From the NCBI RefSeq assembly GCF_001885215.1, contig NZ_CP018091.1, positions 558,001 to 622,000 on the forward strand: a stretch of 64,000 bases of DNA, written 5' to 3'. This stretch comes from Synechococcus sp. SynAce01. GTDB lineage: Bacteria; Cyanobacteriota; Cyanobacteriia; PCC-6307; Cyanobiaceae. Within the stretch, counting starts at the first letter, position 1, and each line of letters starts with the position of its first letter. The notes below the pieces were generated by a model. That model ran no database searches, had not been told where the DNA came from, and saw only the letters and a list, made by a program, of their open reading frames with translations. The position numbers and the translations under genes are program-made. Shown here one piece after another: positions 1-64,000 of the stretch.

Positions 1-70
1 TCCATCACCGCACTTTGTGGCGGCGTGGCGGACTCGCCTGGGCGAGCCAGGGCTGTGCGGCCAGGTGCAA

Positions 71-152
71 TGGGAGCGGTGGGACTCGAACCCACAAACC
101 CGAAGGCGCTCGATTTTGAGTCGAGTCCGTCTACCAATTCCGGCACGCTCCC
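71..152 (-). tRNA. tRNA-Leu (anticodon CAA)
   Basis: Read on the minus strand, a seven-base acceptor stem GGGAGCG pairs with CGCTCCC, followed by discriminator A. The D-arm is of class II type (GGAATTGGTAGACG), and a long variable arm is present. The anticodon stem CTCGA/TCGAG encloses the loop CTCAAAA, giving anticodon CAA, which reads the leucine codon UUG. The T-arm contains GGTTCGAGTCC. The CCA end is not encoded. Confidence 0.96.
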
Positions 153-180
153 ATGGGCAAAACTTTAGCCGCGCCTGTGC

Positions 181-1482
181 TCAGACTTCAACGCGACGGA
201 TCGCGGCGCCGACACTGTTGAGCTTGCCTTCGAGGTCGGAGTAGCCCCGATCGAGGTAGCAAAGGCCCTGCACGGCGGTGGTGCCTTCGGCCGCCAGGCC
301 CGCCAGGACCATGGCCGCAGAGGCGCGCAGGTCCGTGCCTTTCACTGGCGCTCCGCTGAGCTGGGGGACGCCCTCAACCAAGGCGGTGTTGCCGTTGAGA
401 CGAATGTTGGCCCCCATGCGCTGCAGTTCGGCCACGTGCTGGAGGCGGTTCTCGAAGATGTTCTCCACCACCATGCTGGTGCCAGGGATCGTGGCCAACA
501 GGCTCATAAAAGGCGCCTGCAGGTCTGTGGGGAACCCGGGAAAGGGTTGGGTGCAGATGTCAACGGGACGCAGGTCGCCTGGATGGATGGTGAGGCCGGC
601 TGCGGAGTCCGTGAACGAACAGCCGGCATCTTCGAGCTTGGTGATCACAGCGCTGAGATGGTCGGTCGCGATCGGGCCAACGGTCAGCTCCGAGCGGGTG
701 ATCGCAGCAGCCAGCAACAGGGTGCCCGCTTCGATGCGATCGGGGATCACGGCGTAATCGGCTCCATGCAGGGCCTTGACGCCAACGATGGTGATCGTCG
801 GGGTGCCGGCGCCATGCACTTCTCCGCCCATCGCCACCAGAAGACCGGCGAGATCCACCACCTCAGGTTCGAGGGCAGCGTTCTCGATCACCGTCTCCCC
901 ATCGGCCAGGGCGGCGGCCATCATCAGGGTTTCGGTGGCCCCAACGCTGGGGCAATCCAGGCAGATGCGTCCACCTGAGAGGCGATTGCCGCGGCCTGGA
1001 ACGGCCGCTGAAACGATTCCGTGCTCAATGACCACCTGAGCCCCGAGTGCTTTCAGGCCCTTGACATGAACCGCGACGGGCCGCGAGCCGATCTGGCAGC
1101 CCCCTGGCATGGGGATCTTGGCTACACCGAGCCTGGCGAGGAGAGGGCCGATACAGAAAAAGCTGGCACGCAGGCTGCTGACCAGCTCGTAGGGCGGCAT
1201 GGCCCGGCTCAGGTGGCTGGCGTCGAGCTCGACCCAATCAGGGCCGCTTTTCACCTTGACGCCAAGGGCCATCAGGATTTCCCCCATGGCCGCAATGTCG
1301 GTGAGAGGGGGAACGTTGCTGAGGCGCAGAGGTTCTTTGGTGAGCAGGCAAGCCGCCATCAACACCAGAGCGGAGTTTTTGGCCCCGTTAACGCGTACTT
1401 CACCAGCCAGGCGACGACCACCGGAGATCTCCAGCTGGGGTGTAAGCAAAAGCTGGGGAGCCACGGTGGCGGTCAGGGGCAT
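181..1482 (-). CDS. murA: UDP-N-acetylglucosamine 1-carboxyvinyltransferase MurA
   Basis: MurA transfers enolpyruvate from PEP to UDP-GlcNAc, the first committed step of peptidoglycan synthesis in the cytoplasm. The 433-residue product has the family's N-terminal signature (RVNGAKNSAL) and the flexible active-site loop PGGCQIGSRP, with the PEP-binding cysteine near residue 119. I placed the start at the ATG at 1482, which gives a protein beginning MPLTATVAPQ. The open frame extends 23 codons further upstream, but that part does not look like a MurA N-terminus. The gene ends 28 bases from the downstream tRNA-Leu, on the same strand. Length and motifs are normal for the family. Confidence 0.97.
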   Translation of the reverse strand: MPLTATVAPQLLLTPQLEISGGRRLAGEVRVNGAKNSALVLMAACLLTKEPLRLSNVPPLTDIAAMGEILMALGVKVKSGPDWVELDASHLSRAMPPYELVSSLRASFFCIGPLLARLGVAKIPMPGGCQIGSRPVAVHVKGLKALGAQVVIEHGIVSAAVPGRGNRLSGGRICLDCPSVGATETLMMAAALADGETVIENAALEPEVVDLAGLLVAMGGEVHGAGTPTITIVGVKALHGADYAVIPDRIEAGTLLLAAAITRSELTVGPIATDHLSAVITKLEDAGCSFTDSAAGLTIHPGDLRPVDICTQPFPGFPTDLQAPFMSLLATIPGTSMVVENIFENRLQHVAELQRMGANIRLNGNTALVEGVPQLSGAPVKGTDLRASAAMVLAGLAAEGTTAVQGLCYLDRGYSDLEGKLNSVGAAIRRVEV

Positions 1483-1703
1483 GGCTCTAGGGCATGGATT
1501 TGTTTGGGCATCTTGACAACCAAGCCACGGATCGTCTAGGCGTCCGCCCAAGAAACTGTCTTATCTAGTCACAAATTCAATTTCAGGAGGTTCAGCGGCA
1601 GGTGAAACAGCTTCGGCAACCCAGCCTTCAGCCCCCGCCGGGAGATGGGGGGATGGGGCACCACGATGTTTTATGGTTTGGAGCCCACTTCGGTGGCGGG
1701 CCA

Positions 1704-1787
1704 GCGGATGTGGCGGAATTGGTAGACGCGCTAGTTTCAGGTACTAGTGGCAGCAATGTCGTGGGAGTTCAAGTCTCCCCATCCGCA
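1704..1787 (+). tRNA. tRNA-Leu (anticodon CAG)
   Basis: The acceptor stem GCGGATG pairs with CATCCGC, followed by discriminator A. The class II D-arm (GGCGGAATTGGTAGACG) and a long variable arm are present. The anticodon stem CTAGT/ACTAG encloses TTCAGGT, so the anticodon is CAG and reads CUG, a frequent leucine codon in this GC-rich genome. The T-arm contains GAGTTCAAGTCTC. The stretch from 1552 to 1703 upstream has no convincing gene and probably holds the murA and tRNA promoters. Confidence 0.96.
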
Positions 1788-1864
1788 TTTTTCACTCCAG
1801 CTCCAAACGTGGCTACTGTTTCTGCCCGGTGTTGGGTCCCATGCACCGCTGAACCAGATTTCCG

Positions 1865-2113
1865 ATGATCGTCCTCAAGATCACCAATGCGTCCGATGTG
1901 GTGGCGGGAAAAATCGGCAAATTCCTCGAAAGCCTCACCCCCGACGCCTTCGATCAAATCACCATTGAAGACATCGTGGTGAAGAAGTTGGTGGAGAATC
2001 TTCAACAGGAAGGCCTGAAAGGAGAAGTGGCCTCGATCCAGGGCATTGACCTGGTAGAGGCGAATCTGGTCCTGGAAGAGTCCACCATGGTTCGTCGCCA
2101 TCAGCACTTCTGA
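1865..2113 (+). CDS. Conserved hypothetical protein, 82 aa
   Basis: I recognise this only as the kind of short acidic protein common in cyanobacteria and cannot assign a function. The 82-residue product begins MIVLKITNASDVV and has alternating beta-like and helical stretches, with no cysteine, signal peptide or membrane segment. It starts 77 bases after tRNA-Leu(CAG). Its TGA stop lies four bases before the CTG proposed below as the start of the rRNA/tRNA methylase gene, so the two are probably co-transcribed and may be translationally coupled. Codon use matches its neighbours. It is likely a real gene, because the frame is the best in this interval and the position is operon-like. Confidence 0.7.
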   Translation: MIVLKITNASDVVAGKIGKFLESLTPDAFDQITIEDIVVKKLVENLQQEGLKGEVASIQGIDLVEANLVLEESTMVRRHQHF

Positions 2114-2117
2114 GCCG

Positions 2118-2936
2118 CTGATCACCAGCCGGCGCCATCCGCTGGTGGCCCGATTCCGGGCCTTGCAAAAATCTGAGGGCAGGCGTGAGCAGGGCCTGCT
2201 GCTGCTTGAAGGCACCCATCTGCTCGAAGAGGTCATCAGCCTTGGCCTGGCACCCAGAGAGGTGCTGGCCACCCCGGCCTGGCTGCAGCGGCATCCTGCC
2301 TGGAGCCCGATGCCGGCCCTTCGCCCCGTGTCCGAGTCGGTGCTGGCCGCCGTCGCCACCACGGCCCATCCCGACGGGGTGGTGCTCAGCCTGCCCTGGC
2401 CCGATCCGGCCGCTGAGGGGCCAATCGGCTTCGTGCTGGCGCTCGATCATCTGCAGGATCCCGGCAACCTCGGCACCTTGATGCGCACGGCCCTGGCCGC
2501 CGGGGTGGAGGCTCTCTGGCTCGCTGGCGGGGCTGATCCCTGGCAACCCAAGGTGCTGCGGGCCTCCGCAGGCGCGGCCCTGGCCCTGCCGCTGCAGCGG
2601 TTTGAGGCCCTGGCTTCGCGGTTGCAGCAGGCGCGCCAGCAGGGGGTTCAGGTGGCGGCCAGCGTGGTTCCAGCAGGCGACGCGATGGCAGCCGCCACCC
2701 CAGCCACTCCGTATTGGCAGCTCGATTGGACCCGCCCCACCGTGCTGCTGCTCGGCAATGAAGCCGCAGGGGTGGCGCCCGATCTACTGGCTTGCTGCAG
2801 CCACCACGTCACCATTCCCCACAGCCGCGCCGTCGAGTCGCTGAACGTGGCGGTGGCGGCCGCTCCCTTGCTATTGGAGCGCTGGCGCCAGCAACAGGAG
2901 AGAATGCCGGCTATTAGCAGCAACGCACCACTGTGA
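2118..2936 (+). CDS. TrmH/SpoU-family RNA 2'-O-methyltransferase
   Basis: This is a SPOUT-fold methyltransferase that would methylate ribose 2'-OH in rRNA or tRNA using S-adenosylmethionine. The C-terminal half carries the knot motifs: ALDHLQDPGNLGTLMRTALA, LLLGNEAAGV and PHSRAVESLNVAVAAAPLL. The N-terminal substrate-binding domain starts ITSRRHPLVARFRALQ, which is characteristic of the family. The start is unusual. The first ordinary start codon (GTG at 2145) would remove ITSRRHPL, and no ATG, GTG or TTG lies in frame between the TAG at 2055 and 2145. I therefore propose CTG at 2118, just after the previous gene's stop. The stop overlaps the lpdA GTG. Substrate specificity cannot be told. 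Confidence 0.88.
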   Translation: MITSRRHPLVARFRALQKSEGRREQGLLLLEGTHLLEEVISLGLAPREVLATPAWLQRHPAWSPMPALRPVSESVLAAVATTAHPDGVVLSLPWPDPAAEGPIGFVLALDHLQDPGNLGTLMRTALAAGVEALWLAGGADPWQPKVLRASAGAALALPLQRFEALASRLQQARQQGVQVAASVVPAGDAMAAATPATPYWQLDWTRPTVLLLGNEAAGVAPDLLACCSHHVTIPHSRAVESLNVAVAAAPLLLERWRQQQERMPAISSNAPL

Positions 2937-4360
2937 GTTTCGACTTCGATGTGATCGTGATCGGGGCCGGCTACGGCGGCTTCGATGCCGCCAAGCACGC
3001 GGCCGATCACGGGCTGCGCACCGCCATCGTCGAATCACGCGACATGGGCGGCACCTGCGTGAACCGAGGCTGTGTGCCCTCCAAGGCCCTGCTGGCCGCC
3101 AGTGGCCGGGTGCGGGAACTGGCCGACGTTGAGCACCTCAGGGGGTTTGGCATCCATGCGGCACCGGTTCGCTTCGAACGCCAGGCAATCGCCGACCACG
3201 CCCACCAGCTTGTGGCCGCGATTCGCGCCAACCTCACCAAAACCCTGGAGCGCTCCGGCACCAAGATCCTGCGCGGCAAGGGTCGGCTCGATGGCGCCCA
3301 GCGGGTGGCGGTGCGCGAGGCCAGCGGCGTCGAGAAGGTTTACAGCGCCAAGGAGGTGATCATCGCCACCGGTTCCGACCCGTTTGTCCCACCCGGCATC
3401 AACACCGACGGCCGCACCGTTTTCACCAGCGATGACGCGATCAACCTGGAGTGGTTACCGCGCTGGATCGCGATCATCGGCAGCGGCTACATCGGCCTGG
3501 AATTCGCCGACGTCTACACCGCCCTGGGCTGTGAGGTCACGATGATCGAGGCCCTCGATCGGGTGATGCCCACCTTCGATCCCGACATCGCCAAGATCGC
3601 GGCCCGGCGGCTGATCGATGGCCGCGAGATCGACACCCGTGCCGGCCTGTTGGCCCGCAAGGTGGAGCCGGGTTCACCGGTGCGCATCGAGTTGGCGGAC
3701 ATGGCCAGCAAGGAGCTCGTGGAGGTGCTGGAGGTCGACGCGGTGCTGGTTGCCACCGGCCGGGTGCCGATCAGCAAAGATCTCAACCTGGCCAGCGTGG
3801 GGGTGCAAACCCAGCGCGGCTTCATCCCGGTCGACGACGCCATGCGCGTGCTGGCCAACGGCGAGCCGGTGGCCCACCTCTGGGCCGTGGGCGATGTGAC
3901 CGGGAAGATGATGCTCGCCCACACCGCCGCTGCCCAGGGCTCTGTGGCGGTGGAGAACATCCTTGGCCACAGCCGCCTGATCGATTACCGCTCCATCCCC
4001 GCCGCCACCTTCACCCATCCGGAGATCAGCTCGGTGGGCCTCAGTGAAAGCGACGCCAGGGCGCTGGCCACCAGCGAAGGGTTCGAGCTCGGCCTGGTGC
4101 GCAGCTACTTCAAAGCGAACACCAAGGCCCTGGCCGAACTCGACAGTGATGGGCTGATGAAACTGCTGTTCCGCAAGGACAGCGGCGAAGTGCTCGGTGC
4201 CCACATCTACGGGCTCCACGCCGCCGACTTGATCCAGGAGATCGCCAACGCCGTGGCCCGCCGCCAGGGGGTGCGCGAACTCGCCAGCGAAGTTCACACC
4301 CATCCCACCCTCAGTGAACTGGTGGAGGTGGCCTACAAGCAGGCCGCCGCCCAGCTCTAA
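2933..4360 (+). CDS. lpdA: Dihydrolipoyl dehydrogenase (E3)
   Basis: This flavoprotein reoxidises dihydrolipoamide in 2-oxoacid dehydrogenase complexes, and possibly in glycine cleavage, producing NADH. The 475-residue product has the FAD-binding motif GAGYGGFDAA near residue 11, the redox disulfide in GGTCVNRGCVPSK (Cys42 and Cys47), the NAD-binding motif GSGYIGLEFA near 185, and the C-terminal catalytic pair in HTHPTLSELVE near 455. The GTG start overlaps the methylase stop codon by two bases (GTGA), which implies translational coupling. The glutathione and mercuric reductase relatives are less likely given the E3-type C-terminus. Confidence 0.95.
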   Translation: MSFDFDVIVIGAGYGGFDAAKHAADHGLRTAIVESRDMGGTCVNRGCVPSKALLAASGRVRELADVEHLRGFGIHAAPVRFERQAIADHAHQLVAAIRANLTKTLERSGTKILRGKGRLDGAQRVAVREASGVEKVYSAKEVIIATGSDPFVPPGINTDGRTVFTSDDAINLEWLPRWIAIIGSGYIGLEFADVYTALGCEVTMIEALDRVMPTFDPDIAKIAARRLIDGREIDTRAGLLARKVEPGSPVRIELADMASKELVEVLEVDAVLVATGRVPISKDLNLASVGVQTQRGFIPVDDAMRVLANGEPVAHLWAVGDVTGKMMLAHTAAAQGSVAVENILGHSRLIDYRSIPAATFTHPEISSVGLSESDARALATSEGFELGLVRSYFKANTKALAELDSDGLMKLLFRKDSGEVLGAHIYGLHAADLIQEIANAVARRQGVRELASEVHTHPTLSELVEVAYKQAAAQL

Positions 4361-4411
4361 GAACCAGAGCAACCCATCGATTCCTACGATCAGTACCCTT
4401 GCCACCGGCCT

Positions 4412-5296
4412 TTGGAGATTCGCCGCCGTCCCCCCAATCCACCGGTGAAGGTGGCCCACCTTCAGTACGGCATCCCCCACAGCGAAGCCGAACCCCGTCA
4501 CATCCTCGAAAAGATTGTGTGGGCGAAGGATCGTGAGATCACCGCCGATAAAGAGCGCGTCAGCCTGCTGCAACTGAGGCAGCAAGTGGAGGCTCTGCCG
4601 CCCACCCGGGATTTCGTGTCGGCCCTGCGGGCCAGTTGCCGCAAGCCGGCCGTGATCGCCGAGATCAAAAAGGCCAGCCCGAGCCAGGGGGTGATCCGGG
4701 AGGATTTCGATCCGGTGGCGATCGCCTCGGGCTATGTGGCCGGTGGGGCCAGCTGCCTGTCGGTGCTCACCGACAAGACCTTTTTCCAGGGAGGGTTTGA
4801 GGTGCTGGTGGCGGTGCGGCAGGTGGTGGAGCTGCCCCTGCTCTGCAAAGACTTCATCCTCTCCCCCTATCAGCTGTATCAGGCACGGGCTGCCGGCGCT
4901 GATGCGGCCCTGCTGATCGCCGCGATCCTCAGCGACCAGGATATCACCTACCTGCTCAGGGCCGCCCGCAGCCTCGATCTGGCCGTGCTGGTCGAGGTGC
5001 ATGACGAGCTGGAACTCGAACGGGTGCTGGGCCTAGATGGGGTGGAGTTGATCGGGATCAACAACCGCGATCTCACCACATTCACCACGGATCTGGCCAC
5101 CACCGACAGCCTGATGGCCCGCTTTGGCGAGCGCCTGCGCCAGAAGGGAGCCCTGCTGGTGAGCGAATCAGGCCTGCACAGCCGTGGGGATCTCGACCGC
5201 GTTGTGGAGGCCGGTGCCGATGCGGTTCTTGTCGGCGAGGCCCTGATGCGGCAAGCCGATGTGACGGCGGCCCTGGAGCAATTGATCAGCGGTTGA
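4412..5296 (+). CDS. trpC: Indole-3-glycerol phosphate synthase
   Basis: TrpC closes the ring of 1-(o-carboxyphenylamino)-1-deoxyribulose 5-phosphate, the fourth step of tryptophan synthesis. The 294-residue TIM barrel shows [10 protein letters not shown] (catalytic lysine), [34 protein letters not shown] and LVSESGL. The start is a TTG at 4412, giving [10 protein letters not shown]. This N-terminal extension, rich in proline and arginine, is typical of cyanobacterial TrpC. The gene stands alone here, away from other trp genes, which is usual in cyanobacteria. Confidence 0.96.
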
Positions 5297-5369
5297 GGGC
5301 TGCTCCCTCCGGGAATTTTTCTGTTGGATCCGGTGATATGGACGTGGAAACCCCATCAGGCCAAGGGTC

Positions 5370-6323
5370 ATGAACAAAATTGCCCTGGAGGAACACTTCA
5401 GTGCCCCGGGTCTTGAGCCCTCCATCAAGGATGTGGCGTTCTTCGATCCCGACATTCTTGGCGCCATTGAGGCTGCCTTGCCTGATCTATCAGAACAGCG
5501 CCTCCAAGCCATGGATCGCGCTGGGATCTCCATGGCCGTCCTTTCCCAGACGGCGCCTGGTGTGCAATCCATCAAGGATGCGACCCTTGCGGTGGAGCTT
5601 GCCCGTCGCGCCAATGATTTTCTGCATGTGCGCACGGCGTTCGCTCCTGAACGGTTTCGCGGTTTCGCTTGTCTTGCTCTGCAGGATGTTGACGCTGCCT
5701 GTGATGAACTCAAACGTTGCGTTTCAGAGCTCGGTTTCGTGGGGGCCTTGGTGAATGGTTCCACCGGTGGTGCCTACCTGGATGAACCCCAATTCGCTCC
5801 TTTTTGGCACACGCTCGAACAGCTTGATGTGCCGCTTTATTTGCATCCTGGGTTGGTCAGCGGAGAGTCTCAGGCCTTCAACGGTCATCCTGAGCTGGAG
5901 GGCGCCGTCTGGAGCTGGACCTGTGACACCGCCACCCACGTCCTGCGGCTGGTGTTCTCCAGGGTGTTTGACCGCCATCCTCAGGCCTCGGTGATCCTTG
6001 GCCATATGGGTGAAACCCTGCCTTACATGCTCTGGCGGCTGGACAGCCGTGCCGACGTGACAACTATCGGTCGGACGTTGAGTCGATCTCCGTCAGAGAC
6101 GCTGAAGAGCCATGTGATGGTGACCACATAGGGAGTGTGTGCGGATGCCCCCCTCCGGTGTGCCCTGGAGACAATGGGCGATCAGGCGGTGATGTTTTCC
6201 ACCGATTACCCGTATGAAGACATTCAGCTTGCTGCCGATTGGATCGAGAACGCCGCCATCCGCGAAGACCAGCGGATCAAGGTCTGCTCCACCAATGCCC
6301 AGCGCGTCCTGCGCCTCGGGTAA
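5370..6323 (+). pseudogene. Gamma-resorcylate decarboxylase-like amidohydrolase, interrupted by in-frame TAG
   Basis: The product resembles amidohydrolase-2 family metal-dependent decarboxylases (gamma-resorcylate or 2,3-dihydroxybenzoate type). It begins MNKIALEEHFS, carrying the E-x-H metal ligands, and has LYLHPGLVS and LGHMGETLPY. The frame stops at TAG 6129-6131 right after MVTT, but continues in the same frame as GVCADAPLRCALETMG, then MFSTDYPYED, to 6323. Relatives have ITTSGVC at this point, so TAG most simply replaces a serine TCG. The metal-binding aspartate of FSTDYPYE lies after the stop, so the 253-residue fragment should be inactive. The full frame would give 317 residues, a normal length. 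A sequencing error or readthrough is the alternative. Confidence 0.85.
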
Positions 6324-6385
6324 AGAACCAAAGCTGGCACAGGATCTGCCCATCTCGGCCTGTTGGCAGCAGCCCCCTTCCCATC

Positions 6386-6408
6386 AAAAAACCCCGCCAA
6401 AGGCGGGG
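6386..6408 (-). terminator. Rho-independent terminator of rpsD
   Basis: On the minus strand a perfect seven-base stem CCCCGCC/GGCGGGG with a three-base loop is followed directly by six T residues. It lies 45 bases after the rpsD stop codon, the right place to end that transcript. It also sits 62 bases beyond the end of the interrupted decarboxylase on the other strand. Confidence 0.92.
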
Positions 6409-6452
6409 TGATGAGAAGCAAGCAAAGGAGCTGAGTGGAAAGGTCCCGAGGA

Positions 6453-7061
6453 TCAGACCTTGCGGCTGTAGAACTCCACCACCAGCAATTCGTTGATTTC
6501 CAGGGCCACCCATTCCCGCTCGATCCGGGCATTCACCTTGGCGGAGAGCTTGGTCTTGTCGAGCTCCAAATTGGGGGGAATGTTGGCCAGACCGGGGAAT
6601 TCCAGGTTGCCTTCAGCGAGTTGGCGGCTGGCCTTGCGATCGCGAACCACGATCAGGTCGCCGGGGCGGCACTGGTAGCTGGGGATGTCAACCACACGAC
6701 CATTCACAGTCACGTGACCATGGTTGACCAGTTGGCGAGCACCGGGAACCGTGGGCCCGAAACCGAGGCGGAAGCAGATGTTGTCGAGGCGATTCTCAAG
6801 CAGTTTGAGCAGGTTGGTTCCTGTGGAGCCGTCCTGGGCGCGCGCTTTCTTCACGTAGCGCACGAGCTGGCGCTCGGAGATGCCGTAGTTGAAGCGAAGC
6901 TTTTGCTTTTCTTCGAGGCGGATGGCGTATTCGGAGCGCTTGCGACGGGCTTGGCCGTGCTGACCGGGGGGATAAGCCCGCTTGGCGGACTTACGGGTGA
7001 GACCGGGAAGGTCTCCCAAGCGCCGCGTCACCCTCAGGCGAGGACCGCGGTAGCGAGACAT
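6453..7061 (-). CDS. rpsD: 30S ribosomal protein S4
   Basis: S4 binds 16S rRNA early in small-subunit assembly. The 202-residue product starts [11 protein letters not shown], the conserved cyanobacterial and plastid S4 N-terminus. The S4 RNA-binding domain lies around residues 90-150, with [20 protein letters not shown]. It ends in VVEFYSRKV, as expected for the family. The gene stands alone, away from the main ribosomal protein cluster, and has its own strong terminator. Its start abuts the divergent yidD region. Confidence 0.98.
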
Positions 7062-7140
7062 GAAGGAAGGGGCAAAGGGCAGGGAAAGGTGGGGCTCTGC
7101 TGCAGGCAGGATGGGGAACGTCTCCCCATGCCTGCCTGCA

Positions 7141-7425
7141 GTGCCGCACCAATCGGAGATCCTATCGGTTGGCTCTTCAGGAGACCGGCCTGCCTCTGGC
7201 TTCAGCAGGCTTCTGAGCGCCCTGCTGCTGGGCCTGATCGCGGCCTACCGCCGCTGGATCTCACCCTTGCTGGGCCCCCGCTGCCGCTTCATCCCCAGCT
7301 GCAGCGCCTATGGGATCGAGGCGATCGAGCGCCATGGCCCCTGGCGTGGCGGCTGGCTCACCCTGCGCCGCCTGTTGCGCTGCCATCCCTTCACCCCCTG
7401 CGGCTGCGATCCGGTCCCGGACTGA
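7141..7425 (+). CDS. yidD: Membrane protein insertion efficiency factor YidD
   Basis: YidD is a small amphipathic protein that assists YidC-mediated membrane insertion. The core is unmistakable: [20 protein letters not shown], then [10 protein letters not shown] and [13 protein letters not shown], with the conserved cysteines. The start is uncertain. The frame is open from 7060, where it would overlap the rpsD start, but the first ~40 residues are not YidD-like. I chose the GTG at 7141, giving 94 residues. The gene is separated from rnpA and yidC, which lie near 15-17 kb; in many bacteria yidD sits between those two. Confidence 0.93.
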
Positions 7426-7501
7426 GCCCGGCTGGCCCTGCTCAAGCGGGCCCCACACCCCTCCACAGCGCCCTCTCCATAACACCCTCTCGCCGCGCAC
7501 C

Positions 7502-7789
7502 ATGGCTGCCCTCCCCCCGCTCACCCTGTTCAGCCGTGAAGGGTGTTGCCTGTGCGCAGGCCTGGCTGATCGCCTGGCCGCCCTGCCGCTCCCGCCACAG
7601 CTGCAGGTGGTCGACATCGACACCGATCCAGCCCTGAAGGCTCGCTATGACCTGGAGGTGCCGGTACTGGCCGTGGGCCGAAGCAGCGGCCTGATCGAGC
7701 TGCCGCGGGTTCCTCCCCGGCTGCGGGGTGATGGCCTGGAGCGCTGGCTGGGCAAAGCGCTTGCTGCCCTTTCCCCCCCACCAGCCTGA
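7502..7789 (+). CDS. Glutaredoxin-like (DUF836) protein
   Basis: This 95-residue protein has the thioredoxin-like fold of the DUF836 family. It begins with a beta strand, LTLFSREGCCLCAGL, whose C-x-x-C (CCLC) is the likely redox centre, followed by VVDIDTDPAL and the cis-proline region VPVLAVG. A role as a small thiol-disulfide oxidoreductase is inferred from the family; the substrate is unknown. The ATG at 7502 gives a compact protein. The frame is open upstream to 7310, but that part overlaps yidD. It lies 76 bases after yidD on the same strand and ahead of murE. Confidence 0.85.
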   Translation: MAALPPLTLFSREGCCLCAGLADRLAALPLPPQLQVVDIDTDPALKARYDLEVPVLAVGRSSGLIELPRVPPRLRGDGLERWLGKALAALSPPPA

Positions 7790-7814
7790 TCCTGCCGAGC
7801 AAACTGGCCCAGCT

Positions 7815-7842
7815 CCGGCTCGCCCCGGCTCGCCCCGGCTCG
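7815..7842. repeat. Short tandem repeat, 10-bp period
   Basis: In the gap before murE the ten-base unit CGCCCCGGCT occurs twice in tandem (7821-7840), flanked by a partial copy. It is short and GC-rich, with no sign of function beyond possible replication slippage. Confidence 0.7.
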
Positions 7843-7876
7843 AACCATCCACACCGCCGCCCGCTTCCAGCCCGCC

Positions 7877-9391
7877 ATGCCCCCAACGCTCCACCCCCTG
7901 CTGCTTCAGGCCGGTCTTGCCATTCCCACTGGCCTGCCAGACGGGGAGGTCAGCGGCGTCAGCTCCGATTCGCGGCGGATCAGCCCTGGCACCTTGTTCA
8001 TCGGCCTGCCCGGCGGCCAGGTCGATGGCGGCAGCTTCTGGCCCAAGGCCTTGGAGGCCGGTGCCGTGGCCGCGGTGATCGGGGTGGAAGCGGCGGCGGC
8101 GCAGCCCCCCCAGCCGGGCGATCCAGTGCTGGTGCTGGAAGGGCCACTGGCCCCCTGGCCCGGACGGCTGGCGGCCGCGTTCTGGCAAAATCCAAGCCAG
8201 AAGCTGGCCTTGATCGGTGTCACCGGCACCAATGGCAAAACCACGACCACCCACCTGATCGAGCACCTGGCCGCCGCGGCGGGCCAGACCACGGCCCTGT
8301 TCGGCACCCTGGTCAACCGCTGGCCCGGCCATCGCGCCACGGCCAGCCACACCACAGCCTTCGCCGACCTGCTGCAGGGCCAGCTGGCTGAGGCCGTTGC
8401 GGCGGGCAGCGCCCTGGCGGCCATGGAGGTGAGTTCCCACGCCCTCGACCAGGGGCGGGTGGCGGGCTGCCATTTCGCCGGAGCCGTGTTCACCAACCTG
8501 AGCCAGGACCACCTCGACTACCACCCGTCGATGCAGGCCTATTTCGAGGCCAAGGCCCTGTTGTTCGCCGAACCGTTGCTGGCGGGCTGTGCGGTGGTGA
8601 ACATCGATGATCCCTGGGGGGCGAAATTGGCGGACCACCTGGCCGGCAGCCTCGGCGAGCGCCTCTGGCGCAGCTCCCTCAACGCAGCCGACGCCGAGCT
8701 GCGGATGGGGGAGCTGAGCTTCAGTGCCGATGGGGTCAGCGGCAGGCTGCATACGCCGCTGGGCCATGGCCCGTTCCGATCACCCCTGGTGGGCCGCTTC
8801 AACCTGATGAACCTGTTGCAGGCGGTGGGGGTGCTGCAGCAGCAGGGCGTGGCATTGCCCCGGCTGCTGGAGGCCATCCCCTCATTCCCCGGCGTGCCCG
8901 GGCGCATGGAGCGGGTGCGGCTGGCTGAACACTCGGCTGGCACGGAGGCCTTGCCGGCTGTGCTGGTCGACTACGCCCACACGCCAGATGGCCTGGAGAA
9001 CGCCTTGGCCGCCTGCAGACCCTTCTGCAGCGGGCGACTGATCTGTGTGTTCGGCTGCGGTGGTGACCGGGATCGGGGCAAGCGGCCCCAGATGGCGGCC
9101 ATTGCCGCTCGCCTGGCCGACCGGGTGGTCGTCACCTCCGACAACCCACGCACCGAAGATCCGGGGCGCATCCTTGACGACGTGGCGGCCGGCATCCCCG
9201 CCGGCACGGATCTGCTGGTGGAAGGGGATCGGGCCAGCGCCATTGCCCTGAGCATTGCGGCAGCAACGGCCGGTGATCTGGTGCTGATCGCCGGTAAGGG
9301 CCACGAGGATTACCAGATCCTCGGCACCACCAAGATCCACTTCGACGACCGGGAGGAAGCGCAGCAGGCCCTGCACCAGCGCCTGGCTTGA
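7877..9391 (+). CDS. murE: UDP-N-acetylmuramoyl-tripeptide synthetase MurE (meso-DAP type)
   Basis: MurE adds the third amino acid of the peptidoglycan stem peptide in the cytoplasm. The 504-residue protein has the Mur ligase ATP loop [13 protein letters not shown] near residues 115-126, the carbamylated-lysine region FEAKALLF, and [13 protein letters not shown]. The substrate motif DNPRTEDP indicates meso-diaminopimelate as the added residue, as expected for a Gram-negative wall. It ends with the conserved GKGHEDYQ region. The start ATG at 7877 fits the N-terminal domain, which contains SDSRRISPG. With murA it is the second wall gene in the window, but the two are not linked. Confidence 0.97.
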
Positions 9392-9461
9392 TCGCTCCAG
9401 GAGCGGGAAGGGGTGATTGTTATCCTTACAACGCCTTTCTTCGACCCAACGGTTTCAATTC

Positions 9462-10202
9462 ATGTCCCAAAGTGTGCCGATGCCCAAAAAGTTCCTAGCC
9501 GAACTGATTGGGACCTTCTGGCTTGTCCTCGGTGGCTGCGGCAGCGCCGTGCTGGCTGCCGTCTTTCCCTATGACAACGCCGCCGCCAACCCCCTGGGCC
9601 TCGGTTTTCTCGGCGTATCGATCGCCTTCGGCCTCACCCTGTTAACGATGGTTTATGCCATCGGCCATATTTCCGGCTGCCACATCAATCCCGCCGTGAG
9701 CTTCGGCCTCTGGGCCGGCGGCAAGTTTCCAGGCTCCGGGCTGCTGCCTTACATCGTCGCCCAGGTGCTCGGCGCCGTGATCGCCGGTGGCGTGATCAAG
9801 CTGGTCGCCAGTGGGCGCCCCGGTTTTGAACTGACCGGCAGCAATCCTTTGGCCACCAATGGCTTCGGTGCCCACTCCCCCGGTGGCTACGGCTTGCTCT
9901 CTGCGCTGGTGATCGAAGTGATCCTCACCTTCGTCTTCCTGCTGGTGATCCTCGGCGCCACCCACAAACAGGAGCTCGGCGCCATCGCCGGCGTGCCGAT
10001 TGGTCTCTCCCTGACCCTGATTCACCTGATCAGTATTCCTGTCACCAACACCTCGGTGAACCCTGCCCGCAGCACCGGTGTGGCGCTCTGGGTCGGAGGC
10101 CAGGCCGTGGGCCAGTTGTGGCTGTTCTGGCTGGCCCCAATCGTGGGGGCTCTGCTGGCCGGTTGGGTCTTCAAGGCGATGTTCGATCCCGAAACAGCCT
10201 GA
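9462..10202 (+). CDS. aqpZ: Aquaporin Z-type water channel
   Basis: This is a six-helix MIP-family channel. Both half-helix signatures are present: [11 protein letters not shown] in the first repeat and [13 protein letters not shown] in the second. Aromatic/arginine filter residues typical of water-selective AqpZ are visible (the phenylalanine in IAFGLT, the histidine in [10 protein letters not shown], and the arginine after NPA). I chose the ATG at 9462; ATG 9480 ([11 protein letters not shown]) is an equally plausible start, and the longer frame from 9417 is not conserved-looking. Cyanobacterial AqpZ has been linked to osmotic response and mixotrophic growth. Confidence 0.94.
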
Positions 10203-10236
10203 CTGACGACCAGGCCTGACACCCATCCGGGCACTG

Positions 10237-11499
10237 CTAGTGGAGAAAGGAGTTGAGGGCGGCCAACAGCTGCTCCACCTCCTCGCTGGTGGTGGTCAGG
10301 TGGGTGCAGGCCCGCAGACAGTGGGGGTGATCAAGGCTGCGCAGCCAAACTCCCTGCTGGCCCAGTTGTTCCACCAGAGATTCCGGCGTGTGGCCCCGGC
10401 CATCGCCCTCCAGTTCAACACTGACCAGACCAGCTGGCGGCGGCTCCTGGAGCAGGGTCTTCAGCCCTGGGATGGCCTGAAGACCAAGCCAGAGCTGGCT
10501 GCTGCGCTCGCGGATCAAGGCCAGACGAGCCGGCGCCCCTCCGACCGCATCCAGCAGTTCAAGCGAGCAGCGCAACCCGGCCATCAAAGGAGCGCAGGAG
10601 GTGGCTACCTCGAAGCGGCGACCATCGTGGTGCCACGGATCATGGCCACCACCCGGGCCATCAAGGCCGGCATCGTTCTCATTGGCCAGGCTGCGCCATC
10701 CCCCCAGCGTCGGTCTTGATGCGCTGAGGATTCGCTCCGACAGGGCCACACCCCCCAGGCCCTCTGGACCGCAACACCACTTGTGGCCGGTGAAGGCGTA
10801 GATATCGGCCGCCGAGGCTGCCGCCGCCACCGGCAGGGACCCCACCGACTGGGCGGCATCGACCAGCAACCAGGGATGGCGAGGGTGGTGCTCCAGCCGC
10901 TGGGCCACCGCTTCGATCGGCATCACCAGACCGGTGTTCCAAAGCAGGTGGGAGAGCACCACCAGGCGGGTGCGCGGAGTGAGGGCCTGATCAAGAGCGT
11001 CAAGCACGGCCCCATCGCTGGCCACGCCTGAACCCGGGCGGATCGAGCCCACCGCCAGGGTGCTGAGCGTGAGCCCTTCACGGTGGGCCAGCTCCCGGCA
11101 GGCCGCCACCACACCGGGATGCTCGCAATCACCGATCAACAGTTCATCGCCGCCCTGCCAGGGCAAACCCCAGAGCGGCAGCACGCAGCCACTGGACACA
11201 TTTTCGGTAAGCGCCAGCCGATGGGGCGGCACGCCGCAGATGACCGCCAGATCAGCGCGCAGACCCTGGGTCTGAGCCGCCAGCCACGGCCAGATGGATC
11301 CCGTGAAGGGCCCCAGCTCCTGGATACGCTGCCAGCTCTCGGTAATCGCCGCCAGCGACGGCGAAGGCAGTGGCCCCTGGCCGCCATAGTTGAAGTAGGT
11401 CTTGTTCGCCAGGGCTGGCATCAGCGCCCGAAGCTGGGCAGGGCTCAGCGGTTCGCCGCGCAGCGTCTGGGGATCGGCAGGGATGATGGCGCTCGACAT
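10237..11499 (-). CDS. Class V aminotransferase-fold enzyme, probable L-cysteine/cystine C-S lyase
   Basis: This 420-residue PLP enzyme of the aminotransferase class V/NifS fold has the early motif YFNYGGQGPLP, found in cyanobacterial C-DES cystine lyases, the aspartate of LLVDAAQSVGSLP, and the PLP lysine in FTGHKWCCGPEGLGG. It lacks an obvious cysteine-desulfurase active-site loop with a mobile Cys near residue 330. I therefore favour C-S lyase, which releases persulfide or sulfide from cystine, over desulfurase. The start ATG at 11499 is good. It is convergent with aqpZ and divergent from the AT-rich island that follows. Assignment to the sub-family is by motif resemblance only. Confidence 0.8.
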   Translation of the reverse strand: MSSAIIPADPQTLRGEPLSPAQLRALMPALANKTYFNYGGQGPLPSPSLAAITESWQRIQELGPFTGSIWPWLAAQTQGLRADLAVICGVPPHRLALTENVSSGCVLPLWGLPWQGGDELLIGDCEHPGVVAACRELAHREGLTLSTLAVGSIRPGSGVASDGAVLDALDQALTPRTRLVVLSHLLWNTGLVMPIEAVAQRLEHHPRHPWLLVDAAQSVGSLPVAAAASAADIYAFTGHKWCCGPEGLGGVALSERILSASRPTLGGWRSLANENDAGLDGPGGGHDPWHHDGRRFEVATSCAPLMAGLRCSLELLDAVGGAPARLALIRERSSQLWLGLQAIPGLKTLLQEPPPAGLVSVELEGDGRGHTPESLVEQLGQQGVWLRSLDHPHCLRACTHLTTTSEEVEQLLAALNSFLH

Positions 11500-11556
11500 A
11501 ACGTTTCTAGGGGAAGAAATGAACCTTGATAGGCTTGAGCCAGGGGAGCGAAGGGA

Positions 11557-11973
11557 TTGGGTCAGCTCGGACTGAACAGCAGGCTATGGATTGATCAGGA
11601 ACCAGAGCAAGTTGAAGCGAGAATCACACAGATCAACGATCCAATCCAGGTTGAAGCCCTCAGGCAATTGGCTCGCGAGGGTTACTGCCTGCTCAAGTCC
11701 AGTATTCCCCATTCAGCTATCGATGCCTATCTTGCTATCATCCATTCAGACAACCAACCCTTCCCACTTAAAGCCAGTTTAGGGCGTGACATCTTTTCCT
11801 TCGCCAGCCTTGATCCAAACCAGCCCCTCGTCAAGATTCTCGATAGTCATTTTGCTTTTGCAGAAGCTCGGGCCCTAGGCCTGGCCGCACCAATCAGGAG
11901 CCTGCTCGCGCTGATCTTCAAGGAAGCACCAGTCACCTTTCAAACCCTGTATTTCCAAGTGGTTTCCCTCTAA
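11557..11973 (+). pseudogene. Truncated PhyH-like (phytanoyl-CoA dioxygenase family) gene remnant
   Basis: The 138-residue frame (TTG start) resembles the N-terminal part of Fe(II)/2-oxoglutarate oxygenases of the PhyH family. It has QLAREGYCLLKSSIP followed by a helical region and FQTLYFQV. In the family that strand leads into a glycine/serine segment and the metal-binding H-x-D. Here it ends in VSL and a stop, so the iron ligands are absent. About 800 bases of AT-rich DNA without a continuation follow. I infer a truncated, non-functional gene acquired by transfer. Similarity to PhyH is weak and rests on pattern only. Confidence 0.5.
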
Positions 11974-12798
11974 CATGGCTAAAGTTTTTTCCAAAATAAA
12001 CAATAACACGAGCTTCTTCGAATTGCTCATACCAATCTAAAATGAATTCGATAGCTTATTGAGTGCTCAAATTGCTCGCTACCGATGATGTACTACTCAC
12101 CCCCGCCAAAATTTTTGATCTCGCGATTCAACCCTGCATGGACATAGGCTCCTGGCTTGCCTGCCAAGCCCTAAACGGTATCGTGATTACCATAAATAAA
12201 GTGCCCGTCTTCAGGTATGCCGCACTCTGGATACAGCCAACAGATTTTTTTTAGCGCTTCTTTGTCGAATTCAAAATAGCGCCGAAGGGTTGTAATACTG
12301 TTTTATGCGTTCCAAGACAGAAAAACAGTTTCCGCTATTTCTTGCGAAAGCGCAATCTGTTCTGGTCACTATGTCCTGTCCATCAATAGACTGTAGGTTG
12401 TCATCTTCCCCACTAGTCTCTTTGCCTGCTGCCCAGAGGGTGGGACAGAATAGTTGTGTAGTGTACCAGCTTTCAGTTGGCCAAAAAGAGGCATTTAACA
12501 GGGCCTGAATCAGGGAAGATCCACGCCACTTGCAACTGTCTGGACCATTGGCTGAATCAATTGGCTGGATTCAATAGTCAACAGCCAAGACCCCTGACAG
12601 CTTCTCCCAAGGCCATCTACATTGCCACTGAGAGCAAAGCCGTTGCCAAAAACAACTCAGGCCAGGGAGACCCGAGCGAATCGGGTCTTAGTGAGCACGG
12701 ATCAACGGTTCGAGCACGTTCAAACGATCTAGATGCAGACAAGACAACACCTTCAGTCAGGTCCGTGAACTAGGCGCTCAAGTGGGATCCGGCCTGGC
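11974..12798. other. AT-rich intergenic island with decayed coding remnants
   Basis: There is no intact gene here. GC in sampled 60-base rows is about 33-40%, against roughly 60-65% around it. The plus-strand frame at 12063-12254 (63 codons) looks like a shadow. Better candidates are on the minus strand: an open frame at 12570-12271 (99 codons) ending ERIKQYYNPSALF, and an overlapping frame at 12302-12171 with RRYFEFDKEALKKICWLY and IPEDGHFIYGNHD, then a stop and 25 more open codons. They look like one gene broken by a frameshift and stops. A hairpin with an 8-bp stem (12668-12688) has no T tract. Confidence 0.55.
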
Positions 12799-12957
12799 TC
12801 AGAGCACCTGGCCGACCATGACCGCGGCGAGGGCGGAAAAGACCGTGATTCCAAGGGCGGTGATGGGATTCTGGCCCTGGGCTACTGCAAAGCTGGTGAT
12901 CACGCCGGCGCCGAGGAAGGCCACAGCCAGTTGGGTGGTAGCGGAAGGACGGTCCAA
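12799..12957 (-). CDS. Small hydrophobic membrane protein, 52 aa
   Basis: The minus-strand frame from TTG 12957 encodes a short hydrophilic start (MDRPSATT), then a hydrophobic segment LAVAFLGAGVITSFAVA, a turn (QGQNPIT), and a second hydrophobic segment ALGITVFSALAAVMVG, ending in QVL. This is a clean two-helix hairpin, far more protein-like than the other frames here. It lies 88 bases downstream of ycf46 on the same strand, so it may belong to that operon. The start is uncertain: the frame is open back into the ycf46 3' region but offers no ATG or GTG. I do not recognise a family; the function is unknown. Confidence 0.55.
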   Translation of the reverse strand: MDRPSATTQLAVAFLGAGVITSFAVAQGQNPITALGITVFSALAAVMVGQVL

Positions 12958-13021
12958 GGTGGGCTGGCAACTGCAGGCACCGTAGGGATCAACACCCTGG
13001 CCCCAGCTGGATTTCCGCTGT

Positions 13022-13069
13022 TTCGTTACCCGGTGTCGGGGTTCGTTACCGGGAGTCTGTTTTCGTTAC
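13022..13069. repeat. Three TTCGTTAC direct repeats at exact 20-bp spacing
   Basis: The octamer TTCGTTAC (GTAACGAA on minus) occurs at 13022, 13042 and 13062, exactly 20 bases apart. The DNA between the copies is partly conserved (CGGTGTCGGGG against CGGGAGTCTGT). The array spans the ycf46 stop codon and the start of the gap before the small membrane gene. It could be a degenerate tandem duplication or a set of protein-binding sites on one helical face. Confidence 0.85.
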
Positions 13070-14548
13070 ACCCCGCAACCTGGAGGCAGGCCTGGCGCGG
13101 CCGCTGCTGGCCCACTGCTTGAGGGCATCCATCTGCTCCCGTGCCGTTCGCGACAGCGGTACAAGATCGCTGGCAGCCCGGATCAGGTCCGCTTCTGAAA
13201 AGTCACGGTGGGCACCGAAGCCGAGGTGCATGGCCTCCACCACGATCTGCTCGAGTTCGGCGCCGGAGAAGCCATCGGTGCGATCCACCAGCACCTCCAG
13301 GGGGATCGCATGGGCGGGACGGCGGCGGCGCAGCTGCAGATCCAGGATGGTGCGCCGCTCGGCCGCATCGGGCAGATCGAGCAGAAAGATCTCGTCGAAG
13401 CGCCCCTTGCGCATCAGCTCCGGCGGCAGGTTGGCCACACCGTTGGCCGTGGCCACCACGAACACCGCCGTGGTCTTCTCGGCCATCCAGGTGAGCAGGC
13501 TGGCCAGCACCCGCTGGCTGGCTCCCCCATCGCTGCGGCTGTCGCCCCCGAAGCCCTTGTCAATCTCATCGATCCAGAGCACGCAGGGTGCCATCGCTTC
13601 GGCCCGGCGGATCATGTCGCGGGTGCGCGCTTCGCTCGCTCCCACCAGACCGGCAAACAGCCGACCCACATCCAGCCGCAGCAGGGGCATCGCCCAGCTG
13701 TGGGCAATCGCCTTGGCTGTCAGTGACTTGCCCGTGCCCTGGGGCCCCACCAGCAGCACCCCCCTGGGCAGGGGCAGGCCATAGCGCTCGGCTTCGTCGC
13801 TGAAGGCCAGGCGGCGCTGGTCAAGCCATTGCTTGAGGGCCTCCAGCCCGCCGATATCCGCCGGGCTCGCCTCAGTGGGGCAGTACTCCAGCAGCTCGCT
13901 GCGGGCGATCGACTGGCGTTTTTCCTCGAGAACCTCAGCGAGATCGGCCTCACCGATCTGGCCACGGCGGGCTAAGGCCCGGGCGGCCACCTGGCGGATC
14001 CGTTGTTCAGTCAGACCGCTGCAGGAATGGACGAGCTGCTCGAGGGCATCGGCAGGGGGGCGATGCCCACTGGCCTGGGCGATGCTTTCGAGCAGGTCGC
14101 GGATCTCCCGCGCCGTGGGCAAGGGCAGATCGAGCACGGTGATGCACTCCTCCAGCTCCCTGGGCACCTGCCAGTCGGGTGCAGTGATCACCAGGGTCTG
14201 GGGCTGGCGGCGCAGGCTGATCGAGAGATTGCGCAGGCGCCGGCAGATGCCCGGATCATCGCAGTAGCGATGGAAATCGAGAAGCAGAAGAATGGCAGGC
14301 TGATCCTGGGGCAGGCTTTTGAGGCTGTCGAGGGCCGCCAGCGGATTGCGGATGGCCTCGGCCGAGCGATTCGGCAGCCCGGCGATCCCATCAACGAAAT
14401 CCCAGCGAAACAGGGTGCGCTGTCCGAGCCGAGCCGCGGCCAGGCCCAGCAGGGTCTCAATCCGCTCCTCCTCCAGGCTGCGGATCCAGAGGATCGGAGC
14501 ACGGGCACGGATCAGCAGGTCGAGTTGGTCCGACCAGGATTCAGTCAT
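13046..14548 (-). CDS. ycf46: AAA+ ATPase, Ycf46 family
   Basis: This 500-residue protein matches the cyanobacterial and algal-plastid Ycf46 family. It has a poorly conserved N-terminal half (about 1-230) and a C-terminal AAA+ module: Walker A GPQGTGKS near 270, Walker B VLWIDEID near 328, the sensor region VVATANGVANLP, and the arginine-finger region MRKGRFDEIF. The role is not established; published work connects Ycf46 to photosynthesis or carbon-uptake regulation in some strains. It starts 24 bases after yceD and is the last large gene of the rpmH-rnpA-PH-yidC-yceD series. Its final codons overlap the repeat array. Confidence 0.9.
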   Translation of the reverse strand: MTESWSDQLDLLIRARAPILWIRSLEEERIETLLGLAAARLGQRTLFRWDFVDGIAGLPNRSAEAIRNPLAALDSLKSLPQDQPAILLLLDFHRYCDDPGICRRLRNLSISLRRQPQTLVITAPDWQVPRELEECITVLDLPLPTAREIRDLLESIAQASGHRPPADALEQLVHSCSGLTEQRIRQVAARALARRGQIGEADLAEVLEEKRQSIARSELLEYCPTEASPADIGGLEALKQWLDQRRLAFSDEAERYGLPLPRGVLLVGPQGTGKSLTAKAIAHSWAMPLLRLDVGRLFAGLVGASEARTRDMIRRAEAMAPCVLWIDEIDKGFGGDSRSDGGASQRVLASLLTWMAEKTTAVFVVATANGVANLPPELMRKGRFDEIFLLDLPDAAERRTILDLQLRRRRPAHAIPLEVLVDRTDGFSGAELEQIVVEAMHLGFGAHRDFSEADLIRAASDLVPLSRTAREQMDALKQWASSGRARPASRLRGVTKTDSR

Positions 14549-14572
14549 GGGCCAGCCTCCATCGCCATCGCC

Positions 14573-15205
14573 TCAACGCAGTTGGCCGAGCCGCGCCCAG
14601 CGCGGATCCAGCGGTGGCTCCGAGCTGGACGAACTGGGGCCTGTGGCCGATAGTTCCGCTGTGCTCCAGACGGCCGGGCCCGGGCAGGCAGCCCCACAGT
14701 CGTTGCGGCACGGCAACTGGAGGTGGAGCTGCTCGAAGATCCAGTGACCTGGATCAAACAGGCCCAGGGGGTCGAGGCACTCACTGGGGCTATCGGTCTC
14801 AATCGGCCAAAGGCCAGAAGAATCGAGATCACCAGCGCCTGAACCGCTGAAGTTGAGCAGCTGTTGCGCAAGGGATTCGGGCGTTGACGCGTCTGGCTCC
14901 AAAACCTCGTCGCCATCAGTGCCCAGAGCGATCAGCTCCTGACAGCGAAAGTGGAGGGGATGGTCGTAGTCCGCCAGACAGCGATCACAGCGCAAGCTGA
15001 TGGTGGCGCTGGCCTCGCCATTCAACTGGAGTCCATCTCCCATCCAGAGCGCCCGGAGTTCCCCGCGCACCGGGGAAAGGGTTTCGATCTCGGCGAGATG
15101 CTGGTCCAGGGCCCAGTGCGCACCGGCCTGGAGCAGGCGCAACTCCTGCAGGGGGATGGGCTTGAGCGGCAGAGACTCCGGAATAGGGGGCCTTCGCCGC
15201 TCCAT
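14573..15205 (-). CDS. YceD/DUF177 family protein
   Basis: The DUF177 (YceD) signature is the paired-cysteine segment ISLRCDRCLADYDHPL followed by an acidic stretch, and the C-terminal DPRWARLGQLR. In other bacteria yceD precedes rpmF, and plant homologues affect 23S rRNA accumulation, so a ribosome-related role is inferred. Here rpmF is not adjacent; the gene follows yidC, its ATG overlapping the yidC stop (TGATG). A GTG one codon upstream at 15208 is an alternative start. The C-terminal third carries a serine-rich region unlike the rest. Confidence 0.82.
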   Translation of the reverse strand: MERRRPPIPESLPLKPIPLQELRLLQAGAHWALDQHLAEIETLSPVRGELRALWMGDGLQLNGEASATISLRCDRCLADYDHPLHFRCQELIALGTDGDEVLEPDASTPESLAQQLLNFSGSGAGDLDSSGLWPIETDSPSECLDPLGLFDPGHWIFEQLHLQLPCRNDCGAACPGPAVWSTAELSATGPSSSSSEPPLDPRWARLGQLR

Positions 15206-16344
15206 CACTTCTTACCCTTGGGCTCGAAGGGAAGACGCTCCATGCCGCCGCCGGCGGTGGCGGCCACCGCGACGGTCTGCTGGGCCAGCTGCTGATCGAG
15301 AATGACCTGGAGATTATCCGGCAAGGTTTCGCGGGTGAGCAGAAAGGTCTGCAGCCCCTGGAAGATGTTGGCCACCACCATGTAAAGAAGCACCCCGGCC
15401 GGCAAGGGGAAGAAGAGAAACATGCCGGTGATCATCACCGGGGTGATCTTGTTGGCCGTCGATTGCTGCGGATTGGGCGGCATGCCCATGCCCGAGAGAA
15501 TCTGCGAGATGAACAGGGTGGCACCAAAGCCCCCCACCAGGATGGCGATGTCCCAGTTGATCGCGCCGTCGGTGTAGAAGCCCACCTGGCCAAGGGCCTT
15601 GATAAACAGGAAACCGCTACGGGCCGCCAGACCAGGAACCTTGGCCTCGATTGTGGCTTCACCGGTGCTGAGCGCTTCGATCTGGCCTGTCTCGCTCACC
15701 TTGATCACCCCATCCCCCTTGGTGATGCTCCAGGAGGGGGTGTAGGCCGTACCGTTCTCCACCCCTTGGAGCAGGCTGGTGAAGGACTCACCGCTCTTGG
15801 TGTGGAAGTTGATCTGGGCCACATCGCCAACGCCCAGCTTGGTGCCCTGCTCCAGGCTGGCGATCACCGGCACATGGTTGGTTTCGGTGATGAAGATCGA
15901 ATGGCTGGCGCTGTTGAACGGCTTGGTTTCGACCGCTGCGATCTGGTCAGCCGGCAGAACCTTCAGGTTCAAGGTGTAGGGCACATCGGCAAAGGGGGAC
16001 CCACGCAAGGTGGCAAAGAGCGCGAACAGGATCGGCATCTGCACCAGCAGCGGCAGACAACCGGCCAGGGGGCTGCCGAATTCCTTCATCAGCTTGCCCA
16101 GCTCTTCCTGTTGCTTCTTTGGATCGCTGGCGTGGCGCGCCTTGATTTCGGCCTGCCGCTTCTGCATGACCGGCTGGGCGATCCGCATCCTCCTGGCACT
16201 GCGGATTGAGCCGGCGCTGAGTGGAAACAGGGCAAGCCTGATCACCACCGTCAAGGCGACGATCGCCAGCCCGTAACTCGGCACCAGACCGTAGAAAAAG
16301 TCGAGGATCGGGAGCAGGAGGTTGTCGGAGATGTAGCCGATCAC
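15205..16344 (-). CDS. yidC: Membrane protein insertase YidC/Oxa1 with Ig-like insertion
   Basis: YidC inserts proteins into the plasma and thylakoid membranes. The 379-residue product has a first helix at 12-40, a cytoplasmic hairpin rich in K/R/E/Q (48-88), a second helix at 91-112, and C-terminal helices from about 262 onward ([39 protein letters not shown]). Between helices two and three is an extra region of about 140 residues; within it [32 protein letters not shown] strongly resembles a bacterial Ig-like group 2 domain. It lacks the large N-terminal periplasmic domain of E. coli YidC. It lies in an operon with rnpA and rpmH. Confidence 0.93.
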
Positions 16345-16422
16345 GGCGGGGTAGCGGCGGGGGTGGAAGGGGTATGGGAATCAGTGTGCCCCAGCAGGGA
16401 GGCAATCGCGCGGGTCAGCGGT

Positions 16423-16929
16423 TCAGGCGCTGGAAGCCTGGGAGACGCCGAATCCTTTGCTGTCGGGGCCCGCAAGACCGGCGACCGCACCCGAGGGGCT
16501 CCTGGCAGCAAGCCGCTCGAGGATGTAAGCCTCGGTTTCGCGGAACCGTGGAACCGAGCGCATCTCCAGCTTGAAACCGTCATTAAGCACAAGGACCATG
16601 TCTCCCCAGGCACCGAAGCCCCGGGAAACAGAGCGCACCTCTCGAATTTGGCCATAGCTGATCTGGCTGCGGTCGCGGCCGAGCCAGCCACCGGTCACGG
16701 AGATCCGGCGGCTGGTGATCCGATAACGCAGCCAGAGGGCCCGAACGATGGCCCCGACCGCGAAGGGAAGGCCGATCAGGGTGAGCCCGAAGACCAGGTT
16801 GAAAATCAGATCGCCGCGGGCCGGCCCGCCCTCATAGAAGACAGGCTCCGCGATGGGGCTGGGGATGGCCTGACCCGAACCAGTCGGGAGAGTGCTTGCG
16901 TTTGGCCCTTCAGGCCCTTGACCCGTCAT
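16423..16929 (-). CDS. PH domain (bPH2-type) membrane protein
   Basis: The 168-residue protein has an N-terminal proline-rich stretch, then VFYEGGPARGDLIF, a hydrophobic segment (about 45-65, LIFNLVFGLTLIGLPFAVG), and a bacterial PH domain with LRYRITSRRISVTGGWLG, then SQISYGQIREVRSV and FGAWGDMVLVLNDG. That order is typical of YdbS/YdbT-like PH proteins. Its ATG overlaps the rnpA stop by four bases (ATGA). The position between rnpA and yidC suggests a role in membrane biogenesis, but this is inferred from context only. Confidence 0.85.
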   Translation of the reverse strand: MTGQGPEGPNASTLPTGSGQAIPSPIAEPVFYEGGPARGDLIFNLVFGLTLIGLPFAVGAIVRALWLRYRITSRRISVTGGWLGRDRSQISYGQIREVRSVSRGFGAWGDMVLVLNDGFKLEMRSVPRFRETEAYILERLAARSPSGAVAGLAGPDSKGFGVSQASSA

Positions 16930-17315
16930 TGGCTCAGACCCGCCTTCTGAAACAGCAACTCACATTCTCCCAGCAAGAGCTCCTCAGCGGCCTCGGCGCT
17001 GCCGGGCTTGAGGCTGAACAGCAACCACTGGCCGCTCAAGGGCTCAGGCAAGACCCTGCAATGGTTCTGCATCCAGCCATGGATCAAGCGCCGCAGCCGG
17101 TTGCGGCAGACGGAGCGTTTGCTGACCTTCGTGCTCACCACAACTGCGCCGCGACAGGGGCTGACTTTTGCAAACGCAGAGCCTTTGCTCAGCAGAGCCT
17201 CATCGGCTTCAAGGGTGCGTAGCACCATCCAGGAGCCATGGAATCGACGACCTTTGCGATAGAGGTGATCGAAAGCCCGATACCCCCTCAGGCGCAGGTC
17301 CGGCGGCAGGGCCAT
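16926..17315 (-). CDS. rnpA: Ribonuclease P protein component
   Basis: RnpA is the basic protein cofactor of RNase P, which matures tRNA 5' ends. The 129-residue protein has LRLRGYRAFDHLYRKGRRF at its start and the RNR motif in KVSKRSVCRNRLRRLIH. It follows rpmH by 19 bases, the classical bacterial arrangement, and overlaps the PH-domain gene by four bases. Confidence 0.96.
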   Translation of the reverse strand: MALPPDLRLRGYRAFDHLYRKGRRFHGSWMVLRTLEADEALLSKGSAFAKVSPCRGAVVVSTKVSKRSVCRNRLRRLIHGWMQNHCRVLPEPLSGQWLLFSLKPGSAEAAEELLLGECELLFQKAGLSQ

Positions 17316-17334
17316 CGAACCGACCGTTGCGCGA

Positions 17335-17472
17335 TCAGACCGCCAGGCGAGCCCGTCCGCGGCGGCGGCGGGTGCGGATCACGCGCCGACCGGTGTGGGA
17401 GCGCATGCGGACACGGAAGCCGGACACCCGCTTGCGCTTGCGGCTTGTTCCTTCCAGGGTGCGCTTGGTCAT
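17335..17472 (-). CDS. rpmH: 50S ribosomal protein L34
   Basis: The 45-residue, very basic protein starts [20 protein letters not shown] and contains [19 protein letters not shown], the L34 signature. It is the first gene of a minus-strand series running through rnpA, the PH protein, yidC, yceD and ycf46. No dnaA gene lies upstream, so this is not the classical origin-proximal arrangement. Confidence 0.96.
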
Positions 17473-17533
17473 GGGGCGGCTCTGCTACTCGCTCTGGGTC
17501 GATGAACCAACGTATCAGTCAGGGGGCGGGTGG

Positions 17534-18190
17534 TTAGTTGGTGGCCGTTTCAATCTGAATCAGCCAGCTGCCCAAGTAGCCCGCGAAAGGCACATCTCCA
17601 GGCGCCTGGGCCAGGGCATTGAACTGATACATGCCGATGTTGAACGGATTGAAGATGTTCATATACACCCCGATGGTGCGATCGTCAGGGATGGGTCGAT
17701 CGGGAAAGATGTCGATCGACTGACCGCCTTTGGAGATTTCCACCGTGGCTGGAATCTTCTCCAGGCAGCGGGTTCGCGACATCATGCCGCCTTCCTGCAT
17801 GTAGCAGAGCTGAATGTCATTGGCCTCGATCTTGGCCTCGAAATTGTCTGGCACCGTCACGCTCAGCTTGAGAATGGCCGTGTTGCGGTCCTTGGCGCGC
17901 AACATCAGGTAGTACTCGGAGCGCTTCAGGCGTCCGGTATCCGTCATGAAGTAATAGAGCCGTTTGTAATCGCGATCGTTCTCCCAGCGGAACTCCACCA
18001 GGCCAGGAGTGCCCTGGGCTGAAGCTGGCTGCGGCGCCACGGCACCGCCCACAACGGCACCAACCAGGCCGGCACCGAGCCCCCCCAGGGCCAGGCCGGC
18101 CGCAGCAACGGCGAGTGCGGGCTGGCCGATCGGGCCGGGCCGCCGGAAGCGTCGCCGGCGAAGCTGGCGAAGAAGGTTGGGGAAGGGCAT
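17534..18190 (-). CDS. DUF2808 domain protein, exported
   Basis: The 218-residue product (from ATG 18190) has a basic N-terminus (LLRQLRRRRFRRPG), a long hydrophobic alanine/glycine segment ending APQPASAQ that looks like a signal peptide or anchor, and a mature part with VEFRWENDRDYKRLYYF, then LRAKDRNTAIL and ITVPDNFEAKI-like strands. This is the cyanobacterial DUF2808 family, of unknown function, probably periplasmic or lumenal. The frame continues 20 codons upstream, but that part lacks conservation and precedes the signal. It is the last gene on minus before rpmH, with 61 bases between them. Confidence 0.82.
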   Translation of the reverse strand: MPFPNLLRQLRRRRFRRPGPIGQPALAVAAAGLALGGLGAGLVGAVVGGAVAPQPASAQGTPGLVEFRWENDRDYKRLYYFMTDTGRLKRSEYYLMLRAKDRNTAILKLSVTVPDNFEAKIEANDIQLCYMQEGGMMSRTRCLEKIPATVEISKGGQSIDIFPDRPIPDDRTIGVYMNIFNPFNIGMYQFNALAQAPGDVPFAGYLGSWLIQIETATN

Positions 18191-18283
18191 GGAATCGGAG
18201 CCGGGGTGGGTGGAAGGAGCAGCAACCCCATTCTCTGGCCAGACCCGCAACAGGGGAGTGGCGGGAGGGCAGCCGCCCAGCTG

Positions 18284-18664
18284 TCAGATGTGACCGGATC
18301 TGTCCGGACGGAGGAAGGCTGCCTGGCGCAAATAGGGATGCACGGGCGGACGGCCGGGTTCCATCCAGGCATGGGCCAGCAGCCGGATGCAGCGGGGCAG
18401 GTCTCCATCGACGGCCATCTGCTGGCAATCAAGCAGGGCCACCCCGTCCCAGCCGGTGTGGCGGCGGGCAATGGCGGCGGGGAAACAGGCCGTCAGATCC
18501 GCCGTCACCGAAAAGGTGACCGACAACACCTGGGCTCCCTGCAAGCTGTTGTGCTCGATCAAGGCATCGAGAAGCTCCTCCACCGAGGCCGCGATGGCAG
18601 CCACGGTGTTGGCTTCGGCGGTGGTGGCACCTCGCAGGGCCCGCAGATGCTGCCCCTCGCTCAT
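18284..18664 (-). CDS. aroH: Chorismate mutase, AroH type
   Basis: AroH converts chorismate to prephenate for phenylalanine and tyrosine synthesis. The 126-residue product has RALRGATTAEANT near the N-terminus, the central VLSVTFSVTADLTACFPA and the C-terminal MAVDGDLPRCIRLLAH, matching the trimeric AroH fold. Its ATG overlaps the sppA stop by four bases, so the pair is coupled. The last residues (FLRPDRSGHI) form a short tail common in this family. Confidence 0.94.
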   Translation of the reverse strand: MSEGQHLRALRGATTAEANTVAAIAASVEELLDALIEHNSLQGAQVLSVTFSVTADLTACFPAAIARRHTGWDGVALLDCQQMAVDGDLPRCIRLLAHAWMEPGRPPVHPYLRQAAFLRPDRSGHI

Positions 18665-19473
18665 GGCCGCCAGAGCCAGAGCGGCTGGCCGCACCAGGCC
18701 AGCTCCAGGCTGACGGCCTGGTGCAGCTGGCCCAGCAGGTTGCGGCCAGGAATCAGGAAGGCCAGTCGTTTCGGCGGCTTGCCATAGGTGGTGGGTCTGA
18801 TCGTGTCTTCGTCCAATCCCGTCAGTCGGGCCAGCAGGCGGCGGGCGCTGTCCTCGTCGCCCAGTTCATCAACCAGGCCGAGCTCTTTGGCCTGGGCGCC
18901 GCTGAAGACCCGGCCATCGGCGAAGCCTCGTACCTCCTCCTCGCTGAGGCGGCGGCCCGTGGCGACGGCGGCCACGAACTGGCCGTAGCTGGAGTCGATC
19001 AACGCCTGGAGCAGCTGGCGCTCCGCCTCGGTGAGGGCGCGATCCGGCGAGAGAATGTCTTTGTAGAGGCCGCTCTTGACGGTTTCAAAACTGATGCCGA
19101 TCCGCTCCAGCAACCTCGAGAGGTTGTTTCCGCGCAGGATCACGCCGATCGAGCCGGTGATCGTGCCCGGATTGGCCACGATCTTCTCGGCCGCCACGCC
19201 CAGGTAGACGCCACCGGAGGCGGAAATATTGCCGAAGCTGGCCACCACGCGACAGCCCTTTTCGCGAAGGCGCAGCACGGCCGCATGGATCTCCTGGCTG
19301 TCGCCCACCGTGCCGCCCGGGCTGTCGATGCGCAGCAGCAGGGCCGGGTATTCCCGCTCCTCCACCTTGCGCAGGGCCTTGAGCACCCGCTCGCGCGTAC
19401 CCCCGGCGATCGCCCCCTCGATCGCGATGCGCGCCATGCTTTTACGAGACTTGCGGCGCCAGGGCCAGGGCAT
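18661..19473 (-). CDS. sppA: Signal peptide peptidase SppA (short form)
   Basis: SppA degrades signal peptides and short membrane peptides. From the ATG at 19473 the protein has 270 residues, the single-domain form. The catalytic serine is Ser86 in GNISASGGVY and the general base is Lys138 in SGLYKDILSP, the pair expected for the S49 family. RIDSPGGTVGDSQEIH is the usual substrate-groove motif. No clear N-terminal membrane anchor is visible; MPWPWRRKSRKS is basic instead. The frame is open 51 codons further upstream, but that region overlaps the divergent EamA gene start. Confidence 0.94.
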   Translation of the reverse strand: MPWPWRRKSRKSMARIAIEGAIAGGTRERVLKALRKVEEREYPALLLRIDSPGGTVGDSQEIHAAVLRLREKGCRVVASFGNISASGGVYLGVAAEKIVANPGTITGSIGVILRGNNLSRLLERIGISFETVKSGLYKDILSPDRALTEAERQLLQALIDSSYGQFVAAVATGRRLSEEEVRGFADGRVFSGAQAKELGLVDELGDEDSARRLLARLTGLDEDTIRPTTYGKPPKRLAFLIPGRNLLGQLHQAVSLELAWCGQPLWLWRP

Positions 19474-19526
19474 TCGCTGCGGTGCGTAGTCGCTGGATCT
19501 TAAAAAGGTGGTTGACGGCGGCTCCA

Positions 19527-20486
19527 ATGACCCCAGCTTCACGTTGGCTGCTGATGCTCCTGCCCTTTGCGCTCTGGGGTACGGCGATGGCGGCGATGAA
19601 GCCACTGTTGGCCGGCGCAGGCCCACTCAGCGTGGCCTGGCTGCGCCTGCTGCCCGCCGGGCTGGCGGTGCTTCTGGCCGCCGTGGTGATGGGCCGATCC
19701 TTGCGGGTGGCCCCGGCAGACCGGCTCTGGCTGCTCGCCTTTGCCCTGATCGACGGCAGCCTGTTCCAGGGGCTGCTGACCCGGGGGTTGGGCAACACCG
19801 GCGCTGGGCTGGGCTCAGTTCTGATCGACTCCCAGCCCCTGCTGGTGGCGCTGCTGGCGCGCAGTTTGTTCGGCGAGGCGATCAATCCGGTCGGTTGGGT
19901 GGGGCTGCTGGTGGGGCTCGCCGGCATCGTCTGCCTCGGCCTGCCCGCTCCGCTGCTGCAGCACCTCTGGTTGGAAGGCCCCTCCACCCTGGGCGTCGAG
20001 GCCTGGAGCCATGGCGAACTCTGGATGCTTGGGGCCGCCGTGGCCATGGCGGTGGGCACCGTGCTCTGCCGCTTTGCCATGGCCCACAGCGATCCGGTGG
20101 CGATCACCGGCTGGCACATGCTGATCGGCAGCTTTCCTCTGCTGGGAGGCTCGGCGATGGCCACCGTTCTCGATCCCGGCGCCGCGCCGTTCTGGCCGGC
20201 CTGGAGCCGCATCGACTGGGGCCTGATGACCTACGCCAGCCTGCTGGGCAGCGCCCTGGCCTATGGCCTTTTCTTCTGGTTTGCCCGCCAGGGGGATCTC
20301 ACCGGCTTCACCGCCCTCACCTTTCTGACCCCCGTGTTTGCCTTGCTCTGCGGGGTGTTGCTGCTGGATGAACGGCTGTTTCCCCTGCAATGGCTGGGTG
20401 CCGGCCTGGCCCTGGGGGCGGTGGTCTTGATCAACCAAAGGCAACGGCTCTGGGAAGGGCCCAAGGTGGCGGAGGCGAGCCCATGA
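19527..20486 (+). CDS. EamA/DMT-family transporter
   Basis: The 319-residue protein has ten hydrophobic segments in two five-helix EamA repeats. The first starts LLMLLPFALWGTAMAAMKPL and the second is near GELWMLGAAVAMAVGTVL. These transporters export amino acids, nucleotides or other metabolites; the substrate cannot be told. I chose ATG 19527 (MTPASRWLLML); the frame is open back to 19482. It is divergent from sppA and its stop overlaps the next gene's ATG (ATGA), so transporter and glycosyltransferase are coupled. Confidence 0.88.
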   Translation: MTPASRWLLMLLPFALWGTAMAAMKPLLAGAGPLSVAWLRLLPAGLAVLLAAVVMGRSLRVAPADRLWLLAFALIDGSLFQGLLTRGLGNTGAGLGSVLIDSQPLLVALLARSLFGEAINPVGWVGLLVGLAGIVCLGLPAPLLQHLWLEGPSTLGVEAWSHGELWMLGAAVAMAVGTVLCRFAMAHSDPVAITGWHMLIGSFPLLGGSAMATVLDPGAAPFWPAWSRIDWGLMTYASLLGSALAYGLFFWFARQGDLTGFTALTFLTPVFALLCGVLLLDERLFPLQWLGAGLALGAVVLINQRQRLWEGPKVAEASP

Positions 20487-21568
20487 GCCGATCGCCCCGC
20501 AGGCTGCTGGTGGTGAGCACGGCGGTGGGAACCCTGGGCAGTGGCAAGGGTGGTGGTGTGGAAGTGACCCTGGCGGGCTTGGTCGCCGGCTTGATCGACC
20601 GGGGCCACAGCCTCACCGTGCTGGCTGCCGAGGGTTCCAAGTTGCCGCCAGGCTGCGAAGCCGCCACCCTCTGGAGCCAGCCGGGGGTGGATCAGCCCAG
20701 CTGGCAACACCAGCCGCGCCAGGGGGGCGTTCAACTGCCGGCCGGCAGCCTGCTGGCCGGCCTCTGGGAAACGGCGCTGAATCGCCAGGGCGACTTCGAC
20801 GCGATTCTCAACCTGGGCTACGACTGGCTGCCCTTCTGGCTGACGCGCCATCTGGCCACGCCGCTGTTCCACCTGGTGAGCATGGGATCGGTGGCCACGG
20901 TGATGGATGAGGTGATCACGGCCGTGGACCGCTGGAACCCGGGCAGGCTTGCCTTCCACAGCGCCGCCCAGGCCGGTGACTTCCGCCTGGGCAGGCCAGC
21001 GAAGGTGGTGGGCAACGGCTTTGACCTGGCGAGCTACGTCTTCCGCCCCCGGGCCGATCCCGAAGCCGGGCTGGGCTGGGCGGGACGCATCGCCCCGGAG
21101 AAGGGTCTGGAAGATGCGGCCGCCGTGGCGGCCCAGCTGGGGCGCCGGCTGTCGGTCTGGGGGTTGCGGGCGGATCCCGCCTATGCCCTGGCGGTGGAGG
21201 CTTCCGTCCCCGCCGGCACCATCGACTGGCGGGGATTCCTTCCCAGCGAACGGCTTCAGGCCGAACTGGGGGGCTGCGCGGTGCTGCTGAACACGCCCAA
21301 GTGGAACGAGGCTTACGGCAACGTGGTGGTCGAGGCGATGGCCTGCGGGGTGCCGGTGGTGGCCTACCGGCGGGGCGGCCCGGCCGAGCTGGTGCAGTCG
21401 GGGCTCACCGGGATGCTGGTGCCCCCTGACGACGGCGAGGCCATGGCCGGGGCCGTCGCGGCAGCCGAGCAACTCAACCGCTACGACTGCCGCCGCTGGG
21501 TGGAGCAGCACTGCTCCCGGGAGGCGTTCGCGGCCCGGATCGAGGCCTGGTTGAGCGAGGGCCTGTAG
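20483..21568 (+). CDS. GT4-family glycosyltransferase, pterin glucosyltransferase-like
   Basis: The 361-residue protein starts RRLLVVSTAVGTLGSGKGGG, an N-terminal nucleotide-sugar motif with a GSGKGGGVE loop that resembles the cyanobacterial UDP-glucose:tetrahydrobiopterin glucosyltransferases. The GT4 C-terminal domain has LGWAGRIAPEKGLEDA and the E-x7-E type motif in WNEAYGNVVVEAMACGVPVV. The acceptor is inferred from resemblance only; a general GT4 sugar transferase is the alternative. It is coupled to the EamA transporter upstream and followed 25 bases later by a GT39-type protein. Confidence 0.82.
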   Translation: MSRSPRRLLVVSTAVGTLGSGKGGGVEVTLAGLVAGLIDRGHSLTVLAAEGSKLPPGCEAATLWSQPGVDQPSWQHQPRQGGVQLPAGSLLAGLWETALNRQGDFDAILNLGYDWLPFWLTRHLATPLFHLVSMGSVATVMDEVITAVDRWNPGRLAFHSAAQAGDFRLGRPAKVVGNGFDLASYVFRPRADPEAGLGWAGRIAPEKGLEDAAAVAAQLGRRLSVWGLRADPAYALAVEASVPAGTIDWRGFLPSERLQAELGGCAVLLNTPKWNEAYGNVVVEAMACGVPVVAYRRGGPAELVQSGLTGMLVPPDDGEAMAGAVAAAEQLNRYDCRRWVEQHCSREAFAARIEAWLSEGL

Positions 21569-21593
21569 GTTCTGGGCGCCTGATCTCTGTTGC

Positions 21594-23552
21594 GTGCCCT
21601 TCGCCCGTCCGCCGGCTTCAGCACCACCAAGCTCCCCGGTCTGGCGGGCGCCCCCCTGGCTCGCAAGCCAGCGGGCAGTGCTGCTGATCGTTCTGGCGAT
21701 TGGTATCCCATTGTTCCTCTGGCAGCTCGGGGCAACGGGCCTGGTCGATGAGACCCCACCCCTGTTCGCTGGCTCAGCCAGGGCCATGGCGGAGAGCGGC
21801 AACTGGCTGACCCCCTGGGTCAATGGCCTGCCCCGCTACGACAAGCCGCCGCTGGTCTATTGGCTGATGGCTCTGGTCTATGCCCTGCCTGGCCAGGAAC
21901 AGTGGAATCCGCTCGGTACCTGGGCCGCACGGCTGCCCTCTGGCCTGGCCTCGATCGGGGTGATGCTGAGCCTGGCCTTCACGCTGTTGCGCTGGCCCCA
22001 GCCGGGCGATCAGTCAGGGGAACAGCCAACCGGGACCATGCCGTCGAGGCCACAGGTGGCCCTCACCGCCTTGACAGCCGCCCTGGCCTTCGCGCTCTCC
22101 CCCCTGACGCTGCTCTGGAGCCGCATTGCCGTCAGCGATGCGCTGTTCAGCGGCTGCCTTTCGGTGGCGCTGTTGTTGTTCTGGCAGTGCTGGGCAGAAC
22201 CGCGCCGGCCCTGGTGGCCGGGATGGCTGGTGCTGGGGCTGGCCGTGCTCAGCAAGGGTCCAGTCGCCCTGGTGCTGGCAGGACTGACTCTGCTGGGCTT
22301 CGGCTGGAGACAGGGGGCCCTGGCGGCCCTGTGGCGACGGCTGAGGCCCGTGCAGGGCCTGGGCCTCAGCCTGCTGGTGTCCCTGCCCTGGTACGCCGCC
22401 ATGCTCGTGGTGGAAGGGCGTCCGTTCTGGGACAGCTTCTTCGGCTATCACAACCTGCAGCGCTTCAGCTCGGTCGTCAACGACCACCTGCAGCCTTGGT
22501 GGTATTTCCTGCCGGTGATGGTGGTGGCCAGCCTGCCCTTCACCCCCCTGCTTGGTCTGGGCCTGGCCAGGGGCCTGAGGGACGGAGCGCGGCAAGGGAC
22601 CACCCGGGGAGAGGGTGGCAGCGAGCGCCGGCCTGCTTCAGCCTCATTGCGCAGCTTCGCCGCCTGCTGGCTTCTGGCGGTGCTGGTGTTCTTCACCCTG
22701 GCGGCCACCAAATTGCCCAGCTACTGGTTGCCGGCCACGCCGGCTGCCGCCCTGTTGATAGCCCTAGCCGCCCAGGACAGCGCCGGCGGGCGCTTGTCCG
22801 GAGGGCGCCTGTTGTGGCTTGCCCAGGGACTCACCCTCTCGCTCACCTTCACCCTGGCTGTTGGGCTCTGGATGTCAGCGCTATGGGTGCCCTTGATCAA
22901 CGATCCGGAGATGCCCACCCTTCCGGCGGAACTGCTGGCCAGCAGATTGGTCTACCGAGCAGCGTTCTGCTTCTCGATCGCCACAGTGGCCGGTCTCTGG
23001 CCATGGCTGCGGGGCTGGAGCTCCACTGGTTGGAGCCGGGGGCTCGCGGGCTGGTTGCTTGGCCTGCAACTGCCCCTCGTGGCCTTTCACCTGTTCGCCG
23101 TCCTGCCGATGTGGCAGCTTGGCGATGGCGTGCGGGGGCTGCCCGTTCGGGAAATGGCCGCGGCAGCCCGGCGGGAAGTCAGGCCCGGTGAATCCCTGGC
23201 GATGGTCGGGGTGCTGAAGCCATCGCTGCACTACTACAGCCGTCAGGTGGTGCTGTATGAGGGCCTCTCGGCCAGTGGTCTGGTGAACCTGAGTGACCGG
23301 CTGGACAACGAAACGCGCCGAGGGCAGCGGCCCGCAGCGGCGACGAGCTCGCCGACCGTGCTGGTGGTGATCGACGCCTCCACCAGCCAGCTGCCCTACT
23401 GGCAAAACCTTGGTGCGACGCCGTTGGCCAGCAACGGCATCTACCGGCTCTGGCGGGTGGAGCGCGCTCGACTGGATCAGGAAGCCGAGCGTCTGCAAGC
23501 TGCGGGCAAAGCCAGGATCAGCTGGAGGGATCCCCGCCCCGAGCGCTACTGA
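21594..23552 (+). CDS. GT39/ArnT-like membrane glycosyltransferase
   Basis: The 652-residue protein (GTG start) belongs to the dolichyl-phosphate-mannose/ArnT superfamily, which uses polyprenyl-linked sugars on the outer face of the membrane. The catalytic first loop has GLVDETPPLFAGSARAMAE with the conserved D-E pair, then WVNGLPRYDKPPLVYWLMAL. About eleven hydrophobic helices and a C-terminal soluble domain of some 130 residues follow. The sugar and acceptor are unknown. Its 3' end overlaps the convergent DciA-like gene by 35 bases. Confidence 0.87.
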   Translation: MPFARPPASAPPSSPVWRAPPWLASQRAVLLIVLAIGIPLFLWQLGATGLVDETPPLFAGSARAMAESGNWLTPWVNGLPRYDKPPLVYWLMALVYALPGQEQWNPLGTWAARLPSGLASIGVMLSLAFTLLRWPQPGDQSGEQPTGTMPSRPQVALTALTAALAFALSPLTLLWSRIAVSDALFSGCLSVALLLFWQCWAEPRRPWWPGWLVLGLAVLSKGPVALVLAGLTLLGFGWRQGALAALWRRLRPVQGLGLSLLVSLPWYAAMLVVEGRPFWDSFFGYHNLQRFSSVVNDHLQPWWYFLPVMVVASLPFTPLLGLGLARGLRDGARQGTTRGEGGSERRPASASLRSFAACWLLAVLVFFTLAATKLPSYWLPATPAAALLIALAAQDSAGGRLSGGRLLWLAQGLTLSLTFTLAVGLWMSALWVPLINDPEMPTLPAELLASRLVYRAAFCFSIATVAGLWPWLRGWSSTGWSRGLAGWLLGLQLPLVAFHLFAVLPMWQLGDGVRGLPVREMAAAARREVRPGESLAMVGVLKPSLHYYSRQVVLYEGLSASGLVNLSDRLDNETRRGQRPAAATSSPTVLVVIDASTSQLPYWQNLGATPLASNGIYRLWRVERARLDQEAERLQAAGKARISWRDPRPERY

Positions 23553-24072
23553 GGCCGCCGTCCTGGCGATGACAGAAGCTGCATTGCCCCCAGCGGCCCA
23601 GTTCTCCTGCTGGCGCCGGGCTGCCGCAGCGCGGACAAGCGGAGACACCGTGAACGTCGACCCGGCTGGGGTGAACGGCCCAGACCAGCGCCTCCGCTTC
23701 GGCCCCAGGAGTGGGCACCAGGCCGGGAAAATGCTGCTGAAAGCGGAGATCGCGCACCGAGAAACCAGCGCCGCGCAGGGCTCCAAGCAGTTGGTGGCGG
23801 TTGTAGCGCAGGGCTTGTAACCACTGGGGATGGCTGGCGCCGACGCTGAGCACCCCGGCCTGGAGATGGAGAGGCTGGCAGTGGGGAGCGAGCTGGCTGC
23901 CGGCGATGCGCGGCCACGCCTGCCAGAGAGCGACCAGATTGCCGTCCCGTTTCCACTGTCCCTGGAGAACGGCGAGGCAGTCGCCCAGACCGACGGCGGC
24001 AGGCCGGGGGGGAGCCGCCAGCACCTGAATCGTGCCGATCTGCCGGGTCTGATCGCGGGGAGCGATGGCCAT
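23518..24072 (-). CDS. DUF721/DciA-like protein with C-terminal zinc ribbon
   Basis: The DUF721 family includes DciA, the ancestral loader of the replicative helicase DnaB. Residues 25-130 match the pattern, with VLQGQWKRDG, LVALWQAWPRIAGSQLA and LHLQAGVLSVGASHPQWLQALRY. The C-terminus carries two cysteine pairs, C146-PRC and C164-SFC, forming a zinc ribbon like those in RNA/DNA-binding proteins. The gene is divergent from vipp1 (94 bases) and convergent with GT39, with a 35-base overlap. Whether it is the genome's only DciA is unknown. Confidence 0.78.
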   Translation of the reverse strand: MAIAPRDQTRQIGTIQVLAAPPRPAAVGLGDCLAVLQGQWKRDGNLVALWQAWPRIAGSQLAPHCQPLHLQAGVLSVGASHPQWLQALRYNRHQLLGALRGAGFSVRDLRFQQHFPGLVPTPGAEAEALVWAVHPSRVDVHGVSACPRCGSPAPAGELGRWGQCSFCHRQDGGLSSARGGDPSS

Positions 24073-24166
24073 GGCGAAATGTTAGGTGCGGCCCACGAAG
24101 TGCGGCCAACCGCCAGCCCACACCGCTTGACCGCCGCTACCCTCAGATCCGACCCCACAGTGATCC

Positions 24167-24943
24167 ATGGGCTTCTTCGATCGGCTCAGCCGCCTGCTGC
24201 GGGCCAACCTCAACGATCTGGTCAGCAAGGCTGAGGATCCCGGCAAGATCCTGGACCAGTCGGTCACCGACATGCAGGCCGATCTGGTGAAACTTCGCCA
24301 GGCCGTTGCCACGGCGATCGCCAGCCAGAAACGGATCAAGAATCAGGCCGAGCAGGCCGACGCCCAAAGCAAAACCTGGTACGAGCGCGCCGAGCTTGCG
24401 CTGAAGAAAGGCGAGGAAGACCTGGCCCGCGAGGCCCTTAGCCGTCGCAAGACTTACCAGGACACCGCCACCGCCCTCCACAGCCAGCTCAACAGCCAGT
24501 CGGGCCAGGTGGAAACCCTCAAAAAGAGCCTGCTGGCCCTCGAAGGAAAGATCGCCCAGGCCAAAACCAAAAAGGACATGCTCAAGGCCCGCTCCCAGGC
24601 GGCCCAGGCCCAGGAACAGCTGCAGAGTGCCGTCAGCAGCATGGGCACCAACTCGGCCATGGCTGCCTTCGATCAGATGGAGGAGAAGGTTCTCCAGCAG
24701 GAGGCGCGCAGCGAAGCGGCTGCCGAACTGGCCGGAGCCGATCTCGAAAGTCAGTTCGCCTCCCTGGAGGGCGGCTCAGACGTGGACGACGAACTCGCGG
24801 CGTTGAAAAATCGCCTGGAAGGCGGCCCCTCGGCCTTGCCCCTGCTCTCCGCCGACACCCCCACCCCGGTTCTCGAACCGGTCAAGGTGGCCGAAGTGAA
24901 TGCCGAACTCGAGGAACTCAAGCGCTCGATCGACAAGCTCTGA
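24167..24943 (+). CDS. vipp1: Vipp1/IM30, PspA-family membrane remodelling protein
   Basis: Vipp1 polymerises on membranes and is needed for thylakoid maintenance and membrane stress protection. The 258-residue protein begins with the amphipathic helix MGFFDRLSRLLRANLNDLV, has a long coiled-coil core (about 25-215, rich in K, E, Q and A) and, after a proline-rich linker, a short C-terminal helix VNAELEELKRSIDKL. That final helix separates Vipp1 from bacterial PspA. The gene is monocistronic-looking; thioredoxin follows 72 bases later. Confidence 0.95.
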   Translation: MGFFDRLSRLLRANLNDLVSKAEDPGKILDQSVTDMQADLVKLRQAVATAIASQKRIKNQAEQADAQSKTWYERAELALKKGEEDLAREALSRRKTYQDTATALHSQLNSQSGQVETLKKSLLALEGKIAQAKTKKDMLKARSQAAQAQEQLQSAVSSMGTNSAMAAFDQMEEKVLQQEARSEAAAELAGADLESQFASLEGGSDVDDELAALKNRLEGGPSALPLLSADTPTPVLEPVKVAEVNAELEELKRSIDKL

Positions 24944-25015
24944 ACCCGGGTCGCCACTCCTCTGATCCGCTCCGCCTCAGCGGATTCATACAATCGCGGC
25001 ACTTGATCCAACCCC

Positions 25016-25336
25016 GTGGCTGTCGCCGTCTTCACCGATTCCAGCTTCCAGCTCGACGTGCTGGAGGCCAGCGGCACCGTTCTTGTTGACTTCTGGGCTT
25101 CCTGGTGTGGCCCCTGCCGCCTGATCGCTCCCCTGATGGACTGGACAGCGGAGCACTATGCGGGTCGGCTCTCCGTTGGCAAGATCGAGGTGGACGCCAA
25201 CCCCAGCAGCCGCGACCACTACAAGGTTCAGGGCATCCCGGCCCTGATTCTCTTCCGGGACGGCAAAGAGCTGGCCCGCCACGAGGGTGCCCTGGCCAAA
25301 CCCCAGCTGCAGGCCTTCCTCGACGCCCATCTGTGA
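25016..25336 (+). CDS. Thioredoxin
   Basis: This is a 106-residue classical thioredoxin with the active-site motif WASWCGPCRLIAP near residues 28-40, KIEVDANPSSRDHY, and the cis-proline segment QGIPALILFRDG. It starts at a GTG (25016). It reduces disulfides in light-regulated and metabolic enzymes; the type (m, x or y) cannot be told from sequence inspection. It precedes an aminotransferase gene on the same strand by 38 bases. Confidence 0.95.
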   Translation: MAVAVFTDSSFQLDVLEASGTVLVDFWASWCGPCRLIAPLMDWTAEHYAGRLSVGKIEVDANPSSRDHYKVQGIPALILFRDGKELARHEGALAKPQLQAFLDAHL

Positions 25337-25374
25337 CGACCCGCCATGATCGGCCGCAGTAGTGGGCCGCGCTG

Positions 25375-26619
25375 ATGGCCAGTTCTGACGGCGAAGTCAT
25401 GCCGTTGCCAAGGTCCCGGCGTTCCAGCCAACTCGGCAGTGGTGTCTTCGCCCGCAACGACGGGCGCAAGGCGACCTACCGGCAGCAGGCCTCGGCTGCC
25501 CCTGCAGGAGAGCCCCCACGGCCCGGCCTGCTCGATCTCTCCCTCGGCTCCACCGATCTGCTGCCACCACCGGCAGCGATCGCGGCGATGGCCGCCGCCC
25601 TCGCCCAGCCCAGCAGCGCCACCTACTGCCTCCATGACGCCACGGGTCCGTTTCGGCGGGCCGTGGCCGACTGGGCCCAGAGGCGTTTCGGCGTGGCGGT
25701 GGATCCGGAGTCGGAGGTGCTGCTGCTGGTGGGATCCCAGGAGGGCACCGCCCACCTGCCCCTGGCCGTGCTCAACCCAGGCGAGTCGGCCCTGCTGCTC
25801 GATCCCTATTACCCCTCCCACCTCGGCGGTCTGCAGCTCGCTTCGGCCGTTCCCCTGCGGCTGCCGTTGCAGAGCGAAGCCGGCTGGCGGCCCGACTTCG
25901 GCCGTCTTCCCAGCAGCCAGTGGGATCAACTGAAGCTGATGGTGCTGGGGTTCCCCCACAACCCCACCGCCACGGTGGGCTGCCAGGAGTGGGTGGATGA
26001 GGCGGCGCACCTGGCTGCGCGTCACAACATCGTCTTCGCCCACGACAATCCCTACGTGGATCTAGCCCTGGAGGGTGAGGCTCCGGCCCTGTTACGAAAC
26101 CCGCACTGGCGCCGGTGCGGGATTGAGTTCTTCTCTTTTTCGAAGAGCTGGTGCCTGGGTGGATTCCGGCTGGCCTTCGCGATCGGAGCAGCCCCGCTGA
26201 TCCTGGCCTTGCGCCAGGTGAAGGGAGTGATTGATTTCAACCAGTCGCTGGCCCTGCAGGCCGGCGCGATCGCCGCCCTTGAGCAGGCCCCCGAGTGGCC
26301 CGATCGGCTCAAGGCGGTGTACCGGCAACGGCGGGACCGCATGGCGCTGGCCCTGGAAGCGGAGGGATGGCCCGTGAGCAAGCCTTCGATGGCCCTCTAT
26401 CTGTGGCTGGCCCTGCCACCGGCGGCGCGGGCGGCAGGGCTGGGATCGGAGGCCTTCTGCGCCGCCTTACTCGAGCACACCGGCGTGGCGCTTACGCCTG
26501 GCAATGGCTTCGGCCCCGCTGGTGAGGGCTGGGTCAGGCTGGCGCTGGTCCATCCAGAAGGGGCGCTGGCTGCCGGTGCCAGTCGAATCGGGCGCTGGCT
26601 GCAAACGCTCTCGCCGTGA
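25375..26619 (+). CDS. Class I/II aminotransferase (PLP-dependent)
   Basis: The 414-residue fold type I aminotransferase has DLSLGSTDLLPPPAA, the glycine-rich VGSQEGTAHLPL, FPHNPTATVG (substrate arginine partner region), and the PLP-binding lysine in FFSFSKSWCLGGFRLAF. The family includes LL-diaminopimelate and succinyl-diaminopimelate aminotransferases and other amino-acid enzymes, so DAP or methionine-related roles are possible, but I cannot fix the substrate. The first ~45 residues are a variable extension. It is followed almost directly by birA. Confidence 0.87.
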   Translation: MASSDGEVMPLPRSRRSSQLGSGVFARNDGRKATYRQQASAAPAGEPPRPGLLDLSLGSTDLLPPPAAIAAMAAALAQPSSATYCLHDATGPFRRAVADWAQRRFGVAVDPESEVLLLVGSQEGTAHLPLAVLNPGESALLLDPYYPSHLGGLQLASAVPLRLPLQSEAGWRPDFGRLPSSQWDQLKLMVLGFPHNPTATVGCQEWVDEAAHLAARHNIVFAHDNPYVDLALEGEAPALLRNPHWRRCGIEFFSFSKSWCLGGFRLAFAIGAAPLILALRQVKGVIDFNQSLALQAGAIAALEQAPEWPDRLKAVYRQRRDRMALALEAEGWPVSKPSMALYLWLALPPAARAAGLGSEAFCAALLEHTGVALTPGNGFGPAGEGWVRLALVHPEGALAAGASRIGRWLQTLSP

Positions 26620-26623
26620 TGCC

Positions 26624-27385
26624 GTGATCGGGGCGATTGCGGCTTCACGGCAGCGGCTGCTCCACGCCCGTCATTCACCGGCACTGGCTTCCATGGCGCT
26701 GTCCTGGCGGCTGCATGGCCTGCCGGTGTGTGGCAGTACCGAGGTCGTTCTCAATCAACTTCTTGCCGCCGGCGCCAGCGCGCCCCTTGCCGTGTTCAGC
26801 CGGCGGCAGCGCTATGGCCATGGTCAGCGGGGGAGGGTCTGGCTCTCGTCCCCTGGCGGCGTGTGGCTGAGCGCGGCCCTGCCCTGGCCCCAGAACCCAG
26901 CCACCGCCGCAGATCCCGGCCTGGCGGTGGCTGTCGGCCTGGCCCTGCAGCTGGAAAGCCTCGGACTGAAGGCGGAAATCAAGTGGCCCAACGACCTGCT
27001 GCTCGACGGACGCAAGCTGGCGGGGTTGCTGCCGCGCTTGCGGCTGAGATCCGGGCGCATCCGCTGGGCCCAGGTGGGATTGGGGGTCAATGGCCGCAAC
27101 CGGGTACCCGAGGGAGCGATCAACCTGGCCGAAGCGCTGGGACGTCGATGCCAGACCAGCGCGGTGGAGGCCCTCTCCGCCCGCATCCTCTCGGCCCTGG
27201 ACTGGGCGGCGGGCCATGCCGGCGATCCGGACGGCGTTGTGATCGAAGCCCGTCAACGGCTACACCTGCCGCCCGACCCCCTGCGGATACGGGGAGAACC
27301 GTGGCAGGCCGTGGGACTGAACCGGGACGGCAGCCTCGCGCTGGCCCTCGGTGAGCGGCGCCTGGCCTGGCATCGCACGTTTTGA
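26624..27385 (+). CDS. birA: Biotin-[acetyl-CoA-carboxylase] ligase
   Basis: BirA attaches biotin to the carboxyl carrier protein of acetyl-CoA carboxylase. The 253-residue catalytic domain has the biotinyl-AMP loop region RRQRYGHGQRGRVWLSSPGG, KWPNDLLLDGRKLAGLL and VGLGVNGRN. The C-terminal SH3-like domain is short, and there is no N-terminal DNA-binding domain, so it is a group I ligase, not a repressor. I chose the GTG at 26624, four bases after the preceding stop; ATG 26693 is an alternative, and the frame is open to 26504. Confidence 0.93.
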   Translation: MIGAIAASRQRLLHARHSPALASMALSWRLHGLPVCGSTEVVLNQLLAAGASAPLAVFSRRQRYGHGQRGRVWLSSPGGVWLSAALPWPQNPATAADPGLAVAVGLALQLESLGLKAEIKWPNDLLLDGRKLAGLLPRLRLRSGRIRWAQVGLGVNGRNRVPEGAINLAEALGRRCQTSAVEALSARILSALDWAAGHAGDPDGVVIEARQRLHLPPDPLRIRGEPWQAVGLNRDGSLALALGERRLAWHRTF

Positions 27386-27462
27386 TTCTGAAGAGCGTTT
27401 GTTTCTGAAGACCGTTCTTGACCTCAGTCATTAAGATCTTTACGCCATAGCAGCGGCTTCCC

Positions 27463-28722
27463 TTGCATCGCCAGCCTTACCGACACCTGCCTGGCCTGCT
27501 GCTGGGCCTGGTCTCGACGATGGTCACGCCGTTGGCCTTTGCTCAGCTCGGCGAGCCAAGCGGTGCAGGCCAAGCGGGAACGGAATCCCAGAGCCCTGCA
27601 CCGACGGCGACAGAACCTTCAGCCCCTACGCCCTCCCGGGCAACCCCCGCAACGGCGGCCCCATCGGCCATGACGCCGCCAGGCAGCCTGAAGCAGGGTG
27701 CAGGCAGCCCATCCCTGCGGCTCCCAGCCGGCATTCCACCGGCTCCACGTCGCCCAGATCCAGCCCAGCTGAGGCAGGCGAAACCCCAGTCCTTCGACCG
27801 GGCCCTCGATCAACTGGACCTCGATCAACTGGTCAGAGATCGAACCGTCAGTCCAGCCGAGCGGGCCAGAGTCCGTTCGGCTGGCGTCCTCCAACCCAGT
27901 GCCCCCCTGGCTCACCGCAAGGCCTGCGCGGCCGGGGCCCTCTCCGCCAGCGAATGCCGCGGCGTTCAGGTGCGCTGGCCCGGTGGCTCCGGACCGTTGG
28001 CTGCCGGAAGTGGCGATGAAACGGGCAGCGGCTTTGCTGGAGGTGGCTTCGCTGGTGGCGGTGCCGTTGCGGGCCTCACCCCGTTACCCCCGCTGACCGT
28101 GCCCGTTTCAGCCCTGTTGACTGGAGCCGGGGGCAGCTTCCGACTCACCGATGTTTTCCGGGTGACCCCGAGGCCGGCCCCCCTGGCTGGCAACGGCAAC
28201 CGCAGCCTGCTGTTTCCCCTGATCGGTTCAGCTGTCACCAGCAGTGATTTCGGTTGGCGCCTGCACCCGGTGCTGGGCAGCTGGTTGATGCATGCCGGCC
28301 GCGACCTGGCCGCTCCTGAAGGCACCCCGGTGGTGGCAGCCCTGAGCGGCCGGGTGGTCAGCAGCGGCCTGGCCGGCGGCTACGGCCTGGCCGTCGAACT
28401 GGAGCACCAGAGCCCCAAACGCCGCACGCTCTACGGCCACCTTTCCGAGCTGTTCGTCAAAGAAGGGGAATGGGTGGAGCAGGGCACGGTGATTGGCCGC
28501 GTGGGCAGCACCGGTCTGAGCACAGGCCCGCATCTGCACTTCGAGCTGCGCCAGCCCGAGAACGGAGGTTGGGTGGCTGTGGATCCTGGCGAACTGGATC
28601 CGGGCCGGAACCTCGCCGCAGGCAGCGACGCCATCGCTTTGCTGATGGGCCAACTGCTGGAGAGCCTGGAGCGGCCCCAAGCTCTGCCAAAGCCGAAGAG
28701 CAGCCCGGCGGCAGCAGGCTGA
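27463..28722 (+). CDS. M23-family (LytM) peptidase, exported
   Basis: The 419-residue protein starts at TTG 27463 with a signal peptide (HLPGLLLGLVSTMVTPLAFA). A proline/threonine/alanine-rich linker (about 30-115) and a central region follow, then a LytM domain near 250-390: FGWRLHPVLGSWLMHAGRDL supplies the first zinc histidine and aspartate, and TGPHLHFELR the later histidines. Such endopeptidases cleave peptide cross-links in the wall or activate amidases. The zinc ligands are complete. It is convergent with the ABC ATPase gene. Confidence 0.92.
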   Translation: MHRQPYRHLPGLLLGLVSTMVTPLAFAQLGEPSGAGQAGTESQSPAPTATEPSAPTPSRATPATAAPSAMTPPGSLKQGAGSPSLRLPAGIPPAPRRPDPAQLRQAKPQSFDRALDQLDLDQLVRDRTVSPAERARVRSAGVLQPSAPLAHRKACAAGALSASECRGVQVRWPGGSGPLAAGSGDETGSGFAGGGFAGGGAVAGLTPLPPLTVPVSALLTGAGGSFRLTDVFRVTPRPAPLAGNGNRSLLFPLIGSAVTSSDFGWRLHPVLGSWLMHAGRDLAAPEGTPVVAALSGRVVSSGLAGGYGLAVELEHQSPKRRTLYGHLSELFVKEGEWVEQGTVIGRVGSTGLSTGPHLHFELRQPENGGWVAVDPGELDPGRNLAAGSDAIALLMGQLLESLERPQALPKPKSSPAAAG

Positions 28723-28754
28723 CGCCGCCTACGGCGGGCCCGGCAAGCAGCGGC

Positions 28755-29468
28755 TCAATCAGCCACACGGCCATCGCGGAAGTGGACAATTCGCCCAGCC
28801 CTGGCGGCCACGTCGTCTTCGTGGGTGACCATCACCACGGTCATACCTTGATCATGCAGTTCATCGAAGATGGCCAGCACTTCCTGGGTGGTGTGGGAAT
28901 CAAGGGCGCCAGTCGGTTCGTCGGCTAGCAGCAAGGCAGGCTGGTTGATGATCGCCCGGGCGATCGCCACCCGCTGCTGCTGCCCGCCGGAGAGTTCATT
29001 CGGCTTGTTCTCGAGCCGGTGCCCGAGGCCCACGCGCTCGAGCGCCTCTTGACCCCGCTCTCGCCGTTGGCGAGCGGGCAAGCCGGCGTAGACCATCGGC
29101 AACATCACGTTGTCCATGGCGCTCATGTTGGGCAGCAGGTGGAACTGCTGAAAGACGAAGCCCAGCCGGCGGTTGCGCAGGTCGGCCAATTCGTCGTCAG
29201 AGAGATCCTGAACCGGGGTGCCGCTGAGCAGGTAGCTGCCGCTGGTGGGCCGATCCAGGCAACCGATGATGTTCATCGCCGTGCTTTTACCTGATCCCGA
29301 AGCCCCCATCACAGCCAGGTAGTCACCGGATTCCACGGTCAAGCTGAGATCGTCGAGGGCGCGAACCTCGGTATCGCCGGATCCGTAGACCTTGCTGATG
29401 TGGCTGAGTTGGGCCACCGGCTCCAATTGGCGGTCCGTGGTGGACCGGAGCCGGGCGGTAGTGGTCAT
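28755..29468 (-). CDS. ABC transporter ATP-binding protein, MacB/LolD type
   Basis: The 237-residue ATPase has Walker [11 protein letters not shown]-loop [10 protein letters not shown], signature [15 protein letters not shown], Walker [13 protein letters not shown] and the switch histidine in VTHEDD. Sequence type is MacB/LolD/DevA, which partners with FtsX-like permeases in lipid or peptide export. No permease gene adjoins it. Its start overlaps the ndhB stop by four bases (ATGA), making it the coupled second gene of an ndhB transcript, a surprising functional pairing. Confidence 0.93.
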
Positions 29469-31066
29469 CCCAGGGCAGCAACAGTGGCCGAACCGAGTGC
29501 GATCGCCTTCTGCAGCATCGGCGTACCGGCGACGGCCCCATTGGCCCAGTTGAAGAGGGGATTGGAGAGCACACCGCCCACAGCCGTGATCAACACGCAG
29601 GCCACCAGGGCAGCCCGCAGCGGCTGCATCCCAGCGAGATTCCAGGTGATCGCCGGATAGGCCTTGACCACATCAGAGGCTTCCTGAGGCTCTTTCACCA
29701 CCATCATCTTGATCACGGAAATGTAGTAGTAGATCGAGACCACAGAAGTAATCAGACCGACGACGACAAGCAGATATTGATGATCAGCCCAGCCGGCGAA
29801 GAAGAGGTAGATCTTGCCGAAGAAACCCAGCATCGGCGGAATGCCACCAAGCGAGAGCAAACAAAGGCTCAACCCCAAGGTGATCAGCGGATCTTTCTGA
29901 TACAGACCAGCATAGTCGGAGATGCGATCACTGCCCGTGCGCAACGAGAACAGGATGATGCAGGCGAAGGCGCCCAGATTCATGAACAGATAGGCGGCCA
30001 GATACAGCACCATGGCGGCGAAGCCTTCCTCTGTTCCACAGACCAGCCCGATCATCACGAAGCCGGCCTGGCCGATCGAGCTGTAGGCCAGCATGCGCTT
30101 CATCGAAGTCTGAGCCAGCGCCACCACATTGCCCAGGGTCATGCTGAGGATGGCCAGCACGGTGAACAGCACCTTCCACTGGGCATCAAAGCTGTCGAAA
30201 CAACCGACCAGCAAACGTAGGGCCAAGGCAAAGCCTGCTGTTTTCGAGCCCACCGAAAGAAACGCGACCACCGGCGTCGGCGAGCCCTCGTAGACGTCCG
30301 GGGTCCACTGGTGAAATGGCACAGCGGCGATCTTGAACGCCACCGTGGCCAGAACAAACACCAGGGCGAGGGCCGTGACGGGGGTGGCGCTGGTCTGCAG
30401 GGCCAGGCCAACAGCCTCCAGGCTGGTGGAGCCACCGGTGAGGCCATAGAGCAGCGAAGCTCCGTAGAGGAAAACGGCGGCTGCGGAGGAACCCACCAAC
30501 AGATATTTCAGTGCGGCCTCGCCGGAGCGGGCATCCCGCTTCATGTAGCCCGAGAGCAGGTAGCTCGACACCGAGAGAGTTTCCAGGGCCACAAAGATGC
30601 TGACCAGATCAGTGGCACCGCACAGGAACATGGCCCCGAGGGTGGCGGCCAACAAAATCGCCGCGTACTCCCCCACGGGCGTGCCGCTCTGCTCCACATA
30701 GCGCCAACTGATCAACAGCGAAAGCAAGGTGGAGGCGGCGACCACGGCGCGGAAGGCCACCGCCAGGTTGTCCGCCAGGAACGAGCCTAAAAAGGATGGC
30801 TCGACCGGGGCATCCCACTGCAGCGCCAGAAGCACCAGAGACGTGCCCAGGCCCGCATAACAGATCGATGGCACCCAACGGCTGGCGGCCTTTTCGCCGG
30901 CCAAATCAACCAGCAAGCAGAGGAGCAAGGCCACCAGAACGGCGCTCTCCGGTGCAATCGCACCGGCATTGAGCTGAAGAGCCGTGACGCCCAAACCAGG
31001 GGCGGAGGTGGCGGCAGAACCCAACTCGGCGAGCAAGGTGGAAGGGGCGTCGAGCGGGTAGGTCAA
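29465..31066 (-). CDS. ndhB: NAD(P)H-quinone oxidoreductase subunit 2 (NdhB)
   Basis: NdhB is a membrane proton-pumping subunit of the NDH-1 complex, which serves respiration, cyclic electron flow and CO2 uptake in cyanobacteria. The 533-residue protein has about 14 hydrophobic helices, with [17 protein letters not shown] at the start, [33 protein letters not shown] and the lysine-containing helices typical of antiporter-like subunits. The start is a TTG at 31066. It is divergent from topA with 109 bases between. Confidence 0.94.
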
Positions 31067-31175
31067 AGCTGCAAAAAGACCGCCTGTTGCAGCGGACTGT
31101 AGCGGCGTTCGGCTGACTTCAGGCGCAGCCCGGCCCGCCGATGCGATAAAGAGGGGAGCGGTTTAACGCCTGCCT

Positions 31176-33914
31176 GTGGCGCACACCCTGGTCATCGTCG
31201 AGAGCCCCACAAAGGCGCGAACCATCCGCGGCTTCCTGCCGAAGGATTTTCGTGTCGAAGCGTCGATGGGGCACGTGCGCGATCTCCCCAACAACGCCAG
31301 CGAGATTCCGGCGGCCTACAAGGGCGAGAAGTGGGCCAACCTCGGCGTCAACACAACCAAAGACTTCGAACCGCTCTATGTGGTGCCGAAGGACAAAAAG
31401 AAGATTGTCAAGGAGCTCAAGGACGCTCTCAAGGGCGCCGAGCGTGTGTTGCTGGCCACAGACGAAGACCGGGAGGGGGAGAGCATCAGCTGGCACCTGC
31501 TCCAACTCCTCTCGCCGAAGGTTCCCGTCAAGCGGATGGTCTTCCACGAGATCACCAAGGAAGCGATTGGCCGGGCCTTGGACCAGACCCGCGAACTCGA
31601 CATGGAGCTCGTCCATGCCCAGGAGACCCGGCGGATCCTGGATCGGCTGGTGGGCTACACCCTCTCGCCACTGCTCTGGAAGAAGGTGGCCTGGGGGCTC
31701 TCGGCCGGCCGGGTGCAATCGGTGGCGGTGCGGCTGCTGGTGCAGCGTGAGCGGGCCCGGCGGGCCTTCCGCAGCGGCAGCTACTGGGACCTCAAGGCCC
31801 AGCTCGCCAAAGGCACGGCCGGCTTTGAAGCCAAGCTGACCCACGTCAAGGGGGAACGGATCGCCGGCGGCAGCGATTTCGATGAAACCACCGGCGCACT
31901 CAAAGCAGGCAGCAAGGTGCGCCTGCTGGCCGAAAGCGAGGCCCTGAACCTCCAGGCCACGCTCCGCTCCCTGCCCTGGACGGTGACGGACGTGGAGGAA
32001 AAACCAACCGTGCGCAAGCCGGTTCCTCCCTTCACCACCAGCACCCTGCAGCAGGAGTCCAATCGCAAGTTGCGGCTCTCGGCCCGCGACACAATGCGCA
32101 CGGCCCAGGGGCTCTACGAGCGGGGCTTCATCACCTACATGCGCACCGACTCGGTGCACCTCTCCGATCAGGCGATCACGGCGGCCCGCAGTTGCGTGGC
32201 TGATAAATATGGCCAGGACTACCTCTCCCCGGCCCCCCGCCAGTTCACCACCAAGAGCCGCAATGCCCAGGAAGCCCATGAGGCGATCCGTCCGGCCGGT
32301 GACCGCTTCCGCACGCCCAAGGACACCGGGCTCGATGGCAAGGATCTCTCGCTCTACGAGCTGATCTGGAAGCGCACGGTGGCCAGTCAGATGGCCGACG
32401 CCCGCCTGACCATGCTCAGCGTGGAGCTGCAGGTGGGTGAAGCCCGTTTCCGGGCCGGCGGCAAGCGCATTGATTTTGCCGGCTTCTTCCGCGCCTATGT
32501 GGAAGGCAGCGACGACCCTGATGCCGCCCTCGAAGGCCAGGAGGTGCTGCTGCCGGCCCTCGTTGTGGGCGATACCCCCGCTTGCAAGCAGGTCGATGCC
32601 CTCGGCCACCAGACCCAGCCTCCAGCGCGCTACAGCGAAGCCGCGCTGGTCAAGATGTTGGAGAAAGAAGGGATTGGCCGGCCTTCCACCTACGCCAGCA
32701 TCATCGGCACCATCGTTGATCGCGGTTACGCCACGCTCGCGAACAACTCGCTCACCCCCAGCTTCACCGCTTTTGCGGTGACCGCGCTGCTGGAGGAGCA
32801 CTTCCCGGATCTGGTGGACACCCGCTTCACGGCCCGGATGGAAACCAGCCTTGATGAGATCTCGACTGGCAAGGAGCAATGGCTCCCTTACCTGAACAAC
32901 TTCTTCAAAGGAGACCAGGGGCTTGAGACCCTGGTGCAGCAGCGCGAGGGCGACATCGACCCCACCGCGTCGCGGACCATCGCCATGGAAGGTCTGCCCT
33001 GTGTGGTGCGGATCGGCCGGTTCGGGGCCTATCTGGAAGCCAAGCGCGTGGCTGAAGACGGAAGCGAAGAACTGATCAAGGCCACCCTGCCGATCGAAAT
33101 CACCCCCGGCGATCTCGATACCGAGCACGCCGAGCTGATCCTCAAACAGAAGACCGAAGGGCCTGAGAGCATTGGCGTCGATCCCGAATCAGGCGAGGCC
33201 ATTTATCTGCTGTTCGGGCAGTACGGCCCCTACCTGCAACGGGGCGAGGTGGGTGAGGAGAACCTCAAGCCGAAGCGGGCTTCCCTGCCCAAGGGCCTCA
33301 AGCCTGAAGACCTCAGCCTTGAGGCCGCCCTCGGGCTGCTGCGCCTGCCCCGGCTGCTGGGCGAACACCCCGATGGCGGCAAGGTGCAGGCAGGACTGGG
33401 CCGCTTCGGCCCTTACATCGTTCATGACAAGGGCAAAGGCGAGAAGGATTACCGCTCGCTCAAGGCCGAAGACGACGTGCTCCTGGTGGCCCTGCCCCGG
33501 GCGATCGAGCTGCTCGCCATTCCCAAGAAGGGTCGCGGCGGCCGCACCGCCTTGAAGGATCTCGGCAGCCCGGGCGGCGAAGGAGAGTCGATCGGGGTGT
33601 TCGACGGCCCCTACGGGCTGTATGTGAAGCAGGGCAAGGTGAACGCGTCGCTGCCCGAAGGCAGCACGGCAGACACGATCACCATCGAGGAAGCGGTTGC
33701 CCTGTTGGCGGCCAAGGCCGCCACAGGCAAAGCCAAGGCCAAGGCCCGCAAGCCTGCCACCGCCAAGAAAGCCGCTGACGCCAAGCCGACGACCACCAAA
33801 GCGGCAGCAACCAAAACGGACAAAGCCGGCGCCAAACCCGCCAAACTCCCCGCCAGCAAGACAGGCCGCCCCCGGGCCAGTGCGGTGCGGATCATCAAGG
33901 CCGCCTCGAGTTGA
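31176..33914 (+). CDS. topA: DNA topoisomerase I
   Basis: TopA relaxes negative supercoils. The 912-residue protein has the TOPRIM domain at the N-terminus ([26 protein letters not shown]), the active-site tyrosine at about residue 321 in [14 protein letters not shown], and C-terminal topoisomerase repeats with [11 protein letters not shown] and [11 protein letters not shown]. It lacks cysteine zinc fingers; the last ~70 residues are a lysine/alanine-rich tail ([14 protein letters not shown]), as in many high-GC bacteria. GTG start. Its stop overlaps the TTG/ATG start region of the lipoprotein gene. Confidence 0.97.
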
Positions 33915-34396
33915 TGCCGGCCCCGCGCGCGCCGATGCTGAGCAGCGCGCTGACGCTCGCCCTGCTCATGGGCGGTTGCAGCGGCAACCCCGTCGCTGAA
34001 CAGCTGGCGGCTGGCTTCGAGTCGCCAGCCTCCCCGGCCACACCGCCGGCCCCAACCCCGGCTCCCCCCGCAACAGCGGAAACCCCGGCCAGTCCAGCAA
34101 CCCCGGGGCCAACGACCCCAGCAACAACAACGGCCACAACCACCGCGCCGACGGCAACACCGGCCCCGGCAACACCGGCCAAACCCGTGGCCGGAGCCAT
34201 GCCTTATCGCATCACCATCCAACTGAGCGGGGTCGATCCGGCCGCCCCCGCTGAAGCGGTGACCGCCGCCCTACGCAAGGCGGGGGTCCGATTTGAAGTG
34301 GAAACGATCGAGCGGATCCCCCAAGCTGGCGCCGAAGCCAAGCCATCAGGCCCGGGCCAAGCAGCAACCAGCTCAGCCGCACCGGCCCCCCGGTGA
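33914..34396 (+). CDS. Probable lipoprotein with P/T/A-rich linker
   Basis: The 160-residue product has a signal with the lipobox LLMGGC (cysteine near residue 21), then a low-complexity linker of proline, threonine and alanine over about 70 residues, and a compact C-terminal domain starting MPYRITIQLSGVDPAAPAE and ending near ERIPQAG. That domain looks like a small alpha/beta fold. I do not recognise the family. It begins at the topA stop codon (TGATG), so it is translationally coupled to topA, and is followed nine bases later by a membrane protein gene. Confidence 0.68.
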   Translation: MPAPRAPMLSSALTLALLMGGCSGNPVAEQLAAGFESPASPATPPAPTPAPPATAETPASPATPGPTTPATTTATTTAPTATPAPATPAKPVAGAMPYRITIQLSGVDPAAPAEAVTAALRKAGVRFEVETIERIPQAGAEAKPSGPGQAATSSAAPAPR

Positions 34397-34405
34397 TCCG
34401 CAACC

Positions 34406-35059
34406 ATGGACCCGTCCTCCCGCAATCTGAGCCGGCGCCAGGCCCTGAAGCTGGTTGAAACGGCCTACCTGGCCGCCGCCACCGCCCTGCTCTGGGCCGG
34501 CCTCTATTACCTGCCGGTGGGTGGAGCCCTGTTCCGACTGGCCCTGCCGTTGCCCCTGGCCTTGCTGCAACTGCGCCAGGGCTGGCGCTGCGGTTGGGAG
34601 GGCACGGCTGTGGCAGCGCTGCTGCTGGTCGCCCTGATGGGCCCGATCCGCGGGCCCTTGGTGCTGTTTCCCTACGGCTTGCTGGCGCTCTGGCTGGGCT
34701 GGGGCTGGAGCCATTCGAGGAGCTGGTGGCTCACCTGGGGAGTGGGCCTGCTGATCGGCAGCGCCGGTTTTCTGGTGCGGGTGGCGGTGCTCTCCCTGTT
34801 GCTTGGCGAAAATCTCTGGGTGTTGATCACCGCTGCGGCTGCGGCCCTGCTGGAGCGGCTGAGCGGGGTGCTGCAACTGGGCGTCGCCCCGGATCTGCAG
34901 CAGGTTCAGATCATGGCGGTGCTGCTGGTGCTGGTTCAGAACCTGATCTATGTGCTGGCCCTGCATGCCGTGGCGTACTGGATCTTTCCGCGGCTCCAGG
35001 CGCCGATCACGGAGCCGCCATCACAATTGCGGGCCCTGGTGAGCCTTGATCCGCTCTGA
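34406..35059 (+). CDS. DUF2232 membrane protein
   Basis: The 217-residue protein has six or so hydrophobic segments (VETAYLAAATALLWAGLYYL, LALPLPLALLQL, then helices up to IYVLALHAVAYWIF) and matches the DUF2232 (YybS-like) cyanobacterial type. In other bacteria the family is found near ribosomal or spore genes; its function is unknown. It may be an S-component-like or scaffold membrane protein. Its last codons overlap the TTG start of the UPF0284 gene. Confidence 0.82.
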   Translation: MDPSSRNLSRRQALKLVETAYLAAATALLWAGLYYLPVGGALFRLALPLPLALLQLRQGWRCGWEGTAVAALLLVALMGPIRGPLVLFPYGLLALWLGWGWSHSRSWWLTWGVGLLIGSAGFLVRVAVLSLLLGENLWVLITAAAAALLERLSGVLQLGVAPDLQQVQIMAVLLVLVQNLIYVLALHAVAYWIFPRLQAPITEPPSQLRALVSLDPL

Positions 35060-36188
35060 GCACGACCCCGGCGGCGGAGCGGCAGAGATCTGGGCAACGC
35101 ACGTTCGGCTGGGCGCTCCCAATAGCCTGCTGCTGCTGCTGCTGGCCGGCACCGAGACTGCCGAGGTTCCCGGCATCTCCGCCGCCGGGGCGACGGCGGC
35201 CTCCCGGCGCTGGACCGCCGCCGCCGATGCGGAGTTATTGCTGCTTGGACCGGGCGGTCACCGCCCCCATGCCCTGCCGCCACTGCCGGCAGGCGTCAGC
35301 CCCGCCTTGATCTCCCACGTGGTGCGCAAGGAATTGGCGCTCCTCACCCTGGTGGTGGACCTGGGCTGCCCGGTCGCACCGGCCGTTGCCCACCTGCAAC
35401 TGGCCGAAGCGCCAGCCCGCTGCCTGAGCACGGGGGCCGCCATGGCCCCCGAGAGGGTCAGGGGTCTGCTGGCCCTGGGCCGGCGCTGGGGCCAACGCTG
35501 GGGACGCCAGCGCGGCACACCGCCCCCGCTGCTGTTGGCGGAATGTGTTCCGGGCGGAACCAGCACGGCCCAGGCGCTGCTCTGCGGCCTGGGCATCGGG
35601 GCCGCCGGGCTGGTAAGCGGCAGCCTCAAACAGCCGGCCCATGGCTTGAAAGGCGCCTTGGTGGAGCGGGGCCTGCGCGCCGCTGGTCTCTGGGACCAGG
35701 CCAAAGCCGGCGGAGCCGATCCCCTGGCGGTGGTGGCCGCGGTGGGGGATCCGATGCAGCCGCTGGCCGCCGGTGTGCTGCTGGCCGCCGCCGAGGGCGG
35801 GCTGCCGGTGCTGCTCGCCGGCGGCAGCCAGATGGCGGCGGTGCTGGCGCTGGCGCTTGCCTTGGCACCAGCTGGCCTGCGGCCGCAACTGGCGGGCCTG
35901 GCCGCCCTGGCCACCACCGCCTGGGTGGCGGGGGAGGCGAGCAGCGACCTGGAGCTGTTGCTGAAGCGAATCGGCGATCGCTGGCAGGTGGAGCCCCTGG
36001 CCTTTGCCAGCAGCCTGCGTTTCGGTGGCTGCCGCAGCGCCCCCCTTCGCGACTACGAGCGTGGCTATGTCAAGGAGGGGGTGGGTGCCGGCGGGCTGGC
36101 CCTCCTCTGGGAACTGAGCGGCCGCCGGCCAGAGGCCCTCGCTGAAGCCTGTGATCTGGCCTGCGAACAGCTGCAGGGCTGCTCCTAG
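35046..36188 (+). CDS. UPF0284 protein, CobT-like phosphoribosyltransferase family
   Basis: The 380-residue product belongs to the UPF0284/TIGR00303 family, related to nicotinate-nucleotide:dimethylbenzimidazole phosphoribosyltransferase (CobT), which activates the lower ligand of cobamides. Visible landmarks include LAECVPGGTSTAQALLCGLG and AVVAAVGDPMQPLAAG plus VLLAGGSQMAAVLALA. A cobalamin or pseudocobalamin role is inferred from the relationship and is consistent with cobM elsewhere in the window. The start is a TTG at 35046, overlapping the DUF2232 gene by 14 bases. Confidence 0.87.
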   Translation: MIRSEHDPGGGAAEIWATHVRLGAPNSLLLLLLAGTETAEVPGISAAGATAASRRWTAAADAELLLLGPGGHRPHALPPLPAGVSPALISHVVRKELALLTLVVDLGCPVAPAVAHLQLAEAPARCLSTGAAMAPERVRGLLALGRRWGQRWGRQRGTPPPLLLAECVPGGTSTAQALLCGLGIGAAGLVSGSLKQPAHGLKGALVERGLRAAGLWDQAKAGGADPLAVVAAVGDPMQPLAAGVLLAAAEGGLPVLLAGGSQMAAVLALALALAPAGLRPQLAGLAALATTAWVAGEASSDLELLLKRIGDRWQVEPLAFASSLRFGGCRSAPLRDYERGYVKEGVGAGGLALLWELSGRRPEALAEACDLACEQLQGCS

Positions 36189-36198
36189 GGTCCAGGCC

Positions 36199-37269
36199 AT
36201 GCAGGTGCTGCCCCCCTCCCAGCTCAGGCTCAGCCGCCGCCAGCTGCTGCGCTGGGGCGCCATCGGTGGGCTCGGCCTGATGGGCTCCTGCGCCAGGCCG
36301 AGCTCAGCCCAGCTGCTCTACAGCAGCGGTCAGATGCCAGCGGCCTGGTTGAAGCGGTTGCCGGATCCCTGGCGCGGCGAGGCCAAGGAGGGGCCCGGCG
36401 AGCTGCTCAGCCAGCTCTCCAGCGCCGATCTGCTGCAGTGGCCGGAGGGGTGGATTGGCGATCTCAGCGGCGAGCAGCTGCAGCCCTTTGCTCCGCCTGA
36501 CACCCCCGAGGCCACCAGGCTGTTTGCCGATCTGGCCCCCTTCGCAGGGCCGATCAGCCATCTGTTCGGCGATCCGGCCGCTGCACCGATCGCCTATCCC
36601 TGGGCCTTCGGCACCTGGTGGTTGGTGCTGCGCAACCGTCAGGACCTGGCCGAACGCCGCGCCGAGGGCTGGTCTCTGCTCCTGGATGCCAGCCTCAAGG
36701 GCCTGCTCGTGCTGCCCTCCAGCCCCCGGGTGGTGATTGAGCTCTGCCTGCGCCAACTGGGCCTGGCCAGCCAAGACGAGGGCGCCCTGGCTGATCCGCG
36801 CTTGCTGCCCCAGCTGCGCCGGTTGCGCGGCCAGGCCCTGGCCTTCGATGAACGCGATGGCCTCAACCTGCTGTTGCGGGGCAAGGCTGAAGCGGCCGTG
36901 GTGGCCAGTCAGCGGCTTTTGCCTTTGCTGCGCAGTGATCTGCGCCTGACGGCCCTGCTGCCGGCCAGTGGCTCACCGCTGTGGTGGAACCTGCTGCTGC
37001 GGCCGGCCCGCAGCCGCGAACCGGCGCCCTTGGCCTGGCTTCAACAAGCTCGCGAGCCCGCCCTGCTCAGCCGGCTGCTGGCTGCGGGTTGGGTGCCACC
37101 GCTGCAGCGCCAGGCCCTGGCTGCAGCTTTGCAGAGCTGGCCCCAACCCATCGCCTCGCTCCTGTACCCGGAGCCGGCGGTGCTGGCCAACTGCAACAGC
37201 CTCTCCCCGCTCAGGGGCGAAGCGCGTGCCCGCTACCAGACGCTCTGGGACCAGGCCGCTCCGGCTTGA
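36199..37269 (+). CDS. Tat-exported solute-binding-like protein (PotD-like)
   Basis: The 356-residue protein starts with a twin-arginine signal, LRLSRRQLLRWGAIGGLGL, ending in a lipobox-like MGSC, so it is probably a Tat-exported lipoprotein. The mature part resembles periplasmic binding proteins of the polyamine type: YPWAFGTWWLVLRNRQDL, a hinge-like LLVLPSSPRVVIELCL, and a C-terminal EPAVLANCNSLSPL. No permease or ATPase adjoins it. The ATG at 36199 was chosen; the frame is open to 36151. Polyamine binding is an inference only. Confidence 0.75.
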   Translation: MQVLPPSQLRLSRRQLLRWGAIGGLGLMGSCARPSSAQLLYSSGQMPAAWLKRLPDPWRGEAKEGPGELLSQLSSADLLQWPEGWIGDLSGEQLQPFAPPDTPEATRLFADLAPFAGPISHLFGDPAAAPIAYPWAFGTWWLVLRNRQDLAERRAEGWSLLLDASLKGLLVLPSSPRVVIELCLRQLGLASQDEGALADPRLLPQLRRLRGQALAFDERDGLNLLLRGKAEAAVVASQRLLPLLRSDLRLTALLPASGSPLWWNLLLRPARSREPAPLAWLQQAREPALLSRLLAAGWVPPLQRQALAAALQSWPQPIASLLYPEPAVLANCNSLSPLRGEARARYQTLWDQAAPA

Positions 37270-37290
37270 GCGCAACCCACGCCTGAACCC

Positions 37291-38430
37291 CTAGCCCCAG
37301 AGCCGGCGCCGCGGTGGTGCCGCCAGCAGGGCGTGGGTGTGGGCGAGCAGATCAGGAATCGCCAGGCCATGGGGACAGCGGGGCAGGCAGGCGCCGCAAC
37401 GCTCACAGGCCCTGGCATCGAGCTGTTCCCACCAGTGGCCCGCCCGGCCGATCAGGTTGTAGCGCTCGGTGGCAAAAGCCTCCATGCCATGGCCGAGCGC
37501 CAGGTTGCGCAGGCGCAGCAGTTCGGGAATCGGCACGGCCTGCGGGCAGGGCAGGCAGGCGCGGCACTGGCCGCAACGGCCTGGGCCGAGGCGCCGGGCC
37601 GCCGCGGCGGCAAGCCGTTCGAGAGCCTCCGTTTCAAGCCGTGTGCGCGTGCCATCGGCGGCGGCGAGACGCTCGGCCCAGGCCAGATCACCTGGCTGGG
37701 CGGCCCCGAGGCTGAGGGTGCTGATCCCTTCGCTGATCAAAAAGCGATAGGCCAGCTCCAGGGGAGCCAAAGGGGCGCAGTCGGCGCTGAGTTCCGGCGG
37801 TGGGTCGTAGAGACGCCCGCCCTTGTCTGCAGGGGAGATCGCCATCACGCCAAGGCCGGCGGCGAGGGCCCGGCGGGCCAAGGGCAGGCGCTCCTGATCA
37901 AAGAGATGGAGATGAAGGCTGCAGAAACCGAAGCAACCGCTGCCCAGGGCCGCTTCGATCAGTCCGCTGCTGCCATGGCTGCTGAAGCCCAGTTGGCCCA
38001 CCAGCCCTTCGCTGATCGCCCAGTCGAGCAGCTCCTTGCCCTCCCCCTCTAGGGCCCAGTCGAGATGCTCGGGCCGGTTGAGGCCATGCACCGCCAGGTT
38101 GTCGAGCCGCTCCACCCCCAGGCGCCTGAGGCAGGCCCGCAGCTGCTGGCGGCCTTCGATCAGGCCCACACCAGGCAGGATCTTGCTGGTGATCACCAGC
38201 TGGTCGCGGCGGAGCGCCAGCTTGGCCATCGCCTCGCCCAGGTAGGCCTCGGCCGGTCCGTAGGCGGGTGCGGTTTCGAGATGGTTGATGCCGCAGGCGA
38301 AGGCGGCGGCCAGCACCCGCTCCATCTGAGCGGCGGAATCAACCGCCCGCATTGTGCCCAACGTGAACAGCGAGACAGCCGGCCCTCGGCCAAAGGGCCG
38401 CCGGGCGGGCGCTTGCTCAGCGGGGGGCAC
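37291..38430 (-). CDS. Aldo/keto reductase with C-terminal 4Fe-4S domain
   Basis: The product has an aldo/keto reductase TIM barrel with LFTLGTMRAVD, ETAPAYGPAEAYLGEA (catalytic tyrosine), VITSKILPG and VHGLNRPEHL, and a C-terminal ferredoxin-like part with two clusters, CGQCRACLPCPQ and CERCGACLPRCPHG. The cysteine spacing suits iron-sulfur clusters, so electrons may come from ferredoxin rather than, or besides, NADPH. I chose the GTG at 38430; the open frame to 38535 adds an arginine/proline-rich stretch overlapping the nuclease gene by 119 bases. The substrate is unknown. Confidence 0.87.
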   Translation of the reverse strand: MPPAEQAPARRPFGRGPAVSLFTLGTMRAVDSAAQMERVLAAAFACGINHLETAPAYGPAEAYLGEAMAKLALRRDQLVITSKILPGVGLIEGRQQLRACLRRLGVERLDNLAVHGLNRPEHLDWALEGEGKELLDWAISEGLVGQLGFSSHGSSGLIEAALGSGCFGFCSLHLHLFDQERLPLARRALAAGLGVMAISPADKGGRLYDPPPELSADCAPLAPLELAYRFLISEGISTLSLGAAQPGDLAWAERLAAADGTRTRLETEALERLAAAAARRLGPGRCGQCRACLPCPQAVPIPELLRLRNLALGHGMEAFATERYNLIGRAGHWWEQLDARACERCGACLPRCPHGLAIPDLLAHTHALLAAPPRRRLWG

Positions 38431-39013
38431 CGGACGGGTCGCCAGGGGGCGCCGTTGGAGGGGGAGGGCCGGGCTCCTCCGGATCGCCACCGGGCTCGGG
38501 CTTGCCATCCGCCTGGCGCTGGGCAAGGCGGACATTGCGGATCAGTTCGGCCGGGCTGAGCTGATCGAGAAAGCGGCGAAAATCCTCCTGATCCTCCGCA
38601 TCGGCCTCGGCATCGACCGGGATCGAGGCATCGGCCACCACCTCCTCCAGCATCCAGATGCTGGAGGAGGTGCGCAGGGCCAGGGCGATGGCATCGCTGG
38701 GGCGGCAGTCGATCTCAGTGGGCTCACCAGCGGGCGAGGTGAGTTTGAGAACGGCGCGGAAGGTGCTGTCTTCGATGGCATGGATGATCACCCGCTCCAG
38801 CCGCAAACCACCGGCCGCCAGCAGGGTGGCCATCAGATCGTGGCTGAGCGGGCGGGGGGGTGGCTCGCCTCCCAGGCCGGCCAGGATGTTCTGGGCCTGG
38901 GCCTGGTCGATCCAGATCGGCACCTGGCGCCGGCCGCAGGGATCGCGGAGCAGCACGATCGGGCTGCGACTGGCCGCGTCGAGGGCGATGCCGAGAACGC
39001 GCATTTCCACCAT
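38417..39013 (-). CDS. Bifunctional nuclease family protein (DUF151)
   Basis: The 198-residue protein begins MVEMRVLGIALDAASRSPIV, typical of the DUF151/bifunctional nuclease family, with RRQVPIWIDQAQAQNI, then SHDLMATLLAAGG and RPSDAIALALRTSSSIWM. Plant members show DNase/RNase activity, but the bacterial role is unclear. The C-terminal ~35 residues form a proline/glycine-rich tail. The aldo/keto reductase gene follows on the same strand with a short overlap. Divergent from ribE, with 53 bases between. Confidence 0.92.
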   Translation of the reverse strand: MVEMRVLGIALDAASRSPIVLLRDPCGRRQVPIWIDQAQAQNILAGLGGEPPPRPLSHDLMATLLAAGGLRLERVIIHAIEDSTFRAVLKLTSPAGEPTEIDCRPSDAIALALRTSSSIWMLEEVVADASIPVDAEADAEDQEDFRRFLDQLSPAELIRNVRLAQRQADGKPEPGGDPEEPGPPPPTAPPGDPSGAPR

Positions 39014-39066
39014 GGCCTTGCTGCGCCTGACCGTTGTCCATTATGGGCAGGAGCTCCAGGCCGACG

Positions 39067-39729
39067 ATGTTCACAGGGTTGGTCCAGGCCGTGGGGCGAT
39101 TGCGGCGCCAGCCCAAAGGCGTGCTGGTGGAGGGGCTGGGCCGTCACTTCGCCATTGCCCTGGGCGACAGCGTCGCTGTCGACGGCGTCTGCCTGACCGT
39201 TGCTGAACTGCACAGCGATGGCTTCCGCGCCGATGTCAGCGAGGAGACCCTCAACCGCAGCACCCTGGCCACCAAGGCGGCTGCGGGCGCGCCGGTGAAT
39301 CTCGAGCCGGCCCTGCGCCTCGCCGACCGGCTCGGTGGTCACCTGGTCAGCGGCCATGTCGACGGGCTCGCCCATGTGGTCGCCATCAGCCAGCAACCGG
39401 CCTCCTGGAGGCTGGAGCTGCAATGGCAGGATCCGGCCTATGGCCGCTACATCTGCGACAAGGCCAGCGTGGCCGTCGATGGCATCAGCTTGACGGTGGC
39501 GGGATCCAGCGGGGCCGGGGAGCGGTTCTGGATCGCCGTGATCCCGCTCACCTGGACCAGCACCACATTGCGACAGCGCCGGGTGGGCGATGCGGTCAAT
39601 CTGGAGGCCGACCTGCTGGCCAAATACACCGAGCGGTTGCTGGCGGCAACAAGCGCCCCAGGCGGGGGAACTCCGCCGCCCATGGCCGGGATCGATGGCT
39701 CATGGCTGGCCGAACACGGCTGGGCCTAG
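39067..39729 (+). CDS. ribE: Riboflavin synthase, alpha subunit
   Basis: This enzyme dismutates two 6,7-dimethyl-8-ribityllumazines to riboflavin. The 220-residue protein starts MFTGLVQAVGRL, the family hallmark, and has two similar lumazine-binding barrels: GDSVAVDGVCLTV in the first and KASVAVDGISLTVAG in the second, with GGHLVSGHVDG. I chose the ATG at 39067; the frame is open to 39034. No FMN riboswitch is seen in the short upstream gap. Confidence 0.96.
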   Translation: MFTGLVQAVGRLRRQPKGVLVEGLGRHFAIALGDSVAVDGVCLTVAELHSDGFRADVSEETLNRSTLATKAAAGAPVNLEPALRLADRLGGHLVSGHVDGLAHVVAISQQPASWRLELQWQDPAYGRYICDKASVAVDGISLTVAGSSGAGERFWIAVIPLTWTSTTLRQRRVGDAVNLEADLLAKYTERLLAATSAPGGGTPPPMAGIDGSWLAEHGWA

Positions 39730-39756
39730 CGTTGAAGCCGTGATTGTTCGGGATCG

Positions 39757-40392
39757 ATGAGCATGACGGGGGAGCACGCACCGATCGCCGCCCTGCGCAC
39801 CTTCACCATCGCCGAGGGGATCGTGATGATCGTGCTCGGCAGCCTGGCCCTGATCTTTCCGGTGGTGGCCTCCTTCTGGGTCACGGCCGTTGTGGCGCTC
39901 GCCTTTCTGGTGGGAGGGATCGTCGGCCTCGTCGACAACCTCTACCGCGCCAGGCATCTGAGCCGCCGGCATGCCTTCGCTCGGCTGGTGGTCTCGACCC
40001 TGTTCCTGGTCACCGGCGCCTGGATGATCAGCCAATTCCGTGGCGGCCTTGGCAATGCGGCTTCCCAGGTAGCTTCGCTGGCCTTGGCGATCGGGGTGGT
40101 CTTTGTGATCGAGGGCTTGGTGGCCATTGCTGTTGCCGCCAGCCACAAGCAGGCCGTGGGTCGGGGCTGGGGACTGGCCAACGGCCTGATCACCCTGCTG
40201 CTCGGCGTCTTGATCCTGACGATGAAGTTCTGGAGTCAGCTCTCAGTGATCGGCGTGCTCGTTGGCGTGAGCTTCCTGTTCAGCGGCATCGACCTGCTCG
40301 CCTTCAGTGCCCATCTCCATGGTCCTGGAGATGGCAAAGACTCAGCCCCATCCGCCCTACGCGAAACCAACGAAGCCAACCCCAGGACCTGA
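39757..40392 (+). CDS. HdeD-family (DUF308) membrane protein
   Basis: The 211-residue protein has six hydrophobic segments arranged in three hairpins (TIAEGIVMIVLGSLALIFP, FWVTAVVALAFLVGGIVGL, LVVSTLFLVTGAWMI and further), the DUF308/HdeD pattern. In enterobacteria HdeD contributes to acid resistance at high cell density; the role here is unknown. The hydrophilic C-terminal tail is about 25 residues. It follows ribE by 27 bases and is convergent with the cyAbrB gene. Confidence 0.86.
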   Translation: MSMTGEHAPIAALRTFTIAEGIVMIVLGSLALIFPVVASFWVTAVVALAFLVGGIVGLVDNLYRARHLSRRHAFARLVVSTLFLVTGAWMISQFRGGLGNAASQVASLALAIGVVFVIEGLVAIAVAASHKQAVGRGWGLANGLITLLLGVLILTMKFWSQLSVIGVLVGVSFLFSGIDLLAFSAHLHGPGDGKDSAPSALRETNEANPRT

Positions 40393-40424
40393 TTGGCACT
40401 GGCAACAGCGAAGCGAAAGGCCGG

Positions 40425-40802
40425 TTAGGGCAGTTCCGGCTCGTCGTTGAGGGGGAGCAACCAGATCGAACCGGTTTCCGCGTGGATCTGGATCTGAAAC
40501 TCCTGGCCGGGCTCGAGCCCCATGCGGCGGGTGTAGGCGTTGCCGATCATCAAGTTGCCATTGCCATGCACCCGGGTGCGGAATTCAGCCTGGCGTCCCT
40601 TGCTGCCACTGCCCTGGCCATGGCTTGCCTGGGCGTTGTTGCCGCCGAGACGGTAACCCTTGGCTTCCACCAAGGCCCGGTAGAAACCCTTCTTCAGTAG
40701 ACGCCCACCTGGGCTGACATAGCCACAGGCTCTGGCAATCTCATCTTCTGAACAACTGCTGAGGGTTCTCGCCTTCTCAAGCAGGGCCTTTCCCACAAGC
40801 AT
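40425..40802 (-). CDS. cyAbrB-type transcriptional regulator
   Basis: The 125-residue protein is a cyanobacterial AbrB-like regulator. It has the N-terminal ALLEKARTLSSCSEDEIARACGY, with KGFYRALVEAKG, and a C-terminal AbrB beta-barrel: VHGNGNLMIGNAYTRRMGL, then PGQEFQIQI. These proteins bind DNA widely and influence carbon/nitrogen balance and hydrogenase expression. The start ATG at 40802 is followed by LVGKALLEK, a segment duplicated upstream (see the repeat entry), so regulation through the leader is possible. Confidence 0.9.
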   Translation of the reverse strand: MLVGKALLEKARTLSSCSEDEIARACGYVSPGGRLLKKGFYRALVEAKGYRLGGNNAQASHGQGSGSKGRQAEFRTRVHGNGNLMIGNAYTRRMGLEPGQEFQIQIHAETGSIWLLPLNDEPELP

Positions 40803-40884
40803 CGCTTTTCAGTCCAGCAAGGCTTTTCCCTCTACCAAGGCTCTTAACTCCAGCAAGAATTTTCCTTCTGGAATGGGTGGGGCG
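40777..40884. repeat. Degenerate 36-bp tandem repeat spanning the cyAbrB start
   Basis: Three copies of a 36-base unit start at 40777, 40813 and 40849. The best-conserved part on the plus strand is TCCAGCAAGGCTTTTCC. The copy at 40777 lies inside the cyAbrB coding sequence (encoding GKALLEK); the other two lie upstream. Read on minus in the same frame they would encode EGKALLD and EGKFLLE, ended by a TGA just before the ATG. Confidence 0.8.
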
Positions 40885-40999
40885 GGATGATGGCGTCCAA
40901 CGCGATGGCCTGACTTTAGGCCGGTCTCGAAGCAGATGACTGCTCGGTGGATGGGGAGCTATGCAGGACCTCAGCGTCCCGGAGAAGCCGCTGACAGGA

Positions 41000-41677
41000 T
41001 TAAAGGATATAGAGGATGCCGAAGAGAATCAACCAGATCACATCCACGAAGTGCCAATAGAGTTCGGCTGCTTCGACGCCGAAATGGTGCTCAGGTGTGA
41101 AGTGACCCGGCTTGCGTGCCTGCCACCAGACAATCAGGATCATCATGGCGCCCAGGGACACGTGCAGCCCGTGGAAACCCGTGAGGGCATAAAAGGTGCT
41201 GGCGTAGAGGTTGTCGGTGAGGCCGAAGGGCAGTGAAAAATATTCGACCATCTGACCAGCCAGGAAGGCCACCCCAAGGGCCGCCGTCAGCAGCAGCCAG
41301 CGGCGGAAGGCAGATGGCCTGTCCTGCTTCAGTTCGCTGGCGGCACGGTGGAACGTGAAACTGCTCGCCACAAGCAGGGCGGTGTTGATCGTGGGCAACA
41401 CCAGTTCCAGTTCGTAGATCGCTCCCAGTGGCAGGGGATTCACCGCCCGAAACGTGAGGTAAGCGGCAAAGAATCCGGCGAAGGTCATTCCATCGGCCAC
41501 CAGGAAAGTGGTCAGGCCGAACATGCGCACGTCGCGATGGCCTTCCTCGTCCTCCTCAGCGGGCAGTGAAGCTGGGGACTCAACGATGCTGGCAGCAACG
41601 GTTGCGGAGGTCAAGGTTTCTGTCGCCACAGCGGCAGCACTTGATGACGGTTCGGGGCGGGGTGTCAGGGCGGCCAT
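41000..41677 (-). CDS. ctaE: Cytochrome c oxidase subunit III
   Basis: This is the third subunit of the aa3-type terminal oxidase. From ATG 41677 it has 225 residues with an alanine/serine-rich N-terminus, then VRMFGLTTFLVADGMTFAGFF and further helices including HGLHVSLGAMMILIVWW, and ends HFVDVIWLILFGILYIL, the conserved subunit III finish. The frame is open 21 codons upstream into the ctaD stop region. It is last in the ctaC-ctaD-ctaE operon. The ~200 bases beyond it contain the cyAbrB leader repeats. Confidence 0.95.
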   Translation of the reverse strand: MAALTPRPEPSSSAAAVATETLTSATVAASIVESPASLPAEEDEEGHRDVRMFGLTTFLVADGMTFAGFFAAYLTFRAVNPLPLGAIYELELVLPTINTALLVASSFTFHRAASELKQDRPSAFRRWLLLTAALGVAFLAGQMVEYFSLPFGLTDNLYASTFYALTGFHGLHVSLGAMMILIVWWQARKPGHFTPEHHFGVEAAELYWHFVDVIWLILFGILYIL

Positions 41678-41736
41678 GGTGTGGGTCTGGGCGAATCGAC
41701 AATCGGGGAAGCAGCGAGGTGGGGCAAGCCCCTGGA

Positions 41737-43416
41737 TCATCGACCCCGAGACCAGAGCTGTTGGCCCGTGGTGGACTTGAGGTCGATCTGGTCTTCAGCG
41801 ACGCCGTAGCCGTAGGGGTGGGTCACCAACGGCGCAGGGCCGATCCAGTTCTCCACCGGTGGAGGAGAACTGGTCAACCATTCCGGAGTCAACGCCCTCC
41901 AGGGGTTGTCACCAGCCACCGGGCCGGCGAAGGCACTCCAGGCCACATTGATTAGGAATGGAAGGGTGCTGATCGCCATCAGCAGGGCTCCCACACTGCT
42001 GACCTGGTTCAACATGGTGAACTGCGGGTCGTACTCAGCCACGCGGCGGGGCATGCCATTGAGGCCAAGCCAGTGCTGGGGGGCAAAGCAGAGGTTGAAA
42101 CCAATGAAGGTGAGCGCAAAGTGCAGGCGGCCCAGGTGTTCGTTCAGCATCCGGCCCGTGAACTTGGGGAACCAGTGATAAATCGATCCAAACACGACGA
42201 AGACGGTTCCGCCATAGACGATGTAGTGAAAATGCCCGACAACGAAGTAGGTGTCGTGGACATGAATATCGAAGGGGACCTGGGCCAGTGCCACCCCGGT
42301 GATGCCACCGAAAACGAAGTGAACGATGAAGGCACAGCTGAACAACATGGCGCTGTTCAGTGCGATTTTGCCGCCCCAAAGTGTGGCGAGCCAGTTAAAG
42401 AATTTGATGCCGGTTGGTACGGCGATGAAGGCCGTGGCAATCGTGAAAAACAGGCGCATCCAGGGGGGCGTACCGCTGGTGAACATGTGATGGGCCCAGA
42501 CGATCAAGCCGAGGAAAACAATCCCAAGAATGGAGTACACCATCGTGGTGTAGCCGAACAGGGGCTTGCGGGCATGAACCGGCAGAATTTCACTGACCAG
42601 CCCAAAGGCCGGAAGAACCATGATGTAAACCGCCGGGTGGGAATAGAACCAGAAAAGGTGTTGATACACCACCGCATTGCCTCCCAAGGCCGGGTTGAAG
42701 AATCCGGTGTGGGCGATGATGTCGAAACTGAGCAACACCAGCGTTCCTGCTAGCACCGGTGTGGCGAGAACCACAAGGAAACTGGTGCCCAGCATCGCCC
42801 AGCAGTACATGGGCAGTTGCATCATCTTCAGCCCCGGGCGACGCAGCTTCAAGATGGTGGCAATGAAGTTGATGCCCCCAAAAATGGAACTACCGCCCAG
42901 GAGCAACACACTCAAGATCCAAACCACTTGGCCGGCAGCGGGAGTGGTGAGGCTGAGCGGCGGATAGGCCGTCCAACCGGACTGGGCCGCACCGGCAATG
43001 AAGTAACTGGCAATCAGCAAAAAACCAGCCGGTGGAATCATCCAGAAAGCCACCGCATTGAGCCGGGGAAACGCCATGTCCCGGGCTCCTACATAAAAAG
43101 GAATCAGATAATTACCGAAGGCTCCATTCACCACAGGCACGATCCACAAAAAAATCATCACCGTGCCATGCAGGGTGAGCATTTCGTTGTAGGTTTCCCT
43201 GGGAACAAAATCGGATATCGGACTCAACAATTCCACCCGAATCACGCCGGCCAGGGCGCCTCCCACCAGATAGAAAAAGAACCCGGTCACCATGTATTGC
43301 AGACCGATCACTTTGTGATCGAGGCTGAAGCTGAGATAACGAAGCCAGCCTTGCGGCTGTAACCCCGGAGGGAGGCTTTGCGGTTGGGAAGTCTGGGGGG
43401 GGAAAGCCAGGGTCAT
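41737..43416 (-). CDS. ctaD: Cytochrome c oxidase subunit I
   Basis: The catalytic subunit carries heme a and the heme a3-CuB centre. The 559-residue protein has twelve helices, with the heme a ligand region LTLHGTVMIFLWIVP, the CuB histidine and cross-linked tyrosine in FWFYSHPAVYIMVLPAFG, the two CuB histidines in VWAHHMFTSG, and VGHFHYIVYGG for the heme a3 and heme a histidines. All key residues are present. It ends 60 bases before ctaE and starts 51 bases after ctaC. Confidence 0.97.
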   Translation of the reverse strand: MTLAFPPQTSQPQSLPPGLQPQGWLRYLSFSLDHKVIGLQYMVTGFFFYLVGGALAGVIRVELLSPISDFVPRETYNEMLTLHGTVMIFLWIVPVVNGAFGNYLIPFYVGARDMAFPRLNAVAFWMIPPAGFLLIASYFIAGAAQSGWTAYPPLSLTTPAAGQVVWILSVLLLGGSSIFGGINFIATILKLRRPGLKMMQLPMYCWAMLGTSFLVVLATPVLAGTLVLLSFDIIAHTGFFNPALGGNAVVYQHLFWFYSHPAVYIMVLPAFGLVSEILPVHARKPLFGYTTMVYSILGIVFLGLIVWAHHMFTSGTPPWMRLFFTIATAFIAVPTGIKFFNWLATLWGGKIALNSAMLFSCAFIVHFVFGGITGVALAQVPFDIHVHDTYFVVGHFHYIVYGGTVFVVFGSIYHWFPKFTGRMLNEHLGRLHFALTFIGFNLCFAPQHWLGLNGMPRRVAEYDPQFTMLNQVSSVGALLMAISTLPFLINVAWSAFAGPVAGDNPWRALTPEWLTSSPPPVENWIGPAPLVTHPYGYGVAEDQIDLKSTTGQQLWSRGR

Positions 43417-43467
43417 CGCCAGGGGGGCATGGGGTTGAAGGGAATCAAAAACGCTCTGGAGCCGACC

Positions 43468-44349
43468 TCAGCCGGTGGGAGCTCCGGCTGCCGAGGCCAC
43501 CGTTGCCGGAAGGTTGGAATCCAGCCAACGATCGAAGGCCTCCGGCTCGTGGACCACCACGGTGGAACGCATCCCGCCGTGGTACGGGCCGCAGAGTTCG
43601 GCGCAGATGATCGGATACCGGCCCGGCAGGGTGGGGGTAAAGGTCAACACGGTTGGCTGCCCGGGGATCACGTCCTGCTTCAGGCGGAACTCAGGCACCC
43701 AGAAGGCATGGATCACATCGCGCGCCTCCATCCGCAACTCCACCGTCTGGCCGCTTTTGACGTGAAGTTCGCCGCTGATGAAGTCGCCTTCGGGGTAATG
43801 GAAAAGGAAGGCGAACTGAAGAGCCGTTACATCGACAGGCAAGACGCCGATGCTTCCACCAGAAGCAGCACCGATTCCTCCCCAGAGGCGGGGGGTTCCA
43901 GCCTCTCCTTCTGATGACCGGACACTGGCTTGAGCGACTGGAGAGTCCATCGTCCCATGCATGGAATGGGGATCGGCGAGGGGGATCATGCCGCCCATCC
44001 GGTCATAGATGTCGTAGCTGTAGATGCCGACAAACAACACCACGATTGCGGGGATGGCGGTCCAGAAGATTTCAAGCTGAAGATTTCCTTCCACAGCCAC
44101 ACCATCACCAGAATCACCATCCCGCCGCCTGAAACGCACCAGGCTGAAGATCAACAGGCCAAGAATTCCTAGAAAAAGGATTGTGCCGATCGTGAAAAGT
44201 ACGGCGAAGAGTTCGTCATACAAAGGGGCGTTCGAACTGGCGGCTGCTGGCAGGAGGTTGATATTCTGGCCAACCCAAAGCCCTGCCAAGACGAGGATCA
44301 TGCCCACCACCAAGGTGAGAATGGCGGAGGGTATGGGCACGGACCGCAT
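43468..44349 (-). CDS. ctaC: Cytochrome c oxidase subunit II
   Basis: Subunit II receives electrons from cytochrome c or plastocyanin at a CuA centre on the outer face. From ATG 44349 the 293-residue protein has an N-terminal hydrophobic helix (ILTLVVGMILVLAGLWVG), a second helix (ELFAVLFTIGTILFLGILGL), and a cupredoxin domain with VIHAFWVPEF and the CuA ligands in CAELCGPYHGGM. A glycine/serine-rich insertion (RLWGGIGAASGGSIG) lies before the domain. The frame is open upstream to 44442. Confidence 0.96.
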   Translation of the reverse strand: MRSVPIPSAILTLVVGMILVLAGLWVGQNINLLPAAASSNAPLYDELFAVLFTIGTILFLGILGLLIFSLVRFRRRDGDSGDGVAVEGNLQLEIFWTAIPAIVVLFVGIYSYDIYDRMGGMIPLADPHSMHGTMDSPVAQASVRSSEGEAGTPRLWGGIGAASGGSIGVLPVDVTALQFAFLFHYPEGDFISGELHVKSGQTVELRMEARDVIHAFWVPEFRLKQDVIPGQPTVLTFTPTLPGRYPIICAELCGPYHGGMRSTVVVHEPEAFDRWLDSNLPATVASAAGAPTG

Positions 44350-44495
44350 GTCGCTGGATTCCCACCTTATGGGGATCGAGGATCCGGCAAGGGCCATTGG
44401 CGCAAACCACTTATCAACTCCGATCCAAGTGCGCGATTCCACACAGGGGCTGCCCCTGTAGAGCCCAGTCCAGGCAACGGACTTCAGGGTGAAGC

Positions 44496-45455
44496 TTGAT
44501 CGCTAGTTTGGCTGGCATGGTGCCTGGAATGCTCTTTCTCACATCCCATTTGGTGGTGGCCCTGGTGGCGCTTGTCGGCATCGGTGGCGCCACCCGGGTG
44601 ATGCAAGCCGGCTTGGCCTGCCCCGACTGGCCGCTCTGCTATGGCAGCTTCCTGCCTGGTGGCCAGATGAATCTGAAGGTGTTCCTCGAATGGTTTCACC
44701 GCCTTGATGCCTTTCTGGTCGGCATCGGTTTGCTGGTCTTGCTCGTGATCAGTTTGCTGAAGCGGTCCTCGCTGCCTGCTTGGCTGCCATGGGCCAGCGG
44801 CACGGCCCTTCTGCTGGTGGCTTTCCAGGGCGCCCTCGGTGCCCTGACGGTGACCCAGCTGCTGCGATTCGACCTGGTCACGGCTCACCTGGCCACGGCC
44901 CTGGTGCTGGTGGCCCTGCTCAGCGCAATCCATCAGGGCTTGGCCTTCCGTCCCGAACCAGCCTCTTCGCTCCAGCCACCAACAAGCAGTGTTCGGCCTG
45001 GCTGGCCAGCGGCCTGGTGGATGGCCCCCGCCTCAGCTGGTTTGGCTGTGTTCATCCAGGCCATCTCAGGAGCCCTGATGGCCAGCCAATGGGCTTCAGG
45101 CCGTTGCCTTGCCAGCGGAGAAGCCTGCCAGTGGTTAGCCCTCCATCGCCAGCTCGCCACGCCTGTGGCCACAGCGGTGATTGCGCTGAGCCTGGTACCA
45201 ATCCTGCTGCGCGGTTCGCTTCGGCGACAGTGGCCGCTCGCAGCAGCAGCCGTGATGCTCGTGACCTTGCAAGTTCTGCTTGGCGTGTTCACCCTTCGCC
45301 TCGCCCTGGCCGTGCCCCTGATCACCGTGGGGCACCAGATCACGGCAGCTTTGCTTGTGGCCGTACTCGCCGCCCTGGCGATGCGGACCTGGCGATCCAG
45401 CCTTCCCAGCGCCGACCTCGGCCGATCCCCTCGTATGCAGACCTCCCATGGTTAG
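44496..45455 (+). CDS. ctaA: Heme A synthase (COX15/CtaA)
   Basis: CtaA oxidises the C8 methyl of heme O to give heme A for the oxidase encoded next door. The 319-residue membrane protein has [23 protein letters not shown], a heme-ligand histidine in [12 protein letters not shown], a second in [12 protein letters not shown], and a repeated pattern in the C-terminal half ([28 protein letters not shown]). The start is TTG 44496 or ATG 44517. It is divergent from ctaC (146 bases) and overlaps ctaB by eight bases. Confidence 0.95.
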
Positions 45456-46461
45456 CGCCAGTGTGACCACGGCCCCTTCGCCCCCCCCGTTGGGCGTGGA
45501 CAGGCCGGTAGCCGCTCCAGCCAAGGCGCGCCTGCCCGCCTGGCTGGAAATCGCCAAACCTCGGCTGATTCCCCTGCTGCTGGCCACCACCCTCGGCGGC
45601 ATGGCCCTCTCCGAAGGCTGGCCATTACCCACCTCAACCCTGGCCTGCACCCTGGGCGGTGGCGCCCTGGCCGCTGCCGCTGCCGGCGTTTTCAACTGCC
45701 TCTGGGAAGAGAATCTCGATGGCCGGATGGGGCGCACCAGTGGCCGTGCCCTGCCCTCCGGTCGGCTTTCTTCCACCACGGCCTTCTGGGCGGCGGTCGC
45801 CCTCACCCTGGCCTCGTCGCTGCTGTTGATCGTCGGGGTGAACAGCCTGGCGGCCGCTCTCTCGTTGCTCGGGCTATGCAGCTATGTGCTGCTCTACACA
45901 GCCCTGCTCAAACCCCGCACCACCCAGAACATCGTCATCGGTGGCGTCGCCGGTGCGATTCCGCCCCTGGTGGGAGCGGCCGCTGCCAGTGGGCATGTGG
46001 GTCTGGGTGGTTGGTGGCTGTTCAGCCTGGTGATGCTCTGGACACCGGCCCATTTCTGGGCCTTGGCCCTGTTGCTTGCGGAGGATTACCGCTCGGTGGG
46101 CATTCCGATGTTGCCGGTGATCAAAGGTGCCGCCCACACCACCCGGGCGATCGGCCATTACGCCAGGGCCACGGCCCTGATCAGTGGCTTCGGAGTGCTG
46201 GCCTTGCCCACTGGTGGACTGCTCTACGGGCTGCTGCTGCTGCCATTCAATTCCAGGCTGCTGCAGATGTCACGCTCCTTGGCCCAGGCCCCGGAAGACC
46301 CCATGGCCGCCAAAGGGTTGTTTCGCTGGTCGATCCTCTACCTGTTCGGCATCTGCCTGTTGCTGCTGATGGCCCGCTTACCCGGAGCCAACGTGTTCAG
46401 CCAGCAGAGCTGGGAACTGCTGGTGGCTGCCTACCCGTTCCTGCCTGCTGCAGCGCTCTGA
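45448..46461 (+). CDS. ctaB: Protoheme IX farnesyltransferase (heme O synthase)
   Basis: CtaB farnesylates heme B to heme O, upstream of CtaA. The 337-residue UbiA-family protein has nine or so helices and two aspartate-rich polyprenyl-binding loops. The first reads [20 protein letters not shown], with E in place of the usual first D. The second lies near [23 protein letters not shown] 45448 overlaps the ctaA stop. Together with ctaA and the ctaCDE operon it completes the aa3 oxidase pathway. Confidence 0.95.
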
Positions 46462-46534
46462 GCGCCAGGGTTGGCACTCTCCTTGGCAGTGTTGCTCCCT
46501 TTCTAGATTAAATGAACCCATCGGCCTGGCAGGA

Positions 46535-47569
46535 GTGTCACAAACGGGAGAAGAAGCCACGGTGATCGAGCTCATTGAGCTACGCAGGAACTACGGCCCG
46601 GTCACGGCCCTGGCCGGCCTCTCCTTGACCGTGCCCAAGGGCTGCCTGTACGGGCTGCTGGGCCCCAACGGTGCGGGCAAGACCACCGCCCTGCGCATCG
46701 TCTGCACCCTGCTGGCCCCCGACAGCGGCAGCGTCAGGGTGGGCGGGCTCGATGCCCTGGCCCAGCCCAGGGCCGTGCGTGAACTGCTCGGCTATGTGGC
46801 CCAGGAGGTGGCGATCGACAAGATCCTCACGGGTCGGGAACTACTGGAGTTGCAGGGGGCGCTGTACCACCTCAACGCCAAGCGCCTGCAGGCGCGGATC
46901 CTTGAACTCAGCGGCCTGCTCGGCATGGACGACTGGCTGGATCGGCGCTGTGGCAGCTACTCCGGCGGAATGCGCCGCCGGCTGGACCTGGCCAGCGGCC
47001 TACTTCACGATCCAGCTGTGCTGGTGCTCGATGAACCCACCGTCGGCCTTGACATCGAAAGCCGTGCCGCGATCTGGCAGGTGTTGCGCCAGCTCCGCGA
47101 TCAGGGCACCACGGTGCTGTTGAGCAGCCACTACCTCGAAGAAATCGATGCCCTCGCCGATCGGCTGGCGATCATCGATGGTGGACAGGTGATTGCCGAG
47201 GGAACGCCCACCAGCTTGAAGAGCGCCCTGGGGGGCGATCGGGTCACCCTGCGGGTACGGGAATTCAGCAACGCCCCTGAAGCTGAACGGGTCCGTGAGG
47301 TGCTGGAGCGCTGCCCGGGCGTTCGCCAGGTGGTGGTGAACCTGGCCCAGGGCCATTCGCTCAATCTCGTTGTTGAGAATGCAACGGTGATTGAACCGCT
47401 GCGGCGCCAGCTGGCCGCGGCCGATCTGCCAGTGTTCTCTCTCTCCCAAAGCCGCCCCAGCCTGGATGATGTCTATCTCCAGGCCACCGGCCGCACCCTG
47501 ATGGATGCGGAGCTGCAGGTGGCCGGTAGCCGTGATCCCAAGGCGGAGCGCAAACAGGCGATGCGTTGA
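46535..47569 (+). CDS. ABC exporter ATP-binding protein (DrrA-like)
   Basis: The 344-residue ATPase has Walker A GPNGAGKTTAL, YSGGMRRRLDLASGL as signature, Walker B VLVLDEPTVGLD and switch region LSSHYLEEID. A C-terminal extension of about 110 residues includes RPSLDDVYLQATGR, the DrrA-type regulatory part. It is followed by its ABC-2 permease. GTG start at 46535. The position directly after ctaB is shared by many cyanobacteria, so the exporter may serve oxidase or copper/heme assembly; that is inference. Confidence 0.92.
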   Translation: MSQTGEEATVIELIELRRNYGPVTALAGLSLTVPKGCLYGLLGPNGAGKTTALRIVCTLLAPDSGSVRVGGLDALAQPRAVRELLGYVAQEVAIDKILTGRELLELQGALYHLNAKRLQARILELSGLLGMDDWLDRRCGSYSGGMRRRLDLASGLLHDPAVLVLDEPTVGLDIESRAAIWQVLRQLRDQGTTVLLSSHYLEEIDALADRLAIIDGGQVIAEGTPTSLKSALGGDRVTLRVREFSNAPEAERVREVLERCPGVRQVVVNLAQGHSLNLVVENATVIEPLRRQLAAADLPVFSLSQSRPSLDDVYLQATGRTLMDAELQVAGSRDPKAERKQAMR

Positions 47570-47608
47570 TCCCATGTCTCGAGCCCTTTCCTTCCCTCTG
47601 ACCCGGCG

Positions 47609-48481
47609 ATGACCAGTGCACCCTCCATGACCTCCACCGTTGCCAAGCCTGGGGCGTCAATCTCCGGGAATTCAGCCCTAGCCGATCAGGGCCAGGAAAT
47701 CCTCGCTCTGACCAAACGGCTGTTCCTGCAATTGGCCCGGCGGCCCTCCACGCTTGTGGCAGGGGTGTTGCAGCCCCTGATCTGGCTGGTGTTGTTCGGC
47801 GCCCTGTTCGCCAAGGCGCCTGAGGGTCTGCTGCCCGATGGCATGAGCTACGGCCGCTTCCTCGGGGCTGGGGTGATTGTGTTCACGGCGTTCAGCGCGG
47901 CGCTCAACGCCGGACTTCCAGTGATGTTCGATCGGGAATTCGGCTTTCTGAACCGGTTGCTGGTGGCACCGTTGCGATCGAGAAGTTCGATCGTGATTGC
48001 CTCGGTGCTCTACATCACCAGCCTCAGCCTGGTCCAGAGCCTGGCGATCATGGGAACGGCGGCCCTGCTCGGATACGGCTGGCCAGGGGTCTACGGCCTT
48101 GTGCTGGTCCTCGTCACCCTGCTGCTGCTCGTCTTCGCCGTGACCGGACTGAGCCTGGGCCTCGCCTTTGCCTTGCCGGGACACATCGAATTGATCGCCG
48201 TGATCTTCGTGGTGAACCTGCCGCTGCTGTTCGCCAGCACCGCGCTCGCGCCGATTTCGTTCATGCCCACCTGGTTGGGGTGGCTAGCGGCCCTGAATCC
48301 ACTTACGTTCGCTATTGAACCGATTCGTGCCGCCTACGCCGGCCAAGTTTCCCTGTCAGCCGTTGTCCTCCAGGCTCCCTACGGCGCCTTAACAGGCGCC
48401 CACTGCCTGCTGGTTCTTGCAGTGCTGGCTGCGGGCCTGTTCCTCCTGATCCGGCCATTGCTGGATCGCAAACTCAGCTGA
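47609..48481 (+). CDS. ABC-2 type permease
   Basis: The 290-residue membrane protein has six helices and the ABC-2 pattern: LAVV-like QPLIWLVLFGALFAKAPEG near the first helix, NAGLPVMFDREFGFLNRLLV in the conserved cytoplasmic loop, and LPLLFASTALAPISFMP followed by LNPLTFAIEPIRAAYAG. It pairs with the ATPase 39 bases upstream to form an exporter. The substrate is unknown. The hypothetical protein with repeated NPF/DPF motifs follows eight bases later. Confidence 0.92.
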   Translation: MTSAPSMTSTVAKPGASISGNSALADQGQEILALTKRLFLQLARRPSTLVAGVLQPLIWLVLFGALFAKAPEGLLPDGMSYGRFLGAGVIVFTAFSAALNAGLPVMFDREFGFLNRLLVAPLRSRSSIVIASVLYITSLSLVQSLAIMGTAALLGYGWPGVYGLVLVLVTLLLLVFAVTGLSLGLAFALPGHIELIAVIFVVNLPLLFASTALAPISFMPTWLGWLAALNPLTFAIEPIRAAYAGQVSLSAVVLQAPYGALTGAHCLLVLAVLAAGLFLLIRPLLDRKLS

Positions 48482-48489
48482 GTGCCGCC

Positions 48490-49656
48490 GTGCCCCTCCC
48501 TTTTTCCCCCTCGGACCTGACCCTCGCCGCGCCTGCTGCGGAACAGGGACCACTGCGCCAGGAACTGATCGCGGCCCTGCGCCGTCAGGATCCAGGCAGC
48601 ATTGCCAGGCTTTCAACGCGCTGGGTCCATCGCCATGGCGTCGATGCGCTCGACCAGCTGATCCGTGAGCAGGCCGCAGAAGCCCCCGCAACCCAGGCCA
48701 ACGCCCTGCAGCTGGAGTTGAACTCCCTCGCAGGCACCCTGGCAAAACCGCTGGCAACCGAGGCCGCTGTTCTCGAAACGCCGCCCCCCAACCCTGCTGA
48801 ATGGGAGATCAAAGCGATCGATCCCCCTGCCACAGTCCAGGCCGTCGACACCGCCAACCCATTCGAGACGCCCTCCTTGGCTGCTGTGGCGTCCAAGCCA
48901 GAGCTGTCTACCGAGGATCCGTTCCAGGCCAAAGCGTCGATTGGCGATCCATTCGCCTCCGATCCGCCTGCCGCCCAACCAATGGCGGCGACTCCGTCTG
49001 CCCTGGATTCCTTCACGGCTGATTCCTTCATGCCTGGTTCCTTTGCTTCAGAACCATCTCCGGCGGAAGCGGCCATGGCCTCAGACCCGTTCGCCCCATT
49101 GGACCCTGGGCCGAACCCATTTGATCCAGCCCCCTTGGCGGCGGTGGCTTCGGAAGCTTCAACCGCGACAGCTATTAGCGTCACAGCCAACGATCCAGCT
49201 CCAGGCGCCGAGACCGAAACCAACCCTGCAGCGATCCCTGAGGAGGGGCACCCCGGCAGCGGCAGCGACGGCAGGCCCCAACGACGCAGCCCGATCCGGC
49301 GCTTCAAGAACTTGGTGCGCTACTGCATCGACGAGGTGGCCAGCACCTTTCAACAGGACGCCGATCTTGAAGCGAGCGGGCCCGGAGCCACTGTCCAGCC
49401 ACCAGCGGCCAGCTGGCCTCTCCCCCCAACGCTGCCCTCTCCCCAGCCCGAATCAGCTAGAGGTCCTGCCGCCACTAGCCCAGCTGTTAGCAGAAGATCG
49501 TTCAGCAGCCAACCACCAGCTGAGCGGCAGCCGCGTCTCACCACGACGCCCGAGACCCCAGGGGCAGCGGCTGCGCCGCCGGTCCACCCCGATCTGGCGG
49601 CCTTGCGCTCGTGGTTGCCGGATCCACGGGACGACGAAGAGCGCCGGGCTTCTTGA
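48490..49656 (+). CDS. Hypothetical disordered protein with repeated NPF/DPF motifs
   Basis: The 388-residue protein (GTG start) has a structured N-terminal part (about 1-90, RQELIAALRRQDPGSIARLS and a helix up to LAGTLAKPLA), a long low-complexity middle rich in A, P, S and D, and a short basic segment near 270-295 (RRSPIRRFKNLVRYC IDEV). The middle carries NPF or DPF at about residues 123, 143, 153, 199 and 209, plus DSF and GSF variants. I do not recognise the family. It lies eight bases after the ABC permease, so it may act with the exporter. Confidence 0.72.
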   Translation: MPLPFSPSDLTLAAPAAEQGPLRQELIAALRRQDPGSIARLSTRWVHRHGVDALDQLIREQAAEAPATQANALQLELNSLAGTLAKPLATEAAVLETPPPNPAEWEIKAIDPPATVQAVDTANPFETPSLAAVASKPELSTEDPFQAKASIGDPFASDPPAAQPMAATPSALDSFTADSFMPGSFASEPSPAEAAMASDPFAPLDPGPNPFDPAPLAAVASEASTATAISVTANDPAPGAETETNPAAIPEEGHPGSGSDGRPQRRSPIRRFKNLVRYCIDEVASTFQQDADLEASGPGATVQPPAASWPLPPTLPSPQPESARGPAATSPAVSRRSFSSQPPAERQPRLTTTPETPGAAAAPPVHPDLAALRSWLPDPRDDEERRAS

Positions 49657-49706
49657 CCCAGCTATTCGACAAAATCCTGACGAAACCGTCCTGACCGCCG
49701 GCATCA

Positions 49707-50444
49707 TTGCTGCGGCTTTTCTGCCCCCCCTCCTTGCCCAAGTCGTCCCCAGCCCACCGGCTCAGCCGTGCCTCCCTGCAAGGGGGGTTGATCGTCTCGG
49801 TGCAGGCGCCGGAGGGTTCGCCGATGCGGCAATGCGAGGTGATTGCCGCCATGGCGCAGGCCAGCCTGGCCAATGGGGCGATCGGCGTGCGGCTGGAGAG
49901 CCCCGAGCACATCGGAGCGGTTCGGAGACGCTGCCCGGCAGCCCTGATCATCGGACTGTGGAAACGCAGCTTTGCCGATAGTTCCGTCTACATCACGCCG
50001 GGATGGGAGGACATCAAGGCCGTCTGGGCCGCCGGCGCCGATGTGGTCGCCATCGATGCCACCGACCGCGTCCGACCGGGCGGCGAGGAGCTGACCGCAC
50101 TGATCGATCGGGCCCACACCGAGCTCGGCGCCACGTTGATGGCCGATGTCGACAGCGTGGCCAACGGGCTGAAGGCGGCGGCCCTTGGCTGCGCCTGGGT
50201 GGGAACCACGCTGTATGGCTACACGCAGGAGACGGCCGCTTGTTGGCCTCCAGCCTGGGATCTGCTGGCGCCCCTGCGTGCCGCCTTGCCCGAAGGGGCG
50301 GTTCTGATCTGTGAAGGCGGGATCGCCACGGCCGGCGACGCCAGGCGGGCCAACCGCCTGGGAGCCGATGCGGTGGTTGTGGGAACCGCCATCACCGGCG
50401 TGGATCTGCAGGTGGCCGCCTACGTCAAGACGCTGGCAGGTTGA
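49707..50444 (+). CDS. nanE: Putative N-acetylmannosamine-6-phosphate 2-epimerase
   Basis: NanE interconverts ManNAc-6-P and GlcNAc-6-P. The 245-residue TIM barrel has LQGGLIVSVQAPEGSPM, GAIGVRLESPEHI, IIGLWKRSFADSSVYITP (catalytic lysine), VVAIDATDRVRP and LICEGGIATAGDA. TTG at 49707 gives an N-terminal extension of about 20 residues that is probably not real, so a start nearer 49760 is possible. No sialic acid kinase, lyase or transporter genes adjoin, so a role in amino-sugar recycling is more likely than sialic acid catabolism. Confidence 0.9.
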   Translation: MLRLFCPPSLPKSSPAHRLSRASLQGGLIVSVQAPEGSPMRQCEVIAAMAQASLANGAIGVRLESPEHIGAVRRRCPAALIIGLWKRSFADSSVYITPGWEDIKAVWAAGADVVAIDATDRVRPGGEELTALIDRAHTELGATLMADVDSVANGLKAAALGCAWVGTTLYGYTQETAACWPPAWDLLAPLRAALPEGAVLICEGGIATAGDARRANRLGADAVVVGTAITGVDLQVAAYVKTLAG

Positions 50445-50453
50445 GCGAGTCGC

Positions 50454-52184
<1,731 letters not shown>

Positions 52185-52243
52185 TCAGCGATGTTGTAGT
52201 GGGGAAAGCCGAATCAGACACCCCGGCTCGATAGGGTCTTGCC

Positions 52244-52480
52244 ATGGAGGAGATGATCACCACGAGCCTGGCTGACGCTCTAAGCGATGGCAGCGCCGAT
52301 CCGGGGACGGGTCCCAGTGCGATGGCCTTCTTGATCATCACGGGCCTCGGCCTGGCCATGGCCGTGGTCTACGTGCCGATCCGGCTGTTTCTGACCATGA
52401 CCGTGCGCAGCCGACGGCTGAAGTTGCTGCAACGTATTCGCCGCCTGCGCGAAGAACTGGGACAACCGATCGAGGGCTGA
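52244..52480 (+). CDS. Small membrane protein, 78 aa
   Basis: The 78-residue product begins MEEMITTSLADALSDG and has one clear transmembrane helix (MAFLIITGLGLAMAVVYVPIRLFL) followed by a basic cytoplasmic tail (RSRRLKLLQRIRRLREEL). The pattern suits a small conserved cyanobacterial inner-membrane protein of unknown function. It lies between the groEL promoter region and fabG, with the stop codon adjacent to the fabG stop, tail to tail. Confidence 0.72.
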   Translation: MEEMITTSLADALSDGSADPGTGPSAMAFLIITGLGLAMAVVYVPIRLFLTMTVRSRRLKLLQRIRRLREELGQPIEG

Positions 52481-54428
<1,948 letters not shown>

Positions 54429-54473
54429 CCAGCGACGCCGTTGAACCGAAGAGCCGTGGAACAGAAGAGCCGG

Positions 54474-55334
54474 CTAACCGAGCCCGAGGGCTTTGAGCAC
54501 CTCGGTGACCCCGAGCTGATCGAGGGAACCGGCCTCACCAACACCTTGTACCCCCTGGCGCGCGGGCAGGCTGTCGCCGCTGCGACCCAGCGCCACCAGG
54601 GGGGTGCCGGTCAGCAGGGCCAGTTCGCTGAGCAGGGGATCGCTGCTGAGCACCACATCGGCGACAGCCACCTGGGCGGCCTGCTGCGCCGGGCTGCCGC
54701 CGCTGGCCTGGCTCACCCGCAGATCAGGCAATTTCGAGCGGATCTGCTCCGGCAAGGCCTGCCAGTGGGCCGCGGGCCAGTCAGCACCGGTTGTGGCCGC
54801 TGGGTTGGGGGCCAGCAGCAACAGCGGACCAGGCCCGGGGGGGAGGGCTGCGGTGGCGGCGTCCAGGTCAGATTTCGGCAGCCGCAGCCGGAAGGCGTCG
54901 GCCTGCAGGGGCACCTCGATCGGCTGGAGCCAGGCTTCCAGCGCTTGATTCGGCCAGCCGCAGGAGGCAGCCTGTGCGGCCTGGGGCGTGAGTTGGCTGG
55001 TGGCCGAAAAGCCAGATCGGGCAATCCGGGTGGGGATGTGGGTGAGGGAGAGCAGCAGGTCGAGGGGCCAACCGGAGGCCAGATTGATACAGGCCTGAAA
55101 GTCAGGCTCCCGCACCGCACCGAGCAGGTTGGCCCACTCGGCCAGGCTGACCCCCGACTCAAAGCTGAACGGCAACACCTTCTCGACGGCCGGCAGCAGC
55201 TTCCAGACCGCCGCCGCCCCAGCCGGACAGGACACCTGCACCGTGGCAGCGAGGTGGAGGGCGGTGGCGGCCACCGCTGGCATCGCTTGCAGTTGGGTCG
55301 CGCTGCCGCCGGGAATCAAAAAAAGAACACGCAT
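54474..55334 (-). CDS. GT9-family glycosyltransferase (heptosyltransferase-like)
   Basis: From ATG 55334 the 286-residue protein starts MRVLFLIPGGSATQLQAMP, the GT9 N-terminus, and has CINLASGWPLDLLLSL, LLLLAPNPAATTGADWPAAHW and VADVVLSSDPLLSELALLTGTPLV. Such enzymes add ADP-heptose or related sugars to lipopolysaccharide; marine and freshwater picocyanobacteria often lack heptose, so the real donor is unknown. The frame is open 70 codons upstream, overlapping ispD, and was rejected. It is divergent from ispD with 79 bases between. Confidence 0.83.
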   Translation of the reverse strand: MRVLFLIPGGSATQLQAMPAVAATALHLAATVQVSCPAGAAAVWKLLPAVEKVLPFSFESGVSLAEWANLLGAVREPDFQACINLASGWPLDLLLSLTHIPTRIARSGFSATSQLTPQAAQAASCGWPNQALEAWLQPIEVPLQADAFRLRLPKSDLDAATAALPPGPGPLLLLAPNPAATTGADWPAAHWQALPEQIRSKLPDLRVSQASGGSPAQQAAQVAVADVVLSSDPLLSELALLTGTPLVALGRSGDSLPARQGVQGVGEAGSLDQLGVTEVLKALGLG

Positions 55335-55413
55335 CTGGGCAGCGGCAGGCAGGCGTTGCGCGTGCTGATTGTATGGATCGGACCGGGCTTTTCCGGCCCC
55401 GAGGGAGACGCTT

Positions 55414-56097
55414 GTGCATTTGCTGATCGCCGCCGCCGGCAGTGGACGTCGCATGGGGGCGGAGAGCAACAAGTTGCTGCTGCCGCTCGCCGGCCGGCCC
55501 GTGCTGGCCTGGAGCCTGGAGGCGGCCCTGGCCTGCCGTGCCATCCGCTGGATCGGGATTGTGGGCCAACCGGTTGATCAGAAGGCCGTGGAGGCCCTGA
55601 TCCAGACAGCGGCAGCGGACCGGCCGGTGCGCTGGATCGTTGGCGGCGCCAGCCGCCAGGAGTCGGTGCGGCTGGGGCTCGCGGCCTTGCCCGCCGAAGC
55701 GACCGGCGTGCTGATCCACGATGGCGCCCGCTGCCTGGTGGCAGCGGAACTGATCGGCCGCTGCGCGGAAGCCGTCGCGGCGGGGGAGGCCGTGATCGCC
55801 GCCACGCCGGTGAGCGACACGATCAAGCGGCTGAATGGCGCGCAGCAAGTGGAGGAAACCCTGGATCGCGCCGGGCTCTGGGCCGCCCAGACCCCCCAGG
55901 GCTTTCCGGTGGAGGCGTTGCGTTCGGCCCATGCCAGGGCGCTGGAGCAGGGCTGGAGCGTCACCGATGACGCCGCCCTGTTCGAGCGGCTGGGCTGGCC
56001 GGTTCGGGTGATCGCCGCTCCGGCTTCCAACCTCAAGATCACCACGCCATTCGATCTCGACGTGGCTGCCGCTGTCCTGGCCCAGCGGGAGGGTTAG
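55414..56097 (+). CDS. ispD: 2-C-methyl-D-erythritol 4-phosphate cytidylyltransferase
   Basis: IspD makes CDP-ME in the MEP isoprenoid pathway, which feeds chlorophyll phytol, carotenoids and quinones. The 227-residue protein has [18 protein letters not shown] (CTP loop), [21 protein letters not shown] and [17 protein letters not shown], with the final [11 protein letters not shown] at 55414 is the start; the frame is open to 55369. Its stop overlaps the convergent S66 peptidase gene by four bases. Confidence 0.95.
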
Positions 56098-57005
56098 GGA
56101 ATCAGGCTGAGGCGGCCGCTGTCGCCATCAAGGCGGGCCAGCCGGCCCAGCGGCAGCGCCCCGTTGCCTGGGGCATGGCCCACCGGCAACCTGCCCACCA
56201 CCGGGATGCCAAGGTCGGCGGTGCGTTCGCGCAGCACCTGCTCGAGGCTGAAGCGATGCTGGGGCGGCTCGCTGGATTCGACGGGATCGTCGCAGTCAAG
56301 GAAACTGCCGAAGCCAAGACCAGCCAGCTGTTGCAAGGCGCCGCAGAGGCGCCAGTGGGTGAGCAGGCGCTCGATCCGGTAGGGCGCCTCGCCCACGTCT
56401 TCCAGGATCAGCACAGCCCCCGCCAGAGGAGGCAGAAACGGGGTGCCGAGCAGGTGGGTCGCCACCGTGAGGTTGGCCACCAGCAGGGGGCCTTCCGCCA
56501 CGCCGCCCTGCCAGGGTTCGCCCTGCAACGGCGGCAGCGGCTCACCGAACAGCAACGCCCGCAGCCGCTGCTGGCTCCACTCCGGCTCGCTGGCCAGGCC
56601 CGTGACCATCGGCCCGTGGATGCCACCGCCGAGCCCCAGCGCCAGGCGCGCCCAGAGCAAGGAGGTGACATCGGAATAACCCAGCAACCAGCCTGCCTGC
56701 TCGGGCAGGGGCTGCTCCAGCAGCCGGGCTGACCCCCAACCACCGCGCACACAGGCCAGCAGGCGGGCCCGGGCCTCCAGATCGCCGCGGCGCTGCTGGT
56801 CGTCTCCGGCCATGTAGCCCCAACGCCGGCCGGGATCAAACGGACGTTCCACCACCAAGCCCCAGTCCTCAAGCACGGCCACCCCCTGCTCCAGCCGGCC
56901 AGGGTCGCCGAGGGCTGAACTGGCCGCGACCAGCCCCACCCGCTCACCGGGCCGCAAAGGCGGCGGCGACAGAACCGGCCTGGCGGGGCGCCAGGAGGCG
57001 CTCAT
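56094..57005 (-). CDS. S66-family LD-carboxypeptidase
   Basis: LD-carboxypeptidases trim muropeptide tetrapeptides during wall recycling. The 303-residue protein has the nucleophile serine at about residue 111 in [19 protein letters not shown] and, further on, [19 protein letters not shown] and [17 protein letters not shown] supplying the glutamate and, near the C-terminus, [14 protein letters not shown] the histidine. The catalytic triad is intact. The immunity protein MccF, of the same family, is the alternative. Its ATG overlaps the UbiA gene stop by four bases. Confidence 0.9.
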
Positions 57006-57883
57006 GCGGCCCGTCCAAGCAGCAGGGCCAGCCAGAGCAGGCCACCGAGCTGAACCTGGCGGTGGAAGTGGCGGCCGAACAGGCCAGCGGCAGGCTGACC
57101 CCGCAACAACCGGGCCTGTTGTTGCATGCCGATCGCCGCCAGGGCCCAGAGCGGCCAGAAGGGCCAGGACACCCCCTGCAACAGGGCGGCGAGCGCCAGA
57201 AACAGTGCCGTCAGGCCGTAACAGATCGCCACGACGGCAGGGGCCGCAGGCCCGAGGCTGAGCGCACTGCTGCGCAGGCCCAGGGCGGCATCATCGCGCC
57301 GATCGGCCATGGCGTACACCGTGTCAAAGCCGAAGGTCCACAGCAATGTGGCCGCCCAGACCAGTCCCAGGGGCCAGCCACCGGCAACCTCACCGGTGGC
57401 CGCAGCCCAGGGGATCAGCACCGCGAAACCCCAGCAGAAGGCCAGCAGCAACTGGGGGAAAGCCAACCAGCGTTTGGCAGAGGGATAGAGCAGCACCGCC
57501 GGCAAGGTCGCCAGGGCCAGCAGCAGGGCAGCCCCCCGCCCTTCTTCCGGCAGCAGCCCTACCACCAGCAGGGCCAGCAGCAGGCAGAGCACGAGCAGAA
57601 CGGCGGCGCTGGCCACACTCACCCGACCACTGGCGAGGGGTCGGTCCTTGGTGCGCTCCACCAAAGGGTCGATGCGCCGGTCCCAGAGGTCGTTGGCGAC
57701 ACAGCCGGCACCGCTGACGGCGAGGCCGCCAAGACCAATCAAGCCGACGAGGGCGGCCGCCGGAGGCCCCTCGGGCAGCAGCCAGAGGGACCAGCCGGCT
57801 GGGATCAACAGGATGAGACGACCACTGGGCTTCTGCCAGCGCAGCAGGGCGACCCAACCCCGCAGGGTGGCGCGGATGTGCAT
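57002..57883 (-). CDS. ubiA: UbiA-family 4-hydroxybenzoate polyprenyltransferase
   Basis: The 293-residue membrane protein attaches a polyprenyl chain to 4-hydroxybenzoate, likely in plastoquinone biosynthesis in a cyanobacterium. It has nine helices and the aspartate-rich loops NDLWDRRIDPLVERTKDRPL and DTVYAMADRRDDAALGLRS. Homogentisate prenyltransferase is less likely by these loops. It is coupled by a four-base overlap to the downstream S66 peptidase and divergent from ppx. Confidence 0.92.
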   Translation of the reverse strand: MHIRATLRGWVALLRWQKPSGRLILLIPAGWSLWLLPEGPPAAALVGLIGLGGLAVSGAGCVANDLWDRRIDPLVERTKDRPLASGRVSVASAAVLLVLCLLLALLVVGLLPEEGRGAALLLALATLPAVLLYPSAKRWLAFPQLLLAFCWGFAVLIPWAAATGEVAGGWPLGLVWAATLLWTFGFDTVYAMADRRDDAALGLRSSALSLGPAAPAVVAICYGLTALFLALAALLQGVSWPFWPLWALAAIGMQQQARLLRGQPAAGLFGRHFHRQVQLGGLLWLALLLGRAA

Positions 57884-58029
57884 CGCGGCAGATTAGGTGG
57901 GGGGGCAAGGCCATTCGAGCCTCACGGTGTGATCCAGTTGTGCTTCGGTCGTTTCTGGCTGTTCTTGGGTGGCTGCCAATTGGCTCTGGAGTGGCAAAGT
58001 GACGCCGTTTGCGCCGGGCCTTCGATCGG

Positions 58030-59658
58030 ATGCCAGCCTCCCAAGCCCTCCCGGAGCCGGCAGCGGCGCTGCGCCATGTCGCGGCCATCGACATCGGCAC
58101 CAACTCGATTCACCTGCTGATCGCAGCAGTTGATCCGGGCCTGCGCAGTTTTCGCGTTGTTCAAGCAGAAAAATCCAGTGCACGGCTGGGTGAACGGGAT
58201 CCCGACACGGGCCTGCTGACCCCGGCGGCGATCGAGCGGGCCCTGCTCGCCCTGGGCCATTACCGCGAGCTGGCCGACAGCCATGGCGCCGAGCAGATTC
58301 TCACCGCCGCCACCAGCGCCGTGCGCGAGGCGCCCAACGGCCGCGAGTTCCTGCAGATGGTGCAGGACCGCCACGGCCTTGAGGTGGATCTGGTCAGCGG
58401 TCCGGAAGAAGCCCGGCTGATTTATCTGGGAGTGCTCTCGGGCATGGCCTTCGGTGATCAGGCCCACCTGATCCTCGACATCGGCGGCGGCTCCACCGAA
58501 CTGATCCTGGCTGACGGGCGCGATGCCCGCGAGCTCACCAGCACCCGGGTCGGAGCGGTGCGATTGCATCGGGATTTCGTCGACCAGGACCCCCTGCCAC
58601 CGGCGCTGCTGACCTTTTTACGGGCCTTCATCCAGGGATCCCTTGAGCCCGCCGTCGTCCGCGTCCAGCGGGGGCTTAAGCCAGGTGAAGTGCCCGTGCT
58701 TGTGGCCACCAGCGGCACGGCGATCACCCTGGCCGCTCTCGCGGCTGCCCAGGAGGAGCGGCCACCCCTGCGGCTGCAGGGGTTCAAGGTCAGTCGTGAG
58801 CGGATCGATCAGCTGGTGAATCAACTGGCGGCCATGACGCTCGACGAGCGCAGGGCGATCCCGGCGATCAATGAACGTCGGGCCGAAATCATCGTGCCCG
58901 GTGCCCTGGTGCTGCAGAAGGCGATGGAGATGCTCAAGCTCAAGGAGCTGGTGATCAGCGACCGGGCCCTGCGCGAGGGGCTGATCGTCGACTGGATGCT
59001 GCGCCATGGCCTGATCGTCGATCGCTTCAGCTTTCAGAGCAGCGTGCGTCAACGCACTGTTGAAGATCTCGCCCGCCGCTTCCGCGTCGACCTGCCAAGG
59101 GCCAGCCGGGTTACCGCCCACGCCCTCACCCTCTACGAGCAGTGCCAAGGCTTGCTCCATCACGACCAGGGCGAAGGCCGTCAACTGCTCTGGGCTGCCG
59201 CGATGCTGCACACCTGCGGGCAGCACATCAACATCAGCGCCTATCACAAGCACAGCTGGTACCTGATCCGCCACGGCGATCTGCTGGGCTACTCCGAGAC
59301 CGAACAGGTGATGGTGGCAGCCATCGCCCGCTACCACCGCCGCAGCCTGCCGAAAAAACGCCACGAGGCCTGGTTGCAGCTGGCCAGCAGCGAGCAACGC
59401 CAGACCGTCGGGGCGATGGCGCTGCTGCTGCGCTTAGCCGCCTCCCTTGATCGCCGCCCAACCCCGGCGGTGCAGGCGATCAAGGTCAGTGCCAGGAGCG
59501 GGGTGCTGAAGATCGCCCTGGAGGCCGCAAGCCCTGGCCTTGATCTCAGCCTGGAGCGCTGGAGCCTGGCCGCCTGCGCCGAGCCCCTGGCTGAAGCGAC
59601 CGGCGTGAAGCTGGTGGTGGACGCCCTGGCGCCACTGATCGGCGGGCCTGTTCCCTGA
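58030..59658 (+). CDS. ppx: Exopolyphosphatase (Ppx/GppA family)
   Basis: Ppx hydrolyses polyphosphate from the end, part of phosphate storage turnover. The 542-residue protein has AAIDIGTNSIHLLIA (phosphate 1 loop), ATSAVREAPNG, VSGPEEARLIYLGVL and LDIGGGSTELILADG, and a C-terminal HD-like domain with MLHTCGQHINISAYHKHSWY. I chose ATG 58030; TTG at 58009 would extend it by seven residues. It is divergent from the ubiA gene. A GppA (guanosine pentaphosphatase) function is possible in the same family. Confidence 0.94.
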   Translation: MPASQALPEPAAALRHVAAIDIGTNSIHLLIAAVDPGLRSFRVVQAEKSSARLGERDPDTGLLTPAAIERALLALGHYRELADSHGAEQILTAATSAVREAPNGREFLQMVQDRHGLEVDLVSGPEEARLIYLGVLSGMAFGDQAHLILDIGGGSTELILADGRDARELTSTRVGAVRLHRDFVDQDPLPPALLTFLRAFIQGSLEPAVVRVQRGLKPGEVPVLVATSGTAITLAALAAAQEERPPLRLQGFKVSRERIDQLVNQLAAMTLDERRAIPAINERRAEIIVPGALVLQKAMEMLKLKELVISDRALREGLIVDWMLRHGLIVDRFSFQSSVRQRTVEDLARRFRVDLPRASRVTAHALTLYEQCQGLLHHDQGEGRQLLWAAAMLHTCGQHINISAYHKHSWYLIRHGDLLGYSETEQVMVAAIARYHRRSLPKKRHEAWLQLASSEQRQTVGAMALLLRLAASLDRRPTPAVQAIKVSARSGVLKIALEAASPGLDLSLERWSLAACAEPLAEATGVKLVVDALAPLIGGPVP

Positions 59659-59767
59659 GCGGAAGCAACGGCTCGCCACTCCTCACCAACCGTCATTGGG
59701 AACCATGACAAAGCGGTGGAGACGTTCCGACCATCCGCCTTAATGGAGAACCAGCGCTCCTTTGTTC

Positions 59768-59983
59768 ATGACGGTCGGCGACATTTTAAAGATCATTCTC
59801 GCCTTCATCCTTCCCCCCTTGGCTGTGGCCACCCAGGTGGGCTTCACTGGTGCCTTCTGGCTCAACCTGCCGTTCTGGCTTGTAGGCATTTGCGCAAAAT
59901 GGCTGCCGATGATCGGCCTGCTGTTGGTATTGTACCCAATAGCTATTATCCACGCCATTTATATCATTCTGGCGCGGAAGTAA
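59768..59983 (+). CDS. YqaE/Pmp3-family small membrane protein
   Basis: The 71-residue protein starts MTVGDILKIILAFILPPLAV and has two hydrophobic segments, the second ending IHAIYIILARK; FWLNLPFWLVGICAKWLPMIG joins them. This is the UPF0057/Pmp3 type, small stress-linked membrane proteins found in plants, yeast and bacteria. Its composition is lower in GC than its neighbours (about 47% over the first row), next to an AT-rich gap and tRNA-Val, which hints at acquisition by transfer. Confidence 0.85.
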   Translation: MTVGDILKIILAFILPPLAVATQVGFTGAFWLNLPFWLVGICAKWLPMIGLLLVLYPIAIIHAIYIILARK

Positions 59984-60336
59984 GTTCAATCGCCTAGGCC
60001 CAAGAGCGATCACAATCCCTTTACAGCCAAGGCGGGTTGGACCATTCCCCAAGGCCATCGATCTCTGATTGATCGCACCTGCTGACAACACGCTTGCATC
60101 GTCTCCGGCAAAGTTACGGGAATAGTTACTGACAAAGCGTGGCCGACAACAATACCTGGCGAGTAACTGACAATTTCAATTGAGAATTATGTTGGCAAAG
60201 CTGCCAACGATCCAGGAGAAAAATCAAAAACACAATGCCAGAGACAAGCTCTTTCAAAGAACGTCGATCTCGCTTTTGTTTTCGCTCTATGCGATCAACT
60301 GAATACGCGGAATGAAAGGCTTTGAGCCATTGTCAA
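59984..60336. other. AT-rich gap with no recognised gene
   Basis: No convincing gene is visible in these 353 bases; GC falls to about 40%. A perfect hairpin, GTTGGCA/TGCCAAC with a four-base loop, lies at 60191-60208, without a T tract. A near-repeat, GTTACTGACAA and GTAACTGACAA, occurs at about 60125 and 60163. A 26-codon frame at 60235-60315 has an AGGAG sequence upstream, but at poor spacing. Confidence 0.6.
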
Positions 60337-60408
<72 letters not shown>

Positions 60409-60461
60409 GCATCCACAGATCTTAAAACACCGCCAGCAGCTCGCTCCCCTCCGACCCGCCT

Positions 60462-61382
60462 GTGTTGTCCTACTGGCCGGTTCTGGCCCTGCTCACGGCC
60501 TGCTGTGAAACCGGCCGTGACCTCGCCACCCGCAGCTTGCTGCGCCGCAGTGGCTGGCCCACCAACCTGGTGATGGGTCTGAGCTGCCTGGTCTCGGCCC
60601 TACTGACCCTGCCGTTTCTCAGGCTGATGGTCCAGCCCTCCGACCTGCCCCAGTTGTTGCTTGCCCTGGCGGCCAGTGGGCTGGTTAATGCGGTGGCCTT
60701 CTGGGCCTATGGCCGCGCCCTGGCCGCCGGCGAGCTCAGCCTGGTTCTGCCACTGATCAACCTCTCACCGCTGGTGCTGCTGTTCAGTGGCTGGTGGCTG
60801 CTGGGCGAGCGTCCCACCCTCAGCTCCAGTGCCGGTGTGGCGCTGTTGGTGCTGGGGGCGTTGCTGCTGGGACGAGGGACGGCCGCTGGCTCCAGCTTGG
60901 TTCAGAGCCCCGGTGCACGGCCGATGCTGCTGGTGGCGGTGCTCTGGGGCGTGGCAGCCAGCTTCGACAAGCTCGGCGTTCAAGCCAGCGGCAGCCTGGC
61001 CTGGGTGGCGTTGTTCAACCTGGCGGTGGCCCTGCCGCTGCTCACCCCGGCCGTGTTCCAGGCCCAGGCCAATGGCAGCCTCTCAACGGCTGGAACCTGG
61101 CGGCAAGCACTGGCCAGCAAGCACTGTTGGCAATTGCTGGCTCTACTGCTGGTCTGCGGTCTGATGGGTGCGGTCGGCATGGTCAGCCAGATGGAGGCGC
61201 TGCGCTTCACGGCCGTCGTCCATGTGATTGCGATCAAGCGGCTGAGCACACTGCTCAGCGCCATCGCCGGAGTGGTCTGGCTGGGAGAACCCCGCGGAGC
61301 CCTGCGCCTGCCTGGAGCCACCTTGATGCTTGCCGGAGCGGTGAGCTTGCTGGCCATTGGCATCCGCCAGCCGATCCAGTGA
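60462..61382 (+). CDS. EamA/DMT-family transporter
   Basis: The 306-residue protein has ten hydrophobic helices in two EamA halves, with LLTACCETGRDLATRSLL at the start, FWAYGRALAAGELSLVLPLI closing the first, and VHVIAIKRLSTLLSAIAGV in the second. It is distinct from the EamA gene near 20 kb. GTG at 60462 is the likely start. The substrate is unknown. The stop codon lies inside a 15-base tandem repeat. Confidence 0.87.
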   Translation: MLSYWPVLALLTACCETGRDLATRSLLRRSGWPTNLVMGLSCLVSALLTLPFLRLMVQPSDLPQLLLALAASGLVNAVAFWAYGRALAAGELSLVLPLINLSPLVLLFSGWWLLGERPTLSSSAGVALLVLGALLLGRGTAAGSSLVQSPGARPMLLVAVLWGVAASFDKLGVQASGSLAWVALFNLAVALPLLTPAVFQAQANGSLSTAGTWRQALASKHCWQLLALLLVCGLMGAVGMVSQMEALRFTAVVHVIAIKRLSTLLSAIAGVVWLGEPRGALRLPGATLMLAGAVSLLAIGIRQPIQ

Positions 61383-61422
61383 GCTGAGGTCCAGTGAGCT
61401 GAGATCCAGTGAACCCAGATCC
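61374..61422. repeat. 15-bp tandem repeat, about 3.3 copies
   Basis: The unit ATCCAGTGAGCTGAG occurs at 61374, 61389 (one change) and 61404 (diverged), with a partial fourth copy. It covers the end of the EamA gene and the short gap before cobM, between convergent genes. Confidence 0.85.
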
Positions 61423-61432
61423 ACTCCCACGT

Positions 61433-62248
61433 TCAGGGTGTGGACGGAGAGGCTATTGAAGGTGAGGGTGTTAAAGGAGCAAGCCTGTCGCCGGCGGGGC
61501 GAAACAGATGGTCGTGACTGGCGGAATAGAGCTTGGAGCGTGCCTGGGTGGGGGCTGCAAGCGCCGGGCTGACCACGTACAGCGTGGTGCGGATCAATTG
61601 GCGCTCCCGGCTGGTGGTAGCCATCTCCCGCAACGGCACCAGCTGCAGCCACTGGTCTGGCCAGCTGACCCGATAGCCAATCGCCACAGGGGTTTCCGGA
61701 GGGTAGTGCTGCAAGAGAACCTCCTGCACCTCTTCGACATGGCGGGCACTGAGGTAGAGGCAGAGCGAGGCGCGCAGGGCCGCGAGCCGCTCCAGCGACT
61801 CGCGCTCCGGCACGCCGGTGCGGCCTGAAGCGCGGCTGAGCACGATGGTCTGTACCAGACCGGGGATGGTGAGTTCGGCCTGCAGGGCAGCGGCGGTGGC
61901 CTGATAGGCACTCAGACCAGGCACCACCTCCACGTCCAGGCCGGCATCGCCAAGCCGGCAGATTTGCTCGGCCAGAGCGCCATAGAGACAGGGGTCGCCG
62001 TCATGGAGGCGCACCACCTGGAGACCAGCCCGGGCACGATCGATCACCAGCTCCATCACCTGCTCCAGGGTGAGGGTGCTGGTGCGGATCCGCTCGCAGT
62101 CCGCGCCTGCCAATGCAGCGATCTGGGGAGACACGAGCGAATCCGTCCAGATCAGGACCTCAGCCGCCTCAATGGCCCGGGCCGCGCGCAGGGTGAGCAG
62201 GTCGATCGCACCCGGACCTGCACCGACGATGCGAACAGGATGGATCAA
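61433..62248 (-). CDS. cobM: Precorrin-4 C11-methyltransferase
   Basis: CobM methylates precorrin-4 (or cobalt-precorrin-4) in cobamide synthesis. The 271-residue SAM methylase has [46 protein letters not shown] and [17 protein letters not shown], the classical tetrapyrrole methylase motifs. The TTG at 62248 overlaps the lgt stop (TTGA), so it is coupled to lgt; the frame is open 22 codons further. The short tail after about residue 245 is not conserved. Confidence 0.93.
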
Positions 62249-63132
62249 GAACCGCTCCGCAGGGGGGTCTCTTTGCCCGGATCTGGCAGGGCTCGTTGAC
62301 AGCCATAAAGCCACCAGAGGCCAAAAGCACCGATCACAATCAGCACCAAGCTCATCAGTTGGGCCATGCGCAGGCCGCCTTCACAGAAGGGTGGAATCGA
62401 GAACAGGCAGAGCGGATCAAGGCGTAGTCCCTCGATCCAGAAGCGCCCGACGCTGTAGGCGATCAGATAGGTGCAGCTGAGGGCACCATTCGGCAGCGAG
62501 ATCTTGCCGCGCTCACCCAGTCGGAAAAGAATCAGCAACAGGGCCAGAACACCCAGGTTCCAGAACGACTCGTAGAGGAAGGTGGGGTGGAAGAAAGCCT
62601 CATCGATGAACGGCGCCGGCCGATTGATGGCCGGAATCGAGAGTTTCCAGGGCAGATTGGTGGGCAGGCCAAAGGCCTCGGAATTGAAGAAATTGCCCCA
62701 GCGGCCGATCGCCTGGCCCAGGGCGACCGAAGGAACGAGCACATCGAGCAGGTTCCAGAAGGCCAACTTGCGCCAGCGGCAATAAACAATCACCGCCAGG
62801 GTGCCGCCGATCAAAGCCCCATGGATGGCGATGCCGCCCTGCCAGATCGCCAAGGCATCGAACCAGTTGAGCTGGTACTGGCGCCACTCCAGCGCCACGT
62901 AATAAAGGCGAGCTCCGAGTACGGCGGCGAGCACCAGGATCGGCAGCAGATCGGCAATCACCGCCGCTTCGATGCCGCGGCGACGGCCGAGGCGTGTGGC
63001 CAGCACCAGACCCACCAGCACGGCCAGCGCAATCAGCAGGCCGTACCAGCGCACCGTGACCGGCCCGAGCTCAAACAGGAGCGGGCCTGGAGAACGGAAC
63101 ATCGCGATAGGCAGGTCTGGAGCGAACATCAT
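62245..63132 (-). CDS. lgt: Prolipoprotein diacylglyceryl transferase
   Basis: Lgt transfers diacylglycerol to the lipobox cysteine of prolipoproteins in the inner membrane. The 295-residue membrane protein has [31 protein letters not shown] (catalytic histidine region), and the signature [13 protein letters not shown] with the conserved arginine and asparagine, then [14 protein letters not shown] 63132 or 63129 starts it. It lies between petA and cobM on minus. Confidence 0.95.
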
Positions 63133-63164
63133 GGGTTGATCGCCTCAGTACGGAGTGGCTGGAG

Positions 63165-64000
63165 TCAAACGCCCTCGGCGGCCTGAACCTTCTCCACCTG
63201 CTTCTTCTTCAGCACCAGCAGAATCTGGGCAATGACCACCGCTGCGAAGAAGGCGAGCATGCCGTAGATGCGCACCGGGTTTTGAAGCACGATCTCAGCA
63301 TCGAGCTGGCCGAAACCACCCACACCTGGATCGTTGGAGATCGGTGCACCGGCCGCCAGGACATCGCCAACGGCCACCACAACGGAGGGGCCAGCTGGAA
63401 CGGTGTCACTGACGCTGGTGCCATCGGCGGCAGTGATTTCCACCACCGAAGCGCCGGCATCACCAGGGGTGATGGCACTGACGGTGCCAGCCACTGAAGC
63501 GTTGTAGACGGTGTTGTTGCTCTTCTCACCGGTGGGGTACACCTGGCCGCGGCCGCGGTTTCCGCCCACATGCAGGGAATACTTACCGAAGTGAATGTTG
63601 CTGTCCGTGCCGGGATCGGGCGAGAGGATCGGAAAGACGATTTCCTGGTGCAGATCGCCAGGGAGCGGGCCCACAAGAAGAATGTTGGGGTTGTCGTCGC
63701 TGTACTGGGTGAAGTAGACGCCTGAAGTTTCCTCTTTGAGTTCCTCGGTGAGGCGTTCTTCTGGGGCGAGCTTGAAGCCATCAGGCAACATCACCACGGC
63801 ACCGACGTTGAGGCTGGTGCGGCTGCCGTCGGCTCCCACCTGCTGCAGGCTGGTGTCATAGGGAATTTTGACGACGGCCTTGAAGACCGTGTCGGGCATC
63901 ACCGCCTGGGGAACCTCAACCTGGGTGACCCTCTTGGCGAGGTGGCAGTTCGCACAAACAAGCTTGCCGGTGGCTTCACGGGGGCTGTCGTAGTTCTGCT
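63165..64000 (-). CDS. petA: Cytochrome f (partial, runs off the right edge)
   Basis: Cytochrome f is the c-type heme subunit of the cytochrome b6f complex, on the lumenal side. The visible part covers the heme motif CANCHLAKR near the window edge, [33 protein letters not shown], and the C-terminal membrane helix [21 protein letters not shown]. The start and signal peptide lie beyond position 64000. petC, usually adjacent, would be further right. The protein ends with EKVQAAEGV. Confidence 0.97.

Follow-up and report, generated by a model that had tools for sequence, protein, structure and literature searches.

The locus described here raises the question of whether an amidohydrolase gene that is cut by a single in-frame stop codon has recently been lost, still yields a working enzyme, or is interrupted only in the assembled sequence. 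The window, that is, the whole stretch of 64,000 nucleotides of Synechococcus sp. SynAce01 that was analysed, contains on its forward strand a frame that opens with ATG 5370 and, upon translation, runs for 253 codons to a TAG at 6129–6131. Past this codon the same frame continues for 63 sense codons (6132–6320) and closes with TAA 6321–6323. The sequence-only reading, which had noticed both the interruption and the continuation, gave the latter as 64 codons; the continuation is confirmed, but the 64th codon is the final stop. Its description of an amidohydrolase frame that stops at the TAG and then goes on matching the family is borne out by the translation and by Pfam. The answer that we favour as likely is that the amidohydrolase gene is dispensable and that the stop marks a recent nonsense allele with loss of function.

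The Pfam matches establish that the two pieces belong together. Residues 44–226 of the N-terminal piece alone correspond to positions 24–204 of the 289-position PF04909 profile (E 3.5e-25), the tail alone corresponds to positions 225–289 (E 2.8e-08), and the pieces joined, with X at the stop, cover positions 24–289 (E 6.3e-37); the gathering score of PF04909 is exceeded by each piece separately. Since the pieces are successive stretches of one model, they represent a single gene with one stop and not a chance continuation, and two unrelated genes are ruled out by the same positions. On a codon-usage score trained on the long open reading frames (ORFs) of the window, the tail reaches 0.20 and the N-terminal piece 0.12. 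A listing of same-frame neighbours in which each part has 50 codons or more and scores above 0.1 gives five pairs in the window. Among the other four, TGA 47567 and TGA 43468 each divide genes of different Pfam families, TAA 4358 is the boundary between the presumed lpd and trpC genes, and TAG 54474 is followed by a part that matches TrkA_N and Ion_trans_2 and preceded by a part without a Pfam match at E ≤ 0.01. The site at 6129 is thus the only clear case of one gene split in two. The assignment to the decarboxylase-like amidohydrolases likewise stands, resting on the match to PF04909 and on gamma-resorcylate decarboxylases as the best matches of solved structure (PDB 2dvt and 3s4t/4qro; phmmer E 1.4e-78 and 3.9e-75, query residues 2–316 with X at the stop). 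The intact relative L016 matched no NCBIfam model at E ≤ 0.1. The intact relatives probably decarboxylate a substrate of the ortho-hydroxybenzoate type.

Features of the interrupted gene and its surroundings (positions in the window)
Feature	Position	Strand	Basis
trpC (indole-3-glycerol-phosphate synthase; name assumed), upstream neighbour, also in the six closest relatives	4412..5296	+	ORFs, relatives' loci
AGG where the six closest relatives have their start codon	5358..5360	+	alignment
PF04909 amidohydrolase, o-hydroxybenzoate-decarboxylase-like, N-terminal 253 codons to TAG	5370..6131	+	translation, Pfam
In-frame TAG at a serine invariant in 20 of 20 relatives, TTSG motif	6129..6131	+	translation, alignment
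63 sense codons and TAA: remainder of the domain, catalytic aspartate, C-terminal helices	6132..6323	+	Pfam, homology with the L016 model
Asp279 codon, aligned with Asp287 of gamma-resorcylate decarboxylase, past the stop	6204..6206	+	alignment
rpsD (ribosomal protein S4; name assumed), downstream neighbour, also in the six closest relatives	6453..7061	-	ORFs, relatives' loci

Comparison with relatives indicates what the TAG replaced. In a survey of 400 genomes of the family, the window's own included, evenly drawn from a larger group, 15 contained a match at E ≤ 1e-30; the match in the own genome has one TAG inside it, and the other 14 have none. A pattern-based scan of named genomes yielded ten loci, four of them duplicates (L016–L019 are the same contigs as L004, L003, L007 and L002, and each was counted once), and hence six further relatives; neither a weaker second homologue in L024 nor a weak hit in L025 entered the count. 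All 20 distinct relatives, 14 of them from the same family, have an open frame with serine at the stop site, as the sequence-only reading had claimed. Not one of them ends at the position of the TAG, so the reading also survives the test that had been set for its refutation, and a stop conserved across relatives can be discarded. The six closest relatives are 80–83% identical. The closest named relatives are strains of Synechococcus and Cyanobium. The orthologues of Synechococcus sp. CS-1329, Synechococcus sp. ATX 2A4, Cyanobium sp. Morenito 9A2 and Synechococcus sp. Tobar12-5m-g encode a protein 80–82% identical at the same locus; in these four the frame is open throughout, with serine at the site, whereas the window has TAG.

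The proposed route, a single change from TCG to TAG, fared less well. At this site the six closest relatives use TCC (three), TCT (two) and TCA (one), and the remaining family members TCC (L008), TCA (five) and AGC or AGT (two). Outside the family the six relatives have TCG (four), TCC (one) and AGC (one). TCG is therefore found in four of the 20 relatives, all outside the cyanobacteria, and in none of the 14 within the family, and at least two changes separate TAG from any serine codon sampled there. Either there was a TCG intermediate that the sample does not include, or two changes took place. A silent TCG intermediate is plausible because TCG is common in the long ORFs of the window (178 TCG and 232 TCC among the serine codons). 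Independently of this, L024 (Methylobacterium sp. J-030) carries tandem homologous amidohydrolase genes at 3424–4419 and 5001–5879.

The same codon counts bear on the main rival to a recent nonsense allele, namely a single-base error of sequencing or assembly in a gene that is intact in the organism. Such an error would account for one deviating codon within an otherwise constrained gene and for a TAG that occurs in no relative of the collections searched, a single strain of the species having been sampled. However, a one-base slip at a serine codon would have to start from TCG, which is absent from this site in all 14 family relatives, and the source genome, a single contig of 2,750,634 bases (2.75 Mb) with 99.85% completeness, suggests a finished assembly. 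We consider an error unlikely and infer that the base is real.

The surroundings of the gene point to a resident but expendable function. The neighbours are presumably lpd, trpC (indole-3-glycerol-phosphate synthase) and rpsD (ribosomal protein S4), and the order lpd–trpC–gene–rpsD is found in the window and in all six of the closest relatives, which implies that the gene was inherited at a fixed locus. A genome-wide search with the protein gave one match at E ≤ 0.001, that is, a single detected copy; a second copy was thus not found at this threshold. In the same-genus genome G001 (99% complete) the gene has no match anywhere; a gap of 101 bases separates the matches to trpC and rpsD, and no remnant of the gene was detected in it. 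Its absence there could be old rather than a loss. Taken together with the presence of a homologue in just 14 of the 399 other family genomes at E ≤ 1e-30, it indicates that the gene is dispensable. The spacing at the locus is not uniform: in G100 (L076, 5420–6560) about 1.1 kb separate rpsD from the amidohydrolase gene, as against roughly 100–150 bases elsewhere.

If the stop is a nonsense mutation, its age is limited by the state of the rest of the gene. The claim that there is no other decay nearly holds, in that the alignment with the relatives revealed neither a frameshift nor a second stop; the reservation concerns the 5′ end. At the position where five of the six closest relatives start with ATG and one with TTG, the window now has AGG, and its first in-frame ATG, at 5370, lies four codons downstream of the relatives' start. 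(This comparison covers all six closest relatives; a separate alignment covers four of them.) Four of the 20 relatives, judged by their nearest possible start codon, also begin near the place of ATG 5370, and the AGG change is accordingly not clearly damage.

Selection was assessed with a codon model on the window and the six closest of the 20 relatives (315 codons, start-codon and TAG columns removed), using one fixed tree; the nucleotide and protein trees partly disagree, and the nucleotide bootstraps of the inner groups used range from 57 to 84. For the whole gene, omega on the window's own branch is 0.112 against 0.099 for the background (2dlnL 0.21). In a profile of own-branch omega, 0.07 and 0.15 lie within the 3.84 bound, and 0.05 and 0.20 lie outside it. 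Before the stop the values are 0.127 versus 0.101. After the stop they are 0.061 versus 0.081, although 63 codons give little power and 0.30 is still within the bound (2dlnL 2.76). Pairwise values agree with this. Before the stop, the window and its six closest relatives differ by a mean pN of 0.121 and pS of 0.604, the relatives among themselves by 0.115 and 0.575; after the stop the corresponding figures are 0.078 and 0.553, and 0.083 and 0.544. If one counts the changes private to a sequence, at sites where the other six agree, the window has 7 among 199 such sites, and the relatives, treated likewise one by one, have 3–14 of 195–206. No relaxation of selection was thus detected on the own branch (pN/pS is like that of the relatives), and an own-branch omega close to the background means that constraint lasted until recently. 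If constraint ceased gene-wide when the stop arose, the unconstrained share would be no more than roughly the final ninth of the branch, as calculated from the 0.20 bound. That neither relaxed constraint nor a frameshift or second stop was detected limits the age of the stop, and a recent loss remains compatible with all of these values.

The same lack of decay is, however, equally expected under readthrough, the other option that had been offered beside recency. Recency agrees with omega and with pN/pS; readthrough was left without positive evidence. Its leaky form, in which the stop is tolerated while a little full-length enzyme is made, as Belinky et al. 2021 (PMC7918605) propose in general terms, we regard as quite improbable here. 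The homologous tail of 63 codons is indeed intact and looks as constrained as in the relatives, but recency accounts for this constraint equally well, the tail test is weak in power, and none of the 20 relatives has the stop. Belinky et al. describe in-frame stops within bacterial genes that have a dN/dS below 1 and suggest that many such genes are not pseudogenes. The present gene has in common with their cases a single in-frame stop in a sequence otherwise under apparent purifying selection. It differs in that their account focuses on stops common to orthologues of at least two species, and the present stop is found in no relative. The case is compatible with the short-lived class that they mention.

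Decoding of the codon in this genome likewise argues against readthrough. Covariance searches with RF00005 (E ≤ 0.001) gave 44 tRNAs, to each of which ARAGORN assigns a sense anticodon, with CUA in none of the 44 predictions, and release factor 1 is present, the prfA model scoring above its cut-off. A reassigned genetic code or a suppressor tRNA is without support on both counts. The window has 49 ORFs that reach 200 codons and overlap little, some of which are not genes; 8 of them, this one included, end in TAG, as do 3 of the 31 whose codon-usage score exceeds 0.15. UAG therefore looks like a normal stop in this genome. It is very unlikely, though tempting to speculate, that low-level UAG readthrough keeps some full-length enzyme under selection and that the site serves this species as a natural expression brake.

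What termination at the TAG would cost the protein can be gauged from the active site. The metal ligands of gamma-resorcylate decarboxylase are reported as Glu8, His10, His164 and Asp287, the last being both metal ligand and proton donor, and calculations on the Mn enzyme give proton transfer from Asp287 as rate-limiting (PMC8187880, PMC7894528, as far as these sources are drawn on here). All four ligands of that enzyme are encoded in the window, as Glu7, His9, His159 and Asp279. Unlike in gamma-resorcylate (2,6-dihydroxybenzoate) decarboxylase, the aspartate codon is here preceded by a stop: the first three ligands lie before it and Asp279 after it, so that the set is complete in the DNA and incomplete in the 253-residue product. 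The sequence-only reading had rightly placed the essential aspartate past the stop. When the structure of L016, an intact relative, is modelled (mean pLDDT 83.7, pTM 0.87, from an alignment of only 12 sequences), the position of the stop, 258, comes just after the strand 253–256. It is followed by a helix (263–273), a short fragmentary strand (278–281), the aspartate (283) and two helices (289–298 and 303–318); DSSP shows the expected last strand in fragments only (EE-E at 278–281).

In the mechanism that we propose, the only detected copy of the gene, at its fixed locus, would have been hit by a recent nonsense mutation, and TAG 6129 is most likely where translation stops. The resulting product of 253 residues would be missing the end of the barrel together with the C-terminal helices, as well as the aspartate that binds the metal and donates the proton; it should therefore be inactive, and it is probably unstable as well. 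One could imagine instead that the gene now yields two polypeptides, with translation restarting at GTG 6135 for the second, and that these assemble into a working barrel. An in-frame GTG does occur one codon past the stop. Yet it is already the valine codon of the GVCAD motif in the close relatives and so did not arise as a start; moreover, the break falls inside the barrel domain of the L016 model, and the gene is split in none of the 20 relatives. We find this arrangement scarcely credible.

On the favoured reading of a recent nonsense allele, annotation should flag this gene as interrupted, and the strain should not be assigned a decarboxylase activity on the strength of it. It appears to be an accessory gene at the start of loss, one that is absent from the locus in the same-genus G001. 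This is an ordinary kind of event in bacteria, with little importance beyond annotation. Should readthrough prove true, the gene would be of use as a natural system for testing how leaky stop codons are in cyanobacteria. A limited literature search found no article on nonsense pseudogenes in picocyanobacteria; we do not assert on this basis that the case is new to the literature.

Two further observations concern the wider region. Within the window, a 138-aa ORF at 11557 and more short ORFs, together spanning 11557–12280, precede the gene at 13046; a Pfam search at E ≤ 0.01 matched neither the ORF at 11557–11970 nor that at 12063–12251, and this is possibly a decayed gene region. The genome G002 (80% complete), in which trpC was not found, has a contig bearing rpsD with unlike sequence at the position expected for the gene. 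On this contig (L075, G002:C3, 1–2180) rpsD is 87% identical to that of the window, and the neighbours further on, presumably murE, aqpZ and an aminotransferase gene, are 93–96% identical to the window's. Identity leaps from 68% to 95% inside a glutaredoxin-like gene, and the rpsD end of this contig is likely the result of a mis-joined contig or of recombination.
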